In this document: positions 1-35,709 of the stretch, piece by piece
Layout of the letters: each line of letters starts with the position of its first letter
Numbering within the stretch: the first letter of the stretch is position 1
Source of the DNA: a virus
Virus record (IMG/VR): IMGVR_UViG_3300009011_000034
Location: 1-35,709 of that record
DNA length: 35,709 bases
Direction: 5' to 3' (one strand)
Position numbers and translations under genes: made by a program
Notes under the pieces: model-generated
The model's database searches: none
Told to the model about the DNA's origin: nothing
Seen by the model: the letters and a program-made list of their open reading frames with translations, nothing else

Positions 1-150
1 CAGGAAACGGTCGTGATCGCCGTTGAGGAGCGCGCCAGTGGTGACCATTTCTGTGTAGAGGAGGGCGTGCTTGGAGAGCAGGCGTAGGAAAAAACGGCAG
101 TGACGATCGGTCCAATCCATCATAGGTGCAACGCTAAAGCGTCTAGACAC
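1..150 (-). CDS. dusA: tRNA-dihydrouridine synthase A, N-terminal part (runs off window), with phage-supplied start
   Basis: DusA reduces specific uridines in the tRNA D-loop using FMN. The 50 visible codons read [19 protein letters not shown] and then a conserved Dus N-terminal stretch including [11 protein letters not shown]. The chosen start is GTG at 148-150. No strong ribosome-binding site is visible. Codons upstream of the ATGATGGAT core come from the phage and differ from the host codons at 35595-35652 at nearly every synonymous position, yet they encode the same SRRFSVAP residues. The gene continues beyond base 1, so its integrity cannot be checked. Confidence 0.88.
110..123. other. 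attL core in dusA
   Basis: On the minus strand this reads ATGATGGATTGGAC, codons 9-13 of dusA. The same 14 bases with one change (T to C at the tenth position) occur at 35582-35595. Homology to the right copy extends weakly further because both sides encode SRRFSVAP. The exact crossover point within the core cannot be fixed from sequence. Confidence 0.8.
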
Positions 151-253
151 TGTAGAGCTTGAATTTACTGGGTATGTAGCTGATTTCTGTACCATTTTGC
201 TCTACGTGTTCAAAGCCGGTTTTAGGGGGTAAATGGGCGTTTTTTGAGGGTCA

Positions 254-290
254 TTGGTACAATGTACCAACCCCTTTAGCAATTGTACCA
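254..290. repeat. TTGGTAC repeats, candidate integrase arm-type sites or operator, left end
   Basis: TTGGTAC-AAT-GTACCAA (254-270) is a perfect 7-bp inverted repeat with a 3-base centre. A third copy, TTGTACCA, lies at 283-290. The motif recurs near the right end as TGGTACATAA (35509-35518) and TTGGTACGAG (35519-35528). Presence at both phage ends suits integrase arm binding. The position 8-44 bases before the integrase start also suits autoregulation. Confidence 0.55.
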
Positions 291-297
291 GTTGACC

Positions 298-1422
298 ATG
301 GCCACGATCAGAGCACGGAAACGCACCGACGGCAGCACCAGTTACACGGCACAGATACGCCTGTTTCGCGACGGTGTGCAAGTTTACCAAGAGAGCCAGA
401 CCTTCGCCCGGAAACAGGCTGCCCAGGCTTGGGTTCGAAAGCGCGAAACGGAACTGGATCAGCCAGGCGCGATCGAGCGGGCAAATCGCAAAGGCGCGAC
501 GATCAAAGAAATGATCGATCGCTACCTGGATGAAATGGAAAAGGTTCGACCGCTCGGGAAGACCAAGCTCGCCACACTTAAAGCGATCAGCGAATCATAC
601 CTGGGCAAATTGAATGACCAGGACATCAACAGTCAGCAGTTGGTGGAGTATGCGTTGTGGCGGATGGGTAAGGAGGGCGGGAACGTTCAGCCTCAGACAG
701 CCGGTAATGATCTCGCACACCTAGGCGCAGTACTTTCGATCGCTCGGCCTGCTTGGGGGTACGAGGTCGATCCGCACGCAATGACGGATGCCCGGCGGGT
801 GTTGAAAAAGCTGGGGTACAACATGAAAAGCCGGGAGCGCGACCGACGCCCGACTTTGGATGAACTCGACAAGCTACTCAAACATTTTCAGGGTATCCAA
901 GCCCGTCGCCCAACTTCAATCAATATGCTCAAAATGACGGGGTTTGCGTTGTTTTCAACGCGTCGCCAGGAGGAAATTACGCGGATTCAATGGGCGGATT
1001 TAGATGAAGTAAGCAAGCGGGTGTTGGTGCGGGACATGAAAAACCCTGGTCAGAAGATCGGCAACGATGTCTGGTGCCATTTACCGCCGGAAGCGTGGGC
1101 AATTTTACAAACCATGCCGAAGGTCCTACCTGAGATATTTCCGTACAGTGCGGAGTCTGTATCCGCTTCATGGACCAGAGCGTGCCATATGGTTGGCATT
1201 GAGGACCTGCACTTTCATGACCTACGCCACGATGGCGTTAGCCGGCTATTCGAAATGGACTGGGATATTCCTCGGGTAGCGAGTGTGTCGGGGCATCGCG
1301 ATTGGAATTCAATGCGGCGTTATACCCATTTGCGGGGGCGAGGTGATGCATATGCGAAATGGGAGTGGTACGAGAAGATCCTACAGGCGCCCATAAAGTT
1401 GGGCGCCAGGACGCTGAAGTGA
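298..1422 (+). CDS. int: Tyrosine-type site-specific integrase
   Basis: Catalyses integration at dusA and, with an excisionase, excision. It is 374 aa from the ATG at 298; an in-frame TTG at 283 would add five residues, but MATIRARKRTDG is a typical integrase N-terminus. The arm-binding and core-binding region comes first. The catalytic domain shows the arginine in FSTRRQEEITR, the HDLRHDG box (His-x-x-Arg) and SGHRDWNSMRRYTHL with the nucleophilic tyrosine in RRYTH. The gene ends two bases from the convergent prtN-like gene. Insertion at dusA is a known habit of one integrase group in proteobacteria. No other candidate recombinase is in the window. Confidence 0.95.
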   Translation: MATIRARKRTDGSTSYTAQIRLFRDGVQVYQESQTFARKQAAQAWVRKRETELDQPGAIERANRKGATIKEMIDRYLDEMEKVRPLGKTKLATLKAISESYLGKLNDQDINSQQLVEYALWRMGKEGGNVQPQTAGNDLAHLGAVLSIARPAWGYEVDPHAMTDARRVLKKLGYNMKSRERDRRPTLDELDKLLKHFQGIQARRPTSINMLKMTGFALFSTRRQEEITRIQWADLDEVSKRVLVRDMKNPGQKIGNDVWCHLPPEAWAILQTMPKVLPEIFPYSAESVSASWTRACHMVGIEDLHFHDLRHDGVSRLFEMDWDIPRVASVSGHRDWNSMRRYTHLRGRGDAYAKWEWYEKILQAPIKLGARTLK

Positions 1423-1423
1423 A

Positions 1424-1699
1424 TTAGCTACTGCGTGGTGCGCTATTCAGCTGATTGCTCTCTTTAACGGCAGCGGCGCGCTGAGCATCCAGGTATTCAG
1501 AAAGGTCTGTAATGTGAATCCCCTTTGCGCTTTTTTGGCTCGGTTCCATGCGCGTAATGGGGATTTTTATTTGTCCGGCCCCCACCTTGCGTTGGAACAT
1601 ATCCGTGGTGAGATGGGTGAAATAGTCCTTACAAACTCGATCCAAGGGAATCACAACTTGGCCATCGTATTGGGCCATGAGGACAAATAACGTTTTCAT
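1424..1699 (-). CDS. PrtN-family pyocin activator protein
   Basis: A 91-aa protein starting MKTLFVLMAQYDGQ, with the downstream VCKDYF and QIKIPITRMEPSQKSAKGIH pattern of the PyocinActivator (PrtN) family. In P. aeruginosa PrtN activates pyocin genes after RecA-dependent loss of PrtR. Here it is the last gene of the leftward early operon, overlapping its upstream neighbour by ATGA, with AAGGAGCAACACT as ribosome-binding site. In this family many prophage copies sit next to integrase, so an excisionase-like or early activator role is possible. The target in this phage is not known. Confidence 0.85.
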   Translation of the reverse strand: MKTLFVLMAQYDGQVVIPLDRVCKDYFTHLTTDMFQRKVGAGQIKIPITRMEPSQKSAKGIHITDLSEYLDAQRAAAVKESNQLNSAPRSS

Positions 1700-1995
1700 A
1701 GTGTTGCTCCTTCAAGTGTAAAAGTCCGATCAGTCGTGTCGTGCCTCGGCGATGAATCGCCAGCCAACAGCTGAGCCACAACGGCGAACTCAGCCGCATC
1801 GATGTCGCCAAGCTCTTTGGCGAAGCCGGTAAGGCACTCAAGGCGGATCCGCGCATCAGCGGTTTTCCGCACCTGGTAGTCGAACAACGCGGTGCCGACA
1901 ATCCGAATGGCCATCAGATGCCGGGCGGACTGGGCGTCAATGTTGGCCAATGTGTTAGCCTTTGAATCGCTGCTGCTTTGGTGCTGTGCTTGCAT
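1696..1995 (-). CDS. Hypothetical early phage protein
   Basis: I do not recognise the family. The ATG at 1995 (MQAQHQSSSDSKANTLAN) is preceded by a GAGGG site, so I prefer it to the 17-codon longer frame. The 99-aa protein has a polar Ser/Gln-rich N-terminus and a helical middle (SARHLMAIRIVGTALFDYQV). Its stop overlaps the start of the PrtN-like gene as ATGA, so the two are probably co-translated. Confidence 0.65.
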   Translation of the reverse strand: MQAQHQSSSDSKANTLANIDAQSARHLMAIRIVGTALFDYQVRKTADARIRLECLTGFAKELGDIDAAEFAVVAQLLAGDSSPRHDTTDRTFTLEGATL

Positions 1996-2061
1996 GGTGT
2001 TGCCCTCAGTGGTGGTTGATGTCGGGGAGGGCCAACTCCTCGACATCGTTTCTCTTACCCG

Positions 2062-2355
2062 TCAGTCCTGGCGGGCCAGGTGGATAACCAGGTCGGCGTA
2101 ATCAGGATCTTCCTCAGTGCACGCTTGCCACTCCAGCACGCTCAAAATCTGCTGAGGGTTGCACTCGTCTACGAGGAGCTCGCGCTGGCCAGCTGCAGCT
2201 CGAACTTCCAGAATCTGCAGCAAACCATCCTCGCCATATGCACCGGCCTGAATGACCGGGTGGCTTTCGCCCATCCATTCCAATCGATCCTGGATTTCCT
2301 GCAGTTTGCTCGTCTTACCGTCGCCGGCATTGCCCATAAAGACTTGGATTTGCAT
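2062..2355 (-). CDS. Small P-loop NTPase-like phage protein
   Basis: A 97-aa protein with a clear Walker A motif, GNAGDGKTS (residues about 8-16), and a candidate Walker B, ELLVDE (about 56-61). The ATG at 2355 has GGGAGG upstream, which decides the start over the longer frame. It lies just downstream of the primase-helicase gene, with a 14-base gap, in the same operon. It is too short for a full helicase or kinase. A role as a replication accessory ATPase is inference from context only. Confidence 0.65.
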   Translation of the reverse strand: MQIQVFMGNAGDGKTSKLQEIQDRLEWMGESHPVIQAGAYGEDGLLQILEVRAAAGQRELLVDECNPQQILSVLEWQACTEEDPDYADLVIHLARQD

Positions 2356-2369
2356 CGGTATAGCCTCCC

Positions 2370-5165
2370 TTATGCTTTGAAAGTCCAGCACTTGACCGTC
2401 GTGGGACGACCTGGCGCCAGTGGTGTTCTGCTGTTCATTGCTGCCCTGACTGCGCTGTGTACTGCCTTGTTTGCGTCCAGGAATTTGTGGGATCGAGACT
2501 CCTTGAGCAGGTCGCGCAGGGTGGCCACGTCCGCCAGCTTCTGTTTGTGTTCTGCGGCGCGCTCGCTGAATTCATTGAGGTTGATCGCGATAATGCTTGG
2601 GTCGCTGCTGTGGTCGACCAGGGGGTCCTCACTGAGCGATTCGAGGTAGTCGTACACCTCCCAAAACTCGGCAACGGCCGGGTGGTCGGAGCTGATCGAG
2701 GCCTGGCGCTCGATCGCCATGCGCACGATCTGGCGCTGTGTTGCTGCCACCTGAGGCTCGTCCAGTTTCAGGAGCAAACGCAGCGCATCGAGCAGGGCGA
2801 GCAGTTGAGCGTGGTTCTTGCTGATTCGCTCGACGCGGATATACCCGCGCAAGTCATAGCCGCAACTGCTGCAGTTGCCTTGTTCGTTCGGGAACTCGGT
2901 GCCGCAGGCGAAGCAGTGGGTGTGCAGGCGGCGCAGCTTGGCTTCGTGTTCTGGCATGCGCTGGGCGAATAGCTCGAGGATGGCGAACTCTTTGCCGACT
3001 GCTCGAAGCAGGAAGTGGCTGAGCGTGCCGCCGTCCAGAGCGTTCAACTTGTCCGCTGCTGCGCGACTTTGCGGGGTCACTGTTGGCCGGATGAAATGCA
3101 GTTTCACGATCCGCGTCATGATCGCCTCATGGGCGACAACGGCAGCGTTCTGGCTGATGGCGATCGTCCCGCGAAACGGTGGTTCGTAAGTTTCGTTGCC
3201 GGCGGTCTTCACGCCTTTGGTGGCCAGGGTGCCGCCGCCGTAGAAGTCCTTCAGCTCGTCCCACTCGAACGATTTGGCGTGAGATCGATCGTCGCCGTGA
3301 CGGTCGGCCTCAAGGAATACGACGGGCATGCCGGACACCTGCCCCATCAATCGCGATCGACCGGCTTTCGTGGACTTCATCGGGTCAAAGCCTTCATAGC
3401 CTTCTCGGCCGAGCAGCTTCCACAGTAGATTAAGGAGGGTAGTCTTGCCGGCGCCGGCCTCGCCGGTGGCTTCCAGGAATGGAAACGACTGGTAGCGTGC
3501 GCGGATCTGCTCGCAGAACAGCGAGCCGAAGAAGAACACCAACGCCACCAGGCCTTGCGCGCCGAAGCACGTCCACAGTAACTGCAGCCACTGTTCGTCA
3601 AAGTCTTTCCCATCACGCTGCAGTTTGATGGGCACGCCTTTCTGCAGCGTCTTCAGGCGAAGTTTTCCGAACTCAAAATAGTCCTCGCTGTTGACCTTGT
3701 AGGTGACGCCCTCCTTGATGGCGATGTCGCCGTAGACGTAACAGCCGTATTCCTTGCTGTAGCCAACGTAGTCGATCGTCGATACGGTTTTGATGCCGAA
3801 CAGTTGATCCTTCATAAGTTTGTCCAGTTGCTGACCGCTACCGGTGTACATGGCGCCAGCAGCCATACCGAGCAGTCGTTTTTTGAATTCGCTGGCAGCT
3901 GAAAGCTGGCCGCTGGTGAAGGTGTTTTTCACGCTTTCGGAGTCATGCGGGAAGTCAACGCGCACGTAGTACCAGGACTCGTCTGTAATCTCGTTGCGCT
4001 GAAAATACAGGGCCTGTGGGTAGCAGTTGGCGATCTCGACGACGCTGCCCGACTGCTGCAGTGCTTTCTCGCGTTGCTGTGATTGGTTGAGCAGCTGGTC
4101 GTCGTGGTTCTCGCTGTCCTCGATGTCCTGCATCGCCCGGTTGAATTTCTCCATGTCCAACTTGAACCAGTACAGGCGGTTGCCGAAGCCGAGGTGAAAT
4201 TCCCCGCGCTTGTTCCAGTCGTACATCAGCAGCGCCTTCTCGGCTGCGCTCTCGGCCAGTAGCAGCGCGCCCTGGTGGCGTACTTGCTTGAGGTCGGCCG
4301 CGACCTGATCGGCTCGCTCGCTCTCGTCTTCGATGAAGCCCCAGCGCTGATGCAGATCGTTCCAGTCGGTCTTCCGGCCGTCGCGAAGCGGGATCTGCGC
4401 GGCCTCGCAGACGAATCCTAGGGCTCGCGCCTGCTTCGCCCAGCGCTTGGTGTAGGCGTGGGCACCAGGTTCGTTATCGAGCGCCCAAACCAGCTTTGGC
4501 AGCGTCCCCTCCCGGCTGCGAGCGAGCGCCCGCAACGATTCTTCAGGGAATGCATTCGAGGACATGGCCGACACGGCCGCGATGTCGTTGTGAACCAGGG
4601 CGATGGCGTCGAAGATGCCCTCAACAATCCAGATCTCTTTGGTTTCCAGCAGATCAACACAAGGCGGGCACCACCAGACCCCGCGATAGCTGTCCTTCGA
4701 CTTAAACCGCGCTTTCATTTTTCCGAAGCGATGCGGCCGATCGATCAGTCGTTCCCACCAGCCTCCTTTCTCCAGGGCAAAGCGAACGGTGGCGCTGCCA
4801 GCGTTGTGTTCGGCGGAGTAAAAACTTTCCTGGGTGAACCAGCCCTGGATCAGTTCAATACGGAAGCCCCGGGCAAACTCCAAATAGGCGCGGGCGGTCG
4901 CATTCGGATTTTGATCAGTTGCCGGAGCTCGCTTGCTCCAGTCCTCAAACAGGTCGTCGTATTGCTCCTTCACATGCAGGGTATGGGCGCACTTTTCAGG
5001 CCTGCCGCAGATCACCAGCCATGGTGCCGAATAGCGCGTGTACAGGGTTTTCTGGCGGCATTTCGGGCAAGTGCCACCGCGCATGTAGTCGGTGTTTGCC
5101 CGGTGCTTAAGCCCGTAATCGGTTTTCAGGCGCTCAATTACGTCGCTGCGCAGTTGCTCTTTCAT
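2370..5165 (-). CDS. Toprim primase fused to P-loop helicase-like ATPase, phage replication protein
   Basis: 931 aa from the ATG at 5165, two bases after the upstream stop. An N-terminal zinc-finger-like region (CPKC at about 33-36, later cysteines in VICGRPEKC) is followed by a Toprim segment: the acidic residue in WIVEGIFDAIAL (about 180) and WALDNEPGAH (about 227). A second half carries Walker A, GEAGAGKTT (about 565-573), and acidic VVFLEADRHGDD. A C-terminal Zn-ribbon (CFACG...CSSCG, about 750-770) follows. The protein probably primes and unwinds DNA for theta-type replication. This is unlike P2, whose gpA is a rolling-circle nickase. No origin was located with confidence. Confidence 0.85.
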   Translation of the reverse strand: MKEQLRSDVIERLKTDYGLKHRANTDYMRGGTCPKCRQKTLYTRYSAPWLVICGRPEKCAHTLHVKEQYDDLFEDWSKRAPATDQNPNATARAYLEFARGFRIELIQGWFTQESFYSAEHNAGSATVRFALEKGGWWERLIDRPHRFGKMKARFKSKDSYRGVWWCPPCVDLLETKEIWIVEGIFDAIALVHNDIAAVSAMSSNAFPEESLRALARSREGTLPKLVWALDNEPGAHAYTKRWAKQARALGFVCEAAQIPLRDGRKTDWNDLHQRWGFIEDESERADQVAADLKQVRHQGALLLAESAAEKALLMYDWNKRGEFHLGFGNRLYWFKLDMEKFNRAMQDIEDSENHDDQLLNQSQQREKALQQSGSVVEIANCYPQALYFQRNEITDESWYYVRVDFPHDSESVKNTFTSGQLSAASEFKKRLLGMAAGAMYTGSGQQLDKLMKDQLFGIKTVSTIDYVGYSKEYGCYVYGDIAIKEGVTYKVNSEDYFEFGKLRLKTLQKGVPIKLQRDGKDFDEQWLQLLWTCFGAQGLVALVFFFGSLFCEQIRARYQSFPFLEATGEAGAGKTTLLNLLWKLLGREGYEGFDPMKSTKAGRSRLMGQVSGMPVVFLEADRHGDDRSHAKSFEWDELKDFYGGGTLATKGVKTAGNETYEPPFRGTIAISQNAAVVAHEAIMTRIVKLHFIRPTVTPQSRAAADKLNALDGGTLSHFLLRAVGKEFAILELFAQRMPEHEAKLRRLHTHCFACGTEFPNEQGNCSSCGYDLRGYIRVERISKNHAQLLALLDALRLLLKLDEPQVAATQRQIVRMAIERQASISSDHPAVAEFWEVYDYLESLSEDPLVDHSSDPSIIAINLNEFSERAAEHKQKLADVATLRDLLKESRSHKFLDANKAVHSAVRAAMNSRTPLAPGRPTTVKCWTFKA

Positions 5166-5167
5166 GG

Positions 5168-5401
5168 TTATTTCGCTGTCTTGAGGCAAATGGTGAGGGC
5201 GCCGATCAGGTGTTTCTGAGCGGCCATCACGGGGCAGTTGGCGAGGATTGATCCGTGGCGCAGGCCGTCCGGGATCAGGCGGTATTGGTCTGCGTACCAG
5301 AGTTCATTGAGGCTGAGACGGTATTGCTCGCGCAGGTTGGCCAAGAGCGCTTCGGCCTGGTCCGGCGTCAGTTTTGCGTTGATGTTCATGGCGTTTTCCA
5401 T
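5168..5401 (-). CDS. Hypothetical early protein
   Basis: Family not recognised. The 77-aa protein begins MENAMNINAKLTPDQAEALL with GAGG eight bases before the ATG at 5401. It looks helical and soluble, and the central LNELWYADQYRLIPDGLRHG is unusually aromatic. It sits two bases upstream of the primase-helicase start, so translation is probably coupled and it likely belongs to the replication module. Confidence 0.6.
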   Translation of the reverse strand: MENAMNINAKLTPDQAEALLANLREQYRLSLNELWYADQYRLIPDGLRHGSILANCPVMAAQKHLIGALTICLKTAK

Positions 5402-5474
5402 CGTCAAACCTCAATTTCGGGCGCAGCTCACCCAAACCCACGCGGGTGGGGGATTGGGATTTATTGGTTGGGGG

Positions 5475-5840
5475 TTACGGGGTGGTTACGCGAAAACGCC
5501 CGTTGTCCGGTGCGTTAAGAATGCGTTCGTAAATCAGGCTAACGGGGACAGCCCAAACTTCGCCGGTGGCGATATCGGTGATAACGGTGTGGGTCGGTGT
5601 GCTTGTCAGGACGTCTAGTCGCTGCCGATCGCTGACTGCAGACAGATCGCTGTAGGCCAGATGAACCACCTTTTCGGCGGTCGGGGTCAGTACGTCATAA
5701 TCCGATACCAGGTGTTGAACGGCGCGTTTGAGCAACTGCTGATCATCGCTCAGGTGTTCGCACCGATGCCTCTCAAGGAACACCAACGCCGCGGCTTTGA
5801 GCATGTCCTTATATTCCTGTGCTGCAGGCAGATTGTTCAT
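5475..5840 (-). CDS. Hypothetical early protein
   Basis: A 121-aa soluble protein of unknown family (MNNLPAAQEYKDMLKAAALVF...). Its start overlaps the stop of the YmfL-like gene as ATGA, showing translational coupling. No membrane segment or metal motif is evident. It lies between the regulator genes and the replication gene. Confidence 0.65.
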   Translation of the reverse strand: MNNLPAAQEYKDMLKAAALVFLERHRCEHLSDDQQLLKRAVQHLVSDYDVLTPTAEKVVHLAYSDLSAVSDRQRLDVLTSTPTHTVITDIATGEVWAVPVSLIYERILNAPDNGRFRVTTP

Positions 5841-6280
5841 AGGCCGTTCCCCGATTTGGCGCGATACAGGTCAATGGCTGCCAGCACTTCCGCGTGCCGT
5901 GCTGCCATGTGGAGGTTGTGGGCGTTGAGGATCAGTTCAGCTTCTTCAGTGTTGATCGAACCGTCTTCAAGAGCCTTGGCAATGGCCTGGTCAACACAGC
6001 CACGTTTCGCCGCTACTTGCACTGAGCGGGTGTACATCTCGACGTTGTCCAGCGTCTCGGGATCGGCCACTGGCACAAACAGACCGCCGTACAGTGCTGC
6101 GACATAGTTCGGAAAGTGGTGCGTGCCACAGTCCTGCTCGAGCGTGTAGACCTGGGCGTCACTCAGAGGGCTGCAGCCGGCGTTTTCGTAGGCGTGGTTG
6201 TCGAACTTTTTGACCTTCATTCCCAAGCGTGCTGCAGCGCCTTCTCGTCCGCCTTGATAGCTTCGGATGATCTCGCTCAT
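5837..6280 (-). CDS. YmfL-like (CII-type) phage regulatory protein
   Basis: 147 aa from the ATG at 6280, which has AAGGA upstream; an upstream ATG at 6316 would give 159 aa and has a weaker, more distant AGGG. The start MSEIIRSYQGGREGAAARLGMKVKKFDNHAYE resembles e14 YmfL and CII-type proteins: a helix-turn-helix module that switches on when the early operon is transcribed. It is second in the leftward operon, the place where cII genes sit. Its function here is inferred from family and position. Confidence 0.7.
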   Translation of the reverse strand: MSEIIRSYQGGREGAAARLGMKVKKFDNHAYENAGCSPLSDAQVYTLEQDCGTHHFPNYVAALYGGLFVPVADPETLDNVEMYTRSVQVAAKRGCVDQAIAKALEDGSINTEEAELILNAHNLHMAARHAEVLAAIDLYRAKSGNGL

Positions 6281-6345
6281 CGTTTCCTTGCGAGTTTTTA
6301 GAACTGGGCTTTTCATCTTCTACTTTTCCCTGTTGGCCAGTGCCA

Positions 6346-6558
6346 TTACTGTTCGATCACGCCGTCTTTGATGCCTAGTAACACGGCGGCGCGATGTGCC
6401 TCCCCACGGCGACAATGGCTCTGGCCACTCAGCACCGCATACACGGTGCTGGGATTCAGATTGTTCAGTGCAGCAAAGTCCTTCGCGGATTGACCGCGCT
6501 TCTCTAATGCTTCCCGCGCTTGTTGGCGGGCTTGCTCGCTGATGCTTGTCTTCGGCAT
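6346..6558 (-). CDS. Cro-like DNA-binding protein (BcepMu gp16-related)
   Basis: A 70-aa basic protein, MPKTSISEQARQQAREAL, with a helix-turn-helix in SAKDFAALNNLNPSTVYAVLSG and the trailing RRGEAHRAAVLLGIKDG pattern of the BcepMu gp16-like group. It is the first gene of the leftward operon and is divergent from the repressor at 6643. That is the position of Cro, so it probably represses the lysogeny promoter. A long frame extends upstream to 7017 across the operator, but the ATG at 6558 is the sensible start. Confidence 0.8.
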   Translation of the reverse strand: MPKTSISEQARQQAREALEKRGQSAKDFAALNNLNPSTVYAVLSGQSHCRRGEAHRAAVLLGIKDGVIEQ

Positions 6559-6570
6559 AGTGCAAATCCG

Positions 6571-6596
6571 TGCAATTTCATGTGGTATGAAATGCA
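6571..6596. promoter_or_regulatory. Operator-like dyad in the immunity switch (1)
   Basis: ATTTCAT (6575-6581) and ATGAAAT (6587-6593) form a perfect 7-bp inverted repeat with a 5-base centre, flanked by TGCA on both sides. It sits just upstream of the cro-like gene, in the 84-base divergent region, as expected of a repressor or Cro operator. Confidence 0.6.
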
Positions 6597-6601
6597 GAAT
6601 G

Positions 6602-6617
6602 ATGCACTTAGGTGCAT
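6602..6617. promoter_or_regulatory. Operator-like dyad in the immunity switch (2)
   Basis: ATGCAC-TTAG-GTGCAT is a perfect 6-bp inverted repeat, 26 bases before the repressor start. Further GTGCA half-sites occur nearby (6560-6574). It may be a second operator with different affinity from the dyad at 6571-6596. Confidence 0.6.
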
Positions 6618-6642
6618 TTGTAAATATATGGGATGAATAATT

Positions 6643-6993
6643 TTGCATCTTTCCGAAGAGATTGGTTCCCGGCTGCAGGAAGAACGGAAGCGATGCGCTA
6701 TGACGCAGGCAGAAGTCGCCGACGCGATCGGCGTTGCGAAGCGAACCCAGGCGAATTACGAGGCAGGGACAAGCGATGCGACAGCGTCTTATCTGAATAA
6801 GGTCGCAATTCACTTCGGCTTCGATATTCCTTACATCCTTACCGGCGTCCGTACGACCTTGGCTGAGAATGCTTTGAGTGCCGTCGAAGATTGCCTGGTA
6901 AAGCAGTACCGAAGCATTCCAGAGGATGACCAGAAAGCGATTCGCCGCATTCTTGAAGCCATGGCAGACGACGCGGCCCGTCATAGGTCTTAA
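6643..6993 (+). CDS. Short XRE-family CI-like repressor
   Basis: Maintains lysogeny by binding the operators upstream. The 116-aa protein has an N-terminal HTH (MTQAEVADAIGVAKRTQANYEAG). The start appears to be TTG at 6643 with GGGATGA before it; the ATG at 6633 is out of frame. The C-terminal half (AENALSAVEDCLVKQYRSIPEDDQKAIRRIL) is a short helical stretch. The Ser-Lys peptidase S24 domain used for RecA-stimulated self-cleavage is absent. SOS induction, if any, must therefore work another way (see the LexA box at 30843). Confidence 0.85.
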   Translation: MHLSEEIGSRLQEERKRCAMTQAEVADAIGVAKRTQANYEAGTSDATASYLNKVAIHFGFDIPYILTGVRTTLAENALSAVEDCLVKQYRSIPEDDQKAIRRILEAMADDAARHRS

Positions 6994-7094
6994 CTTGCAA
7001 CAAAGCACATGACTCATTAGTCGCGTCCCCGTTTCAAACCAGTTTGCCGCCCCGATAACGTTGATTCAGCAATGCACGTTATGGAGTAGTAAGC

Positions 7095-7280
7095 ATGTTG
7101 GATCGCAAGAAGAACGATCAAATCTCGTTTGATACCACTGAGTTCGACACAACCGAGCTCACCAATATTGAGCGTCGTCTGATCGATCTGTACCGCCGGC
7201 TAAGTCATGTGGAGCAACAACAAGTCCGCAGGGTGGCCGAGATACTGGCAATCTATCCGAAAGAGCCGGTAAGGAACTGA
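7095..7280 (+). CDS. Small hypothetical protein downstream of the repressor
   Basis: A 61-aa acidic-then-helical protein (MLDRKKNDQISFDTTEFDTTELTNIERR...). GGAG precedes the ATG. It lies 100 bases after the repressor on the same strand and its C-terminal half (IDLYRRLSHVEQQQVRRVAEIL) resembles the repressor's own C-terminal segment in style. It may be a modulator of lysogeny; no function is assigned. Confidence 0.6.
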   Translation: MLDRKKNDQISFDTTEFDTTELTNIERRLIDLYRRLSHVEQQQVRRVAEILAIYPKEPVRN

Positions 7281-7305
7281 CCCCCATTTTTTGAATGATT
7301 TCGAT

Positions 7306-7327
7306 CGCCGATGCTTCCGCATCGGCG
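7306..7327. terminator. Hairpin between the repressor operon and ogr-like gene
   Basis: CGCCGATGC-TTCC-GCATCGGCG is a perfect 9-bp stem with a tight tetraloop, placed between two convergent genes (stops at 7280 and 7336). There is no strong U-run on either strand, so termination strength is uncertain. Confidence 0.55.
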
Positions 7328-7335
7328 GTCTGACG

Positions 7336-7593
7336 CTACGCTGCGGCCTGCGACCCCAACTGCTCGAACAGCTCCCGCTGTTTCGCGATTGGCATGTCCC
7401 GCAGGCGGTCGAACAACATCCTTTCGAATGACTGCGCCGATGGGCTCAACGTGTGTGAGAACGTCAGGTTTGCCACCCAGGTATGCCCGCACTTTGCGTC
7501 CAGGCACTGGCAGTACAGCTTCACAAAATCCATGGTCACTTCTTCCCGCGAAGCGATTCGGCCTTTGTGTCCGCATTTGCATACAACTCTCAT
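7336..7593 (-). CDS. Ogr/Delta-type zinc-finger late transcription activator
   Basis: 85 aa from the ATG at 7593 with a strong GGGAGGG site, beginning MRVVCKCGHKGRIASREEV. Cysteines at C5, C7, C30 and C35 give the Ogr/Delta metal-site layout, including the CLDAKC pair with four spacer residues; the first pair is C-x-C and not the usual C-x-x-C, with C28 as an extra candidate. Proteins of this family bind upstream of P2-type late promoters and recruit RNA polymerase. It lies 75 bases downstream of the portal gene on the same strand, so it may be boosted by the late operon it activates. Confidence 0.82.
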   Translation of the reverse strand: MRVVCKCGHKGRIASREEVTMDFVKLYCQCLDAKCGHTWVANLTFSHTLSPSAQSFERMLFDRLRDMPIAKQRELFEQLGSQAAA

Positions 7594-7668
7594 TTTGTCC
7601 CTCCCCAGGGGCAGCTGATCGTCGCAATATTGCCACAATATGTAGTGTTGTTCTCTTTGCTTTCTTAT

Positions 7669-8697
7669 TCATGTAGTTGTATCAACTGCTTTTTCTCCAG
7701 GTTGCCAGCTAAATCGCCTGTCTTCTCTGAGCGTTTCATTCAGCTGATTGAACAGTTGGCAGATCGGCCGGATCTCATTGCTTGTGTACACCCGATCGAT
7801 CTTCTCGATATCGCCGAAGCCGCCGGTGTTTTCCGGGATGATGCCGGCCAGTGCAGGGTTCATCCGCCAGGCCGCGATGACGTCGTTTCGGGTGATGTTT
7901 TTGACTTTCTCCAGCTCGTCCTTCGCCTGAAAGTCCCCCACGGGGATGATCTGGATCGCGTTTTCCTTGCCGTTGGGAATGTTGACGAACATCGAGCGGA
8001 AGTTACCCACACCCTTACTGGCACTGATCTGTGCGCGCAGCTCGTCCTCGTCCTCCTCAGTCAGGTCGGGGTCGTTGGTGTAGAAGATGTAGCCGGCGTG
8101 CGCGCCATTGCTGTAGTACCTGCGGCGGAACAGGGTCGCGGCTTCGTTGAGTAGCAACGCCTGCAGTCCGCCCAGGTAGTCCGGCACGCCGTAGATATTC
8201 TGTTCCACGTCGTAGTCCAGGACGTGTTCGATCTCGTCCTCTTCAAACTCCATTTCTTTGTTGTCGGGCAGCAGCATCACAAACCCGCCACCCACCTTGA
8301 CCCGCATGTTGATCGCCGGCAGGTGCTGCAGCTCCAGCACCTGGCCAAAAGCATTTCTATGGCGAAGCAGATACGCCTCGCCGAACACCATGTAGTCCAG
8401 GCCAGCCCGTCCCATGGTCTGCGTGCAGCAGCCGGGGGAGGCAATGAACTCACGCAGCAGCAGGTTGCGCTTGAACTTCGGAATGGCACCGTGGTGCGCG
8501 TTGGCGCGCAATAGCTTGGCCAGGCCGACACGCGACACCGGCGGCTTGTAGATCTTGCCGTCGTCGCTGGGAAACACACCCACGTACTCGCCGATGTTGC
8601 CGGACAGCACCTGCTCGGGCTCCCCGAACGTAAAGCTGCGCAGGGGCTGCTGCGGTTGTTGAACTGCTTGTGGATTTTTGCGTTTGTGGTTGGCCAT
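7669..8697 (-). CDS. Q: Portal protein (P2 gpQ/PBSX family)
   Basis: A 342-aa portal subunit. The dodecameric ring at the capsid vertex conducts DNA and joins the tail. Characteristic stretches are NIGEYVGVFPSDDGKIYKPP, LDYMVFGEAYLLRHRN, VLDYDVEQNIYGVPDYLGGLQ, RRYYSNGAHAGYIFYTNDP and WRMNPALAGIIPENTGGFGDIEK. The length matches P2 gpQ. The start MANHKRKNPQ at 8697 is inside the open frame of the terminase gene, in another frame. Confidence 0.93.
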   Translation of the reverse strand: MANHKRKNPQAVQQPQQPLRSFTFGEPEQVLSGNIGEYVGVFPSDDGKIYKPPVSRVGLAKLLRANAHHGAIPKFKRNLLLREFIASPGCCTQTMGRAGLDYMVFGEAYLLRHRNAFGQVLELQHLPAINMRVKVGGGFVMLLPDNKEMEFEEDEIEHVLDYDVEQNIYGVPDYLGGLQALLLNEAATLFRRRYYSNGAHAGYIFYTNDPDLTEEDEDELRAQISASKGVGNFRSMFVNIPNGKENAIQIIPVGDFQAKDELEKVKNITRNDVIAAWRMNPALAGIIPENTGGFGDIEKIDRVYTSNEIRPICQLFNQLNETLREDRRFSWQPGEKAVDTTT

Positions 8698-10492
8698 GGC
8701 TGCTGTGGGTGCTCGTGACGTAACGGCTGCGGCGCCGCTTGTTGGTATTTAGGGGTTCGTTGGCCAAGGCGTGCATTACCGCCCAGGCAATATCGGCGTG
8801 GCCGGTGGCATCGGTGCGCGAAGCGCTGTAGGTAATCTGGCCACTGTTGGTGGCGCCGCGCTTGATGGTCAGGAAGGCCTGGGCGATGTCGGTCCAGCCA
8901 GCATCCCACTCGATGCGGCTGCCTTGGATCGTGTCCTGGGCCTTAAGTACCAGGGCGTTTTTCGCCTCAAGGCTGTAGTGAATCGGCGTCGCCTTCGCGT
9001 AAAAGTCGCGCACCAGGTCGAACACGCCGTATCCCACGCCGGTGACGTCGATGCCGATGTGTTGCACGTTGAAGCGCTCGGTCAGCTTCTTGACCTGGGC
9101 GGCCTGGTAGGTGAACGAATGTCCCCGCCAGCTGTGCTTTTCCAGGATCCGGAACTTCGCCCCGGGTTCGAGCGGCGGCGCGATGACCACGCAGGTGGCG
9201 TCGTCGCGGGTGCGACTCGGGTCGTAGCCGAGCCAGACCGGGCTGTTGCCAAATGGGCGATCCAAGTCCGGGTTGTAGTCCTCCCACAACGACAGATCCG
9301 AGTAGCAGCGCTCAAGATCCTTGAGGCTGAAAACGCTTTGGGTGCTGTCGATGAACTTGCAGTAGAACAGCTGCTGGAACTTGTCCTCGTCGTACTCCAG
9401 CTGCAGCTGCTCGAGGTCGAACAGATCGCAGCCGCCGGCGATCGCATCGTCCAGGGTGATGGTCTTGCGCCACTGGCCGTCCGGACACAGCGCGCCCTGT
9501 GTATAGGCCGTCTCACTGGGCCAGACGCCGCCGGCCTTTTTGCCGCGCTTGCTGTTGCGGAACTCTTCGCCCGACCAGAATGGGTACGCCTGGTGCGACA
9601 CCGCGCTGGGCGTCGAGAAATAGGTTTTACGCCATTTCTTGTGCGTGCCCATGGCGCTGGCCACGGTGCTCAATTTCTCGAAGTCGCGGATCCAGAAATA
9701 TTCGTCCACGTAGACGTGGCCGTGGTAGCCCTGGGCGGTGCTGCTGTTGGTGCTGAGGAAGCGCAGTTCGGCGCCGTTGCTGAGAGTGACGGGGTTGCCC
9801 GTTAGCTCGATGCCGAACCACTGCTGGGCGAACTGGATGATGTAACTGCGAAAAATCTCCGACTGCGATCGGCTGGCGGAGAGAAACACTTGGTTGTCAC
9901 CGCTCAGCACTGCATCCATGAACGCTTCGCCGGCGAAGTAATAGGTCAGGCCTACCTGGCGGCTTTTGAGGATGTTCCGAACTCGGCGCGTCAGCGGGTT
10001 CTGTTTCGCCGCGAACAGCTCTTTCTGGTAACCGTACATCTTGGAGATGAACTTATCCAGGAAGTCCACTTCGGTCAGGCCGCTGATGTCGTTCTTGGCC
10101 TTCTTTTCGCGCTTCTTGCCGCCGCCATCGCCCCGATCGCGGCGCTGGCCTGAGGGCCGTTCCCGGGGCTCGTCCGGACTTTCGGACGCCACCGCCGGTG
10201 CGGGCTTCGCCGACTGCTTAATCAGGCGTTCACGCAGGGTGGTCAGGCGCTCCAATTCGTCGAGTTCGCCCTTGGTCAGCGTGTCGACTTTCTCCAGGAT
10301 CAAGGTGATCCGCCGGCTGATGGCGGTCAGCGGTTCCTCGTCCGTCAGCATCTCGTCCCAGCATCCTTGGCGGATCCAGTAGTAGACGATGCGGATGTTG
10401 GGCAGCTTCAAATGCGCCTGGATTTCCTTCACCGAACAGCGGCGTAGGTAGAGGCGTTTGGCGGCTTCTTTGACTTCGGTCGGGTAGTTCAT
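8450..10492 (-). CDS. P: Terminase large (ATPase) subunit, P2 gpP-like, with long overlapping C-terminus
   Basis: Cuts and translocates DNA into the prohead. 680 aa from MNYPTEVKEAAKRLYLRR at 10492. An N-terminal HTH region is followed by the P-loop-like KSRQVGLTYYFA, Walker B-like VYVDEYFWI, and nuclease-domain motifs WLGYDPSRTRDDATCVV and IGIDVTGVGYGVFDLV. P2 gpP is about 590 aa. Here about 80 extra low-complexity, Arg/Gln/Ala-rich residues run in the +1 frame over the start of the portal gene. That overlap (8450-8697) may be a lost stop. Confidence 0.9.
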   Translation of the reverse strand: MNYPTEVKEAAKRLYLRRCSVKEIQAHLKLPNIRIVYYWIRQGCWDEMLTDEEPLTAISRRITLILEKVDTLTKGELDELERLTTLRERLIKQSAKPAPAVASESPDEPRERPSGQRRDRGDGGGKKREKKAKNDISGLTEVDFLDKFISKMYGYQKELFAAKQNPLTRRVRNILKSRQVGLTYYFAGEAFMDAVLSGDNQVFLSASRSQSEIFRSYIIQFAQQWFGIELTGNPVTLSNGAELRFLSTNSSTAQGYHGHVYVDEYFWIRDFEKLSTVASAMGTHKKWRKTYFSTPSAVSHQAYPFWSGEEFRNSKRGKKAGGVWPSETAYTQGALCPDGQWRKTITLDDAIAGGCDLFDLEQLQLEYDEDKFQQLFYCKFIDSTQSVFSLKDLERCYSDLSLWEDYNPDLDRPFGNSPVWLGYDPSRTRDDATCVVIAPPLEPGAKFRILEKHSWRGHSFTYQAAQVKKLTERFNVQHIGIDVTGVGYGVFDLVRDFYAKATPIHYSLEAKNALVLKAQDTIQGSRIEWDAGWTDIAQAFLTIKRGATNSGQITYSASRTDATGHADIAWAVMHALANEPLNTNKRRRSRYVTSTHSSHGQPQTQKSTSSSTTAAAPAQLYVRGARAGAVRQHRRVRGCVSQRRRQDLQAAGVACRPGQAIARQRAPRCHSEVQAQPAAA

Positions 10493-10654
10493 GGACCGCA
10501 GTCTATGCGGCGAAAACGCTGGAAACGTGGAGTTAAATTCCGTGATCAGCCTATATCGCGGATATAGGAGAAGGGCGCATTTGTACCGTTTGTTTGGGGG
10601 CAAACGGCTCCCTATCGTGGCGGCTCATTCAACGATTGAGTGCAGTTACCCCTC
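10493..10654. promoter_or_regulatory. Divergent late promoter region
   Basis: A 162-base gap between the leftward terminase-portal operon and the rightward capsid-tail operon, equivalent to the P2 PP/PO region. It contains two dyads. One is CCTATATC-GCG-GATATAGG (10550-10568), perfect, with TATA-like -10 character on both strands. The other is CCGTTTG-N8-CAAACGG (10586-10607), a candidate site for the Ogr-type activator. Confidence 0.6.
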
Positions 10655-11575
10655 ATGCCCCGTTCCCTTGTTTCATTCTGGAAACGTGTCGCCACCAGCG
10701 GCACCACCGCTGATGGCCGCGAGATCCTTCCCCAGGAACTGCGCGATATCGCCGAAACCTACAAACCGTCCAAATACACCGCCGTGATCTGGAGTGAGCA
10801 CGAACGCTGGCAGGGCTCGCACGGCACCGTCTTTGCCGTGCGTTTGGTCGAAGAAGCGGACGATCTGGAGCAAGGCCAAGTCGGTCTGGAAGCACAGTTG
10901 AAACCTAACGATCGGCTGCTGTACCTCAATGACCAGGGCCAGAAGCTGTTCAGCAGCATCGAAATCACCCCGAATTTCGCCGGCAGCGGTAAGGCCTATC
11001 TGACCGGTCTGGCAGTCACCGACTCGCCGGCCAGCCTGGGCACCCAGGAACTCTACTTTTCCAAAAAGACCCACGACGACGCGTACTTCGCTGCCTCCCA
11101 TGAGCTTGGCCCGCTGCGCGAATCGCAGCCTCAAGGCGAGATCAGCAAATTGCTCGCCGCATTTACAGGCCTGTTCAAGCGCTTCGGCCTCGAAGAAGCC
11201 ACTGAACCAACCACCCCACAAACCGAGAGCAAACCCCCAATGGATGAAGCTACCGCAACGGCTTTGAAGGCCCTGCTGGCGCAGCTGCTGGTCGTCGCTG
11301 CCGGCATTCAGGCCGTGATCGAGCCTGCAGCCGAAGAGGCACCAGAACCCGATCAAGCCCCGATCGACGACGTGAGCGCGGCAGTGGACGAAATCGTCGC
11401 CACTGCAGAAGAAGAGCGCGAGTTCGCACGCAAGGGTGGCGGCTCCAACAAGGCCGTATTGGCTGCACTGTCGAACCTTCAAAAGCAGTTCACCGCACTG
11501 CAGAACACCACCACTGGCCGTCAACTGCCGCGCACCACGGGCGCCACTGACAAAGCCAAAGCGCGGGTGCTCTGA
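10655..11575 (+). CDS. O: Capsid scaffolding protein with protease domain (P2 gpO-like)
   Basis: Guides capsid assembly, then self-cleaves and processes capsid proteins. 306 aa from the ATG at 10655, chosen because MPRSLVSFWKRVATSGTTADGREI aligns with gpO starts; the ribosome-binding site is weak and an in-frame GTG at 10640 is possible. Candidate catalytic residues, by analogy with gpO Asp-His-Ser, are D20, H49 and S100/S101 (in SSIEITPNF). Conserved YLTGLAVTDSPASLGTQEL follows. The C-terminal part is acidic and helical, as expected for scaffold. Confidence 0.92.
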   Translation: MPRSLVSFWKRVATSGTTADGREILPQELRDIAETYKPSKYTAVIWSEHERWQGSHGTVFAVRLVEEADDLEQGQVGLEAQLKPNDRLLYLNDQGQKLFSSIEITPNFAGSGKAYLTGLAVTDSPASLGTQELYFSKKTHDDAYFAASHELGPLRESQPQGEISKLLAAFTGLFKRFGLEEATEPTTPQTESKPPMDEATATALKALLAQLLVVAAGIQAVIEPAAEEAPEPDQAPIDDVSAAVDEIVATAEEEREFARKGGGSNKAVLAALSNLQKQFTALQNTTTGRQLPRTTGATDKAKARVL

Positions 11576-11576
11576 C

Positions 11577-12593
11577 ATGGCCAATCTGAGCGCCTACGGC
11601 GCGAAAATGTATGCACAGCTGCAGCTCGACATCGCCGAAACCTATGGCGTTGAGTTGGCCAGCAAGCAGTTCAGTGTAGATCCGACGATCGCCCAGGAAT
11701 TGAACGACGCGATTACCGCCAAGTCGGATTTCCTGCAGCGTATCAACGTCATTCCGGTGATCGAGATCAAAGGTCAAAAGGTGTTTATCGGTGTATCTGG
11801 CCCGGTCACCGGCCGCACCAACACCAAGACCACTGACCGCGAAGCCAAAGACATTTCGGCGCTGGATCAGACCACCTACGAACTGTCCTCGACCGAATCC
11901 GACGTAGGCCTGCCGTACGCGAAAATCGACGCCTGGGCCAAGTTCCCGGACTTCCATCAGCGCTATTCCGCTGCGGTGCAGAAGCAGATCGCTCTGGACC
12001 GCATCATGGTCGGTTTCCATGGTACCCACGCCGCCCCGCAGACCGATATTGCCGCTTTCCCGATGTTGCAGGACGTGAACAAGGGCTGGCTGCAGCAGGC
12101 GCGTGAGCAGATTCCGGCTCAGGTTCTGAAGGAAGGCAAGACCGCCGGCAAGGTAGTCCTGGGCGTTGATGGCGACTACGCCAACCTCGATGCTCTGGTG
12201 CATGACACCAAGCAGATGGTGGACGAACGTCTGCGTGATGGCGGCGACCTGATCGCCATTATCGGTACTGACCTGCTGGCAGCCGACAAGGCGAAGCTGT
12301 ACGCCAAACAAGGCGACGTGCCGACCGAAAAAGAGCGCATCGAAGAAGCCCAGGTGATCGCCACCTACGGCGGCCTGCCGAGCTTCAGCGTGCCGTTCTT
12401 CCCGGTCAACGCCGTGGTGGTCACCAGCTGGGACAACCTGTCGATCTACTTCCAGGATTCTAGCTGGCGCAAGCAGACCGTGGAGAACTCCAAGCGCTCC
12501 CGTGTCGAGGATTACAACAGCCGCAACGAGGGCTACGTGATCGAGCAGCTGGAGAAATTCGCGATGACCGAGAACGTGGAGCTGGTGAAGTGA
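11577..12593 (+). CDS. N: Major capsid protein (P2 gpN-like)
   Basis: A 338-aa HK97-fold capsid precursor. The start MANLSAYGAKMYAQLQLDIAETYGV and the middle FLQRINVIPVIEIKGQKVFIGVSGPVTGRTNT are typical of P2 gpN proteins, as is the MVGFHGTHAAPQTDIAAFPMLQDVNKGWLQ segment. The ATG follows the scaffold stop by one base. Processing by the gpO protease would remove an N-terminal segment. Confidence 0.94.
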   Translation: MANLSAYGAKMYAQLQLDIAETYGVELASKQFSVDPTIAQELNDAITAKSDFLQRINVIPVIEIKGQKVFIGVSGPVTGRTNTKTTDREAKDISALDQTTYELSSTESDVGLPYAKIDAWAKFPDFHQRYSAAVQKQIALDRIMVGFHGTHAAPQTDIAAFPMLQDVNKGWLQQAREQIPAQVLKEGKTAGKVVLGVDGDYANLDALVHDTKQMVDERLRDGGDLIAIIGTDLLAADKAKLYAKQGDVPTEKERIEEAQVIATYGGLPSFSVPFFPVNAVVVTSWDNLSIYFQDSSWRKQTVENSKRSRVEDYNSRNEGYVIEQLEKFAMTENVELVK

Positions 12594-13312
12594 GCCTGGC
12601 CCTTGCGCACAAACGCCGCATCCAGGCCTTGGGGGGCGCCGCCTTAGCCGCTGCCGCAGCGGCACCGCTGGCGTACTCGCCGGCGGAAGCGCTGAGCAGT
12701 CCGGCCAATGCCCGCAAACATTTGCTGCTGATGGAAGCGTCCCTGGATCAGGATCTGGAGCGCCTGAGCGCGCTCAAGAATCTGGCCAGCAAGCAGTCGC
12801 TCAAGCGTGAGGAACTGCTGCCCAAGTACCAGGACTTCATCCAGCGTTACATGGAATCGGGCCTGGTGATGCCGAACCGCGTCCTGGTGCAGGTCATGAT
12901 TTGGCTGTTCGACACCGAGCAGTTCGAAGACGGGCTGGAGCTGGCGGACTTCGCGATCGAGCAGGGCCAGGAAATGCCAGAGCGTTTCAAGCGCCGCGAC
13001 GTGCAGACCTTCGTCGCGGACGCCGTGATCGAATGGGCTTATGCCGAGTACAGCGCCCAGCGCAGCCCGGAGCCGTACCTGTCCGACCTGCTGCCGCGTG
13101 TCGATGGTGAATGGGAGCTGACCGAACAGATCCCGTCCAAGTACCACAAGTTGATCGGCATGCGCGCCATGGAGGCCGAACAGTGGGAAACCGCGCTCAA
13201 GCATCTTGAGCGTTCCACTGAGTTGTATTCGAAGGCCGGCAACGACACCCGCATCGAGAAGTGCCGCAAGGCACTGGCCAAACAAGTAACCGCCACCAAC
13301 GGCGCCCGATAA
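12590..13312 (+). CDS. M: Terminase small (endonuclease) subunit, P2 gpM-like
   Basis: 240 aa from a GTG at 12590 that overlaps the capsid stop. P2 gpM recognises and cuts cos ends with gpP. Recognised by position and by the conserved core with HLLLMEASLDQDLERL, RYMESGLVMPNRVLVQVMIWLFDTEQFEDGLELADFAIEQGQ and VADAVIEWAYAE. The Ala-rich N-terminal stretch (about residues 14-30) is low complexity, not a credible signal peptide in this family. Confidence 0.9.
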   Translation: MSLALAHKRRIQALGGAALAAAAAAPLAYSPAEALSSPANARKHLLLMEASLDQDLERLSALKNLASKQSLKREELLPKYQDFIQRYMESGLVMPNRVLVQVMIWLFDTEQFEDGLELADFAIEQGQEMPERFKRRDVQTFVADAVIEWAYAEYSAQRSPEPYLSDLLPRVDGEWELTEQIPSKYHKLIGMRAMEAEQWETALKHLERSTELYSKAGNDTRIEKCRKALAKQVTATNGAR

Positions 13313-13410
13313 CCGACTACCCCCCCAGCGGGGAACTGTGGACGTGTGTCTGCCATTTATGGCCAGCCCCACGAAAAACAGTCTCCCCGCCCTAATTCGA
13401 GCGGCCAGCA

Positions 13411-13872
13411 ATGAGCTTTTCCGGCAAACCCACCACTTTTGTGGAACAGACGATTGAGAACGACGGCTTTTGGCCGGACCTCTCCGTGTCCGAGTTCCAG
13501 AAGGGTTACCGCCTGCCGGCGGAGTTCCTGGGCGAGCTGCTGACCGACGCACTGAGCATCGCGATGGCTGAGGTCAACACCGACCTGGCCAAGCTCAAAG
13601 TCCGCTGGCAAACCGTCGGCGTCACCAACGTTGAGTCTGCAGATTCCACGCTGCTGCCTGAGCGGGCCTTGAAGACGAAGCTATACAAGCGCGCCGTTTA
13701 CTGTCGTGCAAAGGCCAGCGCGCTGCAGCAGTTTCCCACCGTGACCCGACGCGAAAGTGCCGAGAACACCGGCAAGGAAGCGCCGGAGCGTGAAGACACG
13801 TTCCTGGCTTTCAGCCAGCAGGCCGTGCGCGCCCTGCAGGGCCGTGGCCGCATCACGGCGGCGCTGCTATGA
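13411..13872 (+). CDS. L: Head completion/stabilisation protein (P2 gpL-like)
   Basis: A 153-aa protein that closes the head-neck joint after packaging. Recognised by position after gpM and by FWPDLSVSEFQKGYRLP and AVYCRAKASALQQFPTVTRRE. The ATG lies 98 bases after the gpM stop, a gap with no visible gene, and the gene overlaps the next start by four bases. Confidence 0.87.
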   Translation: MSFSGKPTTFVEQTIENDGFWPDLSVSEFQKGYRLPAEFLGELLTDALSIAMAEVNTDLAKLKVRWQTVGVTNVESADSTLLPERALKTKLYKRAVYCRAKASALQQFPTVTRRESAENTGKEAPEREDTFLAFSQQAVRALQGRGRITAALL

Positions 13873-14321
13873 CCAAGCTGCAGAAACTGACCGCCTATCT
13901 GCTGGAACGCCGCCTGGTCGAACCTGAACAGCTCGATAGCTGGACCGAGCAAGTCACCCTCGAACTCGTCTGGAAGCCCGACGTGGACGGCATGCACCTG
14001 GGCGACATGCGCTATCGCGCTGCGATCATCCTGGAGCGCTTCGCGGATCACCCGGCGCGGCTAATGGCACTGATCGGGAGCTGGCTGGAAAACAACGATC
14101 CCGGCCGCGATCGGCATCAACTGCCGGCGCCGCTGTTCGCCGTCGAGATGCTGGACAACGACCTGGCCGACGTGGATATCACCCTGGAGTTCGTCGAGCC
14201 GCAATACCTGGCCGAAGACCCTGTCGGCGAGATCCAGGCTTTCGGTAAGACCTGGGCATTTGTGCCGTTTGATCTGTGGGTCGCTGAGCGCGGCGAGGTG
14301 GCCACCGATGGCGGGGCGTAG
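13869..14321 (+). CDS. R: Tail completion protein (P2 gpR-like)
   Basis: A 150-aa protein with ATGA overlap to the head completion gene. MTKLQKLTAYLLERRLVEPEQLDSW and the C-terminal DVDITLEFVEPQYL fit the gpR tail completion family, which caps the tail end that joins the head. It also overlaps the gpS-like gene by 14 bases. No lysis gene lies between head and tail completion genes here, unlike P2; the lysis genes are further downstream. Confidence 0.8.
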   Translation: MTKLQKLTAYLLERRLVEPEQLDSWTEQVTLELVWKPDVDGMHLGDMRYRAAIILERFADHPARLMALIGSWLENNDPGRDRHQLPAPLFAVEMLDNDLADVDITLEFVEPQYLAEDPVGEIQAFGKTWAFVPFDLWVAERGEVATDGGA

Positions 14322-14991
14322 CACCTTCGAACTCGATGCACGCGGTTACCTGGGCGTGCGCGAGCAACTGGCACTGCTCAGCCTGCCGCCCCAACTGCGC
14401 CGGCGCCTGCTGAACAACGTGACCAAGCGCGTGCGGACGATGAGCCGCAAGCGTGTGCGCGATCAGCGGAACCTGGACGGCTCACCTTTCGAGGCGCGCA
14501 AGGGTTCCGGTAAGGGCAAAAAAAAGATGGAAGCCGGTCTGGCCAAGCTGATGATGGTGACCCGTGTCAGCTCCGACGAAGCCGAACTGGGCTGGAAAAA
14601 CGCGCTGACGCGCTGGGTCGCCGCGCAGCAACACCACGGCGTCAGCGAGCGCCGTACCGCTGCGCAGATGCGCCGCTGGAACAAAACCCCACCTGGTCTG
14701 GCCGCCACCGACAAGCAGGCAAAGCGCCTGCGCCGGTTGGGATTCCGTGTGCGCCAGGCGGGCAAAAAGACGCTGACTCGGCCGTCAGTGGCGTGGATTC
14801 AAGAGCATGTGAACTACGCCAAGGCGGGGCTGTTGATCCGCATCCTGGACGACGAGCGAAGCGAAACCACTGGTGCGCAGAGCTGGGAAATAACGCTCCC
14901 GAAGCGCCAGTTCATCGGTATCAACACCGACCGCGACACCAGCCTGCTGGTTAACCAGGTGTTGCAACAAATCCTACATTCACCCCGCTAA
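14308..14991 (+). CDS. S: Virion morphogenesis/tail completion protein (P2 gpS-like)
   Basis: A 227-aa basic protein of the phage virion morphogenesis family, starting MAGRSTFELDARGYLGVREQLALLSLP at 14308. The KRVRTMSRKRVRDQRNLDGSPFEARK segment is characteristic of gpS proteins, and the C-terminus ends in beta-rich TLPKRQFIGINTDR. Together with gpR it completes the tail. The start is inside the gpR gene, which implies coupled translation. Confidence 0.88.
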   Translation: MAGRSTFELDARGYLGVREQLALLSLPPQLRRRLLNNVTKRVRTMSRKRVRDQRNLDGSPFEARKGSGKGKKKMEAGLAKLMMVTRVSSDEAELGWKNALTRWVAAQQHHGVSERRTAAQMRRWNKTPPGLAATDKQAKRLRRLGFRVRQAGKKTLTRPSVAWIQEHVNYAKAGLLIRILDDERSETTGAQSWEITLPKRQFIGINTDRDTSLLVNQVLQQILHSPR

Positions 14992-15002
14992 CGAGGCACT
15001 GC

Positions 15003-16118
15003 ATGGCACTCGGTCAAGTCACCGTCGACAATCTCAATCTAGGCCAGGGTGCCGTAACAGAGATTGAGCGGTATTTCCTTTTCATCGGCCCGGCCGGCAA
15101 GAACGTCGGCCAGTTCATTTCGCTGAATACCGACAGCGACCTGGACACCGCCCTGGGCATTCCGTCCAGCGATCTGAAAACCCAAATCACCGCCGCCAAA
15201 CTCAATGGCGGGCAGCGCTGGGCGTGCGTCGCCGCGCCGGTCGGTGCCGAGGGCAATTGGCAGGAAGCGTTGGAAAAGGCTCAACAGCAAGGCATTTCGG
15301 TAGAGGCCGTGGTGATTACCAAACCAGTCGCCACTGCTGGCGAGCTGTCGGCCATGCATGACGCGGCCGTATCGCTGAACAACACCTACGGCCGTCGCGT
15401 TTTCGTCATGGCCAGCGCTGTCGGCATCACCCCCGAACAGACCTGGGCGCAGTACGTGATTGAACACAAGGCGCTGGTGGCAAATCTGGCGGCACCACGT
15501 GTCCTGGTCGTGCCGCAACTTCACGGTAATGACCAGGGTGTGCTGGCCGGACGCCTGGCCAACGCGGCCGTGAGCATTGCTGACAGTCCTATGCGTGTGG
15601 CCACCGGCCCTGTGTTGGGTCTCGGCCCTGTGCCGGTCGACGGCGACAAGGTTCCGTTGCCGTCTGCCGTGCGCAGCGACTTGGATCGGGCGCGGTTCTC
15701 CGTGTCGCAGACGTATCCCGATTACCAGGGCGTGTACTGGGGCGACGGCAACATGCTCGACACCCCTGCGAGTGACTTTCAGGTCGTTGAATACCTGCGC
15801 ATTACCGACAAGGCGGCACGTCTGATCCGGCCCCTGTTGATTCGCCGTGTGGCCGATCGCCGCTTGAACAGCACCCCCAACAGCATGGCGGTCAACACCA
15901 ACCAACTGATGGCGCCGCTGCGTGCCATGGCCAAGTCCACCACGTTCAACGGAGAGGTGTTCCCTGGTGACATCGAGCCGCCAAAAGACGGCGACCTGGT
16001 GCTGAGCTGGCTGAGCAAAACAAAGGTCGCCGCCTTCATCAAAGTCAAACCCCTCAACTGCCCGAAAGACCTCACGGCGAACATCGCCCTTGATCTTTCC
16101 ACCGACAAAACGGAGTAA
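15003..16118 (+). CDS. Contractile tail sheath protein (DUF2586-like)
   Basis: A 371-aa sheath subunit (MALGQVTVDNLNLGQGAVTEIERYFLFIGP). The protein does not look like P2 gpFI. It matches what I know of the DUF2586 sheath family of HP1/kappa-type phages. Support comes from the VVPQLHGNDQGVLAGRLANAAVSIADSPMRVATG core, the TYPDYQGVYWGDGNML segment and the C-terminal VKPLNCPKDLTANIALDLS, which in sheaths packs on the tube. It precedes the tube gene by six bases, as usual. Confidence 0.85.
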   Translation: MALGQVTVDNLNLGQGAVTEIERYFLFIGPAGKNVGQFISLNTDSDLDTALGIPSSDLKTQITAAKLNGGQRWACVAAPVGAEGNWQEALEKAQQQGISVEAVVITKPVATAGELSAMHDAAVSLNNTYGRRVFVMASAVGITPEQTWAQYVIEHKALVANLAAPRVLVVPQLHGNDQGVLAGRLANAAVSIADSPMRVATGPVLGLGPVPVDGDKVPLPSAVRSDLDRARFSVSQTYPDYQGVYWGDGNMLDTPASDFQVVEYLRITDKAARLIRPLLIRRVADRRLNSTPNSMAVNTNQLMAPLRAMAKSTTFNGEVFPGDIEPPKDGDLVLSWLSKTKVAAFIKVKPLNCPKDLTANIALDLSTDKTE

Positions 16119-16124
16119 CGCCCT

Positions 16125-16577
16125 ATGGCAAAAATCGGCGGTAAGAACTTCGACGTGAGCCTGGGCGACCTGGTGCTGCACGTCGAGAACTGCACCCTGG
16201 ACATCACCGACAACTCGGCGGTGGCGCAAACCCGGGGCGTGCCGGATGGCTATGTGGAAGGCGATGTGGCAGCGGCCGGTGAGTTCGAGTTGGACACCAC
16301 CAACTTCAACCTGCTGATCGACGCGGCGCGATCGGCCGGAAGCTTCCGCGCCTTGAAACCGTTCGACGCGGTGTTTTTCGCCAAGGCCGGTGAAGAAGAG
16401 GAACTGCGCGTCGAAGCTTTCGGCTGCAAGGTGAAGATTTCCAGCCTGTTGGGCATCGATCCGAAGGGTGGTGAAAAGAGCAAACACAAGGTGCCGTTCG
16501 ACGTCACCAGTCCGGACTTTGTGCACATCAACGGCGTGCCATACCTCGACGCCAAAGAGATCGAGGGCCTGCGCTGA
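16125..16577 (+). CDS. Tail tube protein (DUF2597-like)
   Basis: A 150-aa beta-rich protein directly behind the sheath gene. MAKIGGKNFDVSLGDLVLHVENCTLDITDNSAVAQTRG and ELDTTNFNLLIDAARSAGSFR fit the DUF2597 family, the usual partner of DUF2586. Position and size support it as the inner tube subunit through which DNA is ejected. Its stop overlaps the next start (TGATG). Confidence 0.82.
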   Translation: MAKIGGKNFDVSLGDLVLHVENCTLDITDNSAVAQTRGVPDGYVEGDVAAAGEFELDTTNFNLLIDAARSAGSFRALKPFDAVFFAKAGEEEELRVEAFGCKVKISSLLGIDPKGGEKSKHKVPFDVTSPDFVHINGVPYLDAKEIEGLR

Positions 16578-16786
16578 TGGTGGATTGGTTCGACCGCGCC
16601 CAGGAACTGGAGCAACGCCAGCGTGACCAGGCGATCAAGGCCCAGCTGCAGCAGCCACGGCCGGTCGGGCCAAGCCTGACCCTCTGCCAGGACTGCGACA
16701 ACGAGATCCCGCCGGCGCGCCAGGCGTTGGGCGGCATGACGCGGTGCGTCCCGTGCCAGACCGACCACGAACAGAGTAAGCGCTGA
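16577..16786 (+). CDS. TraR/DksA-type C4 zinc-finger protein
   Basis: A 69-aa protein with an N-terminal coiled helix (MVDWFDRAQELEQRQRDQAIKA) and a CQDC...CVPC zinc finger near residues 37-60 in a DNEIPPARQALGG context typical of TraR/DksA-like phage proteins. Larger members bind the secondary channel of RNA polymerase and change promoter choice. This short form may do so during late expression. It is embedded in the late operon with one-base overlaps on both sides. Confidence 0.82.
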   Translation: MVDWFDRAQELEQRQRDQAIKAQLQQPRPVGPSLTLCQDCDNEIPPARQALGGMTRCVPCQTDHEQSKR

Positions 16787-17082
16787 TGACGACAGACGCC
16801 GTACGCATCGGATCGATGGAACAAAAACTGGCTGTGATCGAGCATCGATTAAGCGAGATCGAAGATCGGCACGGAGCCGTGCCGACGCGCGTCACCAAGC
16901 TGGAACAACAGTTTGAACACATGGCTGGCCAGCTCTCGGAGCTGAACCAGGGCCAGCAGAAGCTGACCGTGGCGGTCAACGTGATCGGCTCGAAGGTTGG
17001 ACGGTTGCTGACCATCCTGACGCTCGTCGGCGCTGTGCTGCAAATGGCCGTACCGGCATTGCTGCGAGTGTGGTTCCCATGA
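16786..17082 (+). CDS. Small membrane protein with coiled coil, possible holin
   Basis: A 98-aa protein with a coiled-coil N-terminal two thirds (MEQKLAVIEHRLSEIEDR) and one hydrophobic segment near the C-terminus (LLTILTLVGAVLQMAVPALL). Such XhlA/class III-like proteins often sit in lysis cassettes. It is the gene immediately before the lysozyme (ATGA overlap), so it is the best holin or pinholin candidate here. A tail or membrane-anchoring role cannot be excluded. Confidence 0.65.
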   Translation: MTTDAVRIGSMEQKLAVIEHRLSEIEDRHGAVPTRVTKLEQQFEHMAGQLSELNQGQQKLTVAVNVIGSKVGRLLTILTLVGAVLQMAVPALLRVWFP

Positions 17083-17606
17083 GCCTGCGCGGCCGGATTC
17101 AAGCCGGTGCAATCGCGCTGGTCAGCGCTTCACTGCTCACATTCCTGGGCACCTGGGAAGGCCGGGGACAGAACACTGTCTACGCAGACAAGTTGGCCCG
17201 TGGTCTGCCGACCGTGTGCAAGGGCATCACCCGTCATACCAGCCCTTATCCGGTGGTGGTCGGTGACTTCTGGTCAGACGCTCGATGCGCCGAGATGGAG
17301 CAGCTGGTGATCGGCAATAGTCAGCTGCAGCTCGCTGACTGCATCACCAATCAGCAGGTGGGCCAGAACACGTTCGATGCCATGAGCAGTCACGCGCACA
17401 ACGTTGGTGTGCCCAACACCTGCGCCAGTCGGGCGATGGGACTTATCAACGCCGGCCGCATCGCCGAAGGCTGCAAGGCCTTGGCCTGGGGGCCGGATGG
17501 CAAGACGCCGGTGTGGGCTTTCATCACCGATGCCCAGGGCCGCAAGCAGTTCGTTAAAGGCCTGCACAACCGCCGGCTGGCCGAGATGGAGTTGTGCCTG
17601 AAATGA
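17079..17606 (+). CDS. Lysozyme-type endolysin with signal-anchor
   Basis: Degrades peptidoglycan at the end of infection. 175 aa from the ATG at 17079. Residues about 7-24 (IQAGAIALVSASLLTFLG) form one weakly hydrophobic, Ala/Gly/Ser-rich segment, as in SAR endolysins exported by Sec and released from the membrane later. The catalytic Glu of GH24-like lysozymes would be E27 in TWEG, followed by YADKLARGLPTVCKGIT. It overlaps the preceding membrane protein and the following Rz-like gene by ATGA, forming a tight lysis cassette. Confidence 0.83.
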   Translation: MSLRGRIQAGAIALVSASLLTFLGTWEGRGQNTVYADKLARGLPTVCKGITRHTSPYPVVVGDFWSDARCAEMEQLVIGNSQLQLADCITNQQVGQNTFDAMSSHAHNVGVPNTCASRAMGLINAGRIAEGCKALAWGPDGKTPVWAFITDAQGRKQFVKGLHNRRLAEMELCLK

Positions 17607-18067
17607 CCTTTTCCCCGTCGCGCCTGGTGCTGTTTGTACTGCTGGCCGGCCTGCTCGCGTGGGTGGCGTTCGATCGGGTGACCGATCAGCGCAACGACGC
17701 CCGGCACGAGCGCGACAGCGCGCAATGGGAAGCGAAAGGCCTGCGTGAAGCGGCCCGCATCAACGGCGAAATGCTCGCCGAGCGGGATGCGATCGACCTG
17801 AAAAACACCACGGAACTGAATCATGTACGCACTGAAAACCAAGGCCTGCGCCGCGCTGTTGACGATGGCAGTCAGCGGCTGCGCGTTGAAGCCACCTGCC
17901 CAGCAGTGCCCGCCGATTCCGGCGCCGGCCGCCTGGCTGATGCAGGCACCGCCGAACTCACAGCAGACGCTCGACCGGATTATTTCACCCTCCGAGATCA
18001 GCTCGCCTTAAGCCGGCAAATGATTCTCGGCCTGCAGCAACACATCGTCAGGGTGTGCCAGCGATAA
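17603..18067 (+). CDS. Rz-like inner-membrane spanin subunit
   Basis: 154 aa. An N-terminal membrane anchor (LVLFVLLAGLLAWVAFDRV) is followed by a periplasmic coiled coil rich in charged residues (HERDSAQWEAKGLREAARINGEML). This is the i-spanin layout, which joins the outer-membrane lipoprotein to fuse the membranes at lysis. The start overlaps the lysozyme stop. The o-spanin is nested in another frame at 17823. Confidence 0.85.
   Translation: MTFSPSRLVLFVLLAGLLAWVAFDRVTDQRNDARHERDSAQWEAKGLREAARINGEMLAERDAIDLKNTTELNHVRTENQGLRRAVDDGSQRLRVEATCPAVPADSGAGRLADAGTAELTADARPDYFTLRDQLALSRQMILGLQQHIVRVCQR
17823..18011 (+). CDS. Rz1-like outer-membrane spanin lipoprotein, nested in the Rz gene
   Basis: A 62-aa proline-rich lipoprotein lying entirely inside the Rz-like gene in the +1 frame. 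The signal (LKTKACAALLTMAVSGC) ends in a lipobox with the lipidated cysteine at C20. KPPAQQCPPIPAPAAW follows, as in lambda Rz1. The nested arrangement is known for Rz/Rz1 pairs, which explains the second open frame. Confidence 0.85.
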   Translation: MYALKTKACAALLTMAVSGCALKPPAQQCPPIPAPAAWLMQAPPNSQQTLDRIISPSEISSP

Positions 18068-18118
18068 CTGGTGCACCAGGACAACCAATGTCTCCAACCT
18101 CAACATGAGAGCTACCCC

Positions 18119-18409
18119 ATGAACGAGCAAAACGCAGAAATTACCCTGGAAGTCGGCGAGCAGGAATTCACTTTCACCCTGACCCCGCCAGACGTCACCA
18201 AGTACTTCAACGCACTGACCCAGACCAACAAGGTCGCCCCGGGCAACAACCTGCTGATGACCACCGTCAGGCAGGAAGAACGCGCCACCCTGAAACCGCT
18301 GCTGGGTAACCCGGTAATGGTGATGCAACTCGCCGGTGCGCTCCTCGAGGAGTACGGCCCGAAGGTTGAGGTGATCGTAAAAAAGCGCTCGGCCACGCTG
18401 AGCGCCTGA
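18119..18409 (+). CDS. Tail assembly chaperone, zero-frame product (gpE/gpG-like)
   Basis: A 96-aa protein, MNEQNAEITLEVGEQEFTFTL, just upstream of the tape measure gene. It matches the short tail assembly chaperones that coat the tape measure before tube polymerisation. The ATG at 18119 is preferred over an upstream in-frame start because of GAGAG upstream. Near its end, A_AAA_AAG (18379-18385) allows a -1 shift that yields a longer product. Confidence 0.82.
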   Translation: MNEQNAEITLEVGEQEFTFTLTPPDVTKYFNALTQTNKVAPGNNLLMTTVRQEERATLKPLLGNPVMVMQLAGALLEEYGPKVEVIVKKRSATLSA

Positions 18410-18573
18410 GCGAAAACGGCCTGGGCCAGTTGGTGGCCCTGACGAACCGCTGGCTACCTGGAGCCGAGACCACGCTTGAAGCGATGGGCACGGCCAAGTG
18501 GCTGGAGGACGAATACTGGAGACGCATGGAGATCGCCGTGGCTAACGGCATCGCCTTTGCGCTGAACGGGTAA
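18119..18573 (+). CDS. Tail assembly chaperone, -1 frameshift product (E+E'/GT-like)
   Basis: In the zero frame, codons GTA AAA AAG at 18377-18385 contain the classical slippery heptamer A_AAA_AAG. After a -1 shift the frame is open to TAA at 18571 and adds about 62 residues (ALGHAERLSENGLGQLVALTNRW...). The result is about 151 aa, ending six bases before the tape measure GTG. The extension has no credible start of its own and is therefore easily missed. The pattern matches P2 E+E' and lambda G-GT. Frameshift efficiency cannot be read from sequence. Confidence 0.8.
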
Positions 18574-18578
18574 CGACA

Positions 18579-20564
18579 GTGGCAGACCGTAGCGCCAGCC
18601 TGGCTTTCATCTTGAGCCTGACCGACAAGGTCACCGCGCCCCTGGGCAAAGTGAAAATGGGTTTTTCCGACCTTGCGGAGCAGAGCGAAAAGCACATCAA
18701 GTCGATTGGCCTGGGTCTGGGCGGTCTGACGGCGGCGGTGGTCGGGATCCAGCAATCCATGGCGCCGGCACTGGAGGTCAATCGTGCCCTGGGCGACGTC
18801 CGATCGCTGGGCGTCGCTGAGGACGCGCTGACCGCGCTCAACAGCAAGTCGCTGGAGTTCGCAGTGAACTACGGCGAGAACGCCCGGGAATTCGTCGCCT
18901 CGGCGTACCAGATCGATGGCGCGATTAAAGGGCTGGTCAGTAACCAGCTGGCCACCTTCACCAATGCCAGCAACCTGGTGGCCAAGGCCACCAAAACCGA
19001 CGCCGCGACTATGGGCGAATACGTCGGCACCCTCTACAACTTGCAGAAGTCCCAGGCGGACGCCATGGGCAAAGGCGCGTGGGTCGAAAAACTCGGCGGG
19101 CAGACGGCGCTGGCGGTGCAGTTGTTCCGCACCAGCGGTGCGGCCATGAAAGACGCGTTCAAGGAAGCCGGTGCGATCGCGACCACGGCGGGTGTAGACC
19201 TGGCTGAGCAGATGGCAGTGATCGGCACCCTGAGCAGTACCATGGAAGGCGGCGATGCCGGCGGCCGCTACAAGGCGTTTTTCGAGAACATCGGCGCCGC
19301 GTCGGAAAAGCTGGGCATGAAGTTCACCGACCAGCAGGGCAAGATCCTGCCAATCATAGCCATCCTGGACAAGCTCCAGGGCAAGTTCGGTGACCTGACC
19401 AGCGCCTCGGCTGGGACCAAGCTGATGGAAGCCTTTGGCGGCGAAGGTGCCCAGGTGATCGGCGCACTGGCCAAGGACACTGGCCGCTTGCGCGACGGCA
19501 TCGCGCAGCTGGGCAAGGTTCGCGGTCTGGAGAACGCCGAGCGTATGGCCCAGGCCATGGTCGATCCCTGGCAGCAATGGGCGTCCTTGGTCGAGGTCAT
19601 GCGCGTGGTGTTCGGCCAGGTGCTGATCCCGGTGCTGTCGCCGTTCATGAACAAGATGGTGGAGATCGGCAAAACGCTGGTGCGCTGGTCACAGCTCTTT
19701 CCCAACATCACCCGCGTGATTGGCATCACCGCGCTGACCATCATGACGATTATCGGCGCTATGTCTTTGCTGACCCTGACGGTGGGCATCGCGAAGATGA
19801 CTTGGCTGGGACTGCTGACCGTGTGGAAAGTCCTCAACATGACCGGTCTGCGCAGTGTTGCGATGTTCATCTATCACACGGTGATGGTCATTGCGTTCGT
19901 GGCCGGGCTCGCCCTGATGTACACCTGGATGGGCCTAGTTCGGTTGGGAATGCTGCTTTGGCAGGGCGCGATCTGGCTGGTCAATGCGGCGCTGTTGGCC
20001 AACCCGATCGTCTGGATCGTTATTGGCGTGATCGCTCTGGTCGCGGCCGTGGCCGCTGCGATCTATTTCTGGGACGAGTGGACCACCGCGCTGCTCAACA
20101 GTGAGGCGTTTAAGTGGGTCAGTGCCCAGCTCCAGGTCTTGTCTGACTGGTTTAACTCCATGGGCGGCTGGTCCGGTATGGCCAAGGCCGCGTGGGACGG
20201 CATTGTCAGCATCTTTCACAAGGCCGTTAACGGCCTGATCGAACTGCTCAACAGCATCCCCGGCGTGAACATCGAGGCGCGTTTCGGCGGCATGCCCGAG
20301 GTGCCCGGTATCGATGCCGCGACCAGTGCCGCCGACACGGCAAACGCCGCACAGAAAGCCCAGCAGACCATTAACGCGGCCATCCCCAGCCTTTCACCAA
20401 CACGCCCGACAGCGGTGCCGCCAGGTGGCTTGCTGACCAACATTCAAAACAATACGAACAGCCAGAACAAGGGCACGAAAGTGGAGAACGTGAACATTCA
20501 CACCAGTAAACCAATGACCCCGCTGGAAGTGGAAAACATGGTCGCCATGGCGGTGGGCGGATGA
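18579..20564 (+). CDS. T: Tail tape measure protein
   Basis: 661 aa from a GTG at 18579 (MADRSASLAFILSLTDKVTAP). TP901-type tape measure: a helical N-terminal half, GGDAGGRYKAFFENIGAASEKLGM in the core domain, and several hydrophobic segments (residues about 375-490: ITALTIMTIIGAMSLLTLTVG and later stretches) that enter the host membrane on infection. The C-terminus is Pro/Asn-rich. It sets tail length and is ejected before DNA. The position after the frameshifted chaperone pair confirms the call. Confidence 0.93.
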   Translation: MADRSASLAFILSLTDKVTAPLGKVKMGFSDLAEQSEKHIKSIGLGLGGLTAAVVGIQQSMAPALEVNRALGDVRSLGVAEDALTALNSKSLEFAVNYGENAREFVASAYQIDGAIKGLVSNQLATFTNASNLVAKATKTDAATMGEYVGTLYNLQKSQADAMGKGAWVEKLGGQTALAVQLFRTSGAAMKDAFKEAGAIATTAGVDLAEQMAVIGTLSSTMEGGDAGGRYKAFFENIGAASEKLGMKFTDQQGKILPIIAILDKLQGKFGDLTSASAGTKLMEAFGGEGAQVIGALAKDTGRLRDGIAQLGKVRGLENAERMAQAMVDPWQQWASLVEVMRVVFGQVLIPVLSPFMNKMVEIGKTLVRWSQLFPNITRVIGITALTIMTIIGAMSLLTLTVGIAKMTWLGLLTVWKVLNMTGLRSVAMFIYHTVMVIAFVAGLALMYTWMGLVRLGMLLWQGAIWLVNAALLANPIVWIVIGVIALVAAVAAAIYFWDEWTTALLNSEAFKWVSAQLQVLSDWFNSMGGWSGMAKAAWDGIVSIFHKAVNGLIELLNSIPGVNIEARFGGMPEVPGIDAATSAADTANAAQKAQQTINAAIPSLSPTRPTAVPPGGLLTNIQNNTNSQNKGTKVENVNIHTSKPMTPLEVENMVAMAVGG

Positions 20565-20878
20565 GCGAGTACGTGGATCTGTTGATCGTCAGCAACGACC
20601 TGGCGCTGGACCCATCGCATCAGCCGCGGATGGTCGATGACCGCGCCTGCATTGCCCAAGACATCGCCCACATGATTCGCGACAGCGGGCTGCTGGTCAC
20701 CCTGGTGGCCGAGCGCGATCGGTTGCGTCAACGCGACTGCATTCAGCAACTGGAACTGCTGGTGGAAGCTGACGAACGTCTGGTGCCGGGTACGGCGCGC
20801 ATCACTCAGCTGCAGCCAGGCCAGTACCTGGTCACCGCCAAAACCCTGAAGTTTGGACTGATCGAGGTGAGCCTGTGA
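20561..20878 (+). CDS. DUF2590-like baseplate-region protein
   Basis: A 105-aa protein (MSEYVDLLIVSNDLALDPSHQPRMVDDRACIAQDIAHMIRDSGLL) with ATGA overlap to the tape measure and GTGA overlap to gpJ. It fits the DUF2590 family. No gpW/gp25 lysozyme-like gene is present in this operon. The size, the position just before gpJ, and the IAQDIAHMIRDSGLL pattern suggest it fills the gpW/gp25 wedge role. That functional equivalence is inference. Confidence 0.78.
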   Translation: MSEYVDLLIVSNDLALDPSHQPRMVDDRACIAQDIAHMIRDSGLLVTLVAERDRLRQRDCIQQLELLVEADERLVPGTARITQLQPGQYLVTAKTLKFGLIEVSL

Positions 20879-22050
20879 GTGACGTCGATTTTAAACAAGT
20901 GATCGCCGACGCCGGCATTCCGACCACCGAAGCCGGATTGAAGGCGGCCTGGGAAAAGGAAGTCACCGCCCAAGGCGCCAAGGTGGCCAACACCAGCAGC
21001 TATTCGCCGTTCTGGCGGGTGATGACGGCGCTGGTCACCAAACCGGTGCAGTGGCTGCTCGACTTCCTGTGTCTGACCGTGCTGCCGAACTTCTTTGTGA
21101 AAACGGCGGTGGACGCCTGGCTGGACATGCTCGCGTGGGCGGTCAACGTCGAGCGCAAGGGCGCCACCAAGGCCCGGGGCACGTTGTTGTTCACCCGGGC
21201 GACACCGGACGGCGTGATGGAGCTGGAAAAAGGCATCACCGTGCAGTCGGCCGCGATCAACGGCAATGTCTACCAGTTGACCACCACAGCGGCCGTGACT
21301 TTTCAGGAGGGTCAGTTGCAGCTGGAGGTGCCTGTGGAAGCGGACGAGGCCGGCAGCGGCTACAACCTGGCGCCGGGTTACTACGCGATCTTGCCCGTAC
21401 CGGTGCCGGGCATTGTCCAGGTGGCGAATAAGGACGGTTGGCTGGAATCACCTGGTGCGGATCCGGAGCCGAACGACCAACTGCGCCTGCGTGTGCGCAA
21501 TCAGTTCTCAGCGGTCAACCAGTGGCACACCGACGCCGTGTATCGCGCCATGATTTCCGCCTTCCCGGGCGTGCGGCCGGACGGAGTTTATTTTGAGCAC
21601 GGCGCCCCACGTGGCCCGGGCAGCGCCAACGCTTTTGTGTTGTTTGATGCCGGTGTGCCAGCGGACAGCTACCTGGAGCAAATCAATGCGCACATCCGCG
21701 ACCAGGGCAACCATGGGCACGGCGACGATTTGCTGGCGATGGTCATGCCTGAAACCCTGGTCAACATCCTAGTGGCCGTCTGGCCGTGGGCCAACCAGAC
21801 ACCGGCCCAGGTGGCCGATCTGAAGCAGGAAATTGAGCTGTTCGTGCGAGCGGCCTTCCGTGAAAGCACCTCTCGGGATTATCAGCCGACGCTGACTTAT
21901 CCACAGTCGCGGTTCAGTTTCAGTCGCCTGACGGAAGAGCTGCACCAACAGTTTGCCGGCATCGAGGCCGTGAAGTTCACCCCGATGGTGGACATCGTCA
22001 GTGGCTTGTCGATTCCGCGACTCGAAAATCTGACAGTGGTGATGAAGTGA
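20875..22050 (+). CDS. J: Baseplate wedge protein J
   Basis: A 391-aa member of the baseplate J/gp47 family. GTG start at 20875 overlapping the previous stop. Typical are VNVERKGATKARGTLLFTR, VPVEADEAGSGYNLAPG, GWLESPGADPEPNDQLRLRVRNQF, YRAMISAFPGVRPDGVYFEHGAPRGPGSANAFVL. It polymerises as part of the wedges that trigger sheath contraction. Confidence 0.92.
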   Translation: MSDVDFKQVIADAGIPTTEAGLKAAWEKEVTAQGAKVANTSSYSPFWRVMTALVTKPVQWLLDFLCLTVLPNFFVKTAVDAWLDMLAWAVNVERKGATKARGTLLFTRATPDGVMELEKGITVQSAAINGNVYQLTTTAAVTFQEGQLQLEVPVEADEAGSGYNLAPGYYAILPVPVPGIVQVANKDGWLESPGADPEPNDQLRLRVRNQFSAVNQWHTDAVYRAMISAFPGVRPDGVYFEHGAPRGPGSANAFVLFDAGVPADSYLEQINAHIRDQGNHGHGDDLLAMVMPETLVNILVAVWPWANQTPAQVADLKQEIELFVRAAFRESTSRDYQPTLTYPQSRFSFSRLTEELHQQFAGIEAVKFTPMVDIVSGLSIPRLENLTVVMK

Positions 22051-22571
22051 TAAAGCTCAAATTACCGTTCTGGTTGGAAGGCACCGAACTGTCCAAGTTG
22101 ACCGCTGCCGCACAGGCATGGTGGGAGAAGGTCACCGGTTGGCTGCGTTGGCCATATCTGCAAATCGATCCCGACACCTGCCACCTGACCATCCTGGAAC
22201 TGTGGGCTTGGCAGCGCGACGTCACGCGCTTCCAAGGTGAGCCGGAATCCCTGTTCCGACTGCGCGTGAAATACGCCTTTATCAACTCGGTGGACGCCGG
22301 CAGCACTGCCGGCATGAAACGCATTTTCCAGCGCCTGGGCGTGGGCTACGTCGAGATCGAGGAACGTCAGCCCGATCGAGACTGGGACGTGGTTCTGCTC
22401 AAATTCAGCAACGCCCAACTGTCACTGAACCCCGAGCTGCTGCGCGTGCTGATCCAGCAATACGGCCGGACCTGTCGGCGTTATGACTTCCTGACCATCA
22501 CCCCCGTGGCGCTGCAAATCGCCTTGATCGACTTCAACGACGACCAGCAAACGCTGGTTGCCAGCCTGTAG
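22047..22571 (+). CDS. I: Baseplate protein I
   Basis: A 174-aa tail protein I family member between gpJ and the tail fibre gene. GTG start overlapping the J stop. Conserved LTILELWAWQRDVTRFQGEPESLFRLRVKYAFINSVDAGSTAGMKRIFQRLG, where the baseplate helix and the linker to the fibre lie. In P2, gpI connects the baseplate to tail fibre attachment. Confidence 0.87.
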   Translation: MIKLKLPFWLEGTELSKLTAAAQAWWEKVTGWLRWPYLQIDPDTCHLTILELWAWQRDVTRFQGEPESLFRLRVKYAFINSVDAGSTAGMKRIFQRLGVGYVEIEERQPDRDWDVVLLKFSNAQLSLNPELLRVLIQQYGRTCRRYDFLTITPVALQIALIDFNDDQQTLVASL

Positions 22572-22580
22572 GAGCGCACC

Positions 22581-24248
22581 GTGAGCGCCAGTATTACCTT
22601 GGCCGGCGAAAGCCAAATTGCCCTCAAGCAAAGCCAGAAAAAGCAGCTGATCATCAGCAAATTCATCTTTGCCAACGTGCCCGGGCTGGACCCGGTGGCG
22701 CCGCTCGATCGTGCTGCCGGCAAACCGCCGGCGGGGCAGATCGTCCACGTCTATACCATCCCCGAAGAAAACGCCGGCTACGTGAACCCCAACCAGGTGG
22801 TGTACAGCGCGCAGCTGGGATCGGACATTGGCGACTGGGACTTCAACTGGGTCGGCCTCGAGGACGAAGAGGGCGTGCTGTTCGCGGTGTCTTCGGTGCC
22901 TTTGCAGCAGAAGCGCAAGAACATTCCGCCGCTTCAGATCGGCAACAACGTCACCCGCAATTTCCTTGTGGCGTTCGATGGCGCACTAGAGCTGACCGGC
23001 GTCACCATCGATGCCAGCACCTGGCAGCATGACTTTACTGTGCGCCTGGCTGGCATTGATGAGCGCCAACGCCTTAGCAACCGCAATATGTACGGCCGGG
23101 CCTGTTTCATCTCTGACGCAATGATGCTCGAAAAAGTCGGCAACGCGTTCCAGATCCGCCCTGGCAAGGTCTTCATCGAAGGCATTCGCGTGGACTTGCT
23201 TCAGTCGTTCGTTGTCACCGGCATTATTCCCGTGGGCAAAATCTGGTTGGATGTGTGCCTGGAACGGCAGCTCAACGATCGAGTGGCCAGCTGGAAAGTG
23301 GTCTACGGCGAGCAGGCCGATTACACCGACTCCGCCGGGGCCCATCACTACTGCGTGCCGATCGCTGACTTTATCTCGAGCACGCAAATCACCGACCTGC
23401 GTATCTCGGAGCCGATCGACAGATCCTTGATTACGTACCTGGCAGCCCGCACGGGCGACTATCCGACGCTGCGTGCCCGGGGGACGAAGAAGGAAGACGT
23501 CGGTTTGGGCAATCTGCCCAATGCCAAGAGCGACGATCCTACGACCAACAGCAGCGAGATCCTGGCCACGACCGCTGCACTCAACAAGCTACAGCAACAG
23601 GTCGGTGATTCGATGACCGGCATGGTGTCGGGGTTCGCGATGGCGACAGCCCCCGCCGGCTGGCTGAAGTGCAACGGCGCGGTGGTCTCGCGCACCACGT
23701 TTGCGAGTCTCTTTGCGCGCATCGGTACGGTGTTCGGTGCGGGGGATGGCGTGACCACCTTTGCCGTGCCAGATTTGCGAGGTCTGTTCCTGCGCGGCTG
23801 GGACGACGGTCGCGGCGTGGATGCCGGCCGCGTGTTCGGATCTTTCCAGGAGATGCTGCTGCAATCCCACAACCACACCGCGTCAGCCGCCGCAGTGGGT
23901 GATCACGTGCACGGAGCTTGGACCGACGCACAGGGCTCGCACGCCCACGCCGCCTGGACAGACGCACAGGGCCATCACCAGCACGGCATTTTCCGAGCGG
24001 CGAACAGCAGCGTGGGTGGCGGCAGCCCCAACATCACCACGGCAAACGGTGCCAACGGTATGGCTGCGCCCACGGACTGGGCCGGCAACCACGCCCACAA
24101 CGTTGGTATTGGCGAAGCGGGATTGCATGGCCACAACGTCGGCATCGGCGGTGCCGGCAACCACACCCACGCCATTACGGTCGCCGCCGCCGGCGGCACC
24201 GAAACCCGTCCGAAGAGCTTGGCCCTTCTTTTCTGCATCAAATATTGA
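22581..24248 (+). CDS. H: Tail fibre with collar domain and seven HxH motifs
   Basis: A 555-aa receptor-binding fibre. GTG start with GGAG upstream. The N-terminal domain (MSASITLAGESQIALKQSQKK...) resembles the DUF3751 fibre-attachment domain. A tail-collar domain follows at about residues 350-420 (MATAPAGWLKCNGAVVSRTTFASLFARIG, VPDLRGLFLRGWDDGRG). The C-terminal tip contains seven His-x-His motifs (HNH, HVH, HAH, HQH, HAH, HGH, HTH) in Gly/Ala-rich repeats. In T4 gp37 the tip uses such motifs to bind a row of iron ions. A short P2 H-like central shaft is missing. Confidence 0.9.
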   Translation: MSASITLAGESQIALKQSQKKQLIISKFIFANVPGLDPVAPLDRAAGKPPAGQIVHVYTIPEENAGYVNPNQVVYSAQLGSDIGDWDFNWVGLEDEEGVLFAVSSVPLQQKRKNIPPLQIGNNVTRNFLVAFDGALELTGVTIDASTWQHDFTVRLAGIDERQRLSNRNMYGRACFISDAMMLEKVGNAFQIRPGKVFIEGIRVDLLQSFVVTGIIPVGKIWLDVCLERQLNDRVASWKVVYGEQADYTDSAGAHHYCVPIADFISSTQITDLRISEPIDRSLITYLAARTGDYPTLRARGTKKEDVGLGNLPNAKSDDPTTNSSEILATTAALNKLQQQVGDSMTGMVSGFAMATAPAGWLKCNGAVVSRTTFASLFARIGTVFGAGDGVTTFAVPDLRGLFLRGWDDGRGVDAGRVFGSFQEMLLQSHNHTASAAAVGDHVHGAWTDAQGSHAHAAWTDAQGHHQHGIFRAANSSVGGGSPNITTANGANGMAAPTDWAGNHAHNVGIGEAGLHGHNVGIGGAGNHTHAITVAAAGGTETRPKSLALLFCIKY

Positions 24249-24256
24249 GACTGCCC

Positions 24257-24964
24257 ATGAGCCCGAAACTCGTCTATCAGACCAACCCACTGGGCATCTA
24301 CATCGGCCAGGCACTCGCCGATCCATGCCCGATCGATCCGGACGTTTTCCTGATTCCTGCTGGTTGCGTTGAAGTCCCGCCACCGGCGTCGGTGGAAAAC
24401 AAGGTCGCTGTTTGGAGCGGTGGAAAGTGGCAGATGATCGACTTCTTTGAAGGTGTCACGGCCTACAGCATCACCACCGGCGAGCCCTTGGTGCTGGATG
24501 GTTTTCAGCCATTGCCCAGCGGTTACACGTTGAAGCAACCCGGCCCGAACCAAGTCTGGAAGAACGGCGAATGGGTGGACGACACTGGGGCTGTTTTGGC
24601 GGTGCTGTACCAGGAAAAGCTGGCGGCGATCGGCGCCGACTGTAACCGTTACATTCAAAGCGGTTTCAGCTCTGACGCACTGGGGTGGACCTTCCGCTAT
24701 GCCAGCGAGCTGGACGATCAGATCAACCTGACGGGAATGATTTTGAGTGGACTGGATGCCAGCTATGCCTGTGTTGATGAACACCAGGTCAAGGCCTTTC
24801 GCCCCCACACAGCGGCACAATTGCATGAAGTTGGGCAAGCGTTGGTGCGGTTCAAGCAGGCCGCGTTGCAACACGCCGATGCACTCAAGCAGACACTGAG
24901 CGAAGCCCTTAAGGACCAGAACCTGAAAGCGATGAAGGCCATCGCCTGGACGCCACCGGCATGA
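24257..24964 (+). CDS. Tail fibre assembly-type protein (DUF4376-like)
   Basis: 235 aa from the ATG at 24257; the much longer open frame upstream is a shadow of the fibre gene. MSPKLVYQTNPLGIYIGQALADPCPIDPDVFLIPAGC is a beta-rich N-terminal part. The C-terminal DCNRYIQSGFSSDALGWTFRYASELDDQINLTGMI is the DUF4376 pattern. In related phages such proteins sit behind the fibre gene and help it fold, or form part of the fibre tip. Confidence 0.8.
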   Translation: MSPKLVYQTNPLGIYIGQALADPCPIDPDVFLIPAGCVEVPPPASVENKVAVWSGGKWQMIDFFEGVTAYSITTGEPLVLDGFQPLPSGYTLKQPGPNQVWKNGEWVDDTGAVLAVLYQEKLAAIGADCNRYIQSGFSSDALGWTFRYASELDDQINLTGMILSGLDASYACVDEHQVKAFRPHTAAQLHEVGQALVRFKQAALQHADALKQTLSEALKDQNLKAMKAIAWTPPA

Positions 24965-25884
24965 CCTGGGCACCGGTGACCATGCGTTGGCCAGAACAGG
25001 CCACCCAATGGATGGGCAGCCTGTCAGCTGCTAAGAATCTGGCCAGCGGTGAGCTGCTCGGCACGGCCCAGCGCTTGGCCGGCCTCGATGGCTTGGCCAG
25101 CACCAACCCGGGGCCGGTCGGTGACGCGGCGAAAGACGCAATCGCCGCCGGCCGTGCGGCCCTGGTCGAGCAACTGGGGCATGCCCCCGCGTGCCTGGTT
25201 GTGACCCCGTTTCAACCGGGAATCGGCCAGGGGCGCGGCTATCAGCGTTTTCTGTCGGCTCCCAACCTGCTGGAACACTTGGCTAAAAAGCTGGATGACG
25301 TAACCGACACCGGTCGCCCGGCCGGGCCGCAATACGCACTGTCGATCCTGTTCCTGGGCACGCGTCTGGAACAGCTGGCCAGCAGCTTGTCGCGGTTCAA
25401 CGCGTTGCTGCCGATCCCTGGCCTGGTCCGCACCCAGCGCCGCGCCCAACACCTGTCGAAACTGGAAATCGAAAAATGGGAGATCCCCGGCGCCGGCCCG
25501 TTGCCGCGCTGGCAAGCGCTGCCCCTGGAGCGCTGCACGGTAGTGAAAGCCGCCAAGCAGTCGATGGCGGGTCAACTGGCCGTGCTGGAAAGCTACGCGG
25601 CCGACAGTTCGCCGATGGGCGATCTGGCCGCCCTGGCTTCCCGCAAAGCCGCCCAGCAGCAGGGCCGGGATCAGCAGTTGGCTGATCTGAAAGACCTGTT
25701 GGCTGGGGGAAACCCTGAGGTCAGCATGCGGGCTCGCCTGATCGGTCCCGGGAACACCAGCGAATTACGCCGCGAGCTACTGACTGGCGACGCCCCGGGG
25801 CATGAGTGGGTGCTGTGCGCCGGTCTGTTGTTGGTCGGTTCGAAAGAAGGATTGAGTTTCGTGCAGGAGATGGTCGGTCTATGA
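24961..25884 (+). CDS. Hypothetical tail/baseplate protein
   Basis: A 307-aa protein of unknown function, with ATGA overlaps on both sides. MTWAPVTMRWPEQATQWMGS starts an Ala/Leu-rich helical protein without membrane segments. Its place between fibre-assembly and hub-region genes, and the matching gene in HP1/kappa-type phages (from memory), suggest a baseplate or tail assembly part. It does not resemble P2 gpU or gpX. Confidence 0.7.
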   Translation: MTWAPVTMRWPEQATQWMGSLSAAKNLASGELLGTAQRLAGLDGLASTNPGPVGDAAKDAIAAGRAALVEQLGHAPACLVVTPFQPGIGQGRGYQRFLSAPNLLEHLAKKLDDVTDTGRPAGPQYALSILFLGTRLEQLASSLSRFNALLPIPGLVRTQRRAQHLSKLEIEKWEIPGAGPLPRWQALPLERCTVVKAAKQSMAGQLAVLESYAADSSPMGDLAALASRKAAQQQGRDQQLADLKDLLAGGNPEVSMRARLIGPGNTSELRRELLTGDAPGHEWVLCAGLLLVGSKEGLSFVQEMVGL

Positions 25885-26426
25885 CGCTGCTACTCGACGG
25901 CCACAAAGTCCAAGGGAAAAACCTCAAGGTGACCGCCAATCTGCGCATCGAAAGCGGCGACATGTCGGGCCAGACCAGCAACACGGACAAGGCGCACAAA
26001 GGCTTCAAACCCAAGACGCTGACCGTTTCGTTGATGATTCCGTTTGTGGATAAGTCTCAGCTGATTGATCTGATGCGCCTAGCCGAAGCCACCGCCGGCG
26101 GCGGCCAGTTGCACCTGTACCGCGTGGTCAACGACTCGGCCGAGGTCTTCGGCGTGCGACAGGCTGAGTTTTCCGACGGCATCAGCGCCCGCGAAGACGA
26201 CTCCCTGCGCGCCTGGCTGGTCCAGTTCACGCTGAGCGAACGTCAGTCGAATCCGGAAAAAGTCGAAGGCCGACGCGCGGGCAACAAGGTCAACGCCCAA
26301 GGCGCCCCGGGCAGCGCGGTCGGGGAGGGCGGCGAGAGCGGATCGAGCGACAACCCGGCGTTGAGCGGCTTCGAAAAAGTGCTGGGCCGCTTGGACACGT
26401 GGCTGGGCGGGAGTGAGCAGACGTGA
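25881..26426 (+). CDS. Baseplate/hub-region protein
   Basis: A 181-aa protein from the ATG at 25881 (MTLLLDGHKVQGKNLKVTANLRIESGDMSGQTSNTD). The N-terminal part is a beta sandwich-like domain ending in VQFTLSERQSNPEKVE. A Gly/Ser-rich linker and a short amphipathic C-terminus follow. It overlaps both neighbours. A gp53/LysM-type adaptor between tube and baseplate hub is a possibility that I cannot confirm. Confidence 0.7.
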   Translation: MTLLLDGHKVQGKNLKVTANLRIESGDMSGQTSNTDKAHKGFKPKTLTVSLMIPFVDKSQLIDLMRLAEATAGGGQLHLYRVVNDSAEVFGVRQAEFSDGISAREDDSLRAWLVQFTLSERQSNPEKVEGRRAGNKVNAQGAPGSAVGEGGESGSSDNPALSGFEKVLGRLDTWLGGSEQT

Positions 26427-27127
26427 AGCTGCACAAAGTGCTGGCCATCAACGGCGCGCCCTTCGCCCTGGTGAAAGAGGACGTTCGGCTGGACATCACC
26501 AGCCCGGGTCGGGCGACCTTCACCATCCAATCCGCGGTGCCGGCGAAAGGTTTGGTAACGCTGGATATTGGCTACAACGAGGGCACGCTACAGCGGCACT
26601 TCATTGGCTACGTCGAGCGTTGCACCGCTGCCAATGGTGTCGAGCAGGTGTTGTTCTGTCGCGAGCTGGCCGCCGTGTTGGCGAATCCGCTACCGCTGAA
26701 CCTGCGCCACGTCGATTTGCGCGCTGTGCTGGCCGTCGTCAGTGAGCAGACCTGCTTGCGGTTTCGCGTGCCCGATCGGCCCTACGCCAGTGCCAAATCG
26801 CCGTTCTTCTACAACCTGGCCGCCGGTTACCAGGCGATGGACAGTCTGGCCCGGGTGTTCAGCATCCCCGACTTTACCTGGCAGCAGCAGGGCAATGGTG
26901 AAGTGTTTGTAGGTAGTTGGGCCGACAGTTTTTTCGGCGCCCGTGCGCCGCTTCAAATCCCCACGGAGCTGTTCGACGGCTACCAGGGCAACCAAAGCGC
27001 GATGGTTGCGGCCCTTCCCGGGTTGCGACCAGGTGCGACGATCAACAACGGCGAGCGCATCACCAGTGTGGCCCTTGCCAATGACCAGATGGCCATCCGA
27101 TGGAAGACGCAATCCGCCGCAGCGTAG
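26423..27127 (+). CDS. Baseplate hub protein (short gpD-like)
   Basis: A 234-aa protein with a GTG start overlapping the preceding stop. The beta-rich N-terminus (VLAINGAPFALVKEDVRLDITSPGRATFTIQ) and SLARVFSIPDFTWQQQGNGEVFVGSW resemble parts of gpD/gp44-like hub proteins, on which the spike sits. P2 gpD is about 390 aa, so this is short. The previous gene may supply the missing half. Confidence 0.7.
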   Translation: MKLHKVLAINGAPFALVKEDVRLDITSPGRATFTIQSAVPAKGLVTLDIGYNEGTLQRHFIGYVERCTAANGVEQVLFCRELAAVLANPLPLNLRHVDLRAVLAVVSEQTCLRFRVPDRPYASAKSPFFYNLAAGYQAMDSLARVFSIPDFTWQQQGNGEVFVGSWADSFFGARAPLQIPTELFDGYQGNQSAMVAALPGLRPGATINNGERITSVALANDQMAIRWKTQSAAA

Positions 27128-28077
27128 AGCGGCAATTTCCCGAACTCACCGGTGGTTACCACCTGCCACGCTTTGCTCGGGTTGTCGCCGTGGCCGATGC
27201 GCCGGCCGGCGCCGGTATTTGTGACGACTTCCGTCCGCGCTATGCGGTCGACATCGAGGTCTTGGGTCCAGACGGTGAGCCCGATCCGCAACTGCTCCAG
27301 CTCGCCGGCGTGCCGTTGCCACTGCCCACCGGTGGCGAGGAAATGGGTATGTATGCCTTTCCGGAGGAGGGCACCCAAGTCGTGGTGTGCTTCGCCTACG
27401 GGCTGCCGAACAAACCCTACATCCAGACAATCCTGCCCCACGGGCTGAGTATGCCCAAAGTGCCAAAGGGTGATCAGGTGTGGCAGCACAGCGAAGCCGC
27501 CCAGCAGCGGGTAGACGCCGACGGCAACTGGCTGCGCCAGACTGATGGCAAGATCCAGGATAAGGCGATCGAGCGCGAGGTGGAGGCCCTTGAGAACCGC
27601 GAGCAGTTCCAGAACCACACGCAGACGATCGACGATCATTCGACCGAGTCGGTGGGAGGAGTCAAGACGATCGAGGCCCTGGGCGCACTCAAGCTGCTAT
27701 CGGGTGGATCTGCGAGCCTGGCGGCCGTGGATGATCTGCACCAGGCCACCGGCCGTGATCTGAACCTGGTGGTGGGGCAGAAACACAATGCCACGGTGGG
27801 TGGCGACATGCAGGAGAAGATCCAGGGTCTACGCAAGAGCGTTGCCGGTATGAGTCAGCACCTGCAAGCGCCAAAAAACTGGATTGGGTCCGAAGGGGTC
27901 AACCTATTCCAGGTCGTCTGCGATACGCTCGACCTTTTACAGCAGATGAACACCCAACTGGCCGCTCATACTCACCTACCAGGACCAACGCCAAGCCCGA
28001 CCGATGCAGCAGCATTCACGACCAACGCTGAGCAAACGTTGGCTCTTTCCATAAAGATAAGGCCGATCACCCTTTAG
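27100..28077 (+). CDS. V: Baseplate spike protein (gpV-like)
   Basis: A 325-aa membrane-piercing spike. It begins MEDAIRRSVERQFPELTGGYHLPRFARVVAVADA with an OB-fold domain (residues about 20-110, ending VVVCFAYGLPNKPYIQTILPHG). A beta-helix-like region (IEREVEALENREQFQNHTQTIDDHS) and an AAHTHLPGPTPSP tail follow. It overlaps the hub gene by 28 bases and is the last gene of the structural operon. Accessory genes on the opposite strand start 19 bases further on. Confidence 0.85.
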   Translation: MEDAIRRSVERQFPELTGGYHLPRFARVVAVADAPAGAGICDDFRPRYAVDIEVLGPDGEPDPQLLQLAGVPLPLPTGGEEMGMYAFPEEGTQVVVCFAYGLPNKPYIQTILPHGLSMPKVPKGDQVWQHSEAAQQRVDADGNWLRQTDGKIQDKAIEREVEALENREQFQNHTQTIDDHSTESVGGVKTIEALGALKLLSGGSASLAAVDDLHQATGRDLNLVVGQKHNATVGGDMQEKIQGLRKSVAGMSQHLQAPKNWIGSEGVNLFQVVCDTLDLLQQMNTQLAAHTHLPGPTPSPTDAAAFTTNAEQTLALSIKIRPITL

Positions 28078-28092
28078 TAAGTGTTGACAAGA

Positions 28093-28111
28093 AACGTTAA
28101 GACTTAATGTT
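28093..28111. terminator. Hairpin between convergent spike and rloB-like genes
   Basis: AACGTTAAG-A-CTTAATGTT, a 9-bp inverted repeat with one G-T type mismatch. It overlaps the rloB stop codon (28097-28099) and lies 15 bases after the spike stop. A modest hairpin without a clear U-run; possibly a bidirectional terminator at the edge of the accessory region. Confidence 0.4.
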
Positions 28112-28753
28112 CTGAAGATAAGCTACCAGTTGGTGGACTGTTGTTAATGGGTTTTTAGATCCGTTCTTCTCAGATTCTGCAAGTAGTTGGCTGCTGAACG
28201 CTTTCGCAGTTTCTAGCTGTCCAAATAAATGACTGAACGATCCATTAAGACCTTTCGAGTAATCGGGCCAATACCGTTCAAGCTCCTGGAGGGTACGTGC
28301 TCCACAACTTTTATTGCCATTTGACTCTAGTGGGGAAGATGTATATGTGAAGTGCAGAATGAACCATAACTCAAAGCACGGGGTGGAGGTGATTGCCGTA
28401 AACACTTCAGCAGGCTTTAGAGAATTTAATACGGTAACCGCTTCGTCAAAGTTTGTATGCTTGTCACGATCAAATACACAATAAACTTTATCGAATGGAT
28501 CGTTGAGTCTTGCCGATTGCCTAAATAACTCCTCACCATGCCGAACGACACTCACTGGGTCCGAACCGCACTCGCCACTGATCATAATATTGGCGGTGTC
28601 AATTTCGTAGTGGTCTTTGAGTTCGTTGAAGTAGTTCGGTTCTGTTTTTGAACCTTCACACACAATTAGTACTTTGTCATATCTCTTTCGTGTTGGTTTG
28701 TTGCGCTCAAGTTTTTTTGCTTTTCGCTTATGGAATAAATTGTCTGTGCCCAT
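28097..28753 (-). CDS. rloB: RloB-family Toprim protein (AbiLii-like), defence effector
   Basis: A 218-aa RloB domain protein. A basic N-terminus precedes a Toprim-like core: E33 in VLIVCEGSKTEPNYF, and D95 and D97 in YCVFDRDKH. ATSTPCFELWFILHF-type aromatic residues follow. Toprim folds cut or transfer DNA or RNA using metals. The gene lies 3 bases after the RloA ATPase in the same direction, which is the AbiL/RloAB arrangement. By analogy with the related PARIS pair, the ATPase may hold the nuclease until a phage trigger releases it. AT-richer than the structural genes, consistent with transfer. Confidence 0.87.
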   Translation of the reverse strand: MGTDNLFHKRKAKKLERNKPTRKRYDKVLIVCEGSKTEPNYFNELKDHYEIDTANIMISGECGSDPVSVVRHGEELFRQSARLNDPFDKVYCVFDRDKHTNFDEAVTVLNSLKPAEVFTAITSTPCFELWFILHFTYTSSPLESNGNKSCGARTLQELERYWPDYSKGLNGSFSHLFGQLETAKAFSSQLLAESEKNGSKNPLTTVHQLVAYLQNIKS

Positions 28754-28756
28754 AAA

Positions 28757-30031
28757 TCAGCCCGCCACCGTGCTCATTGATCTAACGTAAGGCAGGGCAC
28801 CATATCTGCCGGAAAGATAGGCATCTTCTAAACTTTCTCTACCTTTTCTTGGGCTGAAATCAGTGAGTGGGTAAATACTAGTTGCCTGATCTTTATTTTT
28901 TTCACAGAACCAGATTTGATCTCTGCGAAATACGTCTTGATTGAGAATAGAGGTTTCGTGAGTTGTGAAAATCAATTGTGCATTTTTTGGGTTTGTTACT
29001 GGGTTATGAAATAGATCCACTAAAAATCTAACGAGTTTTGGGTGGAGGTTGTCATGCAGTTCGTCAATAAATAGAACTCTGCCTGTTTCAAGTACGTTCA
29101 GCCAAGGTCCAGCGTAGGAGAAAAGTTTTTGTGTGCCGTCAGATTCATCGTCAAATTCAAATGCGACAGATTGGTCCTGAACGCCTTTATGAATGGTTTT
29201 AATATCGTAAATGATATTGTCTTTCATATTTTCCAAGATGTCTTTTTTAACATCTTCTGGTAAGGAGTCTGGCAAGTGTTTAGATGAGAATTTTTCTGAT
29301 TGAACCTCAACATCTTTGATATCCAAATCTGCGGCTCTAAGGAAGTCTAAGATCTTAGATTTTTGCTCGGATGTTTCACATTGTGAGGCGGTATAGCTAG
29401 GAGTCCAACCTACTACACTACCAAAGCGCAGGGTGAACTTGAACCAATTAAATACAGGCTTTAACTGTTTGCTGTTGAGTTGTGTTGCGATGGATAGAAA
29501 TAAGGCATTATTTAAAGTGGATTCTTGCCATACCTGTTTCTGTCCAGCCAGTGAGTTACCAAACGCCCAGTCATATGTGTTTGACTCAACATTCCATTCG
29601 CGGCTAAACCAATGTTGCGCTCTACCATTCGGAAATGCGATTAACCACTCGGTCATGATCTGATCTTTGGTAGCAGAAAAACCATACTGATACCGAACTT
29701 GTTTCGCAGAAAATACCACTTCAAACTCGGTGGGCTCTTTCTCGGTGCGAGCATCCAAGATGAACGGTTTTACTGGGATTTCGTTTCCTGGTTGCGGGCT
29801 AGAGGAACCGACCACAATCTCCTTCATTACTCTTAGCGCGTTGAGTAAATTGGATTTGCCTGCTGCGTTTGCACCATAGATTGCGGCAGAGCGCAGCAGG
29901 TCTCCAGTGGCTGGTGTCTCTGGGTCAAAAGAATTCGATACCGTTAATTCTCCGCCTTTAGCTTTCACCAAGCTGAAGGTTTGTTCGTCCCGAACAGATC
30001 GCCAGTTCCTTACCGTGAATTGAATTAACAT
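28757..30031 (-). CDS. rloA: RloA-type AAA ATPase (AbiLi-like), defence sensor
   Basis: 424 aa from the ATG at 30031, which has a strong AAGGAG site; the longer frame to 30088 lacks this. ABC/SMC-like AAA_15 ATPase: Walker A GANAAGKS (53-60), SDGTQKLFSYAG as signature-like segment, Walker B VLFIDELHDNLHPKL (about 320-335) and switch histidine in FTTHETSIL. It pairs with RloB at 28097. Preceded by a 9-bp inverted repeat (30059-30081) in the leader. AT-rich composition differs from the core prophage. Confidence 0.88.
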   Translation of the reverse strand: MLIQFTVRNWRSVRDEQTFSLVKAKGGELTVSNSFDPETPATGDLLRSAAIYGANAAGKSNLLNALRVMKEIVVGSSSPQPGNEIPVKPFILDARTEKEPTEFEVVFSAKQVRYQYGFSATKDQIMTEWLIAFPNGRAQHWFSREWNVESNTYDWAFGNSLAGQKQVWQESTLNNALFLSIATQLNSKQLKPVFNWFKFTLRFGSVVGWTPSYTASQCETSEQKSKILDFLRAADLDIKDVEVQSEKFSSKHLPDSLPEDVKKDILENMKDNIIYDIKTIHKGVQDQSVAFEFDDESDGTQKLFSYAGPWLNVLETGRVLFIDELHDNLHPKLVRFLVDLFHNPVTNPKNAQLIFTTHETSILNQDVFRRDQIWFCEKNKDQATSIYPLTDFSPRKGRESLEDAYLSGRYGALPYVRSMSTVAG

Positions 30032-30058
30032 CTTTAGTCGCTCTCCTTTTGGATCCGC

Positions 30059-30081
30059 TTTTTGACAAAAAATGTCAAAAA
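30059..30081. promoter_or_regulatory. Dyad in the rloA leader, candidate operator or promoter
   Basis: TTTTTGACA-AAAAA-TGTCAAAAA is a perfect 9-bp inverted repeat just upstream of the rloA ribosome-binding site. Each arm contains TTGACA/TGTCAA. It could bind a regulator of the defence pair. The -10 and -35 elements cannot be fixed. Confidence 0.5.
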
Positions 30082-30251
30082 GTATCATTAAAATGACTCT
30101 AGCATGGCCTTGGAGCTCAGGGGGAGTGGCATTTTGCTATTTGTAGCCGGCTATCGACGATTTACCTCCGCTTCTCTCCACTAACTCGGGCTGTGGCGCT
30201 GATATTGGGGGCTCAACCTTCAATCAGTGATCCTTCTTCGAACCTAAATTT

Positions 30252-30548
30252 TTACTCAAGGCGGCACCACCAAGATTGCGAGTAGGCGCACCCCTCGATG
30301 AACTCAATGCCACTGAGGACAAAGCCAGTGACCGCCATTCCTGCCAAAGTTGCGTCCAGCAGCTTCGGCAACGGATCCGGATCAAGCGGCATGCCCACCT
30401 CGACGCGGGCTACATTGGCGCTCCGGCCGAGCTCAATGCTGTTTTCTGAGTTCACCATCACATTGCCCCTTATCGCCTGATAGTGTCGGCGTTCCTGAGG
30501 AGTCAGGGCGACACCTTGGCGTCGCATTGGGGTAACAAGCATATGCAT
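30252..30548 (-). CDS. Hypothetical protein, second gene of LexA-box operon
   Basis: A 98-aa soluble protein (MHMLVTPMRRQGVALTPQERRHYQAIRGNVMVNSENSIELG) ending GFVLSGIEFIEGCAYSQSWWCRLE. A GAGG site stands seven bases before the ATG. Family function unknown to me, though the composition is that of a small conserved Pseudomonas protein. It lies 15 bases downstream of the broken small gene at 30563-30813, and likely shares its LexA-box promoter. The 220 bases between this gene and rloA hold only the rloA leader dyad. Confidence 0.65.
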   Translation of the reverse strand: MHMLVTPMRRQGVALTPQERRHYQAIRGNVMVNSENSIELGRSANVARVEVGMPLDPDPLPKLLDATLAGMAVTGFVLSGIEFIEGCAYSQSWWCRLE

Positions 30549-30562
30549 GAAATTGCCTCTAC

Positions 30563-30813
30563 CTAATCACCACTTTGGTGGTCAAGCAGTGCTTCCACTG
30601 CATAGGCTAGAGCGCCGTCTGCCTGCTCCAGGAGATCGCTGAGATCATCGTGATCAATGATCTGGGCCCGGTGCAGCGCGTGAGCCTGATTCAGTAGCGC
30701 TTTATGGTGAGTCCCGGGGTGATCTAGCAAAGCGACCTCGTCCCGCAGCAGGGTTCCCACTCAGCGATCGCGCTTGTCTTGCCAACGGGCTTTTCAAAGT
30801 GCTCCTTTTTCAT
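30563..30813 (-). pseudogene. Small gene with apparent frameshift behind a LexA box
   Basis: An ATG at 30813, with GAGGTGG upstream, opens MKKEHFEKPVGKTSAIAEWEP and then stops at 30724 after a further eight residues. The other frame (30563-30760) continues plausibly as LLRDEVALLDHPGTHHKALLNQAHALH... to 30563, but has only a GTG start directly after a stop and no ribosome-binding site. One base lost near 30750 would join them into an ~88-aa helical protein. Alternatively the 65-aa frame is translated by coupling. Function unknown. Confidence 0.5.
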
Positions 30814-30842
30814 CACTGCCACCTCATTAATACGGCCGATTA

Positions 30843-30858
30843 CTGTATGCATGAACAG
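30843..30858. promoter_or_regulatory. LexA box (SOS operator)
   Basis: CTGT-ATGCATGA-ACAG, a perfect CTGT-N8-ACAG core in TACTGTATGCATGAACAGTG, within 30 bases upstream of the ATG at 30813 on the minus strand. This matches the gammaproteobacterial LexA consensus. It implies that the small operon 30813-30252 is SOS-induced. Confidence 0.82.
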
Positions 30859-31436
30859 TGTATCTGCGAAGGGACGGCAGGCTACAGCAAGCCGATGAAA
30901 AGCCAGCCAGATCGTGGGTCGACGGAAAGCGGCAGGGAAAGAAAAAAAGGTCGGAAAAAGCACTTATCCCCCTCCCGCCGGCGGGCTTTACATCCTTTTT
31001 CTGTGCAAATCCGGCTGTAATGCAAACGAACCTCCGGCCCAGGCGGGCCATGGGCGTGCACGAGGGGGCGGCCATTTCATTTCATGTAAGGTTTTGAAAG
31101 AAAGTGCAGTGCTGTTGCACAGGAACTCAGAGGCGGTTACGGAGGGACGAATGCTGGTGTCCTAGGTTTTGCTGGACGAAAACTTTTAAAACAAAGTTTT
31201 TGGAGTGTTTTGATAATACCGCACGATCTTTTTTTGCCTTGTGTAGCCTGTGTATGGGATGAGCAGGCTGAATTCCTGCTGGCTAAGGCACGACCAAATT
31301 TTGGCTGGTATTGTTCTAGCGCTAAGCCGACCGACCTCATTTCCCCCAAAGAAGACATTGTGTAGAAATTGCTAACGGAAAAAAGAGGCTTACAAAATTT
31401 GGTTCTGAACTTAATCACTCGGAGTGATATTGGAAG
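30859..31436. other. About 580 bases without a convincing gene
   Basis: The stretch has open frames on both strands (for example 30827-31075 minus and 31137-31418 minus), but none has a good start, ribosome-binding site or recognisable product. The GC-rich part to about 31100 overlaps the presumed promoter of the LexA-box operon. The AT-rich part contains a weak hairpin, AAAACTTT-N6-AAAGTTTT (31179-31200). I see no transposase remnant. Confidence 0.6.
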
Positions 31437-31461
31437 TACAAGGCGGAAATTCCGCCTTGTA
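31437..31461. terminator. Strong hairpin after the SEFIR-NACHT gene
   Basis: TACAAGGCGGAA-A-TTCCGCCTTGTA is a perfect 12-bp inverted repeat around one base, 12 bases past the stop of the immune gene (minus strand). There is no U-run after it. It is probably the transcript end or a processing hairpin. Confidence 0.6.
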
Positions 31462-31472
31462 TATTATTGATG

Positions 31473-34361
31473 TTAGGAGTTCAAATACTCCACCAAAGAC
31501 TTCATTTTTCCATCTATGAAATTATCATTTAGAAATCTATGCACGCTGTCTTGATAATGCTCAGAAACCACATAGAACTTGTCAACATTTTTTACGACTT
31601 GTAGGTCAATAACTCCCATTCTTATTAGGGTGTCAAAATTTCTGCGGCTAAGTTTGTCGATTTTTCCAGAAAACTGCATGTACATCATTTTTTGATCTAT
31701 GAAGGATACTCCTTTGAAAAAGCTCCTTAAGAATTTTTTTAGTTCTGATTCACATAGCGCTTTGTTACTTTTGGCAGAGCTTTCTACGAGAGCTACTGTA
31801 TCTGTAAGATCGCCAAGTTTGCAGGTGCTGTCAAACATGCTTGGGTCGAAGCTTTCGGAAGTGTAAGTTCCTCCAGTGTTTGAGAACTCGCTATAAAAGA
31901 ATTTTGCTCCGGAAAACTTGGAGGTGATAAAGTTTTCATAGTTATAGAATCCGCTATCCCAAACTTGAAGATTTGAAAAATCTAAAGAAGGGTAGTCTCC
32001 ATATAAATACAAACCTTCAATTTTTCCTTCGATTTCCAAATCTGCAGGTGCCTGATAAAGGTCCCTGATTCGCCGGGATAAGTCCCCTCGCTGAAATCTC
32101 CCACAACGAGAGTGAATGCTTAATAGCGAACCTACAGCTTTCTTTATTGACTCTGTTTCCCGAGGCTCTATCCCATCTCGTAAAAGCAGTCCTTTGGCTT
32201 TGCCTAACATGTCTTTAACTGAACTGTGTAGTATTTCTACATCCTCCTGAGAGAAATAAGAAATTACGTCAGAGATTGATTGCTGGCTATCATCTTTGGT
32301 GGTTGCCAGGCATTGAATCATGTCTTTACTTAATGAGCGTCTTAAAATACCTGAAATAACGAATAGAGATTTGAAGTACTCATTCAAAAATTGATAGCGG
32401 AACCGCAGTAGTCCACCATCCTGAACCAAGAGGGGGTTTATAACGACTTTTGAGTATAACTTGTCTGCGCTGTCATCATAGTAGATGTTTAGCTTCTCGC
32501 GAAGCTTTTCGCAGGGTATAGACTCCCCATGTTCGACTGCAAGCTCAGAAAATAAGTCTATAAATTCTTTGGTTTCGAGTTCGATATCATGTCGCGTTTT
32601 CTCTCTTCGAAGAACTGAGAATATAATCAAGTCGGTAAGCGTTGAGTTGCACGCGTAATCTTTATCATCTGAAGATATCTCAAATGATATTTTACCTTGC
32701 TCTTCAAGTTGCTCTTCGAAAATCGTTGAAACCATGTCGACAAAAAATGGCACAATGCGATTGTGATGATCGCCGAATTGCTCTAGCTGTTCTATGTACT
32801 TGTCGAAGAGACCTATAAGCTCCTCGGTCTTGCTATATTGCTTAAATCTTTTTCGAATGTATTTTGCGCGTGATGCTTCATCAAAGCCAAGCAGTTCATG
32901 GGATTGAATGCCCACATCATCAAGTGCAATATCTTCTGTGAAAGCCATGTTTCGAGACGTTAGTATTACTTGGCTTCTACCCATTTGCTGATGAGATTCA
33001 TGAATGGATATCAAGAATTCCGTAAGATAGAACCGCTCTTGCAGTATTGAAGCAAACTCGTCCAAGCCATCAATAATGATTATAAGCCTTCCGCATAGTA
33101 GGCAAAGTTCAAATTGATTTCTATCATAAACTTCCTCGAGGTTGTTTATTTGTGCGTGAAGATCATATAGGTCGTATAGGCTTCGGATTTCAATGTTTGC
33201 AATGAAGTCGCTTGAAAAATTGTTTCGTAGAGACTCTGCTTTTATCAGAACTACAGAGCTTTCTCCTAAGAATTTTTTGTTCAGGGCAATTGCTAGTTCA
33301 TGGCATAGGGTGCTTTTACCCATGCCGCCTGTTGCAACAACTAGCTGGCCTGAAGAGGCTGTTTCGTTAACTAATCTGTCAGTTAGAAATCCAATAGCTG
33401 AGTCGCTTTTATTTCCATTGTCATCTGGGATTCCCAGATGTTTCAGCGCTTGATCAGTATAGAATTTATTCGCTCTTATTGGGGGCGGGGCTCTCAGGCG
33501 CTCATCAATGCAGTACTCCCAAATATATTCGGAGTAGGTTAGTTCGGCAATATTGAAGTTAAATCCGTTGCTTTCTACAGTCTTTTGGACCAAAGACTCA
33601 TCGCCTTTGGCTGGGCGTAAAAGCGTCAGATTCTGAATGCAGATTTTCTTGTCTTTTATAAGCTGGCAAAATCTATTGATGGTGTGTGATATGGTTATGT
33701 TTGGATATAGAATTAGAAAGTGTGATTTAAATGGGGTGCTAACTTCCCATAATTCAAATTTAACTCTGTTGTTATGCGAGAAGTCTGTTCCCTCAGCTGT
33801 ATCTATTAATGCCTGTCTCTTGGAGTATTTAAGTCGTAGAATATCTTCTACTCGTGTAAAGTTGTAGTGTGCACTGCCGCTCTCGACGCTTTTTTTCTTG
33901 TCTGGTCGTGTTACCTTTGTTTTTCTTGTTAATGCGTTTATCAAAAAGCTGAGGCTTTTTTGATAAAGGTCGTCATCATAGAAGTCAACTCTGAATTTTC
34001 CCTTTAAATAGAATGGTGTGCTGTATTTTTCGCGGGAAACAACCATTATATTACTGGGTGCACCACCCTCGGACTCTTCCCAGTGGCGAATTGTTGATAA
34101 GTATGTCTCGATTCCGACGCCACCAGTTCTGGATTCTGCTTTGCGTTTGTAGAGCTCGGTGCATACCACTATTATAATATCAGAGTCCTGAATTGCTCTT
34201 TCCATAAAAAGATTTTTATCAGAAAAATTATCTAAATCAAACTGATCAAAAGTTACATGAAATTCTTGGAACTCGTCTAGATCGGTTGCTAGACCTTGCA
34301 CCCATTTTTGGTGTTCTTCGTTGTCCCAACTATAACTGATGAATATTTTCGTAGGCTGCAT
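31473..34361 (-). CDS. SEFIR/TIR-NACHT protein, bacterial NLR-like antiphage protein
   Basis: 962 aa from the ATG at 34361, chosen for the strong AGAAGGAG site. Residues 4-130 are a SEFIR/TIR domain: KIFISYSWDN, FDQFDL, SDIIIVVCTELYKRKAES, GGVGIET with a candidate catalytic E85. A less clear middle domain follows (about 180-300). A NACHT STAND ATPase comes next: Walker A TGGMGKSTL (about 342-350) and Walker B LIIIIDGLDEF (about 425-435). The C-terminal sensor contains a pentapeptide-like stretch (LDFSNLQVWDSGF...SKFSGAKFFYSEFSN, about 790-830) and a possible winged helix. Such proteins are predicted to sense phage and cut NAD+ or oligomerise to kill the cell. Low GC indicates recent acquisition. 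Confidence 0.85.
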   Translation of the reverse strand: MQPTKIFISYSWDNEEHQKWVQGLATDLDEFQEFHVTFDQFDLDNFSDKNLFMERAIQDSDIIIVVCTELYKRKAESRTGGVGIETYLSTIRHWEESEGGAPSNIMVVSREKYSTPFYLKGKFRVDFYDDDLYQKSLSFLINALTRKTKVTRPDKKKSVESGSAHYNFTRVEDILRLKYSKRQALIDTAEGTDFSHNNRVKFELWEVSTPFKSHFLILYPNITISHTINRFCQLIKDKKICIQNLTLLRPAKGDESLVQKTVESNGFNFNIAELTYSEYIWEYCIDERLRAPPPIRANKFYTDQALKHLGIPDDNGNKSDSAIGFLTDRLVNETASSGQLVVATGGMGKSTLCHELAIALNKKFLGESSVVLIKAESLRNNFSSDFIANIEIRSLYDLYDLHAQINNLEEVYDRNQFELCLLCGRLIIIIDGLDEFASILQERFYLTEFLISIHESHQQMGRSQVILTSRNMAFTEDIALDDVGIQSHELLGFDEASRAKYIRKRFKQYSKTEELIGLFDKYIEQLEQFGDHHNRIVPFFVDMVSTIFEEQLEEQGKISFEISSDDKDYACNSTLTDLIIFSVLRREKTRHDIELETKEFIDLFSELAVEHGESIPCEKLREKLNIYYDDSADKLYSKVVINPLLVQDGGLLRFRYQFLNEYFKSLFVISGILRRSLSKDMIQCLATTKDDSQQSISDVISYFSQEDVEILHSSVKDMLGKAKGLLLRDGIEPRETESIKKAVGSLLSIHSRCGRFQRGDLSRRIRDLYQAPADLEIEGKIEGLYLYGDYPSLDFSNLQVWDSGFYNYENFITSKFSGAKFFYSEFSNTGGTYTSESFDPSMFDSTCKLGDLTDTVALVESSAKSNKALCESELKKFLRSFFKGVSFIDQKMMYMQFSGKIDKLSRRNFDTLIRMGVIDLQVVKNVDKFYVVSEHYQDSVHRFLNDNFIDGKMKSLVEYLNS

Positions 34362-34530
34362 CTTGCTCCTTCTGCGCTCAGGCGTCCTTCGCGTCTCCAC
34401 TTTGCGAGGAGACCGTTATGGGTAGCATAGTGACATGAATGTCAATCGTGATGCCATATTAGTATCACTGTCTTTTTTGGGCGTTTGACAATGGTTATGA
34501 GTACGCCTTTTAGGCGGTGGTTGCCGATTA

Positions 34531-34600
34531 GTGAGCCGAGCCATCAGCGGCTAGGGCTGTAGGCAAACCTAGTAAAAAACTAACCCTCGACCTGGCTCAC
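34531..34600. other. Structured intergenic element upstream of the immune gene
   Basis: GTGAGCCGAG (34531-34540) pairs with CTCG...GGCTCAC (34586-34600), and CTAGG/CCTAG lies inside, so about 70 bases can fold into a branched hairpin. It lies in a 280-base gap between the divergent starts-stops of the immune gene and the small gene at 34641. It could be a small RNA or a remnant of a recombination site. Confidence 0.35.
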
Positions 34601-34640
34601 AAAGCATTGCACAAGGTTTGTAGTTTGGAGCGCCGATCCA

Positions 34641-34856
34641 TCAATCCTTTTCCTTCGCTCTCAAGCGCGCCAAGCCCTGCTTAATAAAGCCTGCATTTTC
34701 GCCAATTCGATCCAGAGCAGTACGGGTGTTATCGCCAGTATCAGCAAAGCCTTGTCGTTCCGCCAAGAGTGTCAGTTCCATGATCGCTGCTTCCAGGGCT
34801 ATCTGATTTTCGTAGATTTTTTCGAGAACTATAGGAAGGGAATATTCGTTTGCCAT
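34641..34856 (-). CDS. Small helical hypothetical protein
   Basis: A 71-aa protein (MANEYSLPIVLEKIYENQIALEAAIMELTLLAERQG), with GGAG upstream of the ATG at 34856. Entirely helical and without membrane segments. It is the last gene before attR, transcribed leftward from the side of the GGTAAT array, which may act as its promoter region. Function unknown. Confidence 0.62.
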   Translation of the reverse strand: MANEYSLPIVLEKIYENQIALEAAIMELTLLAERQGFADTGDNTRTALDRIGENAGFIKQGLARLRAKEKD

Positions 34857-34933
34857 GGCTTCGACTCCGTTCGGAAAGTCGCAAGCATAGCAGTGAATCA
34901 GAGGGTCAATTTCAGGTCGAGGGGCGGGGAAAG

Positions 34934-35207
34934 GGTAATTTTGGTAAGTCGGTGCGAGAAAGGGCTTGTAGCCCTTGTAAACCGTGGCTTTGACGTATTA
35001 CCTCAGAGGGTAATATTGGGTAAGGCTAAAGGTAATGTTTTTTCAAGTCTATGATTTTAAAGGGTTTTGTAGTGATCTGGAATTACTTAGCTCAAAGGTA
35101 ATTTTCTAACCTATTGCTTACCTTATTATTACCTTTATAGGAACTGTTCATCTATTTGATTTTATTGATTTTTTAGGTGTTTTTATAAATATATTACCAA
35201 TATTACC
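34934..35207. repeat. Array of eleven GGTAA(T/G) hexamers (iteron-like)
   Basis: On the plus strand: GGTAAT at 34934, 35009, 35031, 35097 and GGTAAG at 34943, 35019. On the minus strand: ATTACC at 34997, 35128, 35193, 35202 and CTTACC at 35117. Most fit a longer A(A/G)(A/G)GGTAAT(A/T)TT consensus. Copies on the left mainly point right and those on the right point left. The spacer is AT-rich. The array lies between the small gene at 34641 and attR. It may be an origin, a regulator binding region or excision-complex sites. Confidence 0.6.
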
Positions 35208-35342
35208 TTTTTCCCAGGGGTCAACCTGAAAACCGGAAATTGCAGAGAGAAAGGTATCAGACCGGCGCACCCACACAAATCCTGTAACTCTCACCTGCTT
35301 CGCCCTGACACTACCTTGATACCCCTGGAGGTCTTGAAATAG

Positions 35343-35389
35343 TGGCGCGGGTGGAGGGGATTGAACCCTCGTTATCAGCTTGGGAAGCT
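35343..35389 (-). pseudogene. 3' fragment of a tRNA-Gly(CCC)
   Basis: On the minus strand the sequence has an anticodon loop TTCCCAA (anticodon CCC, 35382-35384), a T-stem GAGGG/CCCTC around loop TTCAATC, acceptor 3' strand CACCCGC, discriminator G and CCA. The 5' half (acceptor 5' strand, D-arm and most of the anticodon 5' stem) is missing. Fragments of this kind are typical attachment-site remnants of tRNA-Gly-targeting elements. Confidence 0.72.
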
Positions 35390-35508
35390 TCCGATGATAC
35401 CTGAAAGCCTGACTGCGATAGTGGTCGTGATTGGAGCTGAAAACGGATGCTTAAATTTTGCTAGAGCGGCCGAACGGAGGGGAGGCGCAGGGATGGGGTA
35501 TAGGTTGG

Positions 35509-35528
35509 TGGTACATAATTGGTACGAG
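35509..35528. repeat. TGGTAC repeats, candidate arm-type sites, right end
   Basis: TGGTACATAA (35509-35518) and TTGGTACGAG (35519-35528) are tandem near-copies, ten bases apart. They match the motif in the left-end repeats at 254-290. Spacing of one helical turn suits side-by-side binding of one protein. Confidence 0.55.
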
Positions 35529-35553
35529 GGATGGGGGTGAGGCGTTTGGGCTT

Positions 35554-35652
35554 TTATTTGCAGGGGGATAATAGAAGGTACGTCCGATCCATCATCGGGG
35601 CGACGGAGAAGCGGCGGGAGAGCGGGGCGGATGTGGCGGTGATTGGGGGCAT
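35554..35652 (-). pseudogene. dusA: Displaced host dusA 5' end
   Basis: The host start ATG at 35650-35652 encodes [22 protein letters not shown], the normal DusA N-terminus. It then runs into phage sequence (RTYLLLSPCK) and stops at 35554. This is the severed native start left by integration. The original promoter and ribosome-binding site would lie further right. The full gene now depends on the phage-supplied start at the left end. Confidence 0.85.
35582..35595. other. attR core
   Basis: The minus strand reads ATGATGGATCGGAC, matching 110-123 except for one base. To its right lies host dusA sequence and to its left phage sequence. Confidence 0.8.
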
Positions 35653-35709
35653 TGGCGGTTCTGAGATGGGTGAGGCTGGGAGTTGGGGGAGTTTATCAGG
35701 ATTGGAAGA

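Follow-up and report, generated by a model that had tools for sequence, protein, structure and literature searches.

The gene at positions 31473-34361 (minus strand) of the window, the whole 35,709-nucleotide stretch of viral DNA analysed here (IMG/VR record IMGVR_UViG_3300009011_000034), is likely to encode a prophage-borne, single-gene, NLR-like abortive-infection receptor acting through NAD+ loss, a reading to which we give a probability of about 0.7. The predicted product resembles an animal or plant immune receptor, having a head, a NACHT switch and a sensor in one gene, and as a bacterial SEFIR-NLR it unites two components of signalling in animal immunity.

NACHT proteins follow a tripartite logic of C-terminal sensing, central oligomerisation and an N-terminal effector (PMC12169576), and by analogy with the families concerned an antiphage role, ATP-driven oligomerisation and NADase chemistry would be expected of this protein; the antiphage role is also strongly suggested by context and precedent. 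We infer an abortive infection that would run from a phage trigger through assembly to NAD+ loss. The C-terminal part, made up of a helical region, a short solenoid and a winged-helix end, would sense a product of a competing phage, and this would free the NACHT switch for ATP binding and assembly. The assembly would gather the SEFIR domains, which would hydrolyse NAD+ through residue E85, and the loss of NAD+ would lead to growth stop or cell death before the invader is released. Such sacrifice of the host cell would protect the kin of the lysogen and hence the prophage.

The SEFIR-NACHT gene and its orthologues

The gene is confirmed as real by its reading frame, its ribosome-binding site and purifying selection. 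It had originally been predicted as a single open frame over this same interval, the coordinates of which proved exact and to which the strand can now be added. The frame runs from an ATG at 34361 to a stop at 31473-31475 (962 codons plus stop), and each of the remaining five frames of the interval contains 43 to 78 stops. A ribosome-binding site rated as good (AAGGAG, 34362..34377, minus strand) lies upstream of the ATG.

Full-length orthologues were identified in Pseudomonas bananamidigenes (L002, 85%) and at three further loci, L003 (80%), L008 (76%) and L009 (68%). As amino-acid identity remains at 68-85% despite saturated change at synonymous sites, strong purifying selection is indicated; at the DNA level, the coding sequences of the window and L002 are 75% identical. 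The fastest-evolving part is the helical region at residues 671-785, with 48% identity to L009, and its divergence makes it a candidate sensing surface. More distant or incomplete copies comprise L031 (a P2-like carrier, with about 33% full-length identity), L052 (a partial copy with 36% identity at the end of a contig) and L054 (3992-6823, viral contig), in which the SEFIR-NACHT gene is broken across several frames and so seems to represent natural loss. The gene is rare, its carriers making up three of the 399 Pseudomonas species genomes sampled.

A conserved upstream element, TGGCATC (34417..34462, minus strand), is positioned 89-95 nt 5' of the ATG in four of the five orthologues (window, L002, L003 and L008), the flanks of which are otherwise unrelated. 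It lies about 20 nt from a TATGCT-like box, a misfit with sigma-70 spacing. The element is probably a promoter or operator, and it seems to be a regulatory element that moves together with the gene. Just past the stop is a perfect 12-bp inverted repeat (31436..31462, minus strand), a probable terminator. An Rfam search of the window gave zero matches.

Domain architecture of the predicted protein

The N-terminal SEFIR/TIR domain (residues 1-150; 33912..34361, minus strand) was identified by Pfam, PDB search and alignment. The Pfam match covers residues 1-133, with SEFIR at E 5.5e-14 and TIR_2 at E 1.4e-11, both above the curated cut-off, and a sequence search of the PDB with the window protein returned only 5y8e/5y8f, which are solved bacterial SEFIR domains (E about 1e-14). 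The putative catalytic E85 is found within a GGVGIE motif (80-85); it is invariant in all 10 aligned SEFIR domains, and in the alignment to the solved SEFIR domain it falls on that domain's Glu. The Pfam matches and the invariant glutamate bear out the SEFIR/TIR head originally proposed. In IL-17 receptors, SEFIR is the cytoplasmic signalling domain. SEFIR domains have been counted among NAD+-cleaving effectors (PMC12774641), and by analogy the head is probably NAD+-destroying.

It is unlikely that the head turns NAD+ into a signal or serves as a scaffold while a separate protein kills. Such behaviour has parallels in the TIR enzymes of Thoeris, which produce a signal from NAD+ rather than depletion only (PMC9122126), and in TIR domains able to act without their glutamate (PMC13142454), but E85 is invariant here and no effector gene is linked to the SEFIR-NACHT gene in all orthologues. 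The neighbours in the four other full-length copies are unrelated, which fits a self-sufficient gene.

The NACHT NTPase core (residues 341-509; 32835..33341, minus strand) was assigned from Pfam, Foldseek and its motifs. NACHT was matched at residues 346-508 (E 6.8e-9, over the cut-off), and both Walker motifs are intact (A, ATGGMGKST, 343-351; B, LIIIIDGLDEF, 426-436), in agreement with the original prediction of a NACHT ATPase. A sensor-like TSRN occurs at residues 468-471 of the core. The core is preceded by a middle domain (residues 165-290; 33492..33869, minus strand) with a predicted order of a-bbb-a-b-a-b-a. The folds of this domain and of the sensor had not been recognised from the sequence at the outset, and the HMM search gave the same outcome, since Pfam has no family matching the middle domain (about 166-290) or covering the C-terminal third. 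A PD-(D/E)XK nuclease is a possible reading of the middle domain on the basis of a similar predicted a-bbb-a-b order, but no conserved (D/E)xK motif was present, and neither Pfam nor PDB gave a match.

Residues 165-962 were modelled using AlphaFold2 from an eleven-sequence alignment (mean pLDDT 80.7), a full-length model from five sequences (mean pLDDT 57) being too poor for use. In the model, the middle domain is succeeded by the NACHT core and by helical domains that include a winged helix; further along come a helical region, a strand-turn solenoid and a long helix that runs into a winged-helix-like end. The predicted fold is NLR-like. The best Foldseek matches include NOD2 (5irm, E 5.8e-11), NLRP3, NLRP9, Avs4 (8dgf, E 3.4e-7) and the AVAST5 filament (9nc9, E 1.7e-4). 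TM-scores were low, probably because the domain arrangement differs.

From the model and conservation, residues 510-777 (32031..32834, minus strand) comprise the helical domains and NACHT-associated winged helix, followed by the fast-evolving helical region. The winged-helix motif is FRYQFLNEYFKSL at 654-666 (RFRYQFLNEYFKSL at 653-666). A Tyr of this motif is invariant in the family alignment; in animal NLRs, the position it occupies holds a His that contacts ADP.

Residues 779-827 (31881..32027, minus strand) form, from the model and the residue pattern, a short, F-rich, pentapeptide-like beta solenoid of about three coils. It is followed by about 130 conserved residues, assigned by the model and profile comparison to a long helix and a winged-helix-like C-terminal domain (residues 828-962; 31476..31880, minus strand). 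The pentapeptide-like stretch of the original prediction hence exists, but it is short and does not form the end of the protein. A long pentapeptide-repeat sensor was ruled out by the three or so modelled coils and by the lack of a Pfam Pentapeptide match in the C-terminus of the window protein, which is accordingly placed outside the pentapeptide-repeat family, having no long quadrilateral solenoid. The sole such match was a sub-threshold one to Pentapeptide_4 (Pfam, E 0.0017) in the distant relative L031.

Prophage setting and cargo hotspot

The window is a P2-like Pseudomonas prophage with an integrase at 283-1422 (Pfam), its nearest named relative being Pseudomonas phage UFJF_PfPro of the Peduoviridae. 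The gene is thus prophage-borne, as had been proposed, and it sits in a cargo hotspot. The conserved left border of this hotspot is the last late (baseplate) gene (27100..28077, plus strand). Towards the other side, a tRNA-Gly(CCC) gene seems to be represented by its 3' half at 35345-35395 on the minus strand, ARAGORN detecting no complete tRNA near these positions, and this half-gene probably marks the right-hand attachment site of the prophage. Between the two are found an AbiL-like pair, the SEFIR-NACHT gene and genes for small phage proteins. The AbiL-like pair (28097..30088, minus strand) consists of an AAA_21 ATPase (28757-30088) and RloB (28097-28753), with matches to AbiLi (E 8e-104) and RloB (E 1e-37) in PADLOC/Pfam. 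From these matches it is a probable second defence system in the same hotspot, and protection of the lysogen therefore need not stem from the SEFIR-NACHT gene alone. The GC content of the SEFIR-NACHT gene is 39.5% (hotspot defence genes about 39-44%) compared to about 62% in the neighbouring late genes, indicating acquired cargo.

The hotspot was surveyed in 80 IMG/VR loci (L125-L204) with the same baseplate gene by collecting downstream ORFs of at least 150 aa. Together with the window and L003, this gave 216 cargo ORFs in 163 clusters. PADLOC matches among the cargo were AriA (PARIS), AbiLi, RmrA, PtuA, NsnA/B and PD-T4-2, while Pfam identified GmrSD and AlbA_2; non-defence cargo was also found (acyltransferases, a K+ transporter and umuC-like genes), and most of the cargo is unannotated. 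Judged by its gene content, the region behind the last baseplate gene (28078-35345) is a defence-rich cargo hotspot of P2-like Pseudomonas prophages. This agrees with the P2/P4 hotspots of E. coli (PMC9122126) and makes the late-operon end of Pseudomonas P2-like prophages rich ground for defence-gene searches.

The carriers also bear on a quite unlikely alternative, in which SEFIR-NACHT would be a self-regulating or superinfection-exclusion device directed at related P2-like phages or at induction of its own prophage. P2-like carriers hold the gene at two genome positions, which would suit such a device: L003, another P2-like prophage, has it at the same hotspot border beside the last tail gene, and L031 has it between a terminase-side gene and replication gene A. 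Its orientation in L003 is the opposite of that in the window, being co-directional with the late genes in the former and opposed to them in the latter, which also counts towards this alternative. However, the setting of L009 is chromosomal, none of the neighbours inspected there being recognisable as a phage gene, and L008 lies near a resolvase, so that the gene is not bound to the biology of one phage, and defence genes of such hotspots commonly target unrelated phages (PMC9122126).

Effector heads of the module and known systems

Among viral contigs, 69 SEFIR loci were identified, and besides that of the window only four have, or formerly had, the NACHT module. It is very improbable that the window gene is a bSEFIR-type system with an incidental NACHT and with sensing as in bSEFIR, since the sole defence model matched in PADLOC, bSEFIR (E 3.8e-43, residues 1-247), was not matched by residues 165-962 alone and is confined to the SEFIR part, and the phage SEFIR proteins found otherwise are almost all bSEFIR-like, of about 480 aa and without the NACHT module.

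Four types of head were found on the NACHT-sensor module: SEFIR, DUF4145/HEPN-like, nucleosidase and AlbA_2/Schlafen. The DUF4145 (HEPN clan) head occurs on an Aliarcobacter plasmid, and a PNP/MTAN-type nucleosidase is fused to the module in a viral contig (L032 4795-7998, IMGVR_UViG_3300005804_000069). AlbA_2/Schlafen heads were detected over the cut-off in L019, L024 and L038, below it in L035, and by sequence likeness in L016, L033 and L043. On a Pantoea agglomerans plasmid (NZ_CP143523.1, L120 3793-6836), the module gene is headless and has a nucleosidase gene directly upstream, the product of which is homologous to the L032 head (29%, E 9e-18); the two genes are possibly an undescribed two-gene defence system. 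Distant effector-less relatives of the module were present in L049 (1438-3783) and L050 (E 4e-23 and 5e-18), that of L050 being split in frame, and no adjacent effector gene was seen in either. The named phage collection contained no match to the module.

The C-terminal domain is homologous between the SEFIR and AlbA_2 forms (hhalign 97%, E 3e-11) and between the SEFIR and HEPN-like forms (E 1e-13). The middle domain is homologous across the SEFIR, HEPN-like and nucleosidase forms (E 6e-9 and 2e-6). A middle domain common to the AlbA_2 forms was also considered, but the profile comparison was not significant (probability 1.5%, E 0.034), and homology of this domain is therefore claimed only for the other three forms. 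In the module tree, the SEFIR forms make up one clade (100/99) and the AlbA_2 forms another (100/100), other placements being weaker and long-branched; the order of effector swaps is unsettled because of the long branches in the effector tree.

Our tentative proposal, held at slightly under even odds, is that the middle-NACHT-sensor module represents a hitherto undescribed family of bacterial NLRs. A single sensing switch would then serve at least four lethal heads of differing chemistry (SEFIR NADase, HEPN-like RNase, nucleosidase and AlbA_2/Schlafen), in some cases encoded upstream and supplied in trans, and would be traded among P2-like prophages, plasmids and chromosomes. As the same module occurs with different heads, and in one case the head is encoded by a separate gene, the family makes it possible to ask cleanly whether bacterial NLRs can have their sensing parted from their killing.

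The bNACHT proteins, a group associated with Kibby in 2023, are reportedly bacterial and NLR-related. The window protein shares with them the effector-NACHT-sensor plan and a Pfam NACHT match (PMC12169576), having an N-terminal effector domain and a central NACHT with Walker A/B, but its effector is SEFIR and its middle and C-terminal domains are without a family. Bacterial NACHT proteins with TIR/SIR2 heads do occur (PMC10952713). As in bSEFIR, there is an N-terminal SEFIR with a GGVGxE motif and a conserved Glu in a single gene, of a kind often found in prophages; phage bSEFIR proteins are NTPase-free and about 480 aa in length, whereas the window protein has 962 aa with a NACHT and a sensor. 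Avs1-5 (AVAST) share the NLR-like fold, as indicated by the Foldseek matches to Avs4 and AVAST5, but no long TPR sensor is predicted in the window protein. In PADLOC at E values up to 1 it matched none of the Avs models and only bSEFIR, which separates it from Avs and from every NLR-type system that PADLOC models. Fungal NLRs also carry SEFIR-like and PNP_UDP heads on NLR switches (PMC9815663); these are eukaryotic with other sensor repeats, and the parallel makes no claim of homology beyond the domains.

A further comparison is with the TIR-NLR that Rousset et al. 2022 (PMC9122126) described from P4-like satellites, which likewise has a TIR-superfamily head, a central STAND NTPase and a C-terminal sensor in a P2/P4-type hotspot. 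Compared by description only, it differs in its TIR head and TPR sensor, the window protein having an uncharacterised module, a head that Pfam assigns to SEFIR, with TIR_2 as a further match, and no detected TPR family. No literature combining SEFIR, NACHT and phage was found in a search outside which most subscription papers and the main bNACHT paper lay. The suggestion that the combination may be new thus holds with regard to this literature, but not in the sense of a single occurrence, given the four full-length copies, the distant L031 and the partial L052. The bacterial NLR-like receptor is as a kind already known, and the TIR-NLR (TIR-STAND-TPR) of P4-like satellites, validated against phages (PMC9122126), is its validated analogue. 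As far as the literature searched shows, what is new is the fusion of SEFIR to NACHT, together with the uncharacterised module and the swapping of its heads.
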